From positions 19,517 through 83,516 of the forward strand of contig PBNZ01000037.1 of NCBI GenBank assembly GCA_002723275.1: a DNA stretch of 64,000 nucleotides, given 5' to 3'. Of this stretch, positions 1 to 64,000 are shown in pieces (position 1 is the first letter of the stretch; each line of letters starts with the position of its first letter). The DNA comes from Planctomycetaceae bacterium (GTDB lineage: Bacteria; Planctomycetota; Planctomycetia; Pirellulales; Pirellulaceae). The notes beneath the pieces are model-generated. The model was not told the DNA's origin. It worked only from the letters and a program-made list of their open reading frames with translations, and ran no database searches. A program made the position numbers and the translations under genes.

Positions 1-1
1 A

Positions 2-1633
2 GTTGCCTGGAACGATCCCCTTGAGGGCTACGCGAAGTACATCGACGTCGATAACTTCATTGACTACTTCATTCTGAACGACATCTCTCACAACGGCGAC
101 GGGTTACTGCTCTCAATGTGGTTGTACAACGCCGATCCAAATGGCGATGGAAAATTGCGGTTTGGTCCGATTTGGGACGCGGACCTCGGCAGTTACACGG
201 GTGATGCGGCGAATGAGCTCATGCGGCGAAAAGATCGCTTGTGGTACGGCAAGCTATTTGAAGATGCGGAATTTGCGTTGCGTTATACCGAACGTTGGCA
301 GCAATGGCGTCGGACCGTTTTAAGCGATAGCAACATCGAGCAGGTGATCGACGGTTTCTACGAGAAAATCGGTGACGATGCGGCAGTGCGGGACCGCGTC
401 CGCAATTGGCGCAGCCGTTTGGATCGGATGGGTTCCTGGCTCAAGGAACGTGCGAGCGCGATCGATCAGCTCTTCGTACCCGCCCCTGAATTCAGTCATC
501 CTGGTGGCGTGGTACCTCCGGGCTTTAAGGTGAAAGTGGGTGCCGAAAGAGGTGCCATTTTCCTGACGTTTGATGGAACGGACCCACGCGCGCCCGATGG
601 AAATCCTATTCCGACCGCGCAGAAAATTGAAAACATCATCGTACCCATTGTACCCGTCGGGGCTCCTGCCAGTATTCTCATCCCCGATGACACGGTGGAT
701 GCACAGATCGGGACGAGTTGGGTCCAGCCTGATTTCGTTGAAGGAGCAGCCGGTGAGACATGGATCTCGGGGCCGACGGGCGTCGGTTATGATCGCCGTG
801 GTCGTTTGACCGATTTAATTCAAACCGATCTCGGTGATGTCGACTATTCCGTCTATCTCAGAATTCCGTTTGACATAAGTGAACAACAACTCACTCGATT
901 ACAGTTCATCTCTCTTGAGATGCAATACGACGATGGCTTTGTGGCTTACTTGAATGGGGAAGAGATCGCACGCGTCAATGCTCCAGGCGGTATTGGCCAG
1001 CCTGTGCCCGTGGGAGTGAACTCCACTGCGACTCATCGAGTAACGATGGATGAGTTTGATCCGTTTACCTGGGTGGGGAATCGAATCAAAGAAGGTCGGA
1101 ACGTGTTAGCCATACAAGGCTTGAATTGGAAACGCACTGATTCCGATATGATCATCCGACCTCGACTCGTCGGCGTTCAAGTCGACTCGACAGCGATAAC
1201 GATCGATGAACCAACTCGGATCCTGGCGCGCACCCAAGCGGATGGGGAGTGGAGTGGACCCACTGCCGTAGAATTTTTACCGCGAATTGACGGAGACCTG
1301 AATGGTGACGGTCAGATTTCAGCTGACGATGTTGACCGACTTTGCAAAGCTATCCGAGAAAATGATTCGCAATTTGATTTGACTCGCGATGGACAATTAG
1401 ATCGGGCAGACCTCGATTTCTTGGTGATCGAGCAGCTGGGCACTACTTACGGTGACGCCAATCTCGACCGAGTGTTCAATTCCAGTGATTTGGTTCGCGT
1501 CTTTACGGCCGGTCAGTACGATGATGGAATCGAAGGCAATTCCAGTTGGGCGACGGGCGATTGGAATTGTGACGGTGAGTTCGATAGTGCCGATTTGGTG
1601 TTTGCCTTCCAGCAAGGTGGTTACACCAATTAA
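2..1633 (+). CDS. CotH-type / dockerin-like secreted protein, 5' truncated by window edge
   Basis: The frame is open from the first base, so the gene begins upstream and about 543 residues are visible; the first internal ATG (116) is not the true start. The first ~150 residues match the C-terminal part of a CotH kinase-like domain, with the acidic motif GPIWDADLGSY. Next comes a chitobiase-like stretch (FLTFDGTDPRAPDGNP), then a beta-rich segment (YDDGFVAYLNGEEIARVNAP) that recurs almost verbatim in the giant protein at 6670-11679. The C-terminus is a dockerin-like pair of EF-hand loops (DLNGDGQISADD, GDANLDRVFNSSDLV, GDWNCDGEFDSADLV) ending without a PEP-CTERM tail. CotH proteins phosphorylate spore-coat proteins in Bacillus; the role of planctomycete members is not known. 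It is likely a paralogue of the 6670 gene. Extracellular location is inferred. Confidence 0.8.
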   Translation, partial: VAWNDPLEGYAKYIDVDNFIDYFILNDISHNGDGLLLSMWLYNADPNGDGKLRFGPIWDADLGSYTGDAANELMRRKDRLWYGKLFEDAEFALRYTERWQQWRRTVLSDSNIEQVIDGFYEKIGDDAAVRDRVRNWRSRLDRMGSWLKERASAIDQLFVPAPEFSHPGGVVPPGFKVKVGAERGAIFLTFDGTDPRAPDGNPIPTAQKIENIIVPIVPVGAPASILIPDDTVDAQIGTSWVQPDFVEGAAGETWISGPTGVGYDRRGRLTDLIQTDLGDVDYSVYLRIPFDISEQQLTRLQFISLEMQYDDGFVAYLNGEEIARVNAPGGIGQPVPVGVNSTATHRVTMDEFDPFTWVGNRIKEGRNVLAIQGLNWKRTDSDMIIRPRLVGVQVDSTAITIDEPTRILARTQADGEWSGPTAVEFLPRIDGDLNGDGQISADDVDRLCKAIRENDSQFDLTRDGQLDRADLDFLVIEQLGTTYGDANLDRVFNSSDLVRVFTAGQYDDGIEGNSSWATGDWNCDGEFDSADLVFAFQQGGYTN

Positions 1634-1723
1634 ACAGAATTGGCACGAAGCGGGCAGCTTCTTGGCTCCGGTCAATTAAACTACTATACTGACCGCCGTC
1701 CCAGATAAGAGCGCAAAATAAAG

Positions 1724-4700
1724 ATGACTAGACTGTTTCATTCTTTGTCTGTTGGGCTTATTTGTTTCAGCTTTTTGGCGTTGGGCTGCTCCTCTCAGCA
1801 GTCTGAGCAACCGCAGCCCTCCACAACTGCTGTTGATGAAGCAAATGTTTCGATGCCTGCGAATGACTCTGCACCGTTAATGGATTCGCTTGATCCTGCC
1901 AAATTGGGGATCGACTTTGTGCACTTGTGGAAACCCAAGGATCGGTATGAGGCACTGATGCTCAAGACCGGCTTCACCGGAGGTGGAGTCTGTATGGGTG
2001 ACTATGATGGGGATGGCCTTTCCGACGTCGTGCTGACGCGGCCTCATGGTGGTTTGCAGTTATATCGCAACCTTGGCGACTTTCGTTTTGAGAATGTGAC
2101 CGCCAAGGCCGGTATTTCGGCCAGCGATCATTGGACAACGGGCGTTGCGATGGTCGACCTCAATCGCGATCACCAACTCGACTTGGTGGTCTGTGCCTAT
2201 GATCAGCCAAACCTCGTTTATTTGAATCAGGGTGATGGCACCTTCCAGGAAGTTGGAGAATCACTTGGGCTGAATTTTCGTGGAGCCAGCATCAAGATTG
2301 CGTGGGCGGACTATGACAACGATGGTGATCTGGACGGCTATCTGACCACAAATCGCCTCGAGCCCAAGGGAACAGTGAACGTCCGTTATTTGGGAGAGCC
2401 CGGAAATTATTCGGTAGCTCCTGAGTTCCTGGAACAGGTTGGCGTGTTGACCCTGCCAACCGGTGAGCAAAAGTTCTTCAAGGCTGGACAGTCCGACTAT
2501 CTCTTCAAAAACATGCTCGTGGAAACGGGTGAGTTGAAGTTTCAGAATGCAACAAAAGAAGCCCAGCTCGACGGATATTGGCACGGGTTGGATGTTACCT
2601 GGTGGGATGCCAATGGTGATGCTTACCCTGATCTCTATGTGGCGAACGATTTCACGGATCCAGACCAGTTCTTTATCAACAATGGCGACGGCACCTTCAC
2701 CGATGTGACCGGTCAGGCGTTACCGAGTACCCCCTGGTTTACCATGGGCGCGGCGTTTGCCGACCTGAATCGTGATGGTCGTCTCGATCTGCTGGCCACG
2801 GATATGGCAGGAACTACCCACTACCGACAAAAAATGGCGATGGGGAGCATGGACGAATTGGCTTGGTTCCTGGATTGGATGGAACCGCGGCAACACATGC
2901 GCAACGCACTCTTCCTGAATACCGGCACGGATCGATTCATGGAGGTTGCCCAGGCCGCTGGCCTCGCAAACTCGGACTGGACCTGGTCTGTCAAATTTGC
3001 GGATTTGGATAACGATGGCTTCGAAGACGCGTACATGACCAACGGGTTTACACGCGACTACCTCGATAGCGATTTCAATTTGCGACTGCAACAATCAGGC
3101 AACAAGGATTCACTGGCCTGGTATAAGGCCCCGGTCCTTGAGGAGGCAAATCTCGCCTTCCAAAATCAACAAAGCAAAGACGACCAGATTCACTTCGAAG
3201 ATGTCTCGAAAGCATGGGGTGTGTCTTCCGTTGGAATCAGTTTTGGTGCTGCCTTTGGTGACCTCGATAACGATGGCGATTTGGACTTAATCGTCAATAA
3301 CTTCGAGAAGGCACCGAGCGTCTACCGTAATCGTTGTCCCGAAACGAATCGCCGGCTGAAAATCACGCTCCGCGGCAAAGAAAGTAATTCCCAGGGATAT
3401 GGCGCCGTGGTGAAAATCGGCGATCAGATGCGATGGGTGAATCCCCATAACGGTTATTTGTCGTCCAACGATCCGTCAGTTCATTTTGGACTTGGAGATC
3501 AAGATGTCATTCCCGAGATTGAAGTTCGCTGGCCCAGTGGACAAGTTCAGACGTTGAAGGATGTGGCCACAAATCAAACGATTACGATTTCCGAAGCCGG
3601 GGCGTCGGAAACGGTTCACGTGTCGGACCAGGAAACCTTGTTTGTTCCCTTTCACGAACCCTTTCGCGAAGTCAAACACGAAGAGAAGTTGTTCGATGAT
3701 TTCGCCGTGCAGCCGTTGCTTCCCAATAAACTCTCTCAACTCGGACCAGGAATGGCCTGGGCCGACGTGAATGATGATGGTCTTATGGATCTTTATCTCG
3801 GGGGAGCAGCAGGACAGGCCGGCCAATTGCTCGTGGCCAGCGACAACGGGCAATATCTTGCACCGCAAACGGCTCCTTTCTTAGCGGACGCCGAGTCCGA
3901 GGATATGGGTTGCCTGTTTTTGGATTGTGACAGTGATGGAGACCTTGACCTGTTTGTTGTGAGCGGCGGGGTCGAGGGAACTGAAGAAGGCACAACGCTT
4001 CGAGATCGACTCTACGTCAACGACGGTTGGACCGCCGAGGGTGTGGTGAATTGGCGGCTTGCTCGCGATCAATTGCCCGATCTGCTTGACAGTGGGGGGC
4101 CCGTGGCCGCGGCCGACGTGGATCGTGATGGTGATTTGGATTTAGTCGTTGGTAGCCGCGTGTTGCCGGGACAATATCCGCTTAGCTCCCCCAGCCGACT
4201 GTTGATCAATCAAGGGGGAACCTTTGAGGATCAAACGCAAATTCGGTCACCGGCGCTGCTTGAGGCCGGAATGGTGACCTCCGCCGTCTGGAGTGACGTG
4301 AATAACGATGGCTGGTGCGATCTCGTGCTTGCCTCCGAATATGGTCCACTGAGACTTTTTCTGAATCGGGATGGCCATCTCGAAGAACAAACCGAAGCAG
4401 CCGGACTCGCGGCAGATCCGGGCTGGTGGAACGGCCTGTTGGCGACTGATCTCGATGCGGATGGTGACATTGATTTTGTCGCTACGAATTTTGGAAATAA
4501 CACGAAGTATCATCCGGATGATGAACATCCCCAATTGATCTTCTTTGCAGACTTCGACCGAAGCGGTAAGTCGGACATTGTTGAAGCCAAGGCAACGTCG
4601 GCTACTTTGTTGCCGACCCGGGGACGCAGCTGTTCCAGTAATGCGATGCCCGTCTTGCGAGATCGATTTAAGACCTACCACAGCTTTGCTTCGGCGGCGC

Positions 4701-5419
4701 TTCAGGATATTTACACTGAAGCACGACTCGAGGATGCGGTTCAACGTCGGGTGACCAACTTGAAGACGGCTGCTCTAATCAATGATGGTAACGGCCATTT
4801 TGAAATGCGCAAGCTACCCGGCTTGGCTCAAGCTGCCCCCGGATTTGGTGTCCAGGATCTGGTCGTGGGAAGGCGAGGAGCCAGTTTGTTCGTGGCCCAG
4901 AACTTCTACACCGCCCAACGCGAAACAGGGCGAATGAATGGGGGTGTGGGAGCCCTTCTCGTTCCTCAGGCAACGTCCGAAACGACGGCCGATTTTGGAG
5001 CCGTCTGGCCGGATGTGAGCGGAATCCTCGTCCCGGAAGATGCCAAATCAGTCGCAGCTGTCGACATCAATGGTGATGGTTGGCAGGATCTTGTTGTCGC
5101 CGTCAACGATGGTTCACCTCGCTGTTTTCTTCAACGACCGCCAGAGTCACCAGCTCCCCTCAGGGTGAATTTGCAGGGGCTCCCCGGTAATGCCTCAGCC
5201 GTCGGTGCCCAAATCCTCGCCGTCGAGCATGACGGTCAGCGATCCCTCCACGTTCTCATGGCGGGTGAAGGGTATCTAACGCAACGACCCCCGTACGTTT
5301 ATCTCCCTGAAATTCCGGAACGCTTGATCGTTCAGTGGCCTGATGGGCAGCGTTCGGAGCACGAGGTGAGGAGTAGCGTCACCGGATCGATGACGTTGAA
5401 GCATCCCGCCTTGCCCTAG
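1724..5419 (+). CDS. FG-GAP/VCBS and ASPIC-UnbV (CRTAC1-type) lipoprotein, 1231 aa
   Basis: The N-terminus is a lipoprotein signal with a lipobox ending FLALGCSS, so the mature protein should be lipid-anchored outside the cytoplasmic membrane. The rest is a string of calcium-loop FG-GAP/VCBS repeats (DYDGDGLSDVVLTRP, DYDNDGDLDGYLTTN, DLDNDGDLDLIVNN) forming a predicted beta-propeller. An ASPIC/UnbV segment lies near residues 530-625 (GYGAVVKIGDQMRWV to VRWPSGQVQTL). A second propeller half and a second UnbV-like end (LIVQWPDGQRSEHEV) follow. The reading frame is uninterrupted, unlike the two related loci at 53.8-63.4 kb. The family is abundant in planctomycetes and its substrates are unknown; adhesion or glycan binding is only inferred. 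The ribosome binding site before the ATG is weak. Confidence 0.88.
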   Translation: MTRLFHSLSVGLICFSFLALGCSSQQSEQPQPSTTAVDEANVSMPANDSAPLMDSLDPAKLGIDFVHLWKPKDRYEALMLKTGFTGGGVCMGDYDGDGLSDVVLTRPHGGLQLYRNLGDFRFENVTAKAGISASDHWTTGVAMVDLNRDHQLDLVVCAYDQPNLVYLNQGDGTFQEVGESLGLNFRGASIKIAWADYDNDGDLDGYLTTNRLEPKGTVNVRYLGEPGNYSVAPEFLEQVGVLTLPTGEQKFFKAGQSDYLFKNMLVETGELKFQNATKEAQLDGYWHGLDVTWWDANGDAYPDLYVANDFTDPDQFFINNGDGTFTDVTGQALPSTPWFTMGAAFADLNRDGRLDLLATDMAGTTHYRQKMAMGSMDELAWFLDWMEPRQHMRNALFLNTGTDRFMEVAQAAGLANSDWTWSVKFADLDNDGFEDAYMTNGFTRDYLDSDFNLRLQQSGNKDSLAWYKAPVLEEANLAFQNQQSKDDQIHFEDVSKAWGVSSVGISFGAAFGDLDNDGDLDLIVNNFEKAPSVYRNRCPETNRRLKITLRGKESNSQGYGAVVKIGDQMRWVNPHNGYLSSNDPSVHFGLGDQDVIPEIEVRWPSGQVQTLKDVATNQTITISEAGASETVHVSDQETLFVPFHEPFREVKHEEKLFDDFAVQPLLPNKLSQLGPGMAWADVNDDGLMDLYLGGAAGQAGQLLVASDNGQYLAPQTAPFLADAESEDMGCLFLDCDSDGDLDLFVVSGGVEGTEEGTTLRDRLYVNDGWTAEGVVNWRLARDQLPDLLDSGGPVAAADVDRDGDLDLVVGSRVLPGQYPLSSPSRLLINQGGTFEDQTQIRSPALLEAGMVTSAVWSDVNNDGWCDLVLASEYGPLRLFLNRDGHLEEQTEAAGLAADPGWWNGLLATDLDADGDIDFVATNFGNNTKYHPDDEHPQLIFFADFDRSGKSDIVEAKATSATLLPTRGRSCSSNAMPVLRDRFKTYHSFASAALQDIYTEARLEDAVQRRVTNLKTAALINDGNGHFEMRKLPGLAQAAPGFGVQDLVVGRRGASLFVAQNFYTAQRETGRMNGGVGALLVPQATSETTADFGAVWPDVSGILVPEDAKSVAAVDINGDGWQDLVVAVNDGSPRCFLQRPPESPAPLRVNLQGLPGNASAVGAQILAVEHDGQRSLHVLMAGEGYLTQRPPYVYLPEIPERLIVQWPDGQRSEHEVRSSVTGSMTLKHPALP

Positions 5420-5641
5420 TTGCTCGACTCGGCTGTTGTCTTAAGAGAACAATTCCTGTCAGTGCAATTCTGCGCAGATTCTGTCTCACCGTGGTGAATG
5501 GGCGTTCAGATATTTGTACGTCCAATTGGCCGATTCGAGATGGAAAATGAATTGTTATTTTTAGTACACGTGTCATAATTAGCCCCAGCAAAAAATGGAG
5601 TTGCTAATCCTCGACTAATACATTTTCGGAAAACGCTACTG

Positions 5642-5709
5642 AAAAACGCCAATACAAGTGTCGTGACATGACCCAGCGGTCATCGAGCGGCTTTTGTATT
5701 GGCGTTTTT
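5642..5709 (+). terminator. Long inverted repeat with T-tract (terminator or leader hairpin)
   Basis: A perfect 16-bp inverted repeat (AAAAACGCCAATACAA at 5642-5657, its complement at 5694-5709) is followed by four more T bases. The 36-nt loop contains a nested hairpin (ATGACC-cagc-GGTCAT). It lies 223 bp after the FG-GAP gene and 50 bp before the next start codon, so it could terminate the upstream transcript or act as a leader structure of the PEP-CTERM gene. It is the only clear structure in the 340-bp gap 5420-5759. Confidence 0.6.
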
Positions 5710-5759
5710 TTTTGGTCCGAGGTCAGCAGTTCTTAAATCAATTTCTCGGGAGCTTAACG

Positions 5760-6443
5760 ATGAAACGACAACTTTGTGCTTTGGCGATGGTTGCGGTCCT
5801 TGCAGGATCCACAGTTGCTGCTGACCAGTTCTACCCAATCAGCAGTGTTTCCTCTTCCACACAGGACTCTGACCTGTGGCCCGTATCCAACCTGATTCAG
5901 GGACCGGGGACTGGCTTCAACGCGGATGCACCTTACGAAAAACTTGCTGGTGGTCCTGATGGTCTGTGGGTAACGGACGCTCCTGGTGGTTATCCTTCCG
6001 ATTACATTGAAGTCGCAGGTCAGCCGGTTGTTACTTTGGATCTCGGTTCTGATACCGTCCTGAACGAAATCAGCACCTGGGGTTACTCGAGTGGTAACAG
6101 CAACGGTGTCAGTGAATTCAGCTTGAAATTCTCCACCGACGCTGAAGGTCCTGCTGGCGGTAGTGCTTCAGCAGGTCCCTTCGTGATGGCTGGCGACCCA
6201 GCCACCGGAACCAACGATGACAGCTCGCGTCAATCGTTCGACTTTGACACGATCACTGCTCGCTACGTCGAGCTGACAGTTATCGACAACTTCTTCGTCG
6301 CACCCGGTAACGGTGACGGCGGAACCGTTCCTGGTGGCGACCGAGCTGGTCTTGGTGAAGTGGCCTTCCAGGTCGTTCCCGAGCCCTCTAGCGCGATTCT
6401 TCTGCTGATCGGATGCTTACCCTTCATCCGACGTCGACGCTAG
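5760..6443 (+). CDS. PEP-CTERM protein with one discoidin-like domain, 227 aa
   Basis: The ATG at 5760 gives a typical signal peptide (MKRQLCALAMVAVLAGSTVAA); a longer frame reaches back to 5694 but would start inside the upstream hairpin. The mature part is one F5/8-type C (discoidin, galactose-binding-like) domain, from QFYPISSVSSSTQDSDLWP to ARYVELTVIDNFF. The C-terminus VVPEPSSAILLLIGCLPFIRRRR is a PEP-CTERM signal: PEP motif, membrane helix, arginine cluster. Such proteins are processed by an exosortase and usually end up in the extracellular matrix or on the surface. The same domain occurs twice in the 11850-13448 protein. A strong terminator follows at once. Ligand unknown. Confidence 0.82.
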   Translation: MKRQLCALAMVAVLAGSTVAADQFYPISSVSSSTQDSDLWPVSNLIQGPGTGFNADAPYEKLAGGPDGLWVTDAPGGYPSDYIEVAGQPVVTLDLGSDTVLNEISTWGYSSGNSNGVSEFSLKFSTDAEGPAGGSASAGPFVMAGDPATGTNDDSSRQSFDFDTITARYVELTVIDNFFVAPGNGDGGTVPGGDRAGLGEVAFQVVPEPSSAILLLIGCLPFIRRRR

Positions 6444-6466
6444 TCGATCTAGGTGAAAGTAAAAAG

Positions 6467-6497
6467 AAAAGGGCAGGCCAATTGGCTTGCCCTTTTT
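6467..6497 (+). terminator. Rho-independent terminator
   Basis: The stem AAAAGGGCAGGCC pairs with GGCTTGCCCTTTT (one G-U pair) around a short AT-containing loop and ends in a T run. It starts 24 bp after the stop of the PEP-CTERM gene. Confidence 0.85.
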
Positions 6498-6669
6498 CGT
6501 TGGCAGAATCAAAATGCATTCAAGGTCTCGCCGTTTTCTGTCGGCAGTGCTGTAGCGATCATTGCCGAGCCAAGTTGCCGGTGGTGATCTCGAAGGCATG
6601 GAACGGGACTTCCTTTGCAAAATTCAATTAGTTGGGTCTCTGAGTTTGGACCAGGACAGGAGAAACTTC

Positions 6670-9600
6670 GTGGCGACGAAACATAAGAAGACTCGGCTCG
6701 TAGGTAACGGTGAGCGTTTGGAACCTCGGGTTCTTCTAGCGGCCGATGTTTTCATAAGCGAGTTCTCCGCAAGTAACGATGCTGTTCTGAGGGATGGCGA
6801 CCGTGAATATCCCGACTGGATTGAACTCCACAATGCCGGAGATCAGTCGATCGATCTTTCCGGATGGTTTCTGACGGATAGCCAGAATGAGTTAAGCAAA
6901 TGGACTTTCCCGGCGGGCAATATTGATGCCGGTGGCTTCATCACGGTTTTCGCTTCGGGCAAGGACACCGAAGATAAAGATGGGAATCTGCATACGAACT
7001 TTCGGCTGTCTCGGTCCGGTGAATACCTGGGACTGGTTCAGCCTGACGCCGTGACGATCAAGTCAGAGTTTTCGCCTGCTTATCCGGATCAACTCACGGA
7101 TATTTCTTACGGCGTGCGAATGGACGCCAATTCGATTCTAGAGCGTGATGTTTACGGCTTCTTCACAACCCCGACCCCAGGCGCCCGCAATGCATCGGTG
7201 TTTGATTTAGGGCCGAGGATTTCAGATGTTGAGCACTCGCCGGCCGAACCTTTGGTCAGTGAACCGTTGTTAGTCACGGCGAAAATAGATAAGACCTTCA
7301 ACGATGTCGCATCGGTTGAAATGGCCTATCGCGTGATGTACTCCGACGAAGTTCGTGTGACCATGACCGACGATGGGCAGGGTGTCGACGAAACTGCTGA
7401 AGACGGTATCTACTCGGCTCAGATTCCCGCGGGAATCGCCGACGAAGGCAAAATGATTCGCTATTACGTCACTGCGAACGACAATCAGTCTAACGCGATG
7501 CGAGCACCGCGCATTACGGATACGACGGGCACCGATCGATCGCCCGAGTATTTTGGGACGATCGCCCAGGATCCCTCGATCGATACCAATCTTTCGGTCT
7601 TTCACTGGTTTGCGGAAAGAACCTCGCGAGCAAAAAGTCGGTCCGGTAGTCGAGTCTCGGTTTACTATCAGGGTGAGTTCTACGACAACGTGTTTGCACG
7701 GGCTCGTGGTGGCGCAACCAATGGAGCATCTCAGAAATTTAATTTCAATGATAATCAGCCGCTGTACGTCAATGAGACGCTTGGGCGGGTCGCCGAAATT
7801 AATATGAACGCCCGAGGAGGCGACACAACGTATGTGCGACAGCCGATGGCATTTCAAACCTATACCTTGGCCGGTAATGAATCGTCAGAATCGTTTCTTG
7901 TTTTAATGCGAGACAATGGAACGTCGGATCGCGTCGGTGTTCTCATTGAACAGGTTGATGAAGACTATTTGGAACGACATGGGTTGGATCCAAATGGCGC
8001 GTTGTACAAGTTCGTGCAACGGTCGAATTTGAATCCGGTGTTTTCAGATATTATCACCGGTATTGAGAAGAAAACTCGATTGGATGAAGGTCTTGACGAT
8101 ATTAATGAGGTCGTCAAGGGTCTCAAGTTATCGACGCAGGAAGCGCGAGGTTCCACGGTATTTGATCTCTTTAATGTGGCTCAGTTGCTCAACTACCTTG
8201 CCTTGCGTTCGATTACGCTGGATGCCGATGACGTTCGCAAGAACTTCTATCTTTATCGCGATACAGACGGAACAGGACAGTGGTCCATCTTCCCGTGGGA
8301 TAAGGATTGGACATTTGGAATCACGGGAGATGGCGGGCAATTCTTGGAGCATCCTTTCTTTGCGGACGAGGCGCATCGTAAGGACAATGCATTGCAGTGG
8401 AACCGACTCTATGACGCGGTCTTTAATGATCCTGTGCTGCAGTCGATGTATTTGCGACGGCTGAGAACCGTGATGGATGAAGTGTTACAACCGCGAGGTA
8501 CCACCAACGGAATCCTTGAACAGTTAGCGGAAGAAATCGCAGATTCGGCGAAGGGAGATATCTCTGGAAATATCTCGACGATTACCTCCTATCTTCGCGG
8601 TCGTCGAGACACGCTCTACAACGATCATGTCGTTGACCCCGGCGATACGGGAAAGATTCAAGACCTGGTTTCTGAATTCACCGAAGGTCAGTTCTTCATC
8701 CCGACCAATAATGACCTCGGACAAACCTGGACGGAAGTCGCAGACCCGGCAAACATCGCCGAGTGGCAGACTGGCACGACCGGACTTGGATTCGGCTCTC
8801 GCTTCTCTGAGTTAGTTAATACCGAAGCGATTCCGTTACAGAGCTGTGCTACTTGTACTTCGATTTATCTGCGCGTTCCGTTTGATGTCGAAGATGCCGA
8901 CGCGATCAAAAGAATGACGTTGCAGATGAAATACGACGATGGATTCATCGCCTATCTCAACGGAACCGAAATCGCTCGTGCAGGTGTCCGCGGCGACATT
9001 TCCTTCGACATGGATTCCAGAAGTCATCGAAATAGCGAAGCACTCAAGTTCCAGAATTTCCTCGTTTCTGAGCATGCAGATGCCCTGCGAGATGGACGTA
9101 ACGTTCTCGCAATTCAAGTCGTCAATTCAAGCCCGACGAGCAACGATATGTTGGTGCTACCGAAGCTCGTTGATGGTGTGATCAGCAGCACGGCTGCCGC
9201 GGGGATTCCATTAGCTCAGGTGGGGAATCCAGCCATTTCATTCGGAGCGGTTGATCACGATCCGGCAGGTGGACAAGATCAGGAATACATCGAACTTCGA
9301 AACGAGAATGATACGGCAGTAGATGTGTCCGGTTGGCGCATTAAGGGTGGTGTTGAGCACAATTTCCCTGCTGGAACGGTGATCCCCGCAGGTCGTTCGC
9401 TCTACCTCAGCCCCAATGTTCCCGCCTTCATGAGTCGCAGCGAAGGCCCCACGGGTGGACAGAGGCTCTTTGTACAAGGCACCTACAATGGCAGGCTGTC
9501 GAATTTTGGGGAAACGTTGACACTCATCGCGCGGGATGGAACCGAGATGGATTCGTATACGACTCCCGTCTCCGCATCCGATGTGCAGAACTTCCTGCGT

Positions 9601-11679
9601 GTTGCTGAGGTTCATTACAATCCCGCCGGAGCGACGGATTCGACGGAATTCATCGAGTTGGTCAACATCAGTTCCGATCAGGCTCTCGACCTCGCCGGTG
9701 TGCAAATCACGGATGGCCCGGAGGCGCCTTTTGTGATCCCTGCTGGAACGACCCTGGCCGCCGGTCAACGTCTTGTAATCGCCAGAAATCGAGAAGCCCT
9801 CTTGCAGGCGAATCCAGATTTAGCAGGCGAGGCTGTCTTAGGGGATTTCGTCGGTAACCTCAACAACAACGGCGAACGCATCAAGGTGGATGATGCAGAT
9901 GGAAATACGGTGGTCGATTTCCGTTATGACGACTCGACGATCTGGCCTCAGTCCGCCGATGGTGCTGGCGCTTCACTTGTCGTGATTGACGTCAACACGA
10001 ATGTCGATGAGCTATCGAAAGATTATCGGTGGCGAGGCAGTTTCGAGTTCGGGGGGAGCCCCGGTGCCGAGGGATCAGCGCCAATCGATGTGGTCGTTAA
10101 CGAAGTGCTCAGCAATACGGATGGCCAGGATGATGCCATTGAAATTCTGAATAACTCGGCGGTTGAAGTCGATCTCGGTGGCTGGTTCCTGAGTGATGAT
10201 TCGGACAACTTGAGAAAGTATCAGATCGCTCAGGGAACCTCGATCGCACCAAGTGGATACGTCGTAGTGACCGAAGCTCTGTTTAACTCCGATGCGGCCA
10301 ACGATGCCTTTGCTTTGGACGGAGATGATGGGGATGATGTTTGGCTCTCCGCGCCGTCAGGTGATTCGATTGGGTTTGTCGATGATGTTCATTTCGGTGG
10401 TAGCCGGAATTCAGAATCGTTCTCTCGTCAACCCAATGGAGTCGGATACCTCTGGCCCTCAACTCCCTCGTTGAACGCTGCGAATGGTGCCGCCCGATCA
10501 CCTCAGGTCGTCATCTCTGAGCTGCACTATAATCCTGCCGAACCTACCCAAGAGGCAGTGCAAATTCTGTCCAATTTGGATGGCAATGATTTGGAATTCA
10601 TCGAGCTGCACAATCCAAGTGGTAGTCCCGTCGATCTCAGCCAGTGGCGGATTCGGGGAGGTATTGAATTTGATTTCGACGAAGGTTTGCGACTCAACTC
10701 AAATGAGACCTTGGCAGTGCTCAGCTTCAATCCTGCCAATCCGCGAAATGCCGAACGTCGAGCTGCATTCCTTGCCAATTATGGCGTTGAAAGTGCCGTT
10801 ACGCTTATCGGCGGTTATGACGGAAGTCTGAATAATAGTCAGGAGTCGATTCGATTGCAGGCTGCAGCTTTGACCGAAGAGGGCACGACCGTTCATTATT
10901 TTGAAGACCGGGTTGTTTATGACGACGTGCAACCCTGGCCAGAGTCTGCCGACGGTGGGGGCAATGCTCTGGGCCGTCAGGATTTCTCAGGAATCGGTAC
11001 TGGACCCCAAAACTGGATCGCTCAGCAACCAAGTCCAGGATCGTTGGGATTAGTGAACATCGACATTAACGGTGATGGGCAAATCACTCCAGATGACATT
11101 GATGCTCTCTGCGTACAGGTCATGCAGGAAAACAATCCCGCCTACGATTTGAATCGTGATGCGGCTACCAACCTGGACGACGTGATGTTCTATGTTGAGC
11201 AGCTGCTTGGAACGACCGCCGGCGATCGAAATCTCGATGGCAAATTCAATTCCACCGATCTGGTCGTCTTGTTCCAGATTGGTGAGTATGAAGACGGGGT
11301 TGCTAAAAACTCGACATGGGCTGAAGGGGATTGGAATTGCGATTCCGAATTCAATTCATCGGATCTCGTCCTGGCATTCCAAAGCGGCAGTTATGGGGTT
11401 TCGGCTGCCCCTCGAAAGAGTCGTGTCGATGCCGCTGTAGCTGCTGCTCTCGCGGACGAACCGACCTCCACCAATAATCAGTTGAAAGCAGACTCCCAGC
11501 ATGGTTTTTCGTTGAGTTTCGAGCAGTCCAATCAACTTTTGTTGATGAATGAGGCCGAAACACAGTCGGTTTTCAAAGACCATTCCGAAGCTCGTATATC
11601 GTCAACAAGCGTTAACTCGATCGATCAGGTATTCGGCGAGTTCGCTTCAGATTCGGACGAAAATCAGCTCACAATCTAA
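6670..11679 (+). CDS. Giant CotH / multi-LTD / dockerin-like secreted protein, about 1669 aa
   Basis: I place the start at GTG 6670 because AGGAGA lies 6 bases upstream and the product then opens with the basic leader and LEPRVLLAADV motif seen in other planctomycete giant proteins (compare 25029 and 63435). ATG 6598 and TTG 6562 are alternatives in frame. Order of domains: LTD (VFISEFSASNDAVL), CotH kinase-like domain (FARARGGATNGASQKFNF to IFPWDKDWTFG), a beta-rich segment with YLNGTEIARAG, then four further LTD units (IELRNENDTAVDVSGWRI; AEVHYNPAGATDSTEFIELV; VVNEVLSNTDGQDDAIEIL; ISELHYNPAEPTQEAV). A dockerin-like EF-hand tail follows (DINGDGQITPDD; GDRNLDGKFNSTDLV; GDWNCDSEFNSSDLV). About 95 residues after it are low-complexity and unrecognised. 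Likely extracellular; function unknown. Confidence 0.87.
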   Translation: MATKHKKTRLVGNGERLEPRVLLAADVFISEFSASNDAVLRDGDREYPDWIELHNAGDQSIDLSGWFLTDSQNELSKWTFPAGNIDAGGFITVFASGKDTEDKDGNLHTNFRLSRSGEYLGLVQPDAVTIKSEFSPAYPDQLTDISYGVRMDANSILERDVYGFFTTPTPGARNASVFDLGPRISDVEHSPAEPLVSEPLLVTAKIDKTFNDVASVEMAYRVMYSDEVRVTMTDDGQGVDETAEDGIYSAQIPAGIADEGKMIRYYVTANDNQSNAMRAPRITDTTGTDRSPEYFGTIAQDPSIDTNLSVFHWFAERTSRAKSRSGSRVSVYYQGEFYDNVFARARGGATNGASQKFNFNDNQPLYVNETLGRVAEINMNARGGDTTYVRQPMAFQTYTLAGNESSESFLVLMRDNGTSDRVGVLIEQVDEDYLERHGLDPNGALYKFVQRSNLNPVFSDIITGIEKKTRLDEGLDDINEVVKGLKLSTQEARGSTVFDLFNVAQLLNYLALRSITLDADDVRKNFYLYRDTDGTGQWSIFPWDKDWTFGITGDGGQFLEHPFFADEAHRKDNALQWNRLYDAVFNDPVLQSMYLRRLRTVMDEVLQPRGTTNGILEQLAEEIADSAKGDISGNISTITSYLRGRRDTLYNDHVVDPGDTGKIQDLVSEFTEGQFFIPTNNDLGQTWTEVADPANIAEWQTGTTGLGFGSRFSELVNTEAIPLQSCATCTSIYLRVPFDVEDADAIKRMTLQMKYDDGFIAYLNGTEIARAGVRGDISFDMDSRSHRNSEALKFQNFLVSEHADALRDGRNVLAIQVVNSSPTSNDMLVLPKLVDGVISSTAAAGIPLAQVGNPAISFGAVDHDPAGGQDQEYIELRNENDTAVDVSGWRIKGGVEHNFPAGTVIPAGRSLYLSPNVPAFMSRSEGPTGGQRLFVQGTYNGRLSNFGETLTLIARDGTEMDSYTTPVSASDVQNFLRVAEVHYNPAGATDSTEFIELVNISSDQALDLAGVQITDGPEAPFVIPAGTTLAAGQRLVIARNREALLQANPDLAGEAVLGDFVGNLNNNGERIKVDDADGNTVVDFRYDDSTIWPQSADGAGASLVVIDVNTNVDELSKDYRWRGSFEFGGSPGAEGSAPIDVVVNEVLSNTDGQDDAIEILNNSAVEVDLGGWFLSDDSDNLRKYQIAQGTSIAPSGYVVVTEALFNSDAANDAFALDGDDGDDVWLSAPSGDSIGFVDDVHFGGSRNSESFSRQPNGVGYLWPSTPSLNAANGAARSPQVVISELHYNPAEPTQEAVQILSNLDGNDLEFIELHNPSGSPVDLSQWRIRGGIEFDFDEGLRLNSNETLAVLSFNPANPRNAERRAAFLANYGVESAVTLIGGYDGSLNNSQESIRLQAAALTEEGTTVHYFEDRVVYDDVQPWPESADGGGNALGRQDFSGIGTGPQNWIAQQPSPGSLGLVNIDINGDGQITPDDIDALCVQVMQENNPAYDLNRDAATNLDDVMFYVEQLLGTTAGDRNLDGKFNSTDLVVLFQIGEYEDGVAKNSTWAEGDWNCDSEFNSSDLVLAFQSGSYGVSAAPRKSRVDAAVAAALADEPTSTNNQLKADSQHGFSLSFEQSNQLLLMNEAETQSVFKDHSEARISSTSVNSIDQVFGEFASDSDENQLTI

Positions 11680-11849
11680 GGACGGTCGCCACGAATGAAT
11701 TGGGACATCATTGAGTTCAATGGATGTTGAGTGTAGAGTTAGAGCCAACGCAGTGTGATTTCAATAAACGAAAACACATTTGCCCGATTCAGTCCTGCCT
11801 GAATTTTTTTGAACGTTCTTGTCGCATGTTTTTCTGCAGAGGACTTGAA

Positions 11850-13448
11850 ATGCACATCCGCAAATTAGTTTTGTCGGTCTGCGTCGTTTGTCTCACCGTC
11901 CCGGTGGCATTCGCGCAGGACGAGTTTTATCCCATCGATTCCGTTAGCATTCAGTACCCTGACGACATTGGTGGTGATTTTTGGCCTGCATCCAATCTTA
12001 TTCAGGGCCCTGGAGTCGGATTCGAGGCTGACGAACCCTACGAAAAGTTTGGGGGCGGCGATGCCAACAATTGGGTGACGACCGATGATTGTGGTTTTCC
12101 AGCAGACTACATCGATTGTGTTGGTGAGCCCGTTATTTTCCTGGACCTCGGCCAAGATCGCGCGTTAGACGAGATCAGCATGTGGGGCTACGAAGATACA
12201 AATACGAATGGATGGCGTGAATTTAGTCTTCGTTTTGCATCCGATGCTGACGGTGCCGATGGTTACGGTTCGAGCATCAGCTACAACCCGACCTTTATCC
12301 AAGAGGATTTCTTCGAATACTTGGCGGTTGAACGTCAGAGTTTTGACTTCAGTGAAAACGTGAATGCCCGTTATGTGGAACTCACGGTGACTGATAATTA
12401 TTTCGATGATCCCGGAGATGGAACGGGTGAAGAAGGTTGGGGACCTGGTGGTGATCGAGTTGGTATTGGTGAGATCGCATTTCGTGCGAGTGGTGGATTT
12501 GAACCACCAACCCCAGAGCCCGGTATCGATTTTTATGACATCGCTGACATCACCTCTTCCATGTCCGATAGTGATCTCTGGCCTGCTTCCAATTTGATTG
12601 CAGGACCGGGGGAAGGTTTCAACGCCTCGGAGCCCTACGCGAGTTTGGGTGGTGGTCCTGACGGCGCCTGGGTGACAACCGATCCTGGTGGTTTTCCCTC
12701 CGATTACCTCGAAGTGGAAGATCCACCCGAGTTGATTATCGATCTTGGTGAAGATGTTGCCCTGAATGAAATCGATGTTTGGGGTTACTCCAGTGGAAAC
12801 GCAAATGGCGTTCTTGAGTTTGAACTCGAATTCGCCACGGCAGCCGATGGAGACGACGGCTTTGGAGCTTCGATTTCGTACAATCCCACATTTGGTGATG
12901 TTGAGCTCGATCCAACCATTCGCCAGCAGTTTTCCTTCGAAGAAGAAGTCATGGCTCGCTATGTAAAATTCATTGCGACCGACAACTACTACGAAGATCC
13001 AGGTGATGGAACCGGTGAACTCGGTCGACCACCTGGAGGTGACCGTGTTGGTCTTTCCGAAATCGCATTCCCGGTGATTACCGACATCGACCCGTTGGCT
13101 CCGTTGGATGACGGTCGACTGACCGATCCGCAAGAACGTGCTGATTATGTTCACAACATTCTCGGTACCTGGTTCGGTGATTCTAATCTGGACGGCGAAT
13201 TCAACAGTTCCGATCTCGTTCTCGTGTTCTCCGAAGGTCTCTATGAAACTGGCGATAAAGCTGGTTGGGCCGCTGGTGACTGGGATGGTGACATGCAGTT
13301 CGGTAGTAGTGACCTCGTTACCGCCTTCATCGATGGTGGCTACGAAGCAGGTCCTCGACCGGACGCCGTCGTAGCAGTACCTGAGCCAAGTGCATTTGTT
13401 CTCGCCTTCCTGGCAGCTCTTGGCTTGTTGCGACTACGTCGTCGATAA
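11850..13448 (+). CDS. PEP-CTERM protein with two discoidin-like domains and dockerin-like repeat, 532 aa
   Basis: The ATG at 11850 is preceded by AGAGGA with 6-base spacing and gives a clean signal peptide (MHIRKLVLSVCVVCLTVPVAFAQ); the frame extends further upstream without a better start. Two discoidin-like domains follow, from EFYPIDSVS and from DFYDIADITSSMSDSDLWP. Each resembles the single domain of the 5760 protein, and a short proline-rich linker separates them. Then comes the dockerin-like EF-hand pair (GDSNLDGEFNSSDLVLVF, GDWDGDMQFGSSDLVTAF) and a PEP-CTERM tail (VPEPSAFVLAFLAALGLLRLRRR). Exosortase-dependent surface or matrix localisation is expected. The internal duplication and added dockerin suggest it derives from a 5760-like ancestor. 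Partner unknown. Confidence 0.85.
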   Translation: MHIRKLVLSVCVVCLTVPVAFAQDEFYPIDSVSIQYPDDIGGDFWPASNLIQGPGVGFEADEPYEKFGGGDANNWVTTDDCGFPADYIDCVGEPVIFLDLGQDRALDEISMWGYEDTNTNGWREFSLRFASDADGADGYGSSISYNPTFIQEDFFEYLAVERQSFDFSENVNARYVELTVTDNYFDDPGDGTGEEGWGPGGDRVGIGEIAFRASGGFEPPTPEPGIDFYDIADITSSMSDSDLWPASNLIAGPGEGFNASEPYASLGGGPDGAWVTTDPGGFPSDYLEVEDPPELIIDLGEDVALNEIDVWGYSSGNANGVLEFELEFATAADGDDGFGASISYNPTFGDVELDPTIRQQFSFEEEVMARYVKFIATDNYYEDPGDGTGELGRPPGGDRVGLSEIAFPVITDIDPLAPLDDGRLTDPQERADYVHNILGTWFGDSNLDGEFNSSDLVLVFSEGLYETGDKAGWAAGDWDGDMQFGSSDLVTAFIDGGYEAGPRPDAVVAVPEPSAFVLAFLAALGLLRLRRR

Positions 13449-13514
13449 TCGCAGCCCGTTGTTCGAATCGCTCTCGGGCGAAACATGCAACGAGTCGTGG
13501 ATGAAATGAAGAAC

Positions 13515-13556
13515 AGGTAGCCGGAAGACAGTTGAAAGTCTCCGGCTACCTTTTTT
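13515..13556 (+). terminator. Rho-independent terminator
   Basis: The perfect 11-bp stem AGGTAGCCGGA / TCCGGCTACCT encloses a 14-nt loop and runs into a T tract. It ends the 11850-13448 transcript. Confidence 0.9.
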
Positions 13557-13618
13557 CATGCGCCTATCTTCTTGCGCATCTTCTGCATCGGTGAAACTTT
13601 CGACGGCTAAACCGGAAA

Positions 13619-13819
13619 TCAATTCACTTCGAGCCTCCATGTTCCGGTTGCGGGATCCCCCTCCTCAGGATGGATCGTCAAGGATCGGATTTCTATCTCG
13701 GTGGGCTCCGGACAAGGCATTTGCAGCCATTCGAAGAATTCTCGCACCATCTGCAAGTTTTTGGGAATTCTCAGCAGTGGACGCGCATCAAAAGCTCTAA
13801 ATCGAAAACGACATTCCAT
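13619..13819 (-). CDS. Possible small protein, 66 aa, unrecognised
   Basis: A minus-strand frame begins at an ATG with AAAGGTG upstream and encodes a protein of ordinary composition (for example EFFEWLQMPCPEPTEIEIRS). It has no signal peptide, no membrane helix and no domain I know. It lies in an otherwise gene-free gap and would be divergent from the VWA gene. It may be chance or a gene remnant; I keep it only because its composition is protein-like. Apart from the terminator at 13515, nothing else is seen in the 400-bp gap 13449-13849. Confidence 0.25.
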   Translation of the reverse strand: MECRFRFRAFDARPLLRIPKNLQMVREFFEWLQMPCPEPTEIEIRSLTIHPEEGDPATGTWRLEVN

Positions 13820-13849
13820 TCAGATACACCTTTCTGAAAGGTCATCAAC

Positions 13850-15580
13850 ATGAAAAGAACGCTCTTATTCGCTTCCCTGCTGCTGTGCTGTGGCATTGTT
13901 GGCTGCGGTCAACAAACGACCCTTGAAAACAAACATGTAAATCAGGCTTCGCCGCTTGTGAGGACTCAATCCTTGCCACCAAGTGATGAACATCCGTTCG
14001 CCAGTGATGCGAATGCCGAAGTTCGAACGGAACAAATGCATTTGCCGTTGGCAAGTCAACCTGCGTCGCTGGGAAGCCAGAGGCAGGCGAAGGTTGTGGC
14101 GGCTTGGCCGGATTCGGCTTTGGGACACGGCCCAGGAATGGCAGGTGATCGTTATGCGTCCATCGTTGACAATCAGTTTCTCCAGGTGATCAACGAGCCC
14201 CTCAGTACCTTTTCAATCGATGTTGATACGGCATCCTATGCCAATACTCGACGGTTTCTCATGCAAAACAGCGTTTTGCCACCTGCCGGAGCCGTGCGAG
14301 TTGAGGAGTTGATCAACTATTTCACCTACGACTACAAGCCACCGACAAGCGGCGAACCGTTTGCGACCCATGTTGAAGTTGCAGCGTGTCCCTGGCAGTC
14401 AGGGCACCGGCTCGTCCGTGTTGCCTTGAAGGGTAAAGTCGCTGGTGCGGAGGAACGTCCTCTCAGTAATCTTGTCTTCTTACTCGACGTTTCTGGGTCG
14501 ATGAAAAGTCCCGACAAGATTGAGCTCATGAAGCATGGTATGTAGCGAATTGTCGAAGAACTTGGAGAAAACGATCGTGTTGCCATTGTTGTGTACGCCG
14601 GAGCCAGCGGCTTAGTACTGCCGTCCACCTCGGCTGATCAGAAAGTAACCATTGGTCAAAAGCTTCAGGAACTTCAAGCGGGTGGATCGACGAATGGTGG
14701 CAGTGGGATTCAATTGGCCTATCAGGTGGCTCGCGATAATTTCATTGCAGGAGGCATCAATCGTGTGATTCTTGCGACCGATGGTGACTTTAATGTTGGC
14801 ATGACCAGCCAGGACCAGCTCGTGGAACTGGTCGAGAAAGAAGCAGATAGTGGAGTCTTCCTTTCTGTTCTCGGATTTGGTCGAGGCAATTTGAATGACT
14901 CGACGATGGAAAAGATCTCTAATCGAGGAAATGGAAACTATGCTTACCTCGATACGCCCCGTGAAGCCGAGAAGGTTTTGGTGGAGCAGGTCGGAGGTGC
15001 TCTGGTAACGATCGCCAAGGACGTCAAGATTCAAGTCGAATTTAATCCGGCTGAGGTCGCATCCTATCGATTGATTGGCTACGAAAATCGGAAGCTTGAG
15101 AACGAAGATTTCAACGACGACAAAAAGGATGCCGGAGAGATTGGCGCAGGGCATACGGTAACGGCTCTCTATCAGGTCGTCCCCGCCGATGCCCAAACCA
15201 GGCCCGCCTCGACGGAATCGAACCGAACGGTCGATCCACTGCAGTTCCAAGGTCAACGGCCGCTGACAGAGGCGGCGAAAAGTGGCCAATTGCTGACGCT
15301 TAAGATTCGCTACAAGCAACCCGAATCGGAGAAAAGTCAGCTCAGCGTTTTTCCGGTCAACGATGAGGGGTATGCTTTTGGTCAGGCTACCCAGGACTTC
15401 AGGTTTGCAACGGCCGCGGCAGCCTTCGGGATGCTCTTGAAAGATTCTGAGCACAAGGGGAATTTTACCTTCGGGGCAGTTGCTGAAATTGCCAAAGCCA
15501 ATCAAGGGGATGATTCAGAAGGATATCGGGATGAATTCGTCAAGATGGTGGAACGAGCTGATTCCCTTTCCGGTTCGTAA
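13850..15580 (+). pseudogene. VWA-domain lipoprotein (YfbK-like), interrupted by an in-frame TAG
   Basis: A single frame of 577 codons is broken only by TAG at 14543-14545 (codon 232). Residues 1-231 hold a lipobox signal ([12 protein letters not shown]), the N-terminal domain typical of YfbK-like proteins ([30 protein letters not shown]) and the start of the VWA domain with the MIDAS motif DVSGSM. After the stop the same frame goes on with the rest of the VWA domain (RVAIVVYAGASGLVLPST, RVILATDGDFNVGM) and the C-terminal DUF3520-like region. The stop sits in the helix after the MIDAS strand, where a lysine or glutamine codon would differ from TAG by one base. No gap, repeat or frameshift is seen. 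It may be a recent nonsense mutation or a sequencing error. GAAAGG precedes the start. Confidence 0.85.
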
Positions 15581-15660
15581 CTTTGAGATTGGATCTCTAT
15601 TTTCATTACCTCGCGCTCAGCAGGCCTGTTAAAATATGACAGCCAAACGCGAGGTGATTT

Positions 15661-16854
15661 ATGAATCGAGAATTGAAGATTGCAGCGGTCGTCACGGAAT
15701 ATCGAAAATATTCCCATGCTCAGCACATCGTCGACCGCTTCTTGTATGGTTACGGCTGGGATGGAAAACATCATCGTCCTAACATGAAGGTCGTGTCGAT
15801 GTACACCGACCAGGTTCCTGAGTCGGACCTGAGTCGCGATCGCGAAAGCGAATTCGACTATCTCAAAATCTACCCAACCGTTGCTGAAGCACTGACCTGT
15901 GGCGGAGAAAAACTGGCGGTCGACGGTGTAATGTTGATCGGCGAACACGGCGATTATCCGACCAACGAAAAAGGACAACGACTCTATCCTCGATACGAGC
16001 TGTTTCAGCAGATCGTTTCTGTCTTTCGCGAGAGTGGCCGTTCCGTTCCTGTCTTCAATGACAAGCATTTGTCCTGGAAATGGAAGTGGGCCCAAGAGAT
16101 GGTGGATATCTCACGCGAGTTGGACTTTGGGTTTCTCGCCGGTTCTTCGCTGCCGGTCGCTCGACGTATCCCGGAATTAGAGTTTGACCGTGATGAAAAG
16201 GTGACCGAGGCGATGTCGCTCGCGTTTGCCTCTCCCGATTCCTATGATTTTCACGGTTTGGAAGTGCTGCAGGGAATGGTCGAACGGCGAGATGGCGGTG
16301 AGACGGGCGTTGTTTCCATGCACGCGCTGCGAGGTGATGCCGTTTGGGAGGCAATGCAGGCAGGCTCTTGGGAGGACGGTGGTTGGGATCCTGAACTTTT
16401 TCAAGCGTGTCTATGTCGAAGCCACCAAATGGAGCCTATGCGAGCCGGGTTGGGCCACAGCTTTCCCACGTTTGATGAATTGAAATCTGCTTGGAAACCA
16501 ATCGTCTATCGATTTCAATATGCCGACGGACTCAAGGCTACCATGTTTGTCGGCAACGGATTGGTGACTGATTTTACCTTTGCCGCACGAATTGATTCGC
16601 AGCCAAAGCCGGTTTCGACGCTGATGTTCTTGCCGTACTACGACTTGCAAAACTTTTTTAGTCCGCAAGTCCATCACATCGAACGGCTCTTTGAGACGGG
16701 CGTCGCAAACTATCCTGTTGAACGGACCTTGTTGACGTCCGGCCTTACCGAGGCAGGCGTCGACTCCTTGTACCGTGGGCAAAGACGCATCATGACACCG
16801 CACTTGCGAGTCAGTTATCAGCCTTCTGATGAGTCAACGTACTGGAGAACGTAG
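15661..16854 (+). CDS. Conserved protein of unrecognised family, copy 1 (397 aa)
   Basis: I do not recognise the family. There is no signal peptide or membrane helix, so it is probably cytoplasmic. It is clearly a paralogue of the next gene: both share IVDRxLxGY near the start, a G(E/R)xLAVxG(V/A)xL segment, GSSLPxxxRxP in the middle, and a ERRxxGETGVxSV motif followed by GDxVWxA. The C-terminal third contains FQYADGLKATMF and AARIDSQPKPVSTLMFLPY, matched by CIEYLDGTRATLLM in copy 2. The stop codon is one base before the ATG of copy 2, so they are translationally close-coupled. The absence of a GxGxxG nucleotide-binding loop argues against an ordinary Gfo/Idh oxidoreductase. Confidence 0.8.
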   Translation: MNRELKIAAVVTEYRKYSHAQHIVDRFLYGYGWDGKHHRPNMKVVSMYTDQVPESDLSRDRESEFDYLKIYPTVAEALTCGGEKLAVDGVMLIGEHGDYPTNEKGQRLYPRYELFQQIVSVFRESGRSVPVFNDKHLSWKWKWAQEMVDISRELDFGFLAGSSLPVARRIPELEFDRDEKVTEAMSLAFASPDSYDFHGLEVLQGMVERRDGGETGVVSMHALRGDAVWEAMQAGSWEDGGWDPELFQACLCRSHQMEPMRAGLGHSFPTFDELKSAWKPIVYRFQYADGLKATMFVGNGLVTDFTFAARIDSQPKPVSTLMFLPYYDLQNFFSPQVHHIERLFETGVANYPVERTLLTSGLTEAGVDSLYRGQRRIMTPHLRVSYQPSDESTYWRT

Positions 16855-16855
16855 G

Positions 16856-18130
16856 ATGTTTACCCGTCGAAAGTTTCTGGAAGCCACCGCGGCTGGAACG
16901 CTTAGTTCGTCAATGTTGCGTGCTGATGATTCAGCCAAGCCCGTTTGCCGGCGGCTCGCAGTCATCTCAAATGAGTGGGTTCCTGATTCGCCAATTCAGC
17001 AGATTGTCGATCGTCTCCTGGTAGGGTATCCGCATGAGGGTGAGTGGCAGACGCCGGGATTCAAAATCGCTTCAGCCTATGTCGCGCAGAGGTCCGACGC
17101 GGACCTGACAAAGTCGCGATGTAAAGCATTCGGATTTTCGGTGCAACGTAGCGTCGCCAAAGCGCTACGGTGTGGTGGAAGGCGCCTTGCGGTTCATGGG
17201 GCATTGCTGTTCTCCAACTCTCAAGAACCGTTGCGGAATGGTCGCCGGTCCTGTGACACCTCGCAATCCACCTTGTTCGATCAGGTTGCCAAGGTGTTTG
17301 CCCAGGATCGTCGCTCTGTTCCAGTATTCATCGAAGGCCGACCTGCGGACAGCCTTGAGGCAGTAAATCAAATTGTTGATCACGGACAGAAGATGCAGAT
17401 TCCCTTGTTGACGGGCTCCTCTCTGCCGCTGACCTGGCGACTGCCGTCCGTCGATCTGCCCTATGACGCCCGCGTCGATGAAGCATTGATGGTGGGGTTT
17501 GGTGATTTTGAGACAGGAGCATTTCATGCGCTCGAGGGTATGCAGGCCATGCTGGAACGCCGGCAGCACGGTGAGACGGGCGTACGTTCCGTGCAGTTGA
17601 TTGAAGGCGATGAGGTGTGGAAGGCTGCGCAAAACAATCGTTGGTCCCAGGATTTGCTCGAGGCTGCGTTGTCACGAAGTAATCAGCTGCAGGGCATCAG
17701 TCGATCCCTCGCGAAACCGCAAGACCTGGTACGGAACGGACAGTTACCAAAACTCGTTAAACAGCCAGTCGCTCTCTGTATTGAATATCTGGATGGCACA
17801 CGAGCCACACTGTTAATGTTGGATGGGGCCGTTGGCGATTTTACTTTCGCTGCTAAAGCCTCCGATGCTCAAGCAGAAGCTCAGATAATCTCCACGCTTT
17901 TTTATTGGGCGCCGGAACCTAACTTTGCTCATACGGCTGAGCATGCTCATCAGATTGTCCAGCTTATGCGTCACGGAAGGACAACGGTTCCGCTCGAAAG
18001 AACTGTGCTTGTCACCGGGTTGTTCGAACAGGCCGCGAAATTGAAAGGACTCGCGGGACAAAAGGTCTCGACGCCAGAATTGAAGATCTCGTATCGTCCA
18101 AATTCGGCGTCGCAATATGCCCGTAGTTAG
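16856..18130 (+). CDS. Conserved protein of unrecognised family, copy 2, with Tat-like leader (424 aa)
   Basis: I prefer ATG 16856, one base after the stop of copy 1, because GGAG lies 8 bases upstream and the product then begins with a twin-arginine-like leader (MFTRRKFLEATAAGTLSSSML). The frame also opens at 16829 inside copy 1. The body is homologous to copy 1 over its full length, so one paralogue appears exported and the other does not. The shared motifs are GSSLPLTWRLP, ERRQHGETGVRSV and GDEVWKA. Function unknown; a paired extracytoplasmic/cytoplasmic role is inference. Confidence 0.8.
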   Translation: MFTRRKFLEATAAGTLSSSMLRADDSAKPVCRRLAVISNEWVPDSPIQQIVDRLLVGYPHEGEWQTPGFKIASAYVAQRSDADLTKSRCKAFGFSVQRSVAKALRCGGRRLAVHGALLFSNSQEPLRNGRRSCDTSQSTLFDQVAKVFAQDRRSVPVFIEGRPADSLEAVNQIVDHGQKMQIPLLTGSSLPLTWRLPSVDLPYDARVDEALMVGFGDFETGAFHALEGMQAMLERRQHGETGVRSVQLIEGDEVWKAAQNNRWSQDLLEAALSRSNQLQGISRSLAKPQDLVRNGQLPKLVKQPVALCIEYLDGTRATLLMLDGAVGDFTFAAKASDAQAEAQIISTLFYWAPEPNFAHTAEHAHQIVQLMRHGRTTVPLERTVLVTGLFEQAAKLKGLAGQKVSTPELKISYRPNSASQYARS

Positions 18131-18243
18131 GGCGTGTACGCTCGACTTCGACTGGAAACGGTTGTGTTGCTTTCGACGATGGTCAACAATCAATTAGACA
18201 ACTTAACCCGCCTTCAACATCCTCTTCTGGATTGTTTTACCTG

Positions 18244-21200
18244 ATGACTATCTTTTCTCGCGTGATTTTTCGTGGTTCGCAGACACTTGTGGCTTTCATC
18301 GTTGTTTGTTTGTTGAGTCCGAATTTTGGCTGTGCACAGTCGAACGAGATGCTTTCGGATTCTCTGAAAACCGAAGGGTTGTCGTCGCTTGTCGAGGCAA
18401 CGATGGAACGAGGCGATGCGACGCGAGGCGCTATTCTGTTCCACCAGGCTCATTTGCAATGCGCCAAGTGCCACGCGACGAGCAATAAGACATCACTGTT
18501 GGGACCCAATCTTGCCAAGTATGACGAAGCTGTAAAACGAGAGTATCTGCTGGAGTCGATCTTGGAGCCGTCGCTCAAGATTCGTGAGGGGTACCAGACG
18601 GTGGTCGTCATCACAGAAGATGGACGAACACTGAATGGAATCCTTACCGCCGATGAACCTGATTTTCTGGTGATTCGCGATGCATCGAGTGACGGAAGCG
18701 AAATAAGACTCGAAAAGTCAACGCTTGAGGATTGGACAATAACTCAGCAGTCCTTGATGCCCGCAGGGCTCGTGAATCAATTGGGGACAGCTGAGCAATT
18801 CTATGATTTGGCTCGTTACGTAATCGAAGTTGCGGAGCAGGGCGTTGAGCGAGCGGATGAATTGCAGCCGCCTCAGGCATTGACTCAATTGCCGCCTCTG
18901 CCCGACTACGAAAATGATATCGATCATCAAGGGATGATCCTTGCGCTCGATGACGAAGCCTTCAAACGTGGACAGGAAATCTACGGCCGGGTGTGCGCTA
19001 ATTGTCATGGTACGCAAGATCGTCCAGGCTCACTGCCAACGGCTCCTCGTTTCACGACCGGAAAACTCAAGAATGGGAATGACCCCTATCGACTTTACCA
19101 GACGTTGACCCATGGTTATGGCATGATGGTGCCGCAGCGTTGGATGGTTCCGCAGCAAAAGTATGATGTCATCCACTACATTCGGGAGGCATACTTCAAG
19201 CCTCATCATGAAGATTTGTATGCTCGTGTTGAGCAAGACTATCTGTCAAAGCTTCCTGAAGGTTCGACGCGAGGGCCTGAACCCCTTGATCTCGAACCGT
19301 ATATCACGATGGATTATGGCCCTTCGCTGATACATACCTACGAAATCGAACTCAATAACGAGGGGAATCGGATTGGTGGAAATCTAGGGCGGGGACCCGA
19401 CCCTCGTGATCCTGCGGCCAACCCGGATCACTATTTCCAACCGGGCGAAGCGCCGAATTTTGCCTACAAGGGCATCGCAGTTCGACTCGATCCTGGCATT
19501 GGCGGAATCTCGCGCGGATCGCAGTTTCTCGTTTTCGATCACGATACGCTGAACGTGCATGCGGGCTGGAGTGGTAAAGGGTTCATCGATTATTGCTGTA
19601 TACAATTTGATGGCCGTCATGGTGTTCATAATCGATTGGTCGGTACGATCGACTTTGAGAATCCCGTTGGGCCCGGCTGGGCTCATCCGCTTACTGGGAG
19701 CTTTGCCGATCCCCGGCCGGTGGGCCGGGATGGACGGCCTTACGGTCCGCTGCCCTGGTATTGGGCACGCTACCGTGGACTTTATCACCACGGACAAAGA
19801 ACCATTCTTTCCTACTCGGTCGGAGCAGCGAATATCCTGGAAATGCCGGGGCAGTTCGCGCAGGACGAAGGAGCTCCGATCTTCACTCGGCAATTCACGA
19901 TCGGTAAAGCATCTCATCGTTTGACTTTGCGAGTCGCACCCGAGGGAACGGACGTGTTGGTGCGAGGCGATGGGGATGCTGATATTATCGAACAAGACGG
20001 TTTCGTCTGTGTGGTGATTCCAAAACGCCAACGAACGATCAATCTCGAAGTGATGGTTTCGAGAGAACCGATTGAGATCGATGAAAATCGTCTGTTTGAA
20101 CTTACCGATCTAAATGCGTTCACAAGTGGAGGACCACCTCGTTGGCCCGAACGTGTTCGCACGAATATCAATACTATCCATGACGAGGTTTTTGCCGTCG
20201 ACCAGATGTCGTTGCCATTCGAGAATCCGTGGAATTGTCAGGTGCGGGCTACCGGTCATGATTTCTTCGAAGATGGAAAGTCTGCTGCGGTCTGCACTTG
20301 GGATGGCGATGTCTGGATTGTGGAAGGCGTCGATCAGAACGAAGGTGAATTGGTCTGGCAACGTATCGCCTCCGGATTGTTTCAACCGTTGGGCCTGAAA
20401 ATTCTCGATGGACAAATCTATGTCACCTGTCGTGATCAGATTGTCACTCTTCGAGACCTGAACGGAGATCGCGAAGCCGATTTCTACCAGTGTTTTAACA
20501 ACGACCATCAGGTGACGGAACATTTTCATGAGTTCGCGATGGGCTTGCAAGCCGATGAGCAGGGCAATCTCTACTATGCGAAAAGCGCACGACACGCCAA
20601 ACGCGCTGTCGTTCCGCACCATGGGACCCTGTTGCGCGTGCATGCCGATGGAAGCCAAACGGACATTATTGCGACCGGTTTTCGTGCCGCGAATGGTGTC
20701 TGTCTGAATCCTGACGGGACCTTCTTTGTCACCGATCAAGAAGGACACTGGAATCCCAAGAATCGCATCAATTGGGTGAGAGAAGGTCGATTCTATGGAA
20801 ATATGTATGGTTTCACCGATGCGACGGATTCGTCCGACGATGCGATGGAACAACCTCTGTGCTGGATTACGAATTCATTCGATCGTTCGCCTGCGGAACT
20901 CTTGTGGGTACCGAAAGATGCTTGGGGACAACTTGGGGGATCCTTGCTGAATCTCTCTTACGGTTACGGCAAGATCTATATCGTGCCGCATCAACAGGTT
21001 GGCGATCAGCTCCAAGGTGGAATGTGTCAGCTGCCGATTCCCTTGTTTCCGTCTGGATCCGTACGCGGAAGATTCCATCCGCAGACACATCAACTCTTCG
21101 TGACCGGGATGTTCTCCTGGGCCGGTAGTCGTCAGGCGCCTGGAAGCTTTAACCGGGTCCGCTACAACGGTGTACCATCCCACCTGCCAGTGGGTTTGGA

Positions 21201-21516
21201 AGCGGCCAAAGAAACATTGTCACTCACACTCGCCGACCCCGTTGATCGAGATTCGGTTTTGCCCGACCAGTTTAAGGTCAAGGCCTGGGATCTGAAACGA
21301 ACAGCCAATTACGGTTCCCAGCATTTCAATGAACGCGAGCTGCCGGTCGAATCGGTTTCTGTCAGTAAGGATGGAAGGACGATACGGTTGAGCATCCCAG
21401 CACTGGCACCGACGTGGGGTATGTCGGTCAACTATGGGTTGCGAGGAGAAAACGGCCGTGACTTTGAAGGCGAGATCCATAATTCAATTTTTGAGCTCGA
21501 AGGCAACGACGGATAA
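18244..21516 (+). CDS. Two-heme cytochrome c / propeller-type dehydrogenase-like protein, 1090 aa
   Basis: ATG 18244 gives an export signal (MTIFSRVIFRGSQTLVAFIVVCLLSP...). Two CxxCH heme-c motifs are present: CAKCH at about residue 73, inside a domain typical of planctomycete large cytochromes (LGPNLAKYDE, LLESILEPSLKIREGYQ), and CANCH at about residue 251. After residue ~400 comes a long beta-rich region resembling the DUF6797-type module, then a glucose/sorbosone dehydrogenase-like propeller (GLQADEQGNLYYAKSARHAK; GFRAANGVCLNPDGTFFVTDQEG; GHWNPKNRINWV). Electron transfer linked to extracytoplasmic substrate oxidation is inferred; the substrate is unknown. The gene stands alone, about 110 bp after the paralogue pair. 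Confidence 0.82.
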   Translation: MTIFSRVIFRGSQTLVAFIVVCLLSPNFGCAQSNEMLSDSLKTEGLSSLVEATMERGDATRGAILFHQAHLQCAKCHATSNKTSLLGPNLAKYDEAVKREYLLESILEPSLKIREGYQTVVVITEDGRTLNGILTADEPDFLVIRDASSDGSEIRLEKSTLEDWTITQQSLMPAGLVNQLGTAEQFYDLARYVIEVAEQGVERADELQPPQALTQLPPLPDYENDIDHQGMILALDDEAFKRGQEIYGRVCANCHGTQDRPGSLPTAPRFTTGKLKNGNDPYRLYQTLTHGYGMMVPQRWMVPQQKYDVIHYIREAYFKPHHEDLYARVEQDYLSKLPEGSTRGPEPLDLEPYITMDYGPSLIHTYEIELNNEGNRIGGNLGRGPDPRDPAANPDHYFQPGEAPNFAYKGIAVRLDPGIGGISRGSQFLVFDHDTLNVHAGWSGKGFIDYCCIQFDGRHGVHNRLVGTIDFENPVGPGWAHPLTGSFADPRPVGRDGRPYGPLPWYWARYRGLYHHGQRTILSYSVGAANILEMPGQFAQDEGAPIFTRQFTIGKASHRLTLRVAPEGTDVLVRGDGDADIIEQDGFVCVVIPKRQRTINLEVMVSREPIEIDENRLFELTDLNAFTSGGPPRWPERVRTNINTIHDEVFAVDQMSLPFENPWNCQVRATGHDFFEDGKSAAVCTWDGDVWIVEGVDQNEGELVWQRIASGLFQPLGLKILDGQIYVTCRDQIVTLRDLNGDREADFYQCFNNDHQVTEHFHEFAMGLQADEQGNLYYAKSARHAKRAVVPHHGTLLRVHADGSQTDIIATGFRAANGVCLNPDGTFFVTDQEGHWNPKNRINWVREGRFYGNMYGFTDATDSSDDAMEQPLCWITNSFDRSPAELLWVPKDAWGQLGGSLLNLSYGYGKIYIVPHQQVGDQLQGGMCQLPIPLFPSGSVRGRFHPQTHQLFVTGMFSWAGSRQAPGSFNRVRYNGVPSHLPVGLEAAKETLSLTLADPVDRDSVLPDQFKVKAWDLKRTANYGSQHFNERELPVESVSVSKDGRTIRLSIPALAPTWGMSVNYGLRGENGRDFEGEIHNSIFELEGNDG

Positions 21517-21836
21517 TTGGTTGCGGTAGCAGCGGGGGCTGCGATGCCGCTTGCATCGTACAGTCCGCGCGAATCGTTCAATCTAAGAAAAGTCTCGTCC
21601 TCGGACCCCTGTCTCGTCATTATCCCAGAATTTGGGCGCACCCTTTCACGATATCCGTGCGCTTTGGAAGCGAATTTTCACCGAATCTGGCCGCCAAACG
21701 TCTCCCAAGGCTGACTGCACGCACGCTGCATGCAGATGATGGCATTGCTAGAACGCTGCCCAAGATCGTTATTCGACTTCGATCGGGGATCTGCTATCTT
21801 TCCGGCAAATCAAGGATCCGAACTTGGAGACAATCA
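21517..21836 (+). other. Intergenic region without a visible gene
   Basis: This 320-bp gap has short frames on both strands, none with protein-like composition or a ribosome binding site. No terminator or promoter stands out. Confidence 0.5.
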
Positions 21837-23942
21837 GTGAATACTCTCATTCGCATAATGTTTTGTGGGTTTGCCACCTTACTGTGGCAGGGAATGATGC
21901 CGGGGAATCTATCGGCACAAGATTCACAATCAATTATCGACGGGCTCCTTGATGATCTGGTCAAACAACGGCAGCTTCCGTCACGCGAAGAAGCTGAAAC
22001 GCAAACGAAGCCACCTTCCACTTCAAAGCAGATACCTGAACCGGATCCGGAACCCGAACCGCGGCCGCAGCCGGAACCCGAATTGCAGCCGGAGCCGAAA
22101 TTGGAATCGGAATCTCAGCCAGAGCCAGCATCGGTCAAACCGTCTCTCGGAATGGTGCAGGTGATTAATCGCAGTGACCGCAATGCGGTGTTGCGTTTGT
22201 TCTCGGATGAGTTGCGAGCGTCGGGGCGGGTCATTCCGCCTGGAAAACTTGAGCTGTGGAGCGGATTGCCGGCGGCCGAGCAAGGGGAGATCGTCATGGA
22301 TGGTCATCGACGCCCCTTTGAAGTACGACCAAATCGTGCGCTGATCTTTACCATCCTATCGAATGGCGAGATTGTGAGCGGCAAGGTCAAAAGTGCCTCG
22401 CCGAATCGACGTTCCGACTCGGAGCAGTGGGCCCCTGATTCCAACGCGAAGCAGCAGCCGTCATCGACGCCTGGACGTGTCAAGGCAAGCCCGGTAACGG
22501 CTAAGTCCACAACGAGTCGAGAGGATTTTCCGGTGCCCTTGCTCACCGCAAAGGCAATGTCTAATCCTGTGCCAAAGATTCGCGTTGCTGAACTTGGAGA
22601 GGATGCAGCAGAAAGTATTTGTACTTCTATCGATCAGGATTTATCCCGTTTGCTCGACAGGCTACTGACGGCCGCCGATCAGCGACTCGAGACGGTTGCA
22701 GCCGAGCTCGCTGCGAAAGGATGCCCGCCCGAAGATGCGAAACTCTTGATCGAAATGGCGACGACAGGCAACGCTCAAGATCTTTCTGCAACGCTTCAGG
22801 ATCCGGTGGGAGTGGCCCGTCGTTTTAAAAATATCGGCGATTGGGAAGATCAATTGATCACATCAGCCAAATTCTACAGGCAGTTTTGTCCCTTGCGCAT
22901 GAAGTATCGAGCGCAAGTTGAAACGGCGGAATTACAGTCGCATATCGAACAGCTCAAAGGACAGGCTGCCGAATTAGATCTCGCTGACTTGGCGACCATG
23001 ATGAAATCGTTCCAACAACATTTGATGGTGAGAGACACGATTCGCCAAGCCGCGTTTCCTCAGCAAGAATCGACTTCGAACCGATGGCAATTGCCCGTCG
23101 ATGAGACGAATGTGATTCGTCACCCTCAAATTGACGAAGGAGTTTTGCTCGTCGGGAAAAACCAACTGATTCTGACGCACAGCTCTAAACCAGAGCTCCA
23201 GATTGAACGCGGTAACTTCTTGGATGTTGTTAGATGGCCACTTGAAAATCGTCTCACCCCGTTTCCCGACTGGGAAGAACCTGAGGTCATTCAGGGGGTG
23301 ATGATCCACAATCCAACCGAACTTGATGCGACGGTTAATTACCGACTCAACGGAGAAAGCTACCGTCTGCAAGCGGGAACCCAGCAATTTCTCGATGCCG
23401 GAGAGGAATGGATTATCGAATTCAGGCGTGGTTCGGAAGGGCCTGATTTGCGATACGACATCAGTCAGGAAGGAACCTATGCATTTGAACTGAAAAACGG
23501 TCAGTGGAATCTGAGACAAAAGCGGTTCGAAACGACTTTGGTGAATCCTGTGGGGAGCCGCGTTTTCCACCTGATGGTCGATGGTAGGCCCGGTTCGATT
23601 GAGCCTGGCACGGCCACACGATATGAATCCAACTATCCTATCCTGATCCAATTCGATCGAGGGAATGGAGAGGCGCTTGCCAGCAAGTTGATCACCACCA
23701 AGGCACCTTTGTATGTTGCTTTAGACACCGATCAGAATGAATGGAATTTGTATCGTCGATCAGCAGTTGATTCCTGGCAGGTGCCTTCAGAGGCCCTTAG
23801 CCTGACGTTGGTCTCACTCGAGACTGTCATGCCCTTGGAGTCATCAAGGTTGTTTGAATTTGGTGCTGTTACCCAACAGCTGCCGATCGAGAAACCCCAG
23901 GATTCGAATCTGCTTGAGGCACTACAGGCGATCGACGAGTGA
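21837..23942 (+). CDS. Exported protein with Pro/Glu-rich linker, unrecognised, 701 aa
   Basis: GTG 21837 has GGAG upstream and gives a signal peptide (NTLIRIMFCGFATLLWQG...LSAQD). The frame is open back to 21657 but that stretch looks noncoding. Residues ~55-100 are a PE/PQ-rich linker with repeats such as PEPDPEPEPRPQPEPE, which suggests a spacer across the periplasm or wall. A folded region follows (MVQVINRSDRNAVLRLFSDE), then a second low-complexity stretch, a helical segment (residues ~300-450) and two beta-rich modules. Two segments resemble each other (ATVNYRLNGESYRLQAGTQQ and RVFHLMVDGRPGSIEPGTAT). No catalytic motif is visible. Likely periplasmic or cell-envelope. Confidence 0.72.
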   Translation: MNTLIRIMFCGFATLLWQGMMPGNLSAQDSQSIIDGLLDDLVKQRQLPSREEAETQTKPPSTSKQIPEPDPEPEPRPQPEPELQPEPKLESESQPEPASVKPSLGMVQVINRSDRNAVLRLFSDELRASGRVIPPGKLELWSGLPAAEQGEIVMDGHRRPFEVRPNRALIFTILSNGEIVSGKVKSASPNRRSDSEQWAPDSNAKQQPSSTPGRVKASPVTAKSTTSREDFPVPLLTAKAMSNPVPKIRVAELGEDAAESICTSIDQDLSRLLDRLLTAADQRLETVAAELAAKGCPPEDAKLLIEMATTGNAQDLSATLQDPVGVARRFKNIGDWEDQLITSAKFYRQFCPLRMKYRAQVETAELQSHIEQLKGQAAELDLADLATMMKSFQQHLMVRDTIRQAAFPQQESTSNRWQLPVDETNVIRHPQIDEGVLLVGKNQLILTHSSKPELQIERGNFLDVVRWPLENRLTPFPDWEEPEVIQGVMIHNPTELDATVNYRLNGESYRLQAGTQQFLDAGEEWIIEFRRGSEGPDLRYDISQEGTYAFELKNGQWNLRQKRFETTLVNPVGSRVFHLMVDGRPGSIEPGTATRYESNYPILIQFDRGNGEALASKLITTKAPLYVALDTDQNEWNLYRRSAVDSWQVPSEALSLTLVSLETVMPLESSRLFEFGAVTQQLPIEKPQDSNLLEALQAIDE

Positions 23943-24042
23943 GATTGTTTGGCTTGCCAGAATCCGAAAGCAGTTGATCGGAAACTCGAAACACGAGTCA
24001 GGATGTTCGCCGGCGGATCGATCGGCTGCCAAGTATCGATTC

Positions 24043-24606
24043 CTACTGGGGTATTTCTGCCCGCGGTGGCTCAACGATCGGCGGCTGCGAAGAGAGTTCT
24101 TCCAGCTTGTTTCGGATCTGGTCTACCATCTCTCCCTGAGCTCGTTCGAGAGCCATGCGATAGTAGATCTGCGCCGCACTGTTTCGGCCTGATTGCAGCT
24201 CTCGCTCCGCTCGCCTTACATATCGCTCCATCGTTCGCAGCCGTAACGCGTCACGGATCTCTTGCCGCCGAATCTGATCTTCCGTCGGTTGCTGAGCTTC
24301 GGGCACACGAAAGTGATTTGCAGCAGGAATCTGCCGCGCCGGTCCCGGTCGCCAGTGCACAGCCGGATACTGCCAGGACGCAGCGTTGTGATGGCCGACG
24401 ATGGGGATCACACCGGTCACAAAAGGTCTCCAGACTCCGCTGCTGATGGAACCCATTCCGCCCTGAGGAAAGGTCAGCATGGGTGTACTCGAGGAGATTG
24501 ATCGGCTGCTTTGTTGAGTTCCAAACAGGCGTAGGCGAATCGTTTGGGCGGCGGCGGGTTCAACCAGAATGCCAGCCAGTAGTACGAAAAATGCGAAACG
24601 AACCAT
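24043..24606 (-). CDS. Exported protein with C-terminal helical (TPR-like) segment, 187 aa
   Basis: The ATG at 24606 follows GAGGGAGG on the minus strand. A signal peptide is evident (MVRFAFFVLLAGILVEPAAAQ). The middle is Gly/Ser/Pro-rich. Residues ~110-170 form charged helices (ALRLRTMERYVRRAERELQ, AAQIYYRMALERAQGEMVDQ) that resemble one TPR-like helix pair. I do not recognise the family. It is tail-to-tail with the 21837 gene, about 100 bp apart. Probably periplasmic. Confidence 0.65.
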   Translation of the reverse strand: MVRFAFFVLLAGILVEPAAAQTIRLRLFGTQQSSRSISSSTPMLTFPQGGMGSISSGVWRPFVTGVIPIVGHHNAASWQYPAVHWRPGPARQIPAANHFRVPEAQQPTEDQIRRQEIRDALRLRTMERYVRRAERELQSGRNSAAQIYYRMALERAQGEMVDQIRNKLEELSSQPPIVEPPRAEIPQ

Positions 24607-25028
24607 CACTCCTCCCTCGCGACTTGGGATATGGATTGCCGCTGACGTTTATCCGTACGCTCATTTTCTGAAACATGTCCGTTCAGGACAAGGGAATTGA
24701 CGAGCCACTGGATCCTTTCTGATTCCGCCGCCCTGAATTTCCGTCCCAGTCAGCCTCACGCCGCCTGAGGCTGACTCCAAATCGATTGCAGGCCTCAATC
24801 CTGCGAACGGATTAATCGTCACAGCAGGACCTTACAATTCCATTCTGTAACGGTTGTGGGGGTGTTCGGAGAATTAAACATCGTTCTTTCGATGTTCAGC
24901 TTCTTTTTCATGCAGAGCTCGAAGGCTGCGTAATTACGGTGAGATCTAACGGCTGTTCTGGCCGCAAAGTCACCCAAGCTTGCCCATCTTTGATATCACT
25001 TCTCGGTTTTCACCTGGGGTTCTTTTGC
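24607..25028. other. Intergenic region with an 11-bp inverted repeat
   Basis: This 420-bp divergent gap should hold promoters for both neighbours. The only clear structure is the perfect inverted repeat AGTCAGCCTCA / TGAGGCTGACT (24748-24758 and 24766-24776, 7-nt loop). It has no T tract on either side, so it is unlikely to be a terminator; an operator or RNA leader element is possible. Confidence 0.5.
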
Positions 25029-26549
25029 ATGGCGATCAAAAGAGGAACGTTCCGTCACTCTTCGAGGCTTGAAGGTTTAGAACAGCGGGTCTTGCTCGCG
25101 GCTGACGTCCTGGTTTCCCATGAGCCGGCGGCGAATATTCCCGGCTACACAACCTATCTCTTCGAGATTGAGTCGACTGAACCGGTTCTGGAAATCAATG
25201 CCAGGATTCGAAGCGGCTCAGTACGACAAGTGAATTCTCGCCATGTCGACTCAATTTTTCAGGACAACAATGATCGGTTGGGAACACGCCGGGAATCGAT
25301 TGCGGTCGATTCTCAGTTCCTCTTCCACACGGAAGATGATGACTTGTCGATTGTGAAGAGTCGCGAGAGCCGACGCGAGCTAAGTGCTCAGTTCACTGGA
25401 TTCACGCCATTTCACCAGCGTGAAGTGGCTCAGGTGACCGTCGAGAACACGGGGTCAATGAGCTATTCGTTCGAGATTACGACGGCGAGCGGTACCGAGA
25501 CTATTGAAAAAGAACTAGCTTCGCGTTGTGATGCCATTCTCGCACGGCAAGGCAATCAATGGTATGTCGCCCGATTAACTGGAAAGCGACTGCAAACCCA
25601 GAAATGGTCCACGACAGACGCTCATCTCGAGTGGTTGGGCGCGGCGGATGTTGATGCAGATGGCGTCGATGAATTAGTCGGCCGAAACACGGTATCCGGT
25701 GAATGGATTGTTTCTCGTTCGAGCAAGGGAGGCACGTCACAGGAAGTGTGGGGGCAGTGGTCCGCAGGGGTCGAATGGGTTGACGTGAATTTAGCCGATA
25801 TCAATGGAGATGGACGCCAGGATGTGATCGGCCGCGTGGCCCACAATGGATCCTGGTGGGCAGCGGTTTCTACGGGCAACGGGTTTCAGAATCAACCCCG
25901 TGGACGATGGGCGGCCAATGTTGATTGGTCCGATGTGCGTGTTGGTGACATGAACGGTGATGGTCGTGATGATATCGTTGGACGCGTCGAATCAAATGGC
26001 TCAATCTGGGTTGGGCTCTCGACCGATTTTGGCTTCTCCTCCCGAGTGTGGGGCCACTGGCGAACAGATGCCGACTGGGGATTTGTCGAAGTCGGTGACG
26101 CTGATGGCGATGGGCGTGATGACCTGATCGGACGGAATTACAACAACGGCGGCTGGATGGTGGGGCGATCGACGGGGTCCCGATTTATCTCGCACGGTTG
26201 GGGCAAATGGTCGAGATTCCAGCCCTGGGTTGATTTTCAACTTGCTGATTTGAACGGAGATGGTCGCATTGACATCGTCGCCCGACTGAAGCACAACGGT
26301 CAGTGGTTCGCGCTGGAATCCCAAGGCGACCACTTCACGACTTCCCGTCGCGGCCGTTGGTCGTCGCGAGTGGACTGGGTCGACGTTCAGATCGCGGATG
26401 TGAATGGTGATGGTCGCGACGATATCGTCGGTCGAAATCGCAAGAACGGAAAATGGATTGCGGCCATTTCCAATGGCCGGACGTTAAACAACGTCAATTT
26501 AGGTCGCTGGGCCGGAAAGTGGGCAGACACGCTGGTAGGCCGATTCTAA
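25029..26549 (+). CDS. VCBS/FG-GAP repeat protein with LEQRVLLAAD leader, 506 aa
   Basis: ATG 25029 gives the planctomycete giant-protein leader, a basic stretch followed by LEGLEQRVLLAADVLV. Upstream codons back to 24939 are in frame but unlikely. After a ~150-residue beta domain, the C-terminal two thirds are seven or so 45-50-residue repeats, each with an acidic calcium-type loop and a GR-motif (DVDADGVDELVGRN, DINGDGRQDVIGRV, DMNGDGRDDIVGRV, DADGDGRDDLIGRN, DLNGDGRIDIVARL, DVNGDGRDDIVGRN). They alternate with Trp-rich strands such as GRWAANVDWSDV. A seven-bladed propeller is a reasonable model. No dockerin or PEP-CTERM tail. Extracellular location inferred. Confidence 0.82.
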   Translation: MAIKRGTFRHSSRLEGLEQRVLLAADVLVSHEPAANIPGYTTYLFEIESTEPVLEINARIRSGSVRQVNSRHVDSIFQDNNDRLGTRRESIAVDSQFLFHTEDDDLSIVKSRESRRELSAQFTGFTPFHQREVAQVTVENTGSMSYSFEITTASGTETIEKELASRCDAILARQGNQWYVARLTGKRLQTQKWSTTDAHLEWLGAADVDADGVDELVGRNTVSGEWIVSRSSKGGTSQEVWGQWSAGVEWVDVNLADINGDGRQDVIGRVAHNGSWWAAVSTGNGFQNQPRGRWAANVDWSDVRVGDMNGDGRDDIVGRVESNGSIWVGLSTDFGFSSRVWGHWRTDADWGFVEVGDADGDGRDDLIGRNYNNGGWMVGRSTGSRFISHGWGKWSRFQPWVDFQLADLNGDGRIDIVARLKHNGQWFALESQGDHFTTSRRGRWSSRVDWVDVQIADVNGDGRDDIVGRNRKNGKWIAAISNGRTLNNVNLGRWAGKWADTLVGRF

Positions 26550-27002
26550 TCTCAGGCCTGGTAAAACGAAGAGGCATTCAGCCGGCTTTTTTTTTGCAGC
26601 CTATTTGATCATTCGGTGGGGTGAACCACGCGCTCTTGGTTGCAAGCGATCGGGGCATTTCGGCATCGCATCTGCCACAGCGTTCAGGCCTCGGCGAGAT
26701 CCGTTCGGCCGAGAGAGCCTCCTGCTGGAGTGAACGAGGGGGAATCTGGCGTTTTGGCGTAAGAAAACCACGTTTTCGGCTGGCGCGACTGGTTTCAGGT
26801 CGGGTTCGATCGAAGGCCAACATCTGCTCGAAGCCTAAAAAACGAAGCGAGTTTTTGGGCCCGCCGTAGGGGGTGGACGGAAATGCATTTTTCGACACTT
26901 GTGAAATGAGGTTCCGGCGTGACCTGGCATCTCTTTCCGTATATGATATCAGCACCGAAAACACCCCCGTTTTCTTATGCCAGACCCCAAAAGGAAATAG
27001 CT
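26550..27002 (+). other. Intergenic region upstream of the Gfo/Idh operon
   Basis: No convincing gene lies in this 450-bp gap. A bulged hairpin sits at 26833-26860 (GCCTAAAAAAC / GTTTTTGGGC). A possible sigma-70 promoter precedes the next gene: GTGACC at 26919-26924 and TATGAT at 26942-26947, 17 bp apart, about 55 bp before the start codon. The promoter call is weak. Confidence 0.35.
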
Positions 27003-28214
27003 ATGGGTAAATATACCAATCCTAATCGCCGCGATTTTATGAAGACGGCGAGTACGGCAATCGCATTGCCTTATGTCATTACATCGTCAGCCCTTGGTGA
27101 TGCTGAACGTCCGCCGGCCAGTGATCGAATTGTTATGGGCGGTATTGGTATCGGCAATATGGGCCGAGGTGACTTGGGCGCGTTCTTGGGACGCTCTGAC
27201 GTACAATATGTCGCTGTTAGCGACGTGCGAACGAACGCTCGTAAGCAAGCACAGGGGCGTGTCGACAAGCATTACAACAATAAAGACTGCACCGATTACA
27301 ACGACTTCCGTGAACTCCTGGCACGAGAAGACATTGATGCTGTGCACGTTGCGACGCCCGATCATTGGCACGCGATCATGGTGATTGAGGCCTGTCGGCA
27401 TGGCAAGGATGTTTACTGTCAGAAGCCGGAAACTCTGACCCTTCGCGAAGGTCCGCTCATGGTTGACGCGGCTCGCCGTTACGGTCGTGTTGTTTCGGGT
27501 GGTAGCCAGCGTGTGTTGCAAGATTATCGCGGAGTTGTCGACAAGTGTTGGGGTGGTGAGTATGGCGAGATCAAGTCGATCAACGTCAATGTGAATCCTC
27601 TGTCGCAAGCTTGCAACTTGCCTGCGGAAGATGTTCCTGCCGACATCGACTGGGATCTGTGGCTCGGGCCTGCTCCCTGGGCTCCCTACAACTCCAAACG
27701 CTGTGATGGCAATTTTGGAACCAGCGGTGGTAGCTGGCGTTCCTACATCGATTACTCCGGCGGTGGTATGACCGACTGGGGAGCTCATCACTTTGGTGGC
27801 GCAACCTTTGCGGTTGACGTACGCGAAATGCAACCTGAGGAAATTATTCTGCAGGACGATGGAAAGTGGGTTTCCTTCCGCTTCTCGAATGGATTGTTGA
27901 TCCATCACAACAAGCCCAACACAGGCAACTTGGCTGTCGAAGGTACGAATGTCAAACGTGAAGCCAAGCCCGTACCGACCTACAAGGGTTCGGGAGGGAT
28001 TTATGGCGACTTCATTGAATGCGTGAAGACTCGTGAACGACCGTTCCGTGACATTGAGTTGGCTGTTAATTCGGTGGCCCTCAGTCATCTTGGCACGATC
28101 GCCTACCGTCTCAATCGATCGCTCACGTGGGATGCCGATCAACAACAGTTCCCGAACGACGAAGAAGCAAACCGAATGCTTGACCGCGCTCGTCGAGAGC
28201 CGTGGCAGCTGTAA
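27003..28214 (+). CDS. Gfo/Idh/MocA-family oxidoreductase with Tat signal, 403 aa
   Basis: ATG 27003 has AAGGAA 7-9 bases upstream; the longer frame from 26919 lacks one. Residues 8-30 are a twin-arginine signal (NRRDFMKTASTAIALPYVIT), so the enzyme probably folds with its cofactor before export. A Rossmann loop GGIGIGNMGRGDLG follows. The usual EKP motif of the family is QKP here (YCQKPETLTLREG). The C-terminal domain has the conserved DWGAHHFGG. Members reduce or oxidise sugars or related alcohols with NAD(P); the substrate is not predictable. It heads a cluster with two HEAT-repeat genes and an esterase, a common planctomycete neighbourhood. Confidence 0.9.
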   Translation: MGKYTNPNRRDFMKTASTAIALPYVITSSALGDAERPPASDRIVMGGIGIGNMGRGDLGAFLGRSDVQYVAVSDVRTNARKQAQGRVDKHYNNKDCTDYNDFRELLAREDIDAVHVATPDHWHAIMVIEACRHGKDVYCQKPETLTLREGPLMVDAARRYGRVVSGGSQRVLQDYRGVVDKCWGGEYGEIKSINVNVNPLSQACNLPAEDVPADIDWDLWLGPAPWAPYNSKRCDGNFGTSGGSWRSYIDYSGGGMTDWGAHHFGGATFAVDVREMQPEEIILQDDGKWVSFRFSNGLLIHHNKPNTGNLAVEGTNVKREAKPVPTYKGSGGIYGDFIECVKTRERPFRDIELAVNSVALSHLGTIAYRLNRSLTWDADQQQFPNDEEANRMLDRARREPWQL

Positions 28215-28268
28215 TTCGTCGTGGGTTAATGATTCGAGAAAACTGACCTGTTAAAGGAACTCAATAAA

Positions 28269-28964
28269 ATGTTGGAACAAGCTTTTGAAGCCTTGAAAGT
28301 ATACGACTGGGGTACTGACCCTAAAGTATTGCAGCCCATCAATGCAGCGATCATCGAATCGCAAGGGAATGAGGATGCTCGCCAGGAATTAGAATCTCGG
28401 CTGACTGCAATCCTTGCATCCGATACGCCTCGCGATGCGAAGGACTTTGTTTGCCGTAAACTGATGCAGATTGGTACCGAAACGTCGGTTCCCGCTCTGG
28501 CAAAACTCTTGCCCAGTCAAGATGATTCGCATATGGCGCGTTATGCGTTGGAGCGTATGCCGTGCGATGCGGCTGGTGATGCTCTCCGTGCAGCACTCGG
28601 AAACGTAGAGCCTGCATTGCAGGTTGGTGTCATCAGCTCTTTGGGAGCTCGCGGTGACGAAAAGAGTGTTGCTCAGATCGGCGAACTTGTCAGCAGCGAC
28701 GATGCAGCTGTTGCCACTGCGGCGGCACGAGCTCTGGGTGCGATTGGTACTGCCGATGCAGCCAAGGCATTAGCCGAAAACCAGGCGTCCAACGATCAGG
28801 CCAAGATGGCTGCTACTGATGCGTCGTTCGCTTGTGCTGAATCGCTGTTGGCACACGGAAAGAAAGCCGAAGCCGTCGCCATTTACAAGGCGTACATCGG
28901 ATCGGACCAGCCCAAACACATTCGCACTGCGGCAACTCGCGGTATGTTGGCTGGCGCTAAGTAG
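28269..28964 (+). CDS. HEAT-repeat protein, 231 aa
   Basis: The ATG follows AAAGGA by about 10 bases, 54 bp after the Gfo/Idh gene, so the two are probably co-transcribed. There is no signal peptide. The sequence is alpha-helical, with several HEAT/PBS-lyase-type repeats (VPALAKLLPSQDDSHMARYALERM, VGVISSLGARGDEKSVAQIGEL, TAAARALGAIGTADAAKALAE; each shown in part or whole). Such scaffolds mediate protein contacts. A transcription terminator lies 38 bp downstream, before the second HEAT gene. Confidence 0.82.
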   Translation: MLEQAFEALKVYDWGTDPKVLQPINAAIIESQGNEDARQELESRLTAILASDTPRDAKDFVCRKLMQIGTETSVPALAKLLPSQDDSHMARYALERMPCDAAGDALRAALGNVEPALQVGVISSLGARGDEKSVAQIGELVSSDDAAVATAAARALGAIGTADAAKALAENQASNDQAKMAATDASFACAESLLAHGKKAEAVAIYKAYIGSDQPKHIRTAATRGMLAGAK

Positions 28965-29002
28965 TGGAGCTACGTCTTGTGAAAGACGTTCTCAGGGAAT
29001 AC

Positions 29003-29046
29003 AGCATGGTGGTGGACAAGTTTGTCCGTCACCATGCTCGTTTTTT
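29003..29046 (+). terminator. Rho-independent terminator abutting the next ribosome binding site
   Basis: The stem AGCATGGTG / CACCATGCT is topped by GGACA / TGTCC and followed by CG and six T bases (29041-29046). The next bases, AGGAG, are the Shine-Dalgarno of the 29057 gene. It can therefore end the Gfo/Idh-HEAT transcript and control read-through into the second HEAT gene. Confidence 0.82.
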
Positions 29047-29056
29047 AGGAGCTGTG

Positions 29057-30439
29057 ATGGTGACGAAGATGTGGTGGACATGGATCTTGCTCGTATTGCT
29101 GGCCCTCCAAGTGCCGACGCGAGCCTTGGCACAGGACGAAGTGAGCAGTGAATTGCTGCAGTTGATCGTCAACTTAATGAACGATCCCGATAAAGACATG
29201 CGGGCGATAGGCTTCGAACAAGTTCGTTCGGAGGCGAAGGGACAGACCGCGACGAAACAGTTCGCAGCTCAGCTAAAAGAGTTGTCGCCGGAGGCGGCCG
29301 TTGGCTTGCTTAGTGCGCTGGCGGACCGTGGAGATCAGGCTGCACGCGAGGAAATTATCGCCCTGCTGGACGCCAGCGATAATGCTTCTATTCGTGTGGC
29401 AGGGATCAGGTCATTGGGAGCTCTTGGCGGAGCCGACGACGCTGCTCGGATCGTCGAAATTATCACCAGCGGGCCGGAAGCCGAGCAGCAGGCTGCGAAG
29501 GTCAGCCTCGTCAATCTTCAAGGGTCCGGCGTTGCACAAGCCATTGTGCAGCAAATGAAGAAGGCTCCAGCGGAGACTCAAGTTGAATTGATGAAGGTGC
29601 TCACCACTCGCCGAGCACTCGATACGATTCCGGCTTTGCTGGCCACTGCAAAGGGAAAAGATCCGAAAACTCGTGCCGCTGCGATGGCCGCGCTGGGACA
29701 ACTTGCTAGTGAAGAGCATGTTGCGGATATGGTCCAGGGAGTCTTGAAGGCAAGCAAAGGTGCTGAGCGTGCCGCTGCCGAAAAGAACGTGATGTTTGTT
29801 TGCCAGCGTATTGGTGATCTCGATCAGCGCGCCGTGGCCTTGCTCGCCGCCATGGATGATTTGAATGAAGCGGACCGTGCGATACTGCTGACGACGTTAG
29901 GACGTGTTGGCGGCCCTCAGGCTCTTGAGGTTGTTGAAGCAGCTCTCAACGATCGCAAACAGCACTCGGCTGGGTTGCGTGCGCTTTGCAATTGGCCGGA
30001 TGCATCGGTTGCTCCTCAACTGATCGAAGTTGTAAAGACCGACAAGCATCGAGGTCATGCGACGACGGCTCTACGAGCGCTGATTCGAATTGCCCCACTA
30101 CCCGACGGGCGGTCCGATCAACAGAAACTCGATCTGCTCAAGCAGGCGATGGAGCTTTGTCAACGTGACGATGAACGGATTCTGGTGCTGAAACGTGCCA
30201 GTGCAATTCGACTGCCTGAGACTTTGCGATTCGTATTGCCCTACCTCGATCAGCCGAAATTCAAGGAGCAGGCATGTGAGTCGATCGTGGATCTCGCACA
30301 TCATCGAAATCTGCGCGAGCCCAATGAGGATGAATTCCATGCAGCGCTCGATCAAGTGATTGCCGTGAGTAGGGATGCGGTCGTTGTCGATCGAGCCAAT
30401 CGGTACAAACGCGATGAAACCTGGGTGCGTCCGAAATAG
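29057..30439 (+). CDS. Exported HEAT-repeat protein, 460 aa
   Basis: ATG 29057 is chosen because AGGAG lies 5 bases upstream and the product has a signal peptide (MVTKMWWTWILLVLLALQVPTRALAQ). The frame is open from 28964 but that part runs through the terminator hairpin. The mature protein is a series of HEAT repeats (IALLDASDNASIRVAGIRSL, LLATAKGKDPKTRAAAMAAL, LEVVEAALNDRKQHSAGLRAL in part). The C-terminal block (QKLDLLKQAMELCQRDDER) is non-repetitive. Together with the shorter HEAT protein it could form the scaffold for the oxidoreductase upstream; that is inference. Confidence 0.82.
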   Translation: MVTKMWWTWILLVLLALQVPTRALAQDEVSSELLQLIVNLMNDPDKDMRAIGFEQVRSEAKGQTATKQFAAQLKELSPEAAVGLLSALADRGDQAAREEIIALLDASDNASIRVAGIRSLGALGGADDAARIVEIITSGPEAEQQAAKVSLVNLQGSGVAQAIVQQMKKAPAETQVELMKVLTTRRALDTIPALLATAKGKDPKTRAAAMAALGQLASEEHVADMVQGVLKASKGAERAAAEKNVMFVCQRIGDLDQRAVALLAAMDDLNEADRAILLTTLGRVGGPQALEVVEAALNDRKQHSAGLRALCNWPDASVAPQLIEVVKTDKHRGHATTALRALIRIAPLPDGRSDQQKLDLLKQAMELCQRDDERILVLKRASAIRLPETLRFVLPYLDQPKFKEQACESIVDLAHHRNLREPNEDEFHAALDQVIAVSRDAVVVDRANRYKRDETWVRPK

Positions 30440-30470
30440 ATCTTCGAACTGATTGGCGGGAGATGAATCG

Positions 30471-31652
30471 ATGAGACTGTGGATCTTTGGCTTCGTTGTT
30501 GCTCTGGTCATGCTCCAGGTAACGGATGCTCAAGAAGAACCGATTCTGTGTCGAGGCCATTACCACAGTGAGGCTGAGGCGATTCAGCAGTTAGCTCGAA
30601 TGGCGTCGACCTATCAGGATCTCCCAGGGTGGAAGGATCGAGCTGACCGAGTACGAAGGCAAATCTTGCAAGGTGCCAAACTCGATCCACTCCCTGAAAA
30701 AACGCCATTGCGACCCATCGTTCGCAACCGTCGAGTCTACGATGGCTACTCCGTGGAGTCGGTTGCATTCGAATCGATGCCCGGTTTTTTTGTGTACGGT
30801 AATCTCTATCGACCGACCGCAGGGGAAGGACCGTTCGCCGGCGTTTTGTGTCCGCACGGCCATGCGAGAGGACCGGCGGGTGGACGTTATCGATCCGATC
30901 AACAACATCGTTGCGCTACCTTGGCCCGTATGGGAGCCATCGTCTTCTCCTATGACATGATCGGTTTCGGTGACTCCTTGCATCTGGGATGGGATCATGG
31001 GCATCCACAGGCACTGACTTTGCAAACATGGAGCAGTATTCGGGCACTTGATTTCTTGCAGACGTTGCCTGATGTCGATGACGAACGAATCGGAGTTACC
31101 GGATGTTCCGGCGGCGGGACGCAGACTTTCCTGTTAGCTGCCTTGGATGATCGTGTCACCGTTTCAGCTCCTGTTGTCATGGTGTCGGCGCATTTCTTCG
31201 GCGGTTGTGCTTGTGAAAGCGGCATGCCGATCCACAAGACGGCTGATCTAGAAACCAATAATGCTGAAATCACCGCGCTCACAGCTCCGCGGCCGCTGTT
31301 GCTTGTTTCTGTCGGTGGTGATTGGACGAAGAATACCCCGCAGGTTGAATTACCCTACATTCGCAACGTATATCGGCTCCATGGCGCCGTCGATGCTGTT
31401 GAGAACGCGCATTTTCCCAATCAACAACACGGCTACCAATTCATGAAGCGACAGGCGATGTATCCGTTTCTCGCAAAGCACCTTAAATTGAATACGAAGG
31501 GGGTGTTGAATCCCGACACCGAGCTTTTTGACGAGACACGCACCCATTTGGAAACTCCCGAACAAATGCGTGTCTTCGATGACACGCATCCGCTTCCGGA
31601 GCATGCGGTCAAGCCTGGTACGCTTATCAACTTTTCAACGGCTGACAACTAA
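30471..31652 (+). CDS. Exported alpha/beta-hydrolase, acetyl-xylan-esterase-like, 393 aa
   Basis: ATG 30471 follows GGGAGAT and gives a signal peptide (MRLWIFGFVVALVMLQVTDAQ). The fold is an alpha/beta hydrolase: oxyanion region (CPHGHARGPAGG), nucleophile elbow GCSGGG with Ser in GxSxG, and a late acid/His segment (NAHFPNQQHGY). It is closest to acetyl-xylan esterase / dienelactone-hydrolase-like proteins of planctomycetes. Polysaccharide deacetylation is inferred. It follows the HEAT gene by 31 bp, so is likely the last gene of that unit. Its stop overlaps the stop of the convergent DUF1080 gene by 4 bp. Confidence 0.82.
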   Translation: MRLWIFGFVVALVMLQVTDAQEEPILCRGHYHSEAEAIQQLARMASTYQDLPGWKDRADRVRRQILQGAKLDPLPEKTPLRPIVRNRRVYDGYSVESVAFESMPGFFVYGNLYRPTAGEGPFAGVLCPHGHARGPAGGRYRSDQQHRCATLARMGAIVFSYDMIGFGDSLHLGWDHGHPQALTLQTWSSIRALDFLQTLPDVDDERIGVTGCSGGGTQTFLLAALDDRVTVSAPVVMVSAHFFGGCACESGMPIHKTADLETNNAEITALTAPRPLLLVSVGGDWTKNTPQVELPYIRNVYRLHGAVDAVENAHFPNQQHGYQFMKRQAMYPFLAKHLKLNTKGVLNPDTELFDETRTHLETPEQMRVFDDTHPLPEHAVKPGTLINFSTADN

Positions 31653-32422
31653 TTCGATTCTTCGAAGTCTGTGTCAGCGTCATCCAGATTCAAATCCTTG
31701 ATCCACGCATTGCGAAAACGCACGTCGTGACCTTCGCATTGAAGTTTCAGGCCGCCCGGAGTGTCCGTGATTGGTCCGTTCCCATTGAGACCTGAATTGG
31801 GACCGCCCCAGACCTTGTCGATTTCATGGTCCGTGTGCACCTTCTTGCCATTGAAATAAACAGTCGCCTTGGCACGCTCGACTCGCTTGCCATCCTTGAA
31901 TCGAGCAGCTCGAAAGACAACGTCGTAGGCGTTCCATTTGCCCGTGCCGTTGTATGCATGGTACGGAGATTCCGATTCGTTAATGATTGCGCCCATTCCA
32001 TGTTTGGTCTTGTCGCCGTCGAGAATCTGGATCTCATAACGGTTTTGAAGATACACACCGCTGTTTCCCCGCGGTTTGGAAACCAGGAATTCGATGTGCA
32101 GTCGGAAGTCGCGATATTTCTTCTTGGTCACGATATCCGCTGTCCCATATTTGCCACCCGCAGCTGCGGGGTCAAAGGACATGACGACCGTTCCCGAATC
32201 GACGGGGTCGTCCAAGATTTTCCACTTGATGGGCAAAGACGAACTGAAACGTGGGCCTTCCCAGTAGGTCCACTTGTCATCGAGTGTCTCTCGTGATCCG
32301 TCGAGGATCACATCGGATCCCGGAAGAGGGGCGGCGCCAACTCCCACGGCCGCATGGACGGTTAAAGAAGTTAGACACAGGATTCCAGTCAATATCAGAA
32401 CATGGGGAACACGGAAGAGCAT
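31649..32422 (-). CDS. DUF1080 (3-keto-disaccharide hydrolase-type) protein, 257 aa
   Basis: A signal peptide (MLFRVPHVLILTGILCLTSLTVHAA) is followed by a DUF1080 concanavalin-like domain. The typical elements are present: FRLHIEFLVSKPRGNSGVYL, RYEIQILDGDKTK, PYHAYNGTGKWNAYDVVFRA, ATVYFNGKKVH and GGLKLQCEGHDVRFRNAWI. Some members hydrolyse 3-keto-glycosides made by Gfo/Idh-type dehydrogenases, so the nearby oxidoreductase (27003) may supply its substrate; this link is inferred from family knowledge. The gene converges on the esterase with a 4-bp overlap. Confidence 0.9.
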   Translation of the reverse strand: MLFRVPHVLILTGILCLTSLTVHAAVGVGAAPLPGSDVILDGSRETLDDKWTYWEGPRFSSSLPIKWKILDDPVDSGTVVMSFDPAAAGGKYGTADIVTKKKYRDFRLHIEFLVSKPRGNSGVYLQNRYEIQILDGDKTKHGMGAIINESESPYHAYNGTGKWNAYDVVFRAARFKDGKRVERAKATVYFNGKKVHTDHEIDKVWGGPNSGLNGNGPITDTPGGLKLQCEGHDVRFRNAWIKDLNLDDADTDFEESN

Positions 32423-32533
32423 GTCACAAAACCTTTAGATTGAGGAGCAAGTTGGGGGAGATCGCAGCAGATTGACTGACAATAGGTGGTCCATCATATC
32501 GCTCATCAAAAAACAAATCGAATGCGTAATCAC

Positions 32534-32567
32534 AAAAAAAGCTCCCGCCCACCGGACGGAAGCTTTT
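32534..32567 (-). terminator. Rho-independent terminator of the cold-shock gene
   Basis: On the minus strand AAAAGCTTCCGTCC pairs with GGGCGGGAGCTTTT (including G-U pairs) and ends in a T run, about 40 bp after the cold-shock stop codon. Confidence 0.8.
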
Positions 32568-32607
32568 CGATTATGTTGGATGGCTGACAAAATGTCAGGC
32601 AAGGAGA

Positions 32608-32805
32608 TCAGATGATCTTAACCGAAACGGCACAGGGACCCTTGCGGCCTTCGCCGATCTCGTACTCAACCGTCTGGCCTTCTTGGAGCTCTTCAATACG
32701 AGTTCCTTGGACTTCCGAATGATGGAAGAACAGATCGTTTCCGTCACCTTCGATAAATCCAAAACCTTTGTCTTGGATCAGCTTCTTGATTTTACCTTCT
32801 GGCAT
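32608..32805 (-). CDS. Cold-shock domain protein (CspA family), 65 aa
   Basis: This is a complete single cold-shock domain, with RNP1-like KGFGFI and RNP2-like DLFFHHSEV. It binds single-stranded RNA/DNA and acts as an RNA chaperone. The start at 32805 has GGAGG 5 bases upstream; a longer frame from 32817 would begin before this site. At 65 residues it matches the usual CspA length. The 400-bp gap upstream could hold a long regulatory leader, as is common for csp genes, but I see no defined cold-box. Confidence 0.93.
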   Translation of the reverse strand: MPEGKIKKLIQDKGFGFIEGDGNDLFFHHSEVQGTRIEELQEGQTVEYEIGEGRKGPCAVSVKII

Positions 32806-33213
32806 GATTGCCTCCACGAAAACTAAGTGCCTAGGACTGCGTCATTTCATCTGCGGTGAGATGCAACAACCAACCCGAAATAATTTGGAGCAGTTACAGC
32901 CACAATACGCCCTTGCACTTTTGTGGAGAGTACGGCAACGCAGAATGCGGCGTGACGGGAAGAAGTTTCGTAATGCAATAACACCTGAATCATTTCTCTC
33001 ATCGCTGCTCGTCACGATAAACCCGTCGTGACAAGCAAAAGTATAGGATAAGCGGGACCAGAGATCAATGGAGTCAACACCAATTCTGAAAGGAGCGCTT
33101 TTTTAGATACGACAGTCGTATTTTAGCGGCGTTTTTTTGTTCCTCTGATTCTGATAACCCCTGATATTCGTTACACTTTCCCCTAGGGAAATTCTGCCAG
33201 CTGGACCGTTTTC
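32806..33213. other. Intergenic region with a terminator-like hairpin
   Basis: This divergent 408-bp gap holds the leader of the cold-shock gene on the minus strand. A plus-strand hairpin lies at 33095-33137: CGCT...AGCG outer pairing, ATACG/CGTAT inner stem, then a run of seven T. No plus-strand gene precedes it, so it could end an unannotated small RNA or be chance. Otherwise no gene is seen. Confidence 0.4.
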
Positions 33214-33861
33214 GTGGTTCGCAAAGTGCCATTGCAAGAGCTTGAACTGTCGATTGACGATTGGACTGTACCTTCACAGTTGCAGCCGCTTATATCGGAG
33301 GCTTCGCGCCGCGTTGCTGATTTTTCGCAGAAGCGGCCTGATCCGCGGAGTGGTTTTGTGCCATGTGGCTTCGAAACAGTTGCCCGCGCCCTTCAACTTA
33401 TCCAGGTTCAGCAGCTTGCCACAGGGCGGAGCTTTTGCGAGTGGGGTAGCGGATTTGGTGTGGTCGCTTCGGTCGCTGCGTTGATGGGATTCGATGCGAT
33501 GGGCATCGAGATCGACGAGCAATTAGTCGAACAGGCTCGGCGGTTGGCGGATGACTTTTCTGTGCCGGTGGACTTTTTTCAGGGGAGCTTCGTTCCCCCC
33601 GGTGGCGAATATGTTGCCGAACGCGCCAACGGTGATTTCTTTTGGCTGGAGTCCGATTCCGATGATACCTACGAGGAGCTGGGGTTGGGGCCCGATGATT
33701 TTGATCTGATTTTTGCCTATCCCTGGCCGGAAGAAGAGACGGTCATCGATGTCTTGTTTGAAAAATTTGCAGCCCATGGCGCCCTCTTGCTGACCTACAG
33801 CCAATTCGATTCCGTACGGCTTCGCCGAAAAATCTCCTCGCGTTCAATGGTTGATGGCTGA
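33214..33861 (+). CDS. SAM-dependent methyltransferase-like protein, 215 aa
   Basis: The frame opens at GTG 33214 with no strong Shine-Dalgarno, so the start is uncertain. A class I methyltransferase core is visible: motif I FCEWGSGFGVVASVAALMG, then a beta-2 acidic end GIEIDEQLVEQARRLA, and DFDLIFAYPWPEEE in the motif IV position. The order and spacing fit a Rossmann-like SAM fold. Substrate unknown. No signal peptide, so probably cytoplasmic. It could be a protein-lysine-type methyltransferase relative, but nothing decides that. Confidence 0.7.
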   Translation: MVRKVPLQELELSIDDWTVPSQLQPLISEASRRVADFSQKRPDPRSGFVPCGFETVARALQLIQVQQLATGRSFCEWGSGFGVVASVAALMGFDAMGIEIDEQLVEQARRLADDFSVPVDFFQGSFVPPGGEYVAERANGDFFWLESDSDDTYEELGLGPDDFDLIFAYPWPEEETVIDVLFEKFAAHGALLLTYSQFDSVRLRRKISSRSMVDG

Positions 33862-34163
33862 GTCGATGCGTTAGACGGCTTGAGGCAGTCCTTGGTAACT
33901 CGCAGCAATGATCTCCGCATGGGAGCAGTTCAATAGGGTAGAGCATCGAAAGAGTGGGCCATCGAAGGTGCAGTTGTCGATTAAGTGGCTTGCTGTGAAA
34001 ACCTTTTTGGCGAGCCTATTCACGGCGGTTGGATGGTTCACGGTACGGACGCGTTGTGTTGGATGTGGATTTTGCTGCTTGTCGACGAATTATTTCCTAA
34101 AATGAAAGTCATTAGCCGAGTCGGTTGCTTGGTTGCAATTTCTATTGTTGGAGAGGTGAGCGG
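33862..34163 (+). other. Intergenic region, nothing seen
   Basis: About 300 bp between the methyltransferase and the glycosidase-like gene. Short frames here have no protein-like features, and no terminator or promoter is clear. Confidence 0.5.
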
Positions 34164-36386
34164 ATGATGAGTAGCCGTGGTGGTTTGTTCAGTCTTTGTT
34201 TTCTTCTTTTGATTTCATCAGCACTCGACGCGGGAGAATTGGGTTCGCTGCCGATTGTTCAGCGACGTTTGACCGATCGTCCTCCGAGCGACTATCTGAT
34301 TGACTCGGCCTTCGCCAAGGCGGCTGCCTACCGAGATGCGGACGGGAAAGAGCTGATTTTGGATAACGGCTTAATTCGCCGTGCCTGGAGACTCGAGCCC
34401 AATGCAGCTTGTGTTGCCTTCGACAACCTGATGACGGGCCAATCGATTTTGCGATCGGTGCGACCTGAAGCTCGACTGACGATTGATGGTATCGACTTTA
34501 ATGTTGGCGGTCTTGTCGGCCAACCTAATCACGCCTACCTATTGCCGGAATGGCTAGATCGGATGAAGGCGGATTCACTCGCAATGCAATTCGTCGGTTT
34601 CGAAGTGGGTAAGCCTCGAGAACGAATTAAGTGGGGGCGTGTGCGTCCGCATGCAAAGGACGCCGTTTGGCCGCCGGAGGGCGTTGCGCTGCGGCTCGAC
34701 TTTCAGCCACCGCTGGACTCGGGTGTCGCCGATCTCCGAGTTTCGGTTCACTATGAGCTCTACGACGGTGTGCCCGTCATCTGTAAGTGGATTGAAGTGC
34801 ACAATCAATCCGATGAACCTCTGACGGTTGACCGCTTCGTTGCCGAAGAGCTTGCCGTCGTCGAGTATGCGAATTGGGTAGAGACTCGACCGGGAGTTGA
34901 TATTCCCAGGCCTGATGTTCTGCATGTGGAAACAGATTTCGCGTTCGGTGGGTTCACCGTTGAGAATGCCAACCGTCATGTGATTCATTGGCGTACGGAT
35001 CCGTTGTATTCGACCCAAGTGAATTACACACGCGAGACGCCGTGTCGCTTGGTTGTAGAACCAACCTACGGACCTGCTCAGGACGTTGCGCCTGGAGAGA
35101 GCTTTCAAAGTTTTTCGACATTTGAGCTGGTCTTTGACAGTTCCGAACGGGAGCGACGAGGCTTGGCTCAACGCAAAATGTACCGAACCGTTGCTCCTTG
35201 GGTTACTGAAAATCCTCTCACGCATCACCTGATCAATTCTAATCCCGAAGTGGTACGACGGGCTATCGATCAAGCCGACGAGGTTGGTTTTGAAGCGGTG
35301 ATCATGTCGTTTGGTAGCGGCTTCAATATGGAAAGCACCGACGCCGACTACCTCCAGCAATGGAAGGATGTTGCTGAATACGCGGAATCCAAAGGCATTG
35401 AGCTGGGAAGCTATTCACTCTTTTCATCTCGACGAATTGGAAATGGAAATGATATTGTGAGTCCCGAGGGCCAGCGACCGACGCACAATAATTGCCCCGC
35501 AGCGACATCCGAATGGGGACGAAACTACTACGCCAAACTCAAGGCCTTCTACGATTTCACAGGGTTCGATCAGTTCGAAAATGATGGTCCGTATCCCGGT
35601 GATGTCGACGTTACTCCGCGTTTGCCCTGGCAGAAAGGTGAACAAGACTCTCGCTGGGCTCAATGGAAGATCGTGACTGATTTGTATAAACATCTTCGCA
35701 AAAGTGGCGTCTATATCAACGCGCCCGATTACTACTATCTGGCTGGATCCAATAAATGTGGGATGGGATATCGAGAGGTGAATTGGTCGCTGCCGAGAGC
35801 CCATCAAGTGATTCACACTCGGCAGAATATCTACGACGGTACCTGGACGAAGACACCCAGTATGGGTTGGATGTTTGTACCGTTGAGTCAATATCACGGT
35901 GGCGGAGCGGCGGCGACGACCGAACCGCTAAGCGAGCATATCGATCATTATGAAAGGTTGCTGCGATCCAATCTTGGAATGGGTGTTCAAGCACACTACC
36001 GTGGACCTCGGATTTATGACACCGAGACAACGAAAGAAAGAGTCAAATCGGTTGTCGAATGGTTTAAAGCCTATCGCGATATTTTGGAGTCGGATATCGT
36101 TCACGGTCGCCGAGCTGATGGGCGCGATCTGGATTGGGTCCTCCACGTGAACCCTCAGCTCGAGAGTGCCCAGGGAATGCTCTGCATCTACAATCCTTTG
36201 ACCTATGACGTCAAACGGAAGCTTAATGTCGATCTCTATTTCACTGGTATTAAGGGGAGTACACAGATCAGTAACGAAGGTCAGCCGTATCAGCAGGTTG
36301 ATCTCGTTGCTGATGGCTCTGTGGATCTCGACGTCGAGGTACCTGCTGGCGGGATGACTTGGCTGGTCTTTCGACGAGTTCCCTGA
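34164..36386 (+). CDS. Exported glycoside-hydrolase-like protein (alpha-galactosidase-type fold suspected), 740 aa
   Basis: ATG 34164 (or 34167) follows GGAGAGG and begins a signal peptide (MMSSRGGLFSLCFLLLISSALDA). The N-terminal ~330 residues are a beta-sandwich like the super-sandwich of clan GH-D glycosidases (LILDNGLIRRAWRL, VPVICKWIEVHNQSDEPLTV). The next part looks like a TIM barrel (GFEAVIMSFGSGFNME, DVAEYAESKGIELGSYSLFS), with acidic candidates in TGFDQFENDGPYPGD. The C-terminus is another beta domain. An alpha-galactosidase-like activity is the best guess; the catalytic pair is not proven. Secreted or periplasmic. Confidence 0.6.
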   Translation: MMSSRGGLFSLCFLLLISSALDAGELGSLPIVQRRLTDRPPSDYLIDSAFAKAAAYRDADGKELILDNGLIRRAWRLEPNAACVAFDNLMTGQSILRSVRPEARLTIDGIDFNVGGLVGQPNHAYLLPEWLDRMKADSLAMQFVGFEVGKPRERIKWGRVRPHAKDAVWPPEGVALRLDFQPPLDSGVADLRVSVHYELYDGVPVICKWIEVHNQSDEPLTVDRFVAEELAVVEYANWVETRPGVDIPRPDVLHVETDFAFGGFTVENANRHVIHWRTDPLYSTQVNYTRETPCRLVVEPTYGPAQDVAPGESFQSFSTFELVFDSSERERRGLAQRKMYRTVAPWVTENPLTHHLINSNPEVVRRAIDQADEVGFEAVIMSFGSGFNMESTDADYLQQWKDVAEYAESKGIELGSYSLFSSRRIGNGNDIVSPEGQRPTHNNCPAATSEWGRNYYAKLKAFYDFTGFDQFENDGPYPGDVDVTPRLPWQKGEQDSRWAQWKIVTDLYKHLRKSGVYINAPDYYYLAGSNKCGMGYREVNWSLPRAHQVIHTRQNIYDGTWTKTPSMGWMFVPLSQYHGGGAAATTEPLSEHIDHYERLLRSNLGMGVQAHYRGPRIYDTETTKERVKSVVEWFKAYRDILESDIVHGRRADGRDLDWVLHVNPQLESAQGMLCIYNPLTYDVKRKLNVDLYFTGIKGSTQISNEGQPYQQVDLVADGSVDLDVEVPAGGMTWLVFRRVP

Positions 36387-36450
36387 TGTTACCTAACGCA
36401 GGGGCGTTGGTATCTCGACGAGCGTTGTCGGCGATACGTACTGGCTGGTA

Positions 36451-36897
36451 TCACTTGGTCTGAATCACATACTCCAGAATCTTGACCACTTGCTCCGGGG
36501 AGCGGGCCGTCGCGCAGGCTGCGGCATTGATTTCCTTGAGGGCGTGGTCCAGCTCTTCATCGTGGAGCGTGATCAGGGGTTTACCGAGCGTTACTGCAAC
36601 ACCTGCATCGAATGCGGCATTCCATTGTCGATACTTGTTGCCGAATCGGACAACCACGACGTCGGCTCGTTCAATCAATGTTCGAGTGCGGATCGCATTG
36701 ACCCCAGCACCCCGCCGATCTTTCCAGAATGGATCGGATTCGTTGCCGAGAATTTTGACACCACAGTTGTCGCTGGCTTCGTGATCCGTGACAGGCGCAT
36801 AAATGTCAACAGGGAGTCCATTTTGTTGAATCCCCGTTGCTATTTCTCCTCGCCATGAAGAATGAATTTCACCGGAAAGATAGATTTTCCATTGCAT
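36451..36897 (-). CDS. YtoQ-family protein, 148 aa
   Basis: Starting at ATG 36897 the product opens with the family-typical WKIYLSGEIHSSWR; the frame is open to 36990 but that part is not conserved-looking. Further YtoQ features are DHEASDNCG, the pattern AIRTRTLIERADVVVVRFG, and YRQWNAAFDAG. The fold resembles nucleoside 2-deoxyribosyltransferase-like proteins; the biochemical role is not established. Cytoplasmic. It converges on the glycosidase-like gene; a hairpin without a T tract (36390-36412) lies between them. Confidence 0.85.
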   Translation of the reverse strand: MQWKIYLSGEIHSSWRGEIATGIQQNGLPVDIYAPVTDHEASDNCGVKILGNESDPFWKDRRGAGVNAIRTRTLIERADVVVVRFGNKYRQWNAAFDAGVAVTLGKPLITLHDEELDHALKEINAAACATARSPEQVVKILEYVIQTK

Positions 36898-37071
36898 GGT
36901 ATACGGCCAACGATTGATTCGGTGGAGGAGAGCATGAAACCTGTAGCATCCTGAATGTGGCAGGGCTGTCAAGTAGATCTGAAAGGTCAAATCTCACATA
37001 GGTTGCCGTTCGCGTTGGTGTTAAAATTGGTGGAAGTTACTTCAAAAAAATCGACCTTTGTGGATTCGACG

Positions 37072-37230
37072 ATGATCGCGACTCTTATATTCTTGCTCTT
37101 GTTTGTGACGTTATTCAGCTCTCGATTTCCCAGTCGTTTCGTCACGATATCGTTTTATTTCGTGAGCCTCGTAGCGATTCTCTTGCTGTTTTTTCACCAC
37201 GTCACCGATCCTCTCGATATAAGCCTTTGA
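37072..37230 (+). CDS. Small membrane protein, DUF5993-like, upstream of dsbB, 52 aa
   Basis: ATG 37072 gives a two-helix membrane protein (MIATLIFLLLFVTLF, then VTISFYFVSLVAILLLFF) ending in HHVTDPLDISL. The HHxTDPL ending and position directly before a DsbB gene match what I recall of the DUF5993 family. The frame is open back to 36955, but only the 52-residue version has family length. Its stop lies 17 bases before the dsbB start, so co-translation is likely. It may assist DsbB; that is inference. Confidence 0.65.
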   Translation: MIATLIFLLLFVTLFSSRFPSRFVTISFYFVSLVAILLLFFHHVTDPLDISL

Positions 37231-37247
37231 GAGGCAAGGGGTCAGCC

Positions 37248-37817
37248 ATGCAGAGATTCGCATACGTTCTCAATCATGTATACATCTGGGGCATCATGTT
37301 CGTGCTGCTCGGCGCCTTTTGGATGCAATTCTACGCGAAGGAATTCCCGTGCCCACTTTGTTTGCTGCAGCGAATGTGCATGATACTTGCCGCAATCGGG
37401 CCAGCTTATGTGTTGATGCAGATGCGCGAAGAAGATGATCGGGAGGAACGGCTGATTGATGTTGGCATGGGATTCGGCATGTCAATTCTGGCCGCGCTGG
37501 CAGGTATGGCAGTGTCGACTCGGCAAGTGCTTTTGCATATCGCACCCGGTGATCCAGGTTACGGTTCGGCCGTCATGGGTTTGCATCTCTACACGTGGGC
37601 ACTGATTGTGTTCGCCGTCGTGATTTTCGTTTCGGGGTTGACTCTGGTATTCCAACGATCGCTCACCGTTACCGAGCCTCATGATCATTGGTTTACTCGA
37701 TTAACGCTTACCTTTCTCACTTTGGTGATTCTGGCAAACGCTTTTTCCTCGCTAGCCATTGCCGGTTGGAATCTATATCTGCCAGACAACCCGACGAGTT
37801 ACCTGTTGTTCTCGTAG
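37248..37817 (+). CDS. dsbB: DsbB-family disulfide bond formation protein, 189 aa
   Basis: ATG 37248 has AAGGGG upstream. The protein has about four transmembrane helices and the first-loop active site CPLC in FPCPLCLLQRM, which normally takes electrons from DsbA and passes them to quinone. The second periplasmic loop reads RQVLLHIAPGDPGYGS and has no cysteine pair. The whole protein has only one further cysteine, in RMCM. This looks like the subfamily paired with DUF5993-like proteins, so the lack of the second pair may be normal there. Inner membrane. It converges on the GT-C gene 15 bp away. Confidence 0.87.
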   Translation: MQRFAYVLNHVYIWGIMFVLLGAFWMQFYAKEFPCPLCLLQRMCMILAAIGPAYVLMQMREEDDREERLIDVGMGFGMSILAALAGMAVSTRQVLLHIAPGDPGYGSAVMGLHLYTWALIVFAVVIFVSGLTLVFQRSLTVTEPHDHWFTRLTLTFLTLVILANAFSSLAIAGWNLYLPDNPTSYLLFS

Positions 37818-37831
37818 GTCGAGGGCAATGT

Positions 37832-39388
37832 CTACGGGGCGACAGCGAGAGTGTCGACTGGGATCGGTTGTAGTCGCCAAATCCAAATCTTGTCATAGCG
37901 TTGCACCAATCGAAGTTCAACGCTCGCATCCGTTCCGAGTTCTTCAATGATCTCGTGTGTTGGGTGCTTGCCTCGCGTGATAATCCAAACGGTACGTCTT
38001 GAAGATACCTGCCGTAATGAACGATTGGTATGTTTTAAAGGAGAGTCGACAGAGACGATTTGGCCGGTGGACGCATGAAGCGTTTCATCGTCCTGCAGGG
38101 GATCGACCTCGCCCGGTCCAATGAAGTACCAGCAAAAGGCCCAGTAACAGAATTTTTGAGGAACGACGATGAGATCACCCGCCGAACTTTCCGAATGCAA
38201 GTAATCCACTGCTGATTGGAAATGCGACGTTCTCGGCAGCATTTCGCGCTGAGTCTGGATAGCGGTTGCGAAAAAGCTAACCAATAACGCGACGTAGATG
38301 CCAGTTGTCATGCGCCTGTTCCACTGCCAATTTTCTCGGTGATGCAGCAGGGTATGGGAGATCTGAAGCACGCCTGTGGCCAGCCCCAAGCAGGTAAACG
38401 GAATGGCATACGAAATGGCACGGAATACCCAGATCGGACCGCTAAGGTGACTGATTGTGTAGACCGCAAGAATCGGTACCAGCACGAAGCATAAAACAGC
38501 TCGTTGAACCGCGCCTTTGATGATACAGGACGTCAGGACGGGGGCCGTGATAAGCCCGAACGTGATGGCGGGGGTCCAGAGTCCGAATGGTTGTCCTAAG
38601 CCGGCGAAGAGCCAACTTGATTGCTCCACGAGTTCACCAAAGGATGGAGCGATTGCGTAGGAAAGCCCGCCATGGTTGGATTGAAGTGCTGCGGCACGCG
38701 CATGCTCCGGAATTCCTGCCAGCAACGCAAACCCTTGCAACAGCATGAAGCGAAAACCGCTTTGGAAAGATGTTTGCCCCGTGCCCCACATCAGGCACGC
38801 CTGACACCACATCGAAACCAGGATCAAAAAGCCGGCTCCGTGACTATAAATGACGATGACGCTCGTCGCCAAAGTGAGCAGACCGTATCGGCACCGATCT
38901 GACTTTAGGGTGCTGGTTAAAAAACGTTCGGTGAAATAAAAGCTCCAGATTGCCAAGAATATCAACATGGCGTACATCCGTAGCTCACGACCAAAATGGA
39001 TTCCGGGCGGATTGACGGAGTATAAGGCGAGAGCAAGCAACGCGACGCCGGGAGAGGTAAGTTTCTTCGCTATGAAATAGAGTGAAATCGCACTAAGGAT
39101 CCACCACGCAGTTGAATTTAATCGCAACCAAACATCACCTGAATGAATCTTCTCCCATAGTGAGAGCTGCAGGTAATAGACTGGTGGATGTACGTCGTAA
39201 AGTCGGATCGATTCGTACACGTCGCTCAACGCGACAGAAGCTTGAGTGGCTGAGTAGAGTTCGTCGTACCAGAGCGATTCTTTTTGAATCCCGTCTAGGC
39301 GCAGTAATAGACCAATCAGCAAGCAAGCACCTACCAGAAGACCTGGCCAAACAGGTTTTTGCTCGTTGGCGAATTCTGTATCACTCAT
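37832..39388 (-). CDS. GT-C (family 39-like) membrane glycosyltransferase, 518 aa
   Basis: The N-terminus has one helix followed by LWYDELYS, the acidic motif of the first extracytoplasmic loop in ArnT/PMT-like GT-C enzymes. VHPPVYYL is the second typical loop motif, and about ten hydrophobic helices follow. A soluble C-terminal domain of ~120 residues ends the protein. The enzyme would transfer a sugar from a polyprenyl-phosphate donor on the periplasmic face; donor and acceptor are unknown. No strong Shine-Dalgarno is seen. It lies downstream of the symporter gene on the same strand, 172 bp apart. Confidence 0.82.
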   Translation of the reverse strand: MSDTEFANEQKPVWPGLLVGACLLIGLLLRLDGIQKESLWYDELYSATQASVALSDVYESIRLYDVHPPVYYLQLSLWEKIHSGDVWLRLNSTAWWILSAISLYFIAKKLTSPGVALLALALYSVNPPGIHFGRELRMYAMLIFLAIWSFYFTERFLTSTLKSDRCRYGLLTLATSVIVIYSHGAGFLILVSMWCQACLMWGTGQTSFQSGFRFMLLQGFALLAGIPEHARAAALQSNHGGLSYAIAPSFGELVEQSSWLFAGLGQPFGLWTPAITFGLITAPVLTSCIIKGAVQRAVLCFVLVPILAVYTISHLSGPIWVFRAISYAIPFTCLGLATGVLQISHTLLHHRENWQWNRRMTTGIYVALLVSFFATAIQTQREMLPRTSHFQSAVDYLHSESSAGDLIVVPQKFCYWAFCWYFIGPGEVDPLQDDETLHASTGQIVSVDSPLKHTNRSLRQVSSRRTVWIITRGKHPTHEIIEELGTDASVELRLVQRYDKIWIWRLQPIPVDTLAVAP

Positions 39389-39560
39389 GATGCCCGGTTC
39401 CAGATGCGATCAGCACGTTGCTCAAGCGTACTTTCGGATCCGTGGGAAGAGCGGAAGATGGGGTGAGGATGCTTTCACCCCGACGAGGATCGACGAGTCT
39501 TCAGTGTCAAAACCCGGACATTCGGAATGAAAAATAGCCATTTCGGACGGCAGCGACCGG

Positions 39561-41168
39561 TTAGGTTTCTGCCGTCGAACTGCCTTCGAGCCTCGCGACA
39601 ACAGCACAGCCGCAAGAGTCGCTCCACACATTCACACATGTTCGAGCCATGTCCAGAATGCGATCGACGGCGATGATTAGTCCTTGGGCTTCGGTCGGGA
39701 GGCCCACAGCTTGCAGGATGATCACCATCATCACTAGGCCAGCGTGAGGGATGCCTGCAGCACCAATGCTCGCCAATAATGCCGTCATCGCGACGATGAT
39801 CTGTTGCATGATTGAGAGATCAACGCCTGGAGTTAGATTCGCGATAAACAGCACAGCAACGACTTCATAAAGAGCCGTACCATCCATGTTGACTGTCGCG
39901 CCTAACGGCAACACAAATGAACTGACTCGATTGTTAACCCCTGCGCGGCGTTCTACGCTGGTCAGGGTGAGCGGGAGAGTCGCATTACTGGAGGCTGAGC
40001 TGAAGGCCGTCAGCAAGGCGGGGCTCATCGCCTTCGCATAATTCCAGGGATTCTGTCTGGCAACGAAACGTAGTATCAACGGTAACGTGATCGCCGCGTG
40101 CACCAATAATGCACAGGCGACGGTGAGCATGTACAGTCCCAGGTGTCCGAAAATGCTCAGTCCTTGAGTTGCTGTCGCAAAGAACATCAGGCAAAGGACG
40201 CCGATCGGAGCCAGTTTGATGACCGCCATGGTCAACTTCATCATCACCGCAAACCCCGCCTCTGCGAACATGCGGATGGTGTCTACCGTTTTTCCGCCAA
40301 CCAAGACCGCACAAATTGCAAAGGCCAGGGTGAAGGCAATGATTCCGAGGAATTGACCATCCGTCACGGCCTTGGCCGGGTTCGGGGGAATCATGTTTTC
40401 AACTTGCTCGAAAAGTACCGTCGATAACGACTTTCCTTTTTCCGCGACTTCGACGGCAGCACCGCTCGTCTCCGGAGACGCGCTGCGGTCGAGGCCTGGT
40501 TGTAGGATATTGACCATCAATAAGCCAGTGACGATTGCCAATAGACTCGTGCAAAGATAATAGGAAACTGTTCGACCGAACATTTTTCCGAGTCGATCTG
40601 CATGTCCCAGGCCAACGACTCCGGTCGTCAGTGAAAAGATGATCAGGGGAACCGATACCATCTTGAGCATTCGCAGGAATAAATCGCCGACAAGCTTGAG
40701 TCGATCACCGATGTGACGTGCCGGGGAACGACCATATCGGAGAAAAAGCGCGTAGGAGGCCGGATCGGCCTTTTTGAACTCGCCTAGAGTTGGCTTCACG
40801 ATTTCGATGGTTTGGGCGACCGGCTGTTTCGGGCTAGGCCAGTTCGTCATCTCCGAGAGTTGGGAACCCGGAGTCTTCTCCATCTCGCTGCGTTCCATCG
40901 GACCGACGAAGACGCGTTTTTCCGTAAGCTGGTTGCCATCGTCAACGATGATCTGCATCATCACTCGCTCAGGCCGATCGTGAGACCAGAACGTTCCCTT
41001 GGAAACACTCACAGGAGACGAGTAGCCGTACGGTTGTAGTTCGCCTGACGGAAATGAGACAGGTGCCTCGAGTTGTTGGTCGCCAGCTGAAAAATTCATG
41101 GCCAGCCCGCCGGCAGCACCTAGGATCATGGCTATGAGAATCTGCCAGTGTAACGCGAGTCGAGTCAT
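39561..41168 (-). CDS. Dicarboxylate/amino acid:cation symporter (DAACS/SDF family), 535 aa
   Basis: The family signature is clear: FSSASSNATLPLTLTSVE (re-entrant serine-rich loop) and VNMDGTALYEVVAVLFIANL (NMDGT motif). The protein has the usual eight helices plus two re-entrant hairpins and imports dicarboxylates or acidic amino acids with Na+ or H+. Unusual is an insertion of about 120 residues between helix 1 and helix 2 (from SAGDQQLEAPVSFPSG to RYGRSPARHIG). It is hydrophilic and, if topology holds, extracytoplasmic. AGGATC precedes the ATG. Confidence 0.9.
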   Translation of the reverse strand: MTRLALHWQILIAMILGAAGGLAMNFSAGDQQLEAPVSFPSGELQPYGYSSPVSVSKGTFWSHDRPERVMMQIIVDDGNQLTEKRVFVGPMERSEMEKTPGSQLSEMTNWPSPKQPVAQTIEIVKPTLGEFKKADPASYALFLRYGRSPARHIGDRLKLVGDLFLRMLKMVSVPLIIFSLTTGVVGLGHADRLGKMFGRTVSYYLCTSLLAIVTGLLMVNILQPGLDRSASPETSGAAVEVAEKGKSLSTVLFEQVENMIPPNPAKAVTDGQFLGIIAFTLAFAICAVLVGGKTVDTIRMFAEAGFAVMMKLTMAVIKLAPIGVLCLMFFATATQGLSIFGHLGLYMLTVACALLVHAAITLPLILRFVARQNPWNYAKAMSPALLTAFSSASSNATLPLTLTSVERRAGVNNRVSSFVLPLGATVNMDGTALYEVVAVLFIANLTPGVDLSIMQQIIVAMTALLASIGAAGIPHAGLVMMVIILQAVGLPTEAQGLIIAVDRILDMARTCVNVWSDSCGCAVVARLEGSSTAET

Positions 41169-41363
41169 GATAGATCCTGTTGGGTGATGCAGAAACGCGA
41201 GGCGAAGTTGGAGATTCTACCAGCGCCCACACGCCTTCGCCGAGATCAACCTCAGGAAAATTCCTGGCGAGATTGATGCCAGGATGAAGGGGGCGCACGA
41301 GTTTCGTCAAGGCGTTGCTGGATAGATAAGGCGTTGTTGGATAGATGTTTTCTTCTATCCGGA

Positions 41364-42908
41364 CTACCAATTTGATAACTGATAGTCCTTCAGGAATTTA
41401 CCCCAAAGGTGCTCGCCTGTCAGAATGCCGGAAAAGATGGGATCGCAAATGCGAGCAGCCGCATCGATATGGTCCAGGGGCGGGTGAAAGCGATGGTCTT
41501 TTTTCTTTCGCTCTGCAATGTCCAGAGGATCTTCGTCGGTGATCCACCCGGTGTCGACGCTGTTTATGTGAATCCCATCCTTCACGTAATCAACAGCCGA
41601 GGTTCTTGTGAGCATGTTCAACGCGGCCTTGGCCATGTTGGTATGCGGATGCGTGTCCCGTTTGAAGGCTCGGTAAAACACTCCCTCCATGGCCGATACG
41701 TTTACGATGTGTTTGTCTCGATGCGCACTGCGAAGCATGAGTGGTTTCAATCGGGCATTCAAAACAAAAGGCGCCACTGAGTTGACCAGATGAACCTCGA
41801 GAAGTTCAACGGTGGGCACTTCGGCAAGCTTCAGACGCCAGCTGTTGATTTGGCGGCAGTCGACCTGCTGCTGATCAAGATCGTACTTTCCAGTCGGAAA
41901 GGTTTCTGATTCCCACTGTTCATCGCCCGGTGCCAGTGGGATCTGTGTTAGTTCCGCCGAACGAATTCCTGCCAGGCTTTCGACCACGGCCGCCGGCATG
42001 TTGGCTGTGTCGAGAGAATGAGAGGTTTCTTTTAGCTCCAAATGAGATTGTAGTACTCGCCGCGCCGAAAGGTCCAGCGATTCCTGGCTTCGTTCGCCGT
42101 TCATTAAGTGGGCATAAAAACCAGGCGGTCGGCGCACGGTCTGACATGCATTGTTCAATAAGAAATCGAGTTGTGGGATCGTTTGTGTCAGATGGTCTGC
42201 GAGCGCTTCTACACTCGGCGTGTGTCGAAAATCAATGCCATGTACCTGCAAACGATCGATCCATTTCTTGGAGTCTTGTTCCTTATTGAACCGTTTCACC
42301 GCATCGACTGGGAATCGAGTTGTGACGATCGTATGTGCTCCTGCACGTAGGAGTTTAAGCGCTGCCTGATAGCCAATTTTGACGCGGCCTCCTGTGATCA
42401 TCGCATAACGCCCAGTTAGATCAGCGCTCTGGTTCCGCTTCGTCCAGTTTAGCTCCGCACATTGAGGGCACATGGAGTCATAAAAGCTGTGTAACTCCTT
42501 GTAGTCCTGTTTGCAGATGTAGCAGTTGCGGGCGTCGTTGAGTTCGCCTGGTGATTTGGATTCTCCATTCGGTAAGGCCGGCAGTTCGGGAAATGGACGA
42601 GGAGGGGACGCATTGGTGATTCGTGTCTGCTTGCGGATTCCTGTTTGTTCCAGGAGCATGTCATCCGCTGCCTTGCGACGTTGGGCCGTCTCGCGAAGCT
42701 GCTGCCGCTTCGCATTGTTAAGTTGGCGGCGGGCTGATCGACCGGGGTGAGCGACCTTACTAGCGGCACGTTGCAATCTAGCGCGTTCTTCGTGCGAAAG
42801 ACCTAACAGCAAACCGTGATCACTCACGATCTGTTCAAGCACTGCAATCGCTTCTTGAATTTGCTTGGTCTCCAAAATAGACTCTCCTGCTCGAGTTGCC
42901 CTCGCCAT
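41364..42908 (-). CDS. SDR-family oxidoreductase with N-terminal zinc ribbon, 514 aa
   Basis: Residues 1-130 are charged and helical, followed by a CxxC...CxxC zinc-ribbon (CYICKQDYKELHSFYDSMCPQC). The rest is a short-chain dehydrogenase domain: nucleotide loop ITGGRVKIGYQAALKLL, then LDFLLNNACQT (NNA motif) and the serine strand IVNVSAMEG. At the place of the catalytic YxxxK the sequence reads TNMAK, so lysine is kept but the tyrosine is replaced by threonine. Cytoplasmic. It may be an inactive or altered SDR with an RNA or protein-binding zinc finger. It lies upstream of the symporter on the same strand. Confidence 0.82.
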   Translation of the reverse strand: MARATRAGESILETKQIQEAIAVLEQIVSDHGLLLGLSHEERARLQRAASKVAHPGRSARRQLNNAKRQQLRETAQRRKAADDMLLEQTGIRKQTRITNASPPRPFPELPALPNGESKSPGELNDARNCYICKQDYKELHSFYDSMCPQCAELNWTKRNQSADLTGRYAMITGGRVKIGYQAALKLLRAGAHTIVTTRFPVDAVKRFNKEQDSKKWIDRLQVHGIDFRHTPSVEALADHLTQTIPQLDFLLNNACQTVRRPPGFYAHLMNGERSQESLDLSARRVLQSHLELKETSHSLDTANMPAAVVESLAGIRSAELTQIPLAPGDEQWESETFPTGKYDLDQQQVDCRQINSWRLKLAEVPTVELLEVHLVNSVAPFVLNARLKPLMLRSAHRDKHIVNVSAMEGVFYRAFKRDTHPHTNMAKAALNMLTRTSAVDYVKDGIHINSVDTGWITDEDPLDIAERKKKDHRFHPPLDHIDAAARICDPIFSGILTGEHLWGKFLKDYQLSNW

Positions 42909-42994
42909 GGCGAACGTTTGCTCTCAACGATAATCGTACGGGAGTAAAGATAAGCTGATTTGCAACATTGAGGCAACCGGCATTCGAGTCACAA

Positions 42995-44365
42995 TTAGAA
43001 ACGCTCCAGCAGTTGCTGTGCTTCTTGGGTCAGGCTCATTCCTTGCATCGTGGTGAATTCCGCCTCCCGTATTTGGGCATAACCTTTGCCTGTTCGGAGC
43101 CCATCGATTGCTTCAGACTGGTATCCGATTTGAATCGCTCAATTGCCGCATCCAAGGATGTCGGCAGTCGTCGGATGCCCCGTTCAGCGCGTTCTGCATC
43201 CGTCAGATTACCTGGGTCGACCTCTACGGGATCGGGTAAGGCAAGCTAACGCTCAATTCCATCCATGCCCGTTGCCAGGATTCCGCCGAAGGCAAGGTAG
43301 GGATTCGCCGCAAAATCAACTGTCTTGAGTTCGATGTGGTTGACTTGGACGTCGTGCGTGTCGCGAATCATCCTTAACGCGGCTTCCTTGTTCTCGACTC
43401 CCCATGCCTGATAGGCACCACTCCATACATGCGGTTGAGTGCGGTGAAATGAATTAACACGTGGGGTGCTGATTGCCATTAAAGCCGGTAGATGTTCAAG
43501 CACTCCCGCTGTGAAATGTTCTGCCGTTTCTGTAATTCCCCATCGGTTGTCGGAATCAGGCAGCAGGTTCGTGCCATCGGACCTGAGACTGAAATGAGTA
43601 TGCATGCCATTGCCCGTCGCTTCGTCGTAGAGCATGGGGACGAAGGATGCGATCAGTTCATGTTTCAAAGCTGTCGCATGAATCGATTCACGGGCTTTCA
43701 CAATGCGATCTGCCGTGGTTATCGGAGCGTCATGGTCAAAGGAGATTTCATGTTGCCCGGGCCCTGTCTCTGGATTGTATTGTGCGACGGGGAGCCCCTC
43801 TGCCCACAATGCGTTTAGCATGTCACTGAGTACAGACTGACTTTTTTGAGCCGCTAACGACGCTCCGTAGAGACATTGATCGACTGGTACAAGCTCACCC
43901 TTTGGCATCGCGTTCTTGGTGAAAGAGATAGAATTCCAGCTCGAATCCGAGTTCGACATCAAGTTCACACGTTTCCAACTGCTGTTGCATTCGTGCCAGG
44001 AAATGGCGAGAGCAGTGAACCCACGGATGATCCTTCAGCACCATTTTTCCGGTCACGGTGCCGATGCGCGGCGTTTGTGGGCATACGGAGAATGTTTCCC
44101 AGGCCGGGTCCAATCGAATGTCCAGCTCAGGCGCGAGACCGGTTGAGAGCACCGGCTCGTCTCGAATTGCCGGGGGTGACTGTGAGGCCGCGGTAATCGT
44201 AACGGCGCGATTGATCCGATCGATGATCGCGTTCGGATCCGACTCGTTCTCGAACATCAGCGGCAGGAAAACCCCTTTCGTCCGGATGATGTTCGAATTG
44301 TCACACCAAAGAACGCGAAGAAGTTGCAGTTCGCGCAATTGCTCAATAATAGGCGAGGTATCCAT
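42995..44365 (-). pseudogene. Glutamine synthetase family gene with two frameshifts and one in-frame TAG
   Basis: The reconstructed product is ~456 residues, normal for the family. N-terminal part (44365 to ~43895): LWCDNSNIIRTKGVFLP, then LGFELEFYLF. One extra base in the run AAAGGG near 43895 shifts the frame. The second part (to 43249) carries YNPETGPGQHEISF, NGMHTHFSL, RVNSFHRTQPHVWSG and the C-terminal DFAANPYLAFGG. Then TAG (43246-43248) follows DGIER, with LALPDPVEVDPGNLTDAER continuing in frame. A second shift near 43075 moves to the frame ending EAEFTTMQGMSLTQEAQQLL at the TAA (42995). Either a true pseudogene or a low-accuracy assembly patch; both shifts are next to short homopolymers. 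When intact it would ligate ammonia or an amine to glutamate. Confidence 0.88.
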
Positions 44366-44558
44366 CCCAACTAGCTAACTCTTGATGAGGGTCTGGGAAA
44401 GGTTGTAAGGCAATCGCTTGATTCCACACGGAAGGAGATGCGGGTAGGGATATCAGCAAATCTGCGGAATTAGAATCCTTACCAACTTGCGGATATACTA
44501 CAGGCTCTTCGAGAAAGAGCTGGCCATTCCAAAAAAGAAAGACGAATCGATCTTGAAC

Positions 44559-47024
44559 ATGAAACGAACGACCTCCGTAGCCCGTTTTTTTATTCCGTTG
44601 GTTTTGGTGATCGTTGGGCTTACACAATCTTCGGTGTCTGCTCGTCAACCGAACTTCATTATCATTTTCTGTGACGACTTGGGTTACGCCGACATCGGGG
44701 CATTCGGGTCGACAAAGCATCGGACGCCGAATATTGATCGCATGGCTGCCGAAGGTATGAAGCTGACAAGCTTTTATTCAACCAGTGGGGTCTGCACTCC
44801 GTCCCGATCGTCATTAATGACGGGTTGCTATCCCAAGCGTGTTGGGCTTGATCAGAACGAAAAAGGCGGCTGGGTGCTCTTTCCGGGGAATCAACGAGGA
44901 TTAAATGCCGACGAACTCACGATGGCGGAAATGCTCAAGCAGGCGGGTTACGCAACCGCGATCGTCGGCAAGTGGCATCTAGGTGATCAACCGGTATTCT
45001 TGCCAACTCGCCATGGCTTTGACTCATATTTTGGTATTCCGTTTTCCAACGACATGGGGAAGCTGGATCGGCCGGTCACCGTCTATCCGCCGACACCGCT
45101 TTTGGAGAATGAGACGGTTGTTGAGTTGGAGCCTGATCAGCGCTACCTGACTCAACGCTACACCGAAAAAGCCTTGGAGTTCATCGACGCGAATCGTGAT
45201 CAACCCTTCTTTCTTTATCTGCCACATTCCATGCCGCATTGGCCTCAGTATTCGACAAATCGGTTTGCTGAGCAGTCGAAGAATGGTGCCTGGGGCGATA
45301 CGGTTGAGGAGATTGATTGGTCGACCGGTGAAATCTTGAAAAAATTGAAAGAGCTGGAGATTGACGATGATACCTTCGTGATCTTTACCTCAGATAACGG
45401 TGGGGCACTCCATCATGGAGCTGTGAATACTCCACTCCGCGGCGGCAAGGGGACAACATGGGAAGGCGGGCATCGAGTTTGCTGCGTCGTTCGTTGGCCC
45501 GGCAAGATCTCGCCGAATAGTTCGTCGGATGAGATGGCTGTTACATTCGACCTGCTTCCGACGTTTGCGACCTTGGCAGGGCAGGAGCTTCCACAAGATC
45601 GTCGCATCGACGGTAAGGATATCAGTGGTTTACTCACCGGCGATACTGAATCATCGCCGCATGAACGTTTCTTTTATTACTTTCGAGATCATCTGAATGC
45701 TGTTCGCAGCGGACCCTGGAAGTTATACGTTCGCCATCGACCTCGACGAAATAACGATGGCAAGTTAGCCGAACCTGAGCTCTATCACCTCCTCGATGAT
45801 ATTGGGGAAACGAAGAATGTAGCGGCACAAAACCCTGAAGTGGTTGCGCGCCTGCAGGGTTATCTGGATGAGATGCGAGAAGATCTTGGAGACGGTTCCC
45901 AAGCGAATGGAGCGAACGTGCGTCCTGCTGGTTTTGTCGAGAACGCTCGGACCCTGACTCAGAATGCTCCGGATGAGTTGCAAACACAGCGGTTGTTTCA
46001 TAAAGGCCAGGAAGGTTACCACACCTTCCGAATTCCTGCCTTACTGGTGACGCAACGCGGTCGCTTGCTGGCTTTCTGCGAAGGACGCAAAACCAGTCGC
46101 CGAGATCATGGGGATCTCGATCTCGTCATGAAACAAAGTGATGATCTCGGAGACACTTGGAGCGACCTGAGATTGATTTATGAAGAGGGTGGGGACAAGC
46201 AGATTACGATTGGCAATCCTTGTCCAGTTGTCGACCAGACAAACGGTCGTATCTGGTTGCCCTTCTGTCGTGACAACGACGACGTGTTCGTGATGTACAG
46301 CGATGACGAGGGCGATAGCTGGTCAACGCCTCGTGAAATCACGGCCGATGTGAAACCGAAAGGATGGAGTTGGTATGCCACGGGACCGGGGATTGGAATC
46401 CAGCTGACACGTGGGCCCTATCGCGGGCGTTTGGTGATTCCCTGTGACCATCGCGAGGTGAAGAATGGCAAGTCGCTTAAAATGGCTCATGTCTTCTATA
46501 GCGACGATCATGGTGAGACGTGGGAGCTTGGTGGGTCGGTCTCCGATTACAGTGACGAGTGTCAAGTCGTTGAGCTCGAAGATGGTCGCCTGCTTGTCAA
46601 TTGCCGTAATGATTGGGCCCGCGAAGGTGACCGCGATGATCTCGGCTTCAAGAGAATTGTCGCTATTAGCAACGATGGAGGAGAGAGCTGGCAACAAGTC
46701 GAGTTTGATGAAACGTTGATCGAACCAACTTGTCAGGCAAGTCTCATCAAGTTTGCAAATGACAACTTTCGTCGGCCACCTTTGTTATTCTCCAACCCTG
46801 CTTCACGCTCGAAACGTGAATCGTTGACAGTACGTGTCAGTCGGGACGAAGGAAAGACATGGCCGTTTGAGCGCGTGCTGCACTCCGGCCCTGCTGCCTA
46901 TTCGTGTCTCAATGTGTTGCCCGACCGATCTGTTGTCTGTCTCTATGAGGCGGGTGAGGATAATCCCTACGAGGGGATCTCATTCGCGCGCTTCCCGCTC
47001 ACTTGGCTGCCCGAGCAAAAGTAA
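44559..47024 (+). CDS. Sulfatase fused to exo-alpha-sialidase, 821 aa
   Basis: ATG 44559 gives a signal peptide (MKRTTSVARFFIPLVLVIVG...SVSA). Residues ~30-480 are a type I sulfatase: metal-binding CDDLGYADIG and the formylglycine site CTPSR at Cys79, GKWHLGDQP, and TSDNGGALHHG. Residues ~490-815 are a sialidase-type propeller: FRIPALLVTQRGRLLAFCEGR with the RIP motif, five Asp-boxes (SDDLGDTW, SDDEGDSW, SDDHGETW, SNDGGESW, SRDEGKTW), and the C-terminal LYEAGEDNPYEGISFARF. Such an enzyme could desulfate and then remove sialic acid from one sulfated glycan. It is exported; the sulfatase needs a formylglycine-generating enzyme not seen here. The ribosome binding site is weak. Confidence 0.92.
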   Translation: MKRTTSVARFFIPLVLVIVGLTQSSVSARQPNFIIIFCDDLGYADIGAFGSTKHRTPNIDRMAAEGMKLTSFYSTSGVCTPSRSSLMTGCYPKRVGLDQNEKGGWVLFPGNQRGLNADELTMAEMLKQAGYATAIVGKWHLGDQPVFLPTRHGFDSYFGIPFSNDMGKLDRPVTVYPPTPLLENETVVELEPDQRYLTQRYTEKALEFIDANRDQPFFLYLPHSMPHWPQYSTNRFAEQSKNGAWGDTVEEIDWSTGEILKKLKELEIDDDTFVIFTSDNGGALHHGAVNTPLRGGKGTTWEGGHRVCCVVRWPGKISPNSSSDEMAVTFDLLPTFATLAGQELPQDRRIDGKDISGLLTGDTESSPHERFFYYFRDHLNAVRSGPWKLYVRHRPRRNNDGKLAEPELYHLLDDIGETKNVAAQNPEVVARLQGYLDEMREDLGDGSQANGANVRPAGFVENARTLTQNAPDELQTQRLFHKGQEGYHTFRIPALLVTQRGRLLAFCEGRKTSRRDHGDLDLVMKQSDDLGDTWSDLRLIYEEGGDKQITIGNPCPVVDQTNGRIWLPFCRDNDDVFVMYSDDEGDSWSTPREITADVKPKGWSWYATGPGIGIQLTRGPYRGRLVIPCDHREVKNGKSLKMAHVFYSDDHGETWELGGSVSDYSDECQVVELEDGRLLVNCRNDWAREGDRDDLGFKRIVAISNDGGESWQQVEFDETLIEPTCQASLIKFANDNFRRPPLLFSNPASRSKRESLTVRVSRDEGKTWPFERVLHSGPAAYSCLNVLPDRSVVCLYEAGEDNPYEGISFARFPLTWLPEQK

Positions 47025-47243
47025 TCGCGAAGACTGCCACGCCTGAATGCGATGCATCGGTGACGGAGTGTCGAGCGAGCGTGGAGCTTATCTGGATGGG
47101 GGAATGGATACGACTTGGCCTCCCGGGAAAGGATATTCGCAAATAGGGCGTTGAATAGGAAGGAATCAAAAAGTCGCTTTTTTTTCCAAGATCGTGATAA
47201 TTAGGCGAATAGCCGATCAATCGCAAAAAGAATGAGGTGTCAA

Positions 47244-47687
47244 ATGACCAAGGTGCAAAATAGTCGATCCTATCAGCGAGCGACTTCGCGGGCAGATGAG
47301 TATCTGCGTGACGCCCAAAAATTGCGAGGTCTTTATCAGGATGCATCTGTTCGGGCTGATGTCCTAAAGGGAGACAAAAGGTTGGCCCGCTTTGCGTCCG
47401 ATCTCAAGACTTTGCTGCGTCTTGTGCGAGGGATTCTCTCCGGCCAATATCGGCGGTTTCCAATGACCAGCCTTGCTCTCGTCGTGAGTGGTCTTTTGTA
47501 TTTTGTTTGGCCTCTCGATCTTTCTCCTGATGTCATACCGGTTCTTGGCTTGTTGGACGATGTGACCCTCCTGGCTTGGATTGTGAATTCAGTTCGTAAG
47601 GATCTCGATCTCTTTCGAGAGTGGGAAGCATCCGCCAATGCAACAATCGATGCCGATGTCATCATTCCTGCGGTGGAATCCGTCTGA
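47244..47687 (+). CDS. YkvA/DUF1232 family membrane protein, 147 aa
   Basis: ATG 47244 has GAGGT upstream; an in-frame ATG at 47232 is the alternative. The DUF1232 core is plain: YFVWPLDLSPDVIPVLGLLDDVTLLAW. There is one hydrophobic helix before it. The first 60 residues are charged. The function of the family is not established; a few members are linked to envelope stress. Confidence 0.87.
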   Translation: MTKVQNSRSYQRATSRADEYLRDAQKLRGLYQDASVRADVLKGDKRLARFASDLKTLLRLVRGILSGQYRRFPMTSLALVVSGLLYFVWPLDLSPDVIPVLGLLDDVTLLAWIVNSVRKDLDLFREWEASANATIDADVIIPAVESV

Positions 47688-48010
47688 GCCTCTTGCACTC
47701 GGTCCTTCACTCGCCAGGATGGTTTTGAACGCGAGCCAGTGATCGCATCGCTATTTTCTCGGAAGCTCTTTGTTTTCTTTTGGCAGAGTACCTTTTCTTG
47801 AGATGGCAGCGGGCAATTCGGGTGTGGTTTTGTCCGTTTCTTCTCCTTGTTAGAATGAAATACAGGAGCCTTGCTCCTGGCAGCGAGGAGACAGCGGAGC
47901 AGCAAGCAATTTCTGTTGGGCAATTCCGCAGTTTGAGGCGATCCTGGGTCAGTCGAGGTTGTGGTTTGGCTCAATCGCCGTATTTGGATTGGCAAGAAGA
48001 GTTGGCCTTC
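47688..48010 (+). other. Intergenic region before the tRNA gene
   Basis: No gene with plausible composition is seen in this 320-bp gap, which should contain the tRNA promoter. I see no confident -35/-10 pair. Confidence 0.5.
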
Positions 48011-48084
<74 letters not shown>

Positions 48085-48353
48085 TTTTGCCATGTCGCTT
48101 TTTTGCGCTGCCCATTTCTTCGCATCGATTTTTCGCGATTGAAAAATCACGGCCGTCTTTGCACGGAACAGGGACAGAGCGGAGCAAGGAACGTTAATTT
48201 TTTGTTATGGTTGAGGAACGATTCGAGGGTTCGCAATTTCAGCTCCGTCCTGGTTTGACTGGATGTTGCTGCAAAGATCATCTAGTTGACGACTTTCGTG
48301 CCCCTACCTAAAATCGCACGCGTCGGTGGCACCTTTGTTTCCGTTAGTTGCTC

Positions 48354-48722
48354 ATGGTTTGGAACAGTAGATTGTCTTCACGTTGGAATCCGATCGGCTT
48401 TGTCGCACTGAGCGTCTTCGCTACGGTTTCAGTGTTTGGGCAGGGTTTGCACTTTTTTCCGGGTGCTAATCATGGTTCGGAGCAAGGACATTCCTGTGCT
48501 TACTGCCATCAACATGACACGCCGGATCCAACGGAATCGGACGCGAATTTTCACGATTGCCTCATTTGTAAATTTCTTGCTCAGGCACAATTTCAGGCTG
48601 ATGTGCGTATTGAGCTGCCTCTTGTGCACAGTTTCGAGCTGATTAATGATAGCCAGCCTCTGCGCAAGGCTTCCTCTTTTGATGCGTTACATCTTGCCCG
48701 CGCACCGCCTGTCTTCAGCTAA
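48354..48722 (+). CDS. Exported Cys/His-rich protein, DUF2946-like, 122 aa
   Basis: The start is ATG 48354 (a TTG at 48348 is in frame). A hydrophobic segment near the N-terminus (FVALSVFATVSVFG) looks like a signal anchor or signal peptide. Two metal-ligand clusters follow: HSCAYCHQHD and HDCLICKFLAQAQ. CxxC plus HxH patterns of this kind recall DUF2946 and other metal-handling proteins. The next genes encode a MoxR ATPase, a His-rich lipoprotein and a permease, which supports a metal theme. Function inferred only. Confidence 0.68.
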   Translation: MVWNSRLSSRWNPIGFVALSVFATVSVFGQGLHFFPGANHGSEQGHSCAYCHQHDTPDPTESDANFHDCLICKFLAQAQFQADVRIELPLVHSFELINDSQPLRKASSFDALHLARAPPVFS

Positions 48723-49032
48723 ATGGTCTGGCTGCTTTCGAAGAACTGCCCGTTGGCCTTCGCGTTTGTGTGTTGTAGCGATTTGAGCCGGTAGTTTCCT
48801 TGGTAAGCAGCCATTCTCGGTTCCACAAAGCAAAGGGTGGGCCTCGCAAATTGCAAACCCTTGTCTGTGGAATTCCGATAACCGGGCCAACGCAATTGGA
48901 TGCGGTCGCTGAGCATTGTTCAGCGATTTGCAATCCACTAAAGATCTGTCACGAATCTTTGCCATTGTGATTACCACATTGGCCGCTGAACCTAAATAAA
49001 CCAAAGACGAAAATAACACCGTGAGGTTATCC
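48723..49032 (+). other. Intergenic region, nothing seen
   Basis: 310 bp between the Cys/His-rich gene and the MoxR gene. Minus-strand frames here have no ribosome binding site or protein-like composition. No terminator is visible, so the two genes may still be one unit. Confidence 0.5.
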
Positions 49033-49989
49033 GTGGCTGCATCAGATTCGACTGAGTTGACTGCAGATACCAAGAAGATCGTTCAGAATCTTCGAGATAC
49101 GTTGAACACCGTGCTCGTCGGTAAGTCCGATGTCATCGAACTTGTCATGGCATGTCTGTTGGCTCGTGGGCATCTGCTGCTGGAAGATAAACCGGGACTC
49201 GGCAAAACGACGTTGGCAAAGGCCGTTGCAAAAGCGATTGCGGGCAGCTTTGCTCGTATTCAATGCACCCCTGATCTGATGCCAAGCGATGTGACGGGAT
49301 TCAATATTTTCAATCAAAAGACTCGTGAATTTGAATTCCGGAAGGGGCCAGTCTTTTCTGACATCTTGCTTGCTGATGAGATCAATCGATCTACGCCACG
49401 AGCTCAAAGCGCACTCTTTGAAGCGATGGCGGAACGGCAAGTCACCGTCGACGACACAACCTTCGGACTATCGCCAACGTTCTTCGTGATTGCGACGCAG
49501 AACCCGCTGGATAATCATGGTGCGTATCCACTTCCACAGGCGCAGCTCGATCGATTTGCTATGAAATTAAGCATTGGTTATCCGGCCGCTGAGAATGAGG
49601 ATGAGATGCTCGCCACAGCAGTCGGAAATTCACGATTGGATCGTAGTGATATTGCGACCGTGTTGGACCTCAAGACCTTGCAGCGATTGCAGGATGAGGT
49701 TTCAAATGTCGAACTGTCTGATGCAGTCCGGAAATACCTGCTCGCGTTGGGGCATCAGACTCGCAATGACCCTAGAATCACCCTGGGAATGAGTCCGCGT
49801 GGATTGCTTACCTGGCAATCGCTCGCTCAAGCTCATGCCTATCTGGACAATCGCGCCTTTGTGACTCCTGATGATGTTCAAGCTGTTGCAAGACCCGTGA
49901 TGTCAGTACGGCTGGAGACGGATTCTGATTCAATCGATACACTTGTCGATGAATTACTTCAATCCGAGCCAATTCCAGTTCATGGATGA
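49033..49989 (+). CDS. MoxR-family AAA+ ATPase, 318 aa
   Basis: GTG 49033 has GAGG 6 bases upstream. Walker A is KPGLGKTT at about residues 53-60; Walker B and neighbouring motifs are DILLADEINRSTPRAQSAL and FVIATQNPLDNHGAYPLPQ, typical of MoxR, and LDRFAMKL is the sensor-adjacent stretch. MoxR ATPases remodel or mature partner complexes, often with VWA/DUF58 proteins, but no such partner is adjacent here. Instead a His-rich lipoprotein follows at 78 bp. Cytoplasmic. It may be a metallochaperone-type ATPase; that is inference from context. Confidence 0.92.
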   Translation: MAASDSTELTADTKKIVQNLRDTLNTVLVGKSDVIELVMACLLARGHLLLEDKPGLGKTTLAKAVAKAIAGSFARIQCTPDLMPSDVTGFNIFNQKTREFEFRKGPVFSDILLADEINRSTPRAQSALFEAMAERQVTVDDTTFGLSPTFFVIATQNPLDNHGAYPLPQAQLDRFAMKLSIGYPAAENEDEMLATAVGNSRLDRSDIATVLDLKTLQRLQDEVSNVELSDAVRKYLLALGHQTRNDPRITLGMSPRGLLTWQSLAQAHAYLDNRAFVTPDDVQAVARPVMSVRLETDSDSIDTLVDELLQSEPIPVHG

Positions 49990-50066
49990 CAGCTGTAATG
50001 TTCGTCTCTCTCTAGTTCAAAAAGAATGCGTTTAATTTTCCGCCAAAAGAATAAGGAACCAATGAA

Positions 50067-50567
50067 ATGAAGCGATCGCTATTCCACATTTGTATGTTCT
50101 CTCTCTGTCTTTTCATCATGGGCTGCTCCAATGCGATCGATACGGAGCATGCAGGACATGGTCACAGTCACGATCATAATGGTCACCACCATCACGATCA
50201 TTCGGGGCCAAAGGCGTCATACGATGTTCTGGTCACCCAAATCTGTGAGCATCGCGATGCCATCAAGTCTGCGTTTGATGCTGACAACAAAGATGAAGCA
50301 CACGATCCACTGCATGAGATTGGACATCTTGTTGGACAGTTGCCTGACGCGGCTGCCGAAACCGACATGAGTGAAGCTGATTGGAACCAAGTCAAGGAAG
50401 CGTCGGATAGCCTGATGGAATCGTTCGGCAAGGTGGATGCAATGTTCCACGGCGACGATGAAGGTGTTGAGTTTTCGGAAGTTGAGCAAAACGTTCAGGA
50501 TGCAATCACCGTCTTGCAAGAAAAGGTTGAGGTCGTTTCCTCGGCAAACCAGGAAACGCAACAATGA
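50067..50567 (+). CDS. Histidine-rich lipoprotein, 166 aa
   Basis: The start follows AAGGAA. The lipobox is LFIMGCSN. Just after the cleaved cysteine is a metal-binding segment with a dense His run (HAGHGHSHDHNGHHHHDHSG). The rest is helical and acidic (ESFGKVDAMFHGDDEGVEF) with two further His-containing segments (HDPLHEIGHLVGQ). It probably captures divalent metal outside the membrane. Its stop TGA overlaps the ATG of the permease in an ATGA junction, so translation is coupled. Confidence 0.88.
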   Translation: MKRSLFHICMFSLCLFIMGCSNAIDTEHAGHGHSHDHNGHHHHDHSGPKASYDVLVTQICEHRDAIKSAFDADNKDEAHDPLHEIGHLVGQLPDAAAETDMSEADWNQVKEASDSLMESFGKVDAMFHGDDEGVEFSEVEQNVQDAITVLQEKVEVVSSANQETQQ

Positions 50568-52102
50568 CGGCGCTTTTTTTCGGCATGCTGCTCCGGCTCA
50601 TTCAGGCGACCTTAGAAGGTGCGCCTACGTTGCTGATCGGTGTTCTATTGGCCGGAGTGTTCCGGCACATGCTAAACGCGGAGGGTACGCGGCGCATTTT
50701 CGGGAACGGGACGTGGCGTAGTATTCCACAGTCCTGGGCTTTGGGGATGCTTTTGCCCGTGTGCTCGCTGGGCGTTATCCCGATCGCCTACGAGATGAGA
50801 CGTGCCGGCGTGTCGACAGGTGCGATTCTCGCATTCGCACTTACGGCGCCATTGTTCAATCCGCTCTCGCTACTTTATGGATTGACCTTGTCCACTCCGA
50901 TCATTGTGATTGCATTTGCGACAGCATCGCTTGTGCTTGTCACGTTGCTTGGCTGTGGTTGGGACTGGTTGTTCGCTTCAGATTCCCCGGGTCGATCGGT
51001 GGAAACAACGCCGATTGCCCCCGGGTGGCAGCGAATTGCTGGCGTCTTTGTCGTGGCCTGTCAGTATCTGACAGGCTCCATTCTGCTGTACTACTTGATC
51101 GCGCTGTCTGGAAATCTGCTATTGTGCCTCATCTTCCCCGTGGGAAGCCTGCAAAGCCAATTTGCGCAGAATGACCCATGGGCGCCAATGATCATGTTGG
51201 TTTTAGCAGTTCCGGTTTATGCCACACCGATGACCATCATGTCGCAGATTGGATCGATGTTTGTGCATGGAAATTCGATTGGTGCAGCGTATACCCTGCT
51301 GGCCCTGGGGACCGGTGTCAATTTGGGTCTGCTGGCCTGGATGGCACGAAACCACAGCTGGTTTAGAACGTTCGTTTTGCTGCTTGTTTTCGCCGGCTCG
51401 GTGACGATGATCGCTTACGGGATTCAAGTTCCTTTGAGTGTTGAAGGGTCGGTCGACCATCCTCATACCCATGCCTTTGATATTTACAGTGCACCGTTCG
51501 AGAGTTCGGCTCCAAATGTTCAGTGGATGTTTCGTCATCAATTGGCTGAATCGGCTATGGCCTACGAACAAATCGCTTTGTCGATCCTGGGTTTTATGAG
51601 CCTTTGTGGACTGGCAGATCGTTTCTTGCTTCGACGGATTGATCTCGAAGAATGGTTGTCACGTTCGTCTGTGAGTCATAAGTCAGATTCGCGGCGACTA
51701 GATCTCTATTTGCCCAGTTCCGTATTAGGTTTGGTGGTTATCTTTGGGCTCGTCGCGGCCAGTATTGCGGGTTGTTTCATCTACTATCCACCCCCGGCGG
51801 AAACGCTCAAAGAGATGAGATATGTACGTGCTGAGGCCATGTCGGCCGTTGCGTCACGCGATAAACTCACGGCGACGCGGAATCTTGATCGATACGAGGA
51901 ATTAACTCGGCGTTTGGAAGTAGGTTACTATTTGCGGAATGGTTCGTTGTCTGACTTCCAACGCACTAAATGCCGCGTGCTACGCGGCTGGTTAGAGCGA
52001 TGTAAACACACGACCGAAGCCGGGGAATTTGAGGCCGCGAGAGAAATGACGAATTCCATCTTTGCAGCTCACAGAAGAGTTCGAGAAGCCTTTTTGGAAT
52101 GA
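50564..52102 (+). CDS. Permease (YraQ/ArsP_1 type) with C-terminal soluble extension, 512 aa
   Basis: This starts in a 4-bp ATGA overlap with the His-rich lipoprotein. About ten transmembrane helices are visible. The family signature LLPVCSLGVIPIAYEMRRAG and TAPLFNPLSLLYG match the PF03773 (UPF0718/ArsP_1) group; members often read CSCG, whereas this protein has only one cysteine there. Known relatives export organo-arsenicals, but most are uncharacterised. After the last helix there is a ~110-residue soluble part (KEMRYVRAEAMSAVAS...TTEAGEFEAAREM). A metal or metalloid transport role together with the His-rich lipoprotein is inferred. Confidence 0.83.
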   Translation: MTALFFGMLLRLIQATLEGAPTLLIGVLLAGVFRHMLNAEGTRRIFGNGTWRSIPQSWALGMLLPVCSLGVIPIAYEMRRAGVSTGAILAFALTAPLFNPLSLLYGLTLSTPIIVIAFATASLVLVTLLGCGWDWLFASDSPGRSVETTPIAPGWQRIAGVFVVACQYLTGSILLYYLIALSGNLLLCLIFPVGSLQSQFAQNDPWAPMIMLVLAVPVYATPMTIMSQIGSMFVHGNSIGAAYTLLALGTGVNLGLLAWMARNHSWFRTFVLLLVFAGSVTMIAYGIQVPLSVEGSVDHPHTHAFDIYSAPFESSAPNVQWMFRHQLAESAMAYEQIALSILGFMSLCGLADRFLLRRIDLEEWLSRSSVSHKSDSRRLDLYLPSSVLGLVVIFGLVAASIAGCFIYYPPPAETLKEMRYVRAEAMSAVASRDKLTATRNLDRYEELTRRLEVGYYLRNGSLSDFQRTKCRVLRGWLERCKHTTEAGEFEAAREMTNSIFAAHRRVREAFLE

Positions 52103-52220
52103 AGACGATCACCCAAGAAAGACGATTGGGATGAGCAAAAAAGATAGAGTAGATTTAGTTTGAGTCGGGCATTGGAACCTGCTGGGGAGCCAACCTCAGA
52201 CGGTTCTGGGCCCGAATTTC

Positions 52221-53645
52221 TTATTGGTCAGTCTTGCCTGCCGATTTGGCAAAACTAGCCAGGTAGCTGTCGAAAGCACTGGGCCGCTGAGCACGGTCTT
52301 CTGCTAATTCTTTTCGACGGATCGCGTTTCTGACCGCGAGTGATCCTATCCAGCGAAATGGTTCCGGAGGAAACTGCCCGCGTGGACCACCGACAAAGCC
52401 ACAACGGCTCCATTCGTCATCTTGATCGAGGCAGAGGGAGGCCAGGATCTTGCCTCCGAGTCGGCACTGAATGACGCCATTGCCAGAATAGCCGAAGCCG
52501 TAGTGGATGTTGGGGTGGTCGTTCAAGTTTCCGAAGAACGGAAAACCTGTCGTAGACCGGTCGGAACCTCCATTCCATACTTGTGCGAGCTTTGTTCCTG
52601 AAATCGATGGAAAGAATTTCTGAATGGCTTCGTTGAGCTGGGAGCCATAGCGGCTCGGTTTAAAGAACGCCTCAATCATCTTCGAACCATAGGCAAAGGT
52701 GTTTCCACCCTTGCCGAATAAGAGCCGTCCGTCTTGAGTTGTATGGAAGTAGTGAACGAAAGTTCGGCTGTCACAGATCGTCGCTCCATGATTGAGCTGA
52801 AGCTCGTCGAGTCGTTCGGGGATAGGTTCCGTAATGGCCATGTCCGACGAGACAACAACGATGCTCCGTGAAAACTGCTTGAATGATGACGCCATCCATG
52901 CGTTCATTGCCAATACAACTTTCTTGGCCGTGACCTCTCCGAACTGAGTGACTACTTTGGGAGCCTCGTTCTTTTCGATCAAGGAAGTCATCGGCGTTTT
53001 TTCAAATATTCTTACTCCTTTATTTCGTGCGACTCGAGCCAATCCGCGAACGAGTAGAGCTGGCTGTAGGCTACCGGCGATCGGTGAAAAATAAGACTCT
53101 CGCAACATTGAAGTGCCTGAGGACGCTCGTGCCTCGTCCAGAGGTTGCTTCCTCCATGAGTTGATGCCCTCACTCTCGAGTGCTTCAAGAACGGTATCCA
53201 TCGCACCGACTTGAGCTTCATTCGTGGCAATGTATTGCGCCCCGTCGACTCGGAACTCACAATCAATTCCATGTTCGTCAGTGAATTGCTTGATTTCTTC
53301 AACGGCGGTCTCCGAACCCAACACAATGCGTTTGGCTTCTTCACGACCGAAATACTTGCATAACGATAAGAATTTTGGAGCAAGTGTCAGAGCGCACCCG
53401 CCATTGCTGCCGGAAGCGCCGTAGCCGCAGATCTCCTTCTCAAGCACTACCACGTCCAGATTGGGCTCACGCGTTTTGAGCTCAATGGCCGTCCAAAGCC
53501 CCGTATATCCTCCGCCGATGATGCAGACGTCCGTATTGATTTGGGCGTCGAGAGGCTGAGCCGTGTCAGGATCCTCGTGTTTCATTGCTTCATTCATCCA
53601 GAATGGTCGAAACGATGAAGCGACGCTTGCTGCGGAATCGTTCAT
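52221..53645 (-). CDS. FAD-dependent oxidoreductase (DAO family, PuuB/OrdL-like), 474 aa
   Basis: The start at 53645 gives MNDSAASVASSFRPFW; a TTG at 53663 is in frame. A FAD-binding loop is present (VCIIGGGYTGLWTAIEL), then EKEICGYGASGSNGG, typical of the glycine oxidase/gamma-glutamylputrescine oxidase group, and the C-terminal FAD contact YGFGYSGNGVIQ. Members oxidise amines or amino acids with oxygen or a membrane acceptor. The damaged glutamine-synthetase-type gene (42995-44365) would be a classic partner in polyamine use, but it is 8 kb away, so a link is speculative. Cytoplasmic or membrane-associated. Confidence 0.87.
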   Translation of the reverse strand: MNDSAASVASSFRPFWMNEAMKHEDPDTAQPLDAQINTDVCIIGGGYTGLWTAIELKTREPNLDVVVLEKEICGYGASGSNGGCALTLAPKFLSLCKYFGREEAKRIVLGSETAVEEIKQFTDEHGIDCEFRVDGAQYIATNEAQVGAMDTVLEALESEGINSWRKQPLDEARASSGTSMLRESYFSPIAGSLQPALLVRGLARVARNKGVRIFEKTPMTSLIEKNEAPKVVTQFGEVTAKKVVLAMNAWMASSFKQFSRSIVVVSSDMAITEPIPERLDELQLNHGATICDSRTFVHYFHTTQDGRLLFGKGGNTFAYGSKMIEAFFKPSRYGSQLNEAIQKFFPSISGTKLAQVWNGGSDRSTTGFPFFGNLNDHPNIHYGFGYSGNGVIQCRLGGKILASLCLDQDDEWSRCGFVGGPRGQFPPEPFRWIGSLAVRNAIRRKELAEDRAQRPSAFDSYLASFAKSAGKTDQ

Positions 53646-53838
53646 GGGATGTCTATTGGCCACAACAGCGATTTATTCAACCTTGAGCATCAAGCGAAGC
53701 CGAACGCCGAAGGTCGTATTGAAACAGGAATCCATAGGAAAGCATTCAGGAATCCCATCTTAAGGCAATGTATGGCTCGGCGACAATGGTTGAATGAAGG
53801 GAACCCATGCCTCGAGGGTACATGTTGCACGCAGCGAT

Positions 53839-56800
53839 TCATTCGCCTTTCGAGTGTAGCCAGACAGGTTTCCCTTGCCGGTATAGAATCGCTCGTTTCT
53901 CCAGCGATTTGGTTATCTCGTTGTCACCGCGACCTCGTGCGATGCTGGCAGCTGTTTCCGCAAGCCGAATCGCTTCGTCGAATTTGCCGCCTTGAGCGAG
54001 TGCCGCTGCCAAAGTACCCAGGTACGGAGGAACCGTGTAGCTAGTGCGGTCGCATAGATCTCGCGCAAGATGCAACGCCCTTGTAGGATTACGCACCGAC
54101 GCATCGTTGTGAGTCGCGTACAACCAGGCAAGGTTGTTTGCAGCTTCGTTCGCCTCAGGGGTAGTCGCCAGAATCTGTTCATACTGTTGAATTGCTTCGA
54201 GGGGACTTCCTTGCAACTGCAATGCGATGCCAAGATTGAGTTGTATTTCAGGACTATCGCTCTTCTGCTCTAAGGCTTTGCGGAACCATTCAACCGCCGA
54301 CGGGACTTGACCCGTTTTCATGTAAGTCTGTCCCAACAGGACCATTGTTCCGGCATCGTCCGATACACGACTTGAGATGTCTTGCAGAATCGAATCTGCC
54401 GCCGACGTTTGACCTTGCTGGAACAAGGCCACTGCTAGATTCGCCTTGGCTGTATTGCTATCTGGTTGCAAAGTGACCAATTGACGCAAGATGCGCAGTT
54501 GGTTTTTCGGTTGCCCTCGGTCTCTTTCAATATTGGCCAGGAGCCGAAAACCCTTGATCGTGGTCTGTCGCTGCAGATCCTGTAAGGCCTGCTTCAACCT
54601 TGTTCGCTCAGTCGTCTGGTGGCTCGACGAATTGGTTTGCGTATGACGTGGCACTCGACTTTCGTGGATCGCTCCGGGACGTAGGGAACCCTCCATCACA
54701 TCTGTCAGCCGATCAAAATCGCTGATCTCCGCAATGTTTTTCAGGAAGCGAATCAATTCACGGCGTGCGTCCTGAAGATAGCCAGCCTCGTAATAGGCCG
54801 TTGCCAAACTCAACGGGCTAGGATTGTAGTTGCGAATAATTTGTCTTCCTGGAAAGGGAAACGCCGCTCGGGCGAGTTCCTCGGGGGCGGCTTCGAGACG
54901 TTCAATGTCCATTGCCAATTGCTGAGGTTCGACGGGACCCTTGTAGATCGCTGCGACCTTCCCCTCTTGGTCGATCAATAAACTACAGGGCAGGGGGAGC
55001 GGCTGCGTCAGATAAAAGATGTCGTTGTTTAACGTGGTCAATGCTTGAATGACCTGTTCATTTGCCAGTCCAAACTCAAAGGGCCAATTGGATTCCTGGA
55101 CCAGTGATCTGGCTGTCGATAAATCCGCGTCTTCCTGGAGAGGATCGGTACAAAGCGCGACGACCCGTAGCTTTGACGGTTCGAGCAAACTCCATTCTTT
55201 TGAAAGTTGGTCGAATTCCTCCAGACACGGACGGCACCAGCTTGCCCAAAGATTGATCAAGGTGCCAGAGCGAGACTCTGGTGTAACACTCGCGTTGGAC
55301 AGCTGTCGAGTTTCGCCATTAAAGTCGCGGAATTCGAGGTCGGGCAGGGCGAGTCGGTGTGTCAGTAACGTGCGGGATCGATCGCTGGAAGCTGTTGCCC
55401 CAAGTTGTGAAGCTTGCAGCTGTACCAAACGTTCGCTGTGGACGGCTTTGGCCAGTTGCGAGCCCTGGACGATGCTGTAGCGTTGGTTGGGGAGAATGTT
55501 TTCGAATGATTCCACATCTTGGCTCGGCCAATGAACGGTCAGACGATCAATCTTCCAGTCAGTTCCTAAGCCGAAGTGAACCCACTTGGATGACTGACTG
55601 AGAAATCCCTCACCGGCTCGGAGTGTTCGGATTAGTGTTTTGCGTTGTCCATCTGACGAAGATTCTGCACCTGAAATCGTCGTCTGAAGATGCAATTGAA
55701 CGCGAGCACCAATTGCGTCGCGATTGCAACGGGTCCCCTGCAATCGGACAGCCACAAACTGATTACTCTCAGGACTGCGATTTTGTAGCATCCGCACGCG
55801 TGGTCCTGTTCGGTTGGAGATCCAGAGATCTAGATCTCCGTCATGGTCCCAGTCGACTATTGCCGTTCCTCGTCCATCGTCGATAAAGTCCAGGCCGGTT
55901 ACATAGGAGGCATCTGCGAATTGCTGACCTCCCGTGTTCAGAAAGCAACGGTTGCGTTCGCGTCCGCTGAAACTGAAACCTTCGCTGATCATGCCACCCA
56001 GGTCGCTCCAGTTATCCAGGTAATCTTCAGCATTGGCAGGTGTTTGAGCATCCGTTGGTGATTGCGACACGACCTGTCGCCAAAAGAAGCTTCACAAGTC
56101 TTGGGTCGATTCTTGGGTGATGTAACCGTTGGCGACAATCAGATCTTGCCAGCCATCATTGTTGATGTCGGCGAATTGTGATGACCAGGCCCAGCCACCA
56201 ACGGTGACGCCTGCCGAGACACTACCATCTGAAAACAAGGGTGCATCACCGGCTCCAAGATTGGTGAACAACGAGTTTCCGCGAGCATGTCGCTGGAATC
56301 CGCCGCGTGTCTCGGGTGTCACGCTGTCTTCAAGGAACTGACGTTGGAATGCGATACGGTTTCCAGCCGAGGACCACATGTTGCTGACATACAGGTCCAT
56401 CCATCCGTCGTTGTTGCCGTCACCCCAGCTGACTGACATACCGGCCGACATGTCCTCAACCCCCAACTCCGCCGCCACATCCGTAAAGATTCCGTCATCG
56501 TTGCGGTAGAGGTTGTTGCGTCCGAAATCATTCGCGACATATAAATCTTGATCCCCATCATTGTCAAAGTCTTCCCAGGCGCAGGCCAGACTGAATCGGC
56601 GGTTCGATTTGTCGAGGCCGACCTGTTGGGTGACATTCGAAAAACGCCAGTCGCGGTCGTTTCTCAACAGTACGTTCCGGCTACCATTGTTTGCATCGTG
56701 ATAGGGAACCGGCCGTACCATTCCTTCGGCGGTCGCCCGTCGGGCATAACAGCAGGCGTAGATGTCGAGGTCACCATCGTTGTCGAAATCGGCGGCGGCG

Positions 56801-57957
56801 AGTGAAATCGGTGGACCATCGGGAATAAGTTTGAATTGCCGCGGCCGAAAAATCCCTTCGCCATTGTTTTCAGCCATGATCACACCCGCCATCGTTGCCG
56901 CCACGAGATCCTGATCACCGTCGTTGTCCAGATCGATGAATAACGCGCTGTGGGTCTCGGTCAGCCAGTCCACACCTGCCTCTGCGGATACATCGCGAGC
57001 TGTTCCATCGGGCTGTTGCAGGTACAGGCGATTCGGCAGTCCTCCCGAAATGCCGCCGGGCTGACAAAGATAGACATCGTCCAGTCCATCGCCGTTGACA
57101 TCTCCCACAGCTAATCCGTGATAACTCGTGGCGATGATGCCGTAGTACAACTCAAGACGGTGTAGCCAGTGACCGAGTCCGTAGACCAATTGCTGATGAA
57201 ACGACTCATTCCCACCCAGAACTGATTCAGTACAGTCGGCAAACACACGATCACTTGGCCCTGAAAAAGAAGTCTGTTCGTCCTTGGTGATAGAAATCGA
57301 TTTCAGTCGGGGCGGCGTTTGCGGCGTCCCGATGGTCCAACGACATTCCCATTCGCTTGTCTGTTGGATCGCTTGTATGGCTGTGCGTCCGCCGAGCCGA
57401 ACCACGACCGCGGTGGTCGCCTGATCGGCTTCCATGTCGACGCCGAAGATCTTGAGCTTGCACCGCACGTCGCTCGCATCGGTCAAGGGAGCCGTGAGTT
57501 GATGGAGGGCGCGAAGAAAGCCTTCCGCTCCGTTCTGGACGACGGCTGAATCGGTGGCGATTGCTTCAGGACGTTGTACGGTGAGACCATGATCCTCAAA
57601 GACGGTCGATAACCGTTCCGGCCGCAGCTGGTGGCTCTGAAAACTTGGTGTGATCAAGTTCGAGAGTTGTTCGCCTGAGACTTTTGCTGGATCCTTGACC
57701 CAGTTGGCGATCACGTTTAGTTGGGATTGAGCGGCGCTACTGAACGCTTCGCTATCCCACAGATTACGCTCAAATACCGAAGGCGGCTCCGAGATCGAAA
57801 TCGTCGCCGGCCTCTGACTTGCGCCGGCGGTTTCTTGCGATTCGGCTTGTTGAGCTGGCTCGTCGACCGCTGGCTTCAACGGTTCGGCCTCGCAGCCGGC
57901 GATTAGAAGCACGGCTGCGATGGATAACTTGACGATTGAGCTTGTTGTAACCTTCAT
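53839..57957 (-). CDS. Candidate selenoprotein, copy A: FG-GAP / ASPIC-UnbV / thioredoxin / TPR lipoprotein, about 1372 aa with Sec622
   Basis: Usually this would be called as two genes (57957-56092 and 56070-53839), but the two are in one frame, separated only by TGA at 56094-56092 plus seven codons. Read through, the protein has: lipobox LIAGC (Cys22); an N-terminal domain (~30-280); FG-GAP/VCBS propeller (~285-620; DLDNDGDQDLVAAT, DFDNDGDQDLYVAND); TGA at residue 622 followed by SFFWRQVVSQSP; more propeller (DWDHDGDLDLWISN); ASPIC/UnbV (GARVQLHLQTTISG to VHWPSQDVESFE); a TlpA-like thioredoxin fold with CRPC (Cys908-Cys911); and C-terminal TPR repeats (ANLAVALFQQGQTSAAD). The TGA is followed by a SECIS-like hairpin. 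The ATG at 57957 is used (57960 is TTG). It lies 19 bp after the LamG gene on the same strand, so probably in its operon. Without Sec insertion only the 621-residue first part would be made. Confidence 0.8.
56064..56094 (-). promoter_or_regulatory. SECIS-like hairpin after the TGA codon of copy A
   Basis: On the minus strand TGA (56094-56092) is followed by 11 nt, then the 6-bp stem GCGACA / TGTCGC (56080-56075 and 56069-56064) with loop GGTCG (56074-56070). Two more T-A pairs form below if one G is bulged. The loop begins 17 nt after the TGA. The E. coli fdhF SECIS has a GGUC loop, about 18 nt after UGA, with a bulged base in its stem. Confidence 0.72.
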
Positions 57958-57976
57958 CAAGCCACAAGCGACGGTT

Positions 57977-59206
57977 TTAAGCCCGTCGACGAAGCCATAA
58001 CGGAGCCAGGCAAAGACCCAGGATAAGCGTCAGCAGCGAAGCAGGTTCTGGCACTGCAGCAACGGCCGCGACGGGACCTGCTTCATAACCGCCGTCTGTG
58101 AACGACGTGACAAGATCTGCTGAGGAAAAATCAAGATCCCCATTCCAGTCGCCGTCACCCCAGTTCGAGTTGCCCGCTTCGGTATCCTCGTACTCACCTC
58201 GAGTAAAGACCTGTACCAGATCAGCACTATCGAACGAACCGTCATTGTTCGAATCGCCAAACCACGTTTTGCGGAGATCTTTGACCCACGTTGTGCGGTC
58301 CAGTTGATTGACAGCGCCATCGTTATTCACGTCGAAACTATTCGAACGATCGGCTTCGGCCTTATTGACCTCTGCCGTCAGTAGATCGATGTCGACCTCA
58401 TCCAACGTACCGTTATTGTCAAAATCACCGGGGACACTTGGGCCACCGCCGCCGGCGCCGAAATCACTGAAGTCGCCACCCATGATCGTCATGATCTGTT
58501 CTTGAGTCAGGGCCTCATTGAAGATTGCCACGTCATCCAGCATGCCATGCATATTCGTTGTTCCGTCCAAACGGCTACCAATGAACAAGGGCATGTCTTC
58601 GTCCACTAACGGCTGGAATTCGACGTCGATGAAGCCATCACCGTTTTCTTCCCCGTTCAGATAGTGCAAGACCTCGCCGTCTTCGGTCATCGTGATCGCG
58701 ATGTGTTGCCATTCTTCAACCGCGGCTGAGTCTAATGAATTGACTTGGGTAATCGCTCCGTTGCCTTCACCAGCAAAATAGCTGACTCGTCCATCACCAC
58801 GATGCGTGTAAACATCATACGGAGAGGGTTTGTTTTGAGCTGCCGAACCTGTCTTGGAGACAACGGCGTTCCAGGTGTCGAACTGTTCGAACTGAGCCCA
58901 GGCTGCAATGGTGATGCCCGTTTCTTCGATCGAAAGCGAATCTGAGTCTTCGACTTCAAGCCAACCAACGGGATTCTGGTCACCTTCGCCCGCGAAGTTC
59001 ATGGCTCCGCCACGATCACCACCGCCGTCGACCCAGGAGACAGCATCGCCCTGTGCGAATGCGTCGTTTCCGTACTCACTGGAATCCGGTTGTGGATCGA
59101 CGTCACTGTCGAATCGCCACAAACCAACGATTTCCGCTTGAGTTGAGCCTGTTACGGCGAAGCATAAAACCGTCGAAACAATCAATACTTTTTTGAGCGA
59201 CATCAT
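57977..59206 (-). CDS. LamG-like / dockerin-like PEP-CTERM protein, 409 aa
   Basis: ATG 59206 (or 59203) has GGAGG 8 bases upstream; the frame is also open to 59221. A signal peptide (SLKKVLIVSTVLCFAVTGSTQA) is followed by a LamG/concanavalin-like domain (IVGLWRFDSDVDPQPDSS, GITIAAWAQFEQFDTWNAVVS, GMLDDVAIFNEALTQEQI). Then comes a dockerin-like EF-hand region (GDFDNNGTLDEVDIDLL, GDSNNDGSFDSADLVQVF, GDWNGDLDFSSADLVTSF) and a PEP-CTERM tail (VPEPASLLTLILGLCLAPLWLRRR). Surface or matrix protein with probable glycan-binding role. It is the first gene of a minus-strand unit with copy A, and divergent from copy B only ~75 bp away. Confidence 0.87.
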   Translation of the reverse strand: MMSLKKVLIVSTVLCFAVTGSTQAEIVGLWRFDSDVDPQPDSSEYGNDAFAQGDAVSWVDGGGDRGGAMNFAGEGDQNPVGWLEVEDSDSLSIEETGITIAAWAQFEQFDTWNAVVSKTGSAAQNKPSPYDVYTHRGDGRVSYFAGEGNGAITQVNSLDSAAVEEWQHIAITMTEDGEVLHYLNGEENGDGFIDVEFQPLVDEDMPLFIGSRLDGTTNMHGMLDDVAIFNEALTQEQIMTIMGGDFSDFGAGGGGPSVPGDFDNNGTLDEVDIDLLTAEVNKAEADRSNSFDVNNDGAVNQLDRTTWVKDLRKTWFGDSNNDGSFDSADLVQVFTRGEYEDTEAGNSNWGDGDWNGDLDFSSADLVTSFTDGGYEAGPVAAVAAVPEPASLLTLILGLCLAPLWLRRRA

Positions 59207-59280
59207 GTTGGCAGCCTCCATTGAAAAGTTGACGCAATCGCGTTACCCGGCGGTCGACCGCCGATGGTAAACTAGCAGAT

Positions 59281-62200
59281 ATGCAGAATCAACTTTTTTC
59301 TACCGAAACGTTTGTTTCGGCATCTGTTGCCGCCGCATTTTCGAGCAGGCTGATAGGCCTGATGGTGATCGGGCTCTGTCTTTGGGGCTGCAATTTTCGA
59401 AAAGAAGTGGCTCCAGTTTCGGAAACGGGACGAAACCAGCAATCTGCCATCGGCGTACACGGAGATCTCAGCGACTCGACCGAACCAACAGCGGAAATCG
59501 CTCGCGGTAAGCTGGGTATGCCCAATGTTTTGGATGCTGATGTCGCTGGGAATTGGGATACCGAACGAGTCAGCCAATTGGTCAGCGACAGGTTACAAGA
59601 GGTGGCCGACCTGTTGAAGAGTTATCCGGCTCCCGAAGTGGAGCAGATGCGGAAGCTGCTGGATGCATCCTTTCAATGTTTCAATTTGCGACCTGATTCG
59701 CCGCCGCTGGTTTACGAGGATGATGTACTCGTCATTCGGCGTCAATTGGATGCCTCCACAAACGCATCCGAAGCATCGGCTCGTTTATTGAATTCGAAAG
59801 TCGACGAAAGCCAGATCCGTGACACATCCGGCGTAACGGATGTCGGAGTGACCTATTCCGGCGTAGAGGGTTTTCTGAAGGCGATGTTGCATCTATCGGA
59901 GCCGCTGCGAAGTGTCGCGAAACGGCAGTGTAAATTCAAGCTGTTTTCGATTGATCTATCTGAAGGCAATGTTCAGACGCTCGCCTACTTTTATCTTAGC
60001 GGCCAGGTCAACGCTCGTCATTTGCAACAGTCGGCCACATGGCGATGCGACTGGAAGCTGAATGGTGAGAGTGATCTCCGTCTCGTATCGATTAATCTGA
60101 TGGATTACGAAGAGGTCGTCTGCCATCAGAACGGTTCGCCGTTCTGGTCGGACTGCACGACGGCGGCCATCGGAAAGTCGGATGCCTTCCAACAGCAACT
60201 TCGATATAGTCTCGACCATTGGTTGGATCGAACGGAACAGAATTATGGCATTGGATCGACGGGCTATCAGGGGCTCGCGATTGCCGATGTCAACGGTGAT
60301 GGGTTGGATGATGTTTTCCTGGCTCAGTCAGGTGGCTTGTTGACAGGTTTGCCTAACCGTTTGTTCGTCCAGCAACCGGATGGTACGGCAGTCGATACTT
60401 CTATTGAGTCTGGCCTTGGATGGACCAACGGAACTCACACTGCGTTATTTGTCGATTTGGACAACGATGGTGATCAGGATGTCATCGTGGCTACTTCGAT
60501 GGGCATCATCTTGGCCGAAAACAATGGCTCCGGCCAATTCAAGATTCAGCAGTCAAAACTGACTCCGGAAGCGCCTCCCATGTCTCTGGCTGCCGCGGAT
60601 TACGATGTCGATGGCGATCTGGATATCTATGTTTGTTGTTATTCCCGACGATCGTCATCTCAGCTTTTAGGACGCCCCCTACCTTTTCACGATGCGAACA
60701 ACGGTGGCCGCAATATCCTGTTTCGAAATGATGGTGGTTGGCGCTTTTCCAATGTGACTCAGTCGGTTGGCTTTGAGCAAAATAATCGGCGTTTCAGTTT
60801 CGCTGCTGCTTGGGAGGACTTTGATAACGACGGTGACCTGGATTTGTATGTCGCCAATGATTACGGCCGCAATAATCTGTTTCGCAATGACGATGGTCAG
60901 TTTACGGACGTCGCTGACGAGTTAGGGGTTGAGGATATTTCGGCGGGAATGTCGGTGACCTGGGGTGACTACAATCGTGACGGGATGATGGACCTGTATG
61001 TCAGCAACATGTGGTCATCTGCCGGAAATCGCATTGCCTATCAACGTCAATTCCAGGAGAGTGCAGATGACGCGACTCTCCAACAATATCAGCGGCACGC
61101 TCGGGGAAATTCCCTGTTTGAAAACGTTGGTTCAATCGGTCCGTTCCGAGATGTGAGTGTACCGGCAGCGGTCACGATGGGACGTTGGGCCTGGTCATCT
61201 CACTTTGCCGACATCAATAACGACGGTTGGCAGGACTTGTTGGTGGCAAACGGCTTTGTGACACAGGAAGACACATCTGACTTGTGAAGTTTCTTTTGGC
61301 GACAGGTCGTGTCGCAATCACCCGTCGATGCAACCGCTCCGACGGATGAATACCTGGATAGCTGGAATCAATTGTCGCAGATGATTCGTAATGGTCGCAG
61401 TTTCAGCGGGCGCGAACGCAATTGCTGTTTCCTCAATACGGGGCAGCAGCGATTCGCAGATGTTTCCGCTGCGACCGGCTTTGATTTTCCTGACGATGGT
61501 CGTGGTTTGGCACTGGTTGATTGGGATCAAGACGGTGATCTCGATGCCTGGATTGCGAATCGGTCGAGTCCTCAAGTGCGATTGTTAATGAACCGTATGC
61601 AGACGGATCATCGTTGGGTTGCCTTTCGGCTCGAGGGCACCCAATGCAATCGCGATGCAATTGGTGCTCGTGTCACCGTTATTACGCATGCCAAAGAGCA
61701 GCGGCCGCAGATCAAGACCTTACGAGCCGGTGAAGGGTTCCTCAGTCAATCCAGCAAGTGGCTTCATTTTGGCCTTGGAAACGACACGCTAAAACGCGTC
61801 ATTGTCCATTGGCCGGGTGCGGAAAGCCCAGAAGTCTTTGAAGGATTGGAATCGGATCTTCGTTATAAAGTTGTTCAGGGTACAGGACACGCGCTGCCGC
61901 TTGAACCGCGGTCTGGTGTCGTGCTTCCGCCGTCTGAGCTGATGCCAACTCCGAGCCAGGAAACCGCTCGCATTGTCCTGTTGCAGAGGCATCGTTTGGA
62001 GGGTATTCAATTCACCGATTTCAAATTGCAGCAGAAGACACTTGTTCCTGGCAACAGAAGCCCGCGGCTGATAAACCTTTGGGCTTCCTGGTGTCAGCCA
62101 TGTATCGCCGAACTTGCCGCTCTGCAAGAGCGAGCCAATGACCTGGCAAGCGTCCAGCTTTCGGTTACGGCCTTGTGCGTGGACCGGGTTCAAGATGAAA

Positions 62201-63363
62201 ACGCGGATCCAGCACTCGCCCAAACGATCGTCGAGGCTTGGGATGCGATTGAATTCGGCTGGGCCGAAACCGATTTGCTGCGTGACCTGACGAATGTTCA
62301 CAACGATGTGCTCTACCGCCAAAGATCTTTGCCGGTCCCCTGCAGCTTCTTGCTCGACGAACAAGGAGCGATTGCCGCGATTTACCGAGGTCCGCTGGAG
62401 GTCGATCAACTACTCAAAGATGTGCGGTTGTTGAATCGCTCGCCCCCAGAACTTGCGGAAACCGCTGTTCCCTTTTCCGGGATGAATGTCGCACGCAGAT
62501 TTTCTCCCCATGGAGTCAATGTTGCTCGTGCTTACCTTGAAGGCGGCTACCTGGATGATGCACGCATTGAATTGGAAATGTATGTCCGACAGCACTCTAA
62601 TGCGACAAATTCGAATGCGAGGACGGATAGCAATCGGAATCGTTTGCTGCAGGCGTACCTGTTGTTGGCCAGGATTGCCCAGCAACAAGATCGCACTCGC
62701 GATCAAGTTAATGCCCTGCGACAAGCCATCCAACTAGAGCCAACCGAGTTTGATGCTCGAATTGAGTTGGCGTTCGCTGTCCTGGCTGGTGAAGGCGATC
62801 GCGATGCGGCGAATGCCCTGCTCAGTCAGGCTCGGCTCCTGGCCTCGGACAATGTCGATCGATTCGTGCGTTTAGGGCAGGCCTATGCAAGAATCGGTCA
62901 GGTTCAACAAGCGATTGAATTCTTCCAGCGTGCCACAACCTTGGAGCCACAGAAGCCTGAACCACGTTTCAACTTGGCGATAGCGCTTCAGCTTTCTGGC
63001 CAATCGGCATCGGCTGTAACCCAGTACAGTCAATTGTTGGAAACGCATCCGGGACTGATCGAAGCGGCCAACAACCTGGCATGGTTGTTGGCGACCGACG
63101 AAAATCCGGCGATACGAGATGCCTCGCGAGCGATCGAATTGGCAGCCAGTGTCTGTTCCACGACGCAAAATTCTAATCCTGCTTATCTGGATACATTGGC
63201 TGAGGCCTATGCGGCCGCTGGAAATTACAGCGAAGCTGTTCAAGTTGTCGCGCAAGCCATCGAAATCGCACTCAAAGATGAAAACGCGGAAATGGTGCAG
63301 AAGCTTCGGCAAAGGCGTCAGCGATTTCAGTCAGAAATAAATACAGCCACCGAACGCGAATAA
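59281..63363 (+). CDS. Candidate selenoprotein, copy B: FG-GAP / ASPIC-UnbV / thioredoxin / TPR lipoprotein, 1360 aa with Sec669
   Basis: Conventional calling gives two genes (59281-61287 and 61309-63363, the second from a GTG). They share one frame, broken only by TGA at 61285-61287. Read through: lipobox LWGC (Cys37); N-terminal domain to ~330; FG-GAP/VCBS propeller (DVNGDGLDDVFLAQ, DFDNDGDLDLYVAND); TGA at residue 669 then SFFWRQVVSQSP; further propeller (DWDQDGDLDAWIAN); ASPIC/UnbV (~778-857, RAGEGFLSQSSKWLHFGLG); TlpA-like thioredoxin fold with CQPC (Cys938-Cys941); TPR array (~1100-1345, AIEFFQRATTLEPQKPEPR). The proposed second start lies inside the SECIS-like stem and has no Shine-Dalgarno, and the split would cut the propeller. 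The protein is a diverged paralogue of copy A, in inverted orientation. Extracytoplasmic, lipid-anchored. Role of Sec unknown. Confidence 0.82.
61285..61315 (+). promoter_or_regulatory. SECIS-like hairpin after the TGA codon of copy B
   Basis: TGA (61285-61287) is followed by 11 nt, then stem GCGACA (61299-61304), loop GGTCG (61305-61309) and TGTCGC (61310-61315). A bulged G at 61298 allows two further T-A pairs. The 35 bases after TGA differ from copy A at one position only (third base of the first Ser codon). The GTG sometimes used as a start (61309-61311) begins on the last loop base and runs into the right arm. Confidence 0.75.
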
Positions 63364-63434
63364 GTTATTCAAGATCCTTTCCATTCCAGAATATTTACGT
63401 GCTTTACGCACTCGTTCTGGTTAAAAAAGAGATC

Positions 63435-64000
63435 ATGAATTCTAAAAAACGCCTTCTCCGACACGGTTTGGAATCGCTTGAAATTCGATTAGTGCTGGAT
63501 AGCACTGTCGTGTTCAATGAACTTATGTATCACCCCCTGCAAGGGCAGGAATCGCTGGAGTTTGTTGAACTTCACAATCAGATGGCCGTCGATATGGACA
63601 TCTCGAAGTGGAGTCTTCAACAAGGTATCTCCTTTGAATTCCCCGAGGGAACGATTGTGCCCGGAGGAGGGTATCTGGTTCTCGCAAAGGATCCGGCTGC
63701 CTTGCAGCAAGAAGGTGCCGAGGTGGTGGGCCCCTACGAAGGCAGTTTGTCCAATCAGGGGGAACGTCTGGAGTTGCGTGACCGCAATGATCGTCGCATG
63801 GATGTGATCGATTACGACGATGGTGGTCAGTGGCCCATCGCGGCGGATGGTTCTGGAGCTTCGTTGGCGAAGATTGATGAGGATACTCTGAGCCGGCGTG
63901 CTGAAAACTGGTCGTCTAGTATTGTTGTGGGGGGGACTCCGGGCGCGGCTAATTTTCCGGAAGAGGTTGAGCCGGATCCGGATGTAATTCAGCAACTGCT
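63435..64000 (+). CDS. LTD-domain giant secreted protein, 3' truncated by window edge
   Basis: ATG 63435 follows GAGA. The leader is the planctomycete type (RHGLESLEIRLVLDST), a variant of the LExRVLLAAD motif. An LTD domain follows (VVFNELMYHPLQGQ, EFVELHNQMAVDMDISKW, GGGYLVLAKDPAALQ) with the typical LTD end (VIDYDDGGQWPIAADGSGAS). The frame is open to the last base, ~188 codons. By analogy with 6670-11679 it may continue with CotH, more LTD and dockerin domains. Confidence 0.85.
   Translation, partial: MNSKKRLLRHGLESLEIRLVLDSTVVFNELMYHPLQGQESLEFVELHNQMAVDMDISKWSLQQGISFEFPEGTIVPGGGYLVLAKDPAALQQEGAEVVGPYEGSLSNQGERLELRDRNDRRMDVIDYDDGGQWPIAADGSGASLAKIDEDTLSRRAENWSSSIVVGGTPGAANFPEEVEPDPDVIQQL

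Follow-up and report, generated by a model that had tools for sequence, protein, structure and literature searches.

Two paralogous genes, copies A and B, in the 64,000-nucleotide stretch of DNA analysed here (the window) very probably each encode a single selenoprotein (Table 1). This explanation, which combines selenocysteine (Sec) readthrough with an inferred redox relay, is held with high confidence in the absence of any protein-level evidence. As judged from sequence, decoding of the in-frame UGA as Sec is near certain, and a site for the residue at the start of a helix within a CRTAC1-like beta-propeller is strongly supported by the predicted structure. The genes belong to a widespread, many-copied bacterial selenoprotein family that has apparently not been listed before. 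A sequence-only reading of this DNA had proposed a probable selenocysteine codon joining two apparent genes in copy B; that proposal is supported, and none of the outcomes it had named as refuting (no selABCD in the genome, truly separate genes in homologues, no Cys or Sec at the aligned position) occurred.

Table 1. Features assigned to copies A and B and the gene between them (window positions)
Feature	Position	Strand	Basis or remark
Copy B, predicted selenoprotein gene, single frame through the TGA, 1360 residues	59281..63363	+	Sequence, Pfam, predicted fold
UGA codon of copy B, read as selenocysteine (Sec669)	61285..61287	+	
Peptide of copy B across Sec669: DLLVANGFVTQEDTSDL-U-SFFWR			
Putative bSECIS hairpin of copy B, 6-bp stem GCGACA/UGUCGC, loop GGUCG	61299..61315	+	
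GTG heading the apparent second gene, not thought to be a start	61309..61311	+	Within the SECIS hairpin
Cys715-Cys716 in ERNCCFLN motif, candidate propeller partner of Sec669	61423..61428	+	
ASPIC/UnbV domain, residues 793-859	61657..61857	+	Pfam
TlpA/AhpC-TSA-like thioredoxin domain, residues about 904-1040	61990..62400	+	WASWCQPC at 62080-62103
Cys938/941, CxxC cysteines of the copy B thioredoxin domain			
TPR region, residues about 1124-1333	62650..63279	+	
Copy A, paralogous predicted selenoprotein gene, architecture as copy B	53839..57957	-	ORF listed from TTG 57960; ATG 57957
UGA codon of copy A, read as selenocysteine	56092..56094	-	
Putative bSECIS hairpin of copy A	56064..56080	-	Sequence identical to that of copy B
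PEP-CTERM gene (C-terminal motif) between copies A and B	57977..59221	-	

The open reading frames (ORFs) 59281-61287 and 61309-63363 lie in one frame, as had been noted, and are separated by the TGA (61285-61287) followed by codons for SFFWRQV. Termination at the TGA with a restart at the GTG 21 nucleotides downstream would make these two genes, both of them long, and an AGG does stand a few bases 5' of that GTG near the stop. We find this hardly credible, as it would cut a single confidently predicted propeller, close relatives without the TGA are continuous, and the GTG at 61309, the only start near the downstream part, sits inside a covarying hairpin. The earlier claim that no ATG is nearby also stands, the first in-frame ATG being 31 codons past the TGA.

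Read through, the 1360-residue product of copy B has the parts that had been recognized from its translation: a CRTAC1-like FG-GAP propeller, an ASPIC/UnbV domain, a TlpA-like thioredoxin domain and TPRs, behind an N-terminal lipoprotein-type signal with LWGC (assigned by reading the sequence). In Pfam, the FG-GAP repeats and UnbV_ASPIC both score over cut-off, and AhpC-TSA/thioredoxin reaches 37.6 bits in copy A and 25.6 bits in copy B (926-1033), slightly below the 26-bit cut-off; TlpA (1jfu) matches the thioredoxin domain at 1.6e-9. Around their TGAs, the two copies are identical at 43 of 44 nucleotides. An AlphaFold model (pLDDT 89, pTM 0.92) sets the TGA inside a single CRTAC1-like propeller, in agreement with the earlier statement that two genes would halve a domain, and makes Sec the first residue of a helix. 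Murine CRTAC1 (9etn) matches with a Z of 36.9 at 2.3 Å over 458 residues spanning the Sec site; a sequence profile gave no CRTAC1 match for the segment around Sec.

The TGA occupies one alignment column in 77 of 85 homologous segments (two from the window, the rest from 78 loci hand-picked from a larger table of matches), Cys stands there in five, and no other column of this alignment contains a TGA. TGA rows outside the 85 include G014:C381, G033:C30, G002:C62 and unresolved partials in G007 and G024, and G003 was read separately; named loci (best 80 of 450 relatives) add 25 TGA sites, with L140 being the contig of L093. TGA stands at precisely the Sec codon in about 100 homologues, whose records are labelled Planctomycetota, Verrucomicrobiota, Acidobacteriota, Gemmatimonadota and Chloroflexota. 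A stop codon within a domain usually points to decay. A pseudogene or sequencing error can nonetheless be dismissed almost outright: about 100 genes of several phyla share the TGA at this codon, the Sec column holds the sole TGA in the 77 segments, and the codons flanking it on both sides are still conserved. A changed genetic code was also considered and rejected, since nine of the 31 window ORFs of at least 250 amino acids end in TGA (two of these recoded) and copy A, too, has TGA as its own terminator.

Cysteine, which the sequence-only reading had suggested seeking at aligned residue 669, is present in six relatives above 95 bits, all of one clade (the named ones from the best 80 of 450), and in an additional row at 56 bits. 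Within the best 80 of 450 relatives, five from Acidobacteria have an uninterrupted frame with Ser, Ser, Asn, Ala and Gly at this position, so that the nearest non-Sec relatives show S, N, A or G rather than Cys; L174 has Glu in place of Sec. In the aligned homologues, both halves share a frame across the site; close relatives that lack the TGA are continuous there (Cys, Ser, Asn, Ala, Gly or Glu), and truly separate genes were not seen among the homologues. Sec is kept in 101 of 115 rows of a tree, in which the acidobacterial non-Sec rows nest within Sec long forms; named rows below 95 bits were excluded, as were identical rows and any shorter than 150 residues, and L139 is present twice. In eleven weak rows (41-81 bits; best 80 of 450), the column is occupied by I, L, N, R, F, V or C; these are distant FG-GAP proteins whose alignment at the column is unsure.

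Behind the TGA, a hairpin was found that satisfies the four published bSECIS constraints (stem of 4-16 bp; loop of 3-9 nt with G within its first two positions; UGA-loop spacing of 16-37 nt; MFE of at most -7.5; PMC13188914). That of copy B has 6 bp, a 5-nt loop with GG, 17 nt from UGA to loop and -7.9 kcal/mol for the hairpin alone. Chance passes occur at 68 of the 2513 TGA triplets in the window, and among TGAs ending ORFs of at least 250 amino acids only two of nine pass, both being those of copies A and B. Across 51 sequences (28 of 59 long forms, picked for diversity, plus 23 of 25 named), the share of pairing cells is 91.2%, both sides are altered in 16 cells and the covariation score comes to 0.248, and none of these three values was matched in any of 500 shuffles; L149, whose frame breaks upstream, was omitted from the structure alignment. 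Two of the five covariation measures, hairpin pairs with a double change (two; reached by 143 of 500 shuffles) and further pair types (eight; 48 of 500), are not unusual because the signal lies mostly in one pair. Pair 18-28 occurs as AU, GU, CG, GC and UA.

Additionally, the synonymous-site excess is 0.36 within the hairpin versus 0.03 outside it (p = 1.2e-5; p-values here take no account of relatedness). RNAalifold yields the 6-bp stem from 59 closer sequences and prefers a different 3-bp stem in the mixed 51-sequence alignment, and single-window folding is not clearly above shuffles (z of 0.46 and -1.04 at 51 nt, -1.74 and -0.35 at 66 nt). The predicted hairpin is backed by covariation and codon conservation in the aligned sequences, not by folding energy. 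The Rfam SECIS_1 model (RF00031) had no match in the genome or in any of 14 control genomes, which makes its silence uninformative. A SECIS-like DNA pattern has 12 matches in the source genome and 66 in 12 of 60 related genomes, and its reversed control has none. The bSECIS of bacterial formate dehydrogenase (fdhF) likewise places a hairpin at a fixed short distance past its UGA, with an apical AGGUC core resembling that of copy B, but has neither a related stem sequence nor a related protein context.

The genome holds the machinery that the sequence-only reading had named (selA, selB, selC and selD): it encodes selA (578 bits), selB (386 bits), selD (356 bits) and a tRNA-Sec (71 bits, anticodon tca), and selD itself carries a TGA. 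selA is over cut-off in all 19 relatives with a confirmed TGA gene (L052-L131) and in 18 of the 40 remaining relatives (p = 2e-5). In G003, an intact short-form TGA gene and a tRNA-Sec occur without any selA match, and no selB match reaches cut-off. G005 possesses the gene together with selA and selB, and no tRNA-Sec match was obtained there at the threshold applied. The G003 gene was considered as a pseudogene and this was rejected, as its TAGs fall outside the site-bearing frame.

We propose that SelB and Sec-tRNA(UCA), aided by the bSECIS directly downstream, would decode the UGA, so that the ribosome would insert selenocysteine and produce an exported 1360-residue lipoprotein. Sec is inferred to be redox-active and to form a selenenylsulfide with the propeller Cys in the long form (ERNCxFLN); in the short form, U-x-C may serve instead. 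The fused TlpA-like CxxC thioredoxin domain would then reduce Sec, and propeller and TPRs would bind a partner, which in the source lineage may be the PEP-CTERM protein encoded adjacent. Most likely, then, the product is a lipid-anchored selenoprotein with Sec in a redox relay with the propeller Cys and the thioredoxin domain; its chemistry and substrate are inferred, with no Sec-Cys distance in hand. A selenium-responsive switch, in which a truncated propeller lipoprotein and the full Sec protein are both functional, seems unlikely. Sec insertion generally competes with termination, and a product ending at the UGA would still be an exported lipoprotein, but it would be without the final propeller part, and there is no evidence of its retention.

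The relay is proposed because the Sec-less acidobacterial relatives also lack the propeller Cys, and three of them lack one CxxC cysteine. Of the 79 Sec rows that match thioredoxin, a set that includes two duplicates, 78 retain both CxxC cysteines; only one of five non-Sec rows does. L174 still has CxxC. The ERNC cysteine is missing from all five acidobacterial non-Sec rows (best 80 of 450) and also from several Sec clades, and short forms have no thioredoxin domain; thus, the relay as drawn suits the long form only. This joint loss amounts to one clade and five rows, and L139 and the L140/L093 pair count as duplicates in the cysteine tallies.

The Ser, Asn, Ala or Gly found instead of Cys in those acidobacterial relatives indicates that some function of this fold does not require Sec. 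The same substitutions would suit a non-catalytic Sec, either a metal ligand, given that FG-GAP motifs bind calcium, or a near-neutral relic. We consider this improbable without discarding it: an expensive residue is kept across most of the tree, the model puts it at a helix start, where redox cysteines are often found, and the CxxC and propeller cysteines decay where Sec is lost.

No characterised selenoprotein with this architecture had been known to the sequence-only reading, and none of the 119 prokaryotic selenoprotein families and subfamilies in Table 1 of a May 2026 review is an FG-GAP, UnbV or CRTAC entry (PMC13188914). No NCBIfam model scored over cut-off in the nine family members scanned, and no report of the family stood among the top-ranked matches from the open-licence literature, a scope that leaves out bioRxiv and the supplementary planctomycete selenoprotein table of PMC4807772. 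CRTAC1 and other ASPIC-UnbV proteins share the propeller fold and UnbV_ASPIC domain with copies A and B, which add Sec, fused thioredoxin and TPR parts, and a lipoprotein-type signal. UGC TlpA disulfide reductases and ResA-like WAxxUGC proteins (NF041054) have a TlpA/ResA-like thioredoxin domain in common with copy B. By their names and listed motif they carry Sec in the thioredoxin motif, whereas copy B has a plain CxxC there and Sec in the propeller, and its NF041054 match is weak (about 20 bits against a 300-bit cut-off). PrsT (TIGR02917), a TPR lipoprotein tied to PEP-CTERM by name, matches the TPR part at 70 and 75 bits against a 312-bit cut-off, and membership is not met. PrsT has neither propeller nor thioredoxin domain.

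At least 13 family genes were located in the source genome, every one adjoining a PEP-CTERM-motif gene, and a sister species has 21 SECIS-pattern matches. Among the best 80 of 450 relatives, a PEP-CTERM neighbour occurs in two of 16 genes of named long Sec loci, which rules out such pairing as a general family trait; among other named Sec loci it occurs only at L162, and none was found at five non-Sec named loci. Many loci in this survey end at contig edges, and two rows are unresolved. Copy number, multi-phylum spread, PEP-CTERM neighbours and the joint loss of Sec and cysteines had gone unseen in the sequence-only reading. As a tentative idea that may well fail, each Sec lipoprotein could be a dedicated oxidoreductase or chaperone for the adjacent exported PEP-CTERM protein, with 13 to about 20 pairs per cell forming a selenium-based system of surface maturation. 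If true, much of the selenium that the organism needs would go into a single family.

These genes represent a selenoprotein family that is heavily duplicated, apparently unlisted and has its Sec in a beta-propeller, not in a thioredoxin-type fold. The reported record is at least 46 selenoprotein genes, all families counted, in one bacterium (PMC12013277); the 13 copies here and 21 pattern matches in the sister species come from one family alone. We infer that standard annotation likely calls such copies as two genes or as a truncated gene, and therefore proteins across several phyla may be mis-annotated. The family also offers a way into the function of ASPIC/UnbV proteins, animal CRTAC1 included, and into that of the numerous planctomycete PEP-CTERM proteins.

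The comparative evidence makes it very likely that the in-frame UGA of copy B, and of the beta-propeller lipoprotein family to which it belongs, is decoded as selenocysteine (Sec). As the sequence-only reading had proposed, the two apparent genes of copy B share one frame and are separated only by the TGA and seven further codons; translated with TGA as Sec, they give a single product of 1360 residues with Sec at residue 669. The product starts with a lipoprotein-type signal (LCLWGC), recognized by reading the sequence; behind it lie FG-GAP repeats, UnbV_ASPIC, a thioredoxin stretch resembling TlpA/AhpC-TSA, and TPRs. Around the TGAs of copy B and its paralogue, copy A, 43 of 44 nt are identical, and the flanking coding DNA is widely different. 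Long ORFs lie near family copies in the loci L214, L221 and L225, as well as downstream of copy B (table).

Coordinates of the features discussed (positions in the window unless a locus or contig is named)
Feature	Position	Strand	Remarks
Copy B	59281-63363	+	
Copy B, first apparent ORF	59281-61287	+	
Copy B, in-frame TGA	61285-61287	+	
Copy B, second apparent ORF	61309-63363	+	
Copy A	53839-57957	-	Strand opposite to copy B; arrangement and TGA as in copy B
PEP-CTERM-motif neighbour of copy B	57977-59221	-	Outside the cut locus L213
Very large protein	63435-64000, on into L213 4416-11825		Begins downstream of copy B; 2469 codons in L213
Ordinary tRNA gene	48011-48084		Sole Rfam match above gathering score within the window
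selD	G000:C44:1006-1932		Own genome; loci L020, L106
Family cluster	L217 3805-19589 (G000:C24)		Within ~16 kb, three genes of the family together with two PEP-CTERM-motif genes

Family matches were found in 38 of 60 genomes (the window's own and those of 59 relatives, with scores for ten candidates from each), and every row with E < 1e-100 has an internal TGA. In 85 aligned segments, from loci hand-picked from the homologue table, the TGA occupies one same column in 77, comprising 59 long forms, whose motif resembles DLUSFFWRQVVS, and 18 short forms, whose motif resembles PDGUTCLWRAVVS; the others carry Cys (5), Ser (1), Gly (1) or Ala (1). A scan of named genomes, limited to the best 80 of 450 relatives, added 25 TGA sites (of these, L140 shares its contig with L093), the records being labelled Verrucomicrobiota, Planctomycetota, Acidobacteria, Gemmatimonadetes and Dehalococcoidia. 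The same scan yielded a single Cys form, from a record labelled Deltaproteobacteria, a single Glu form, five forms from acidobacteria that have A, S, G, N and S instead of Cys (L146, L147, L148, L150, L151) and 11 distant rows (41-81 bits) with various residues at the Sec column. The expected Sec or Cys at aligned residue 669 is thus borne out. Homologues with two truly separate genes would have argued against read-through; none occurs among the close non-Sec genes, all of which run uninterrupted across the site, and thus the two halves constitute one protein. A 115-row tree (101 Sec rows, one counted twice) unites the six Cys forms in one clade and the five acidobacterial non-Sec forms in another, nested within the Sec long forms; bootstrap support was not settled and long branches were flagged, including some near the Cys clade.

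A hairpin, GCGACA-GGUCG-UGUCGC, begins 14 nt downstream of the copy B UGA, counted from its T, with a 6-bp stem, a 5-nt loop beginning GG, a UGA-loop spacing of 17 nt and a folding energy of -7.9 kcal/mol. It satisfies all four bacterial SECIS constraints set out in section 5 of PMC13188914, the kind of check that the sequence-only reading had proposed. Of the window's 2513 TGA triplets, 68 pass by chance. TGA also serves as an ordinary stop, ending 9 of 31 window ORFs of at least 250 aa, and the two recoded TGAs, in copies A and B, alone among these nine pass. Across 51 sequences, 91.2% of cells are paired and 16 are changed on both sides, against a shuffled mean of 4.8 (0 of 500 shuffles as high), with pair 18-28 occurring as AU (20), GU (13), CG (7), GC (5) and UA (2); two other covariation measures on this set were unremarkable, being equalled or exceeded by 143 and 48 of 500 shuffles. 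Excess homozygosity, that is, codon uniformity beyond codon-usage expectation, is elevated in hairpin codons of both long forms (0.36 in 8 columns versus 0.03 in 82, p = 1.2e-5) and short forms (0.38 in 6 columns versus 0.02 in 78, p = 0.03). Single hairpin windows did not fold clearly better than shuffles, and RNAalifold preferred another stem in the mixed alignment and returned the 6-bp stem from the 59 long forms. The short form of loci L108-L128 has a different SECIS stem (GGCUGU/ACAGCC, loop CGUGUC).

The genome from which the window comes (6.8 Mb in 47 contigs, completeness 96.6%) has the selenocysteine machinery expected under this decoding, with matches to tRNA-Sec (71.3 bits; ARAGORN tRNA-SeC tca), selB (386 bits), selA directly behind it (578 bits) and selD (356 bits). 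This selD has a TGA in frame in the context CAG-U-AGK, the usual Sec site of SelD; it is thus probably a selenoprotein gene itself and provides an internal positive control. Over the 59 relatives, selA exceeds the cut-off in 37, including 19 of 19 with a TGA gene confirmed among L052-L131 versus 18 of 40 others (Fisher p = 2e-5). A twentieth relative, G003 (L044), has an intact short-form TGA gene and tRNA-Sec (65.8 bits), with no selA match and no selB above cut-off in its genome. In the window's own genome selA and selB lie side by side, so that a gap in the draft assembly of G003 could account for their absence, yet G003 remains an exception. In G005, which has the family gene, selA and selB, no tRNA-Sec matched at the threshold used.

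A SECIS-like DNA pattern with TGA matched 12 sites in the own genome, each flanked by both halves of a family gene; one further copy (C11:117441) departs from the pattern, making 13. The sister species G001 has 21 matches (ten of its long-form genes are among the 85 segments), and G034 and G057 have 9 each. Over 60 genomes there were 66 matches in 12 (reversed control, 0), and in a phylum-wide sample 26 of 294 genomes matched, own included (control, 0). Short forms and divergent long forms escape the pattern, and matches in other genomes were mostly not inspected singly. The family is absent from the 119 families and subfamilies in Table 1 of PMC13188914 (May 2026), and term searches found no match in the available text of that article and no mention in PMC9312934 or PMC5029168. 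Nine members, two long and seven short or divergent, were compared with NCBIfam release 20.0, and none matched a model above its cut-off. In the accessible part of PMC12013277, deep-Sep yields nine new selenoprotein families, none of the present kind, and is said to be liable to miss selenoproteins without Cys homologues; we infer that the remoteness of Cys homologues may be why this family was missed. PMC4807772, available in part, describes selenoproteins of two planctomycetes, and an earlier mention within its candidate table is possible.

Each of the 13 own-genome family genes, in 10 clusters (L212-L222), directly adjoins a gene whose C terminus has a PEP-CTERM motif, called by a custom regular expression, and among the matches listed the neighbour is also a Pfam PEP-CTERM match in at least 6 of the 10. 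Since a Pfam search that scored 150 of 173 candidates gave at least 126 such matches over the 6.8 Mb, we estimate chance adjacency at a few per cent per cluster, assuming ~5,500 genes. Seven wider loci from G001 and G057 also have a PEP-CTERM-motif gene beside or near the family cluster. In named genomes (best 80 of 450 relatives) the pairing is seldom seen (for 2 of 16 long Sec genes), and is thus a lineage trait. Dedicated maturation of PEP-CTERM partners by the family proteins is conceivable, and we consider it rather unlikely.

An AlphaFold2 model of copy B residues 181-905 (28-row alignment; pLDDT 89.2, pTM 0.92) places Sec669, model residue 489, at the start of a helix (489-499) behind a strand (484-487). 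Among solved structures the model matches murine CRTAC1 best (9etn; Z 36.9, 2.3 A across 458 residues; Foldseek E 9.9e-27), and the match covers model residues 99-688. As predicted, the TGA would therefore lie inside the propeller, and a stop there would leave the propeller incomplete. The long form has the Cys of ERNCxFLN in 53 of 59 rows; the short form, which lacks thioredoxin and TPR parts and is found in related genomes (L108-L128), has a Cys in U-x-C in 18 of 18. Of the Sec rows, 79 (two of them duplicates) have a thioredoxin match, and 78 of these keep both CxxC cysteines; the Glu form (L174) retains CxxC. The ERNC cysteine is absent from all five acidobacterial non-Sec rows, and one CxxC cysteine is lost in each of the three with an alignable thioredoxin domain (the fourth domain is unalignable and the fifth row is cut short). 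From this co-loss in one clade we infer, with confidence only slightly better than even, that the long form operates as a redox relay running from Sec to the propeller Cys (ERNC) and on to the thioredoxin (CxxC).
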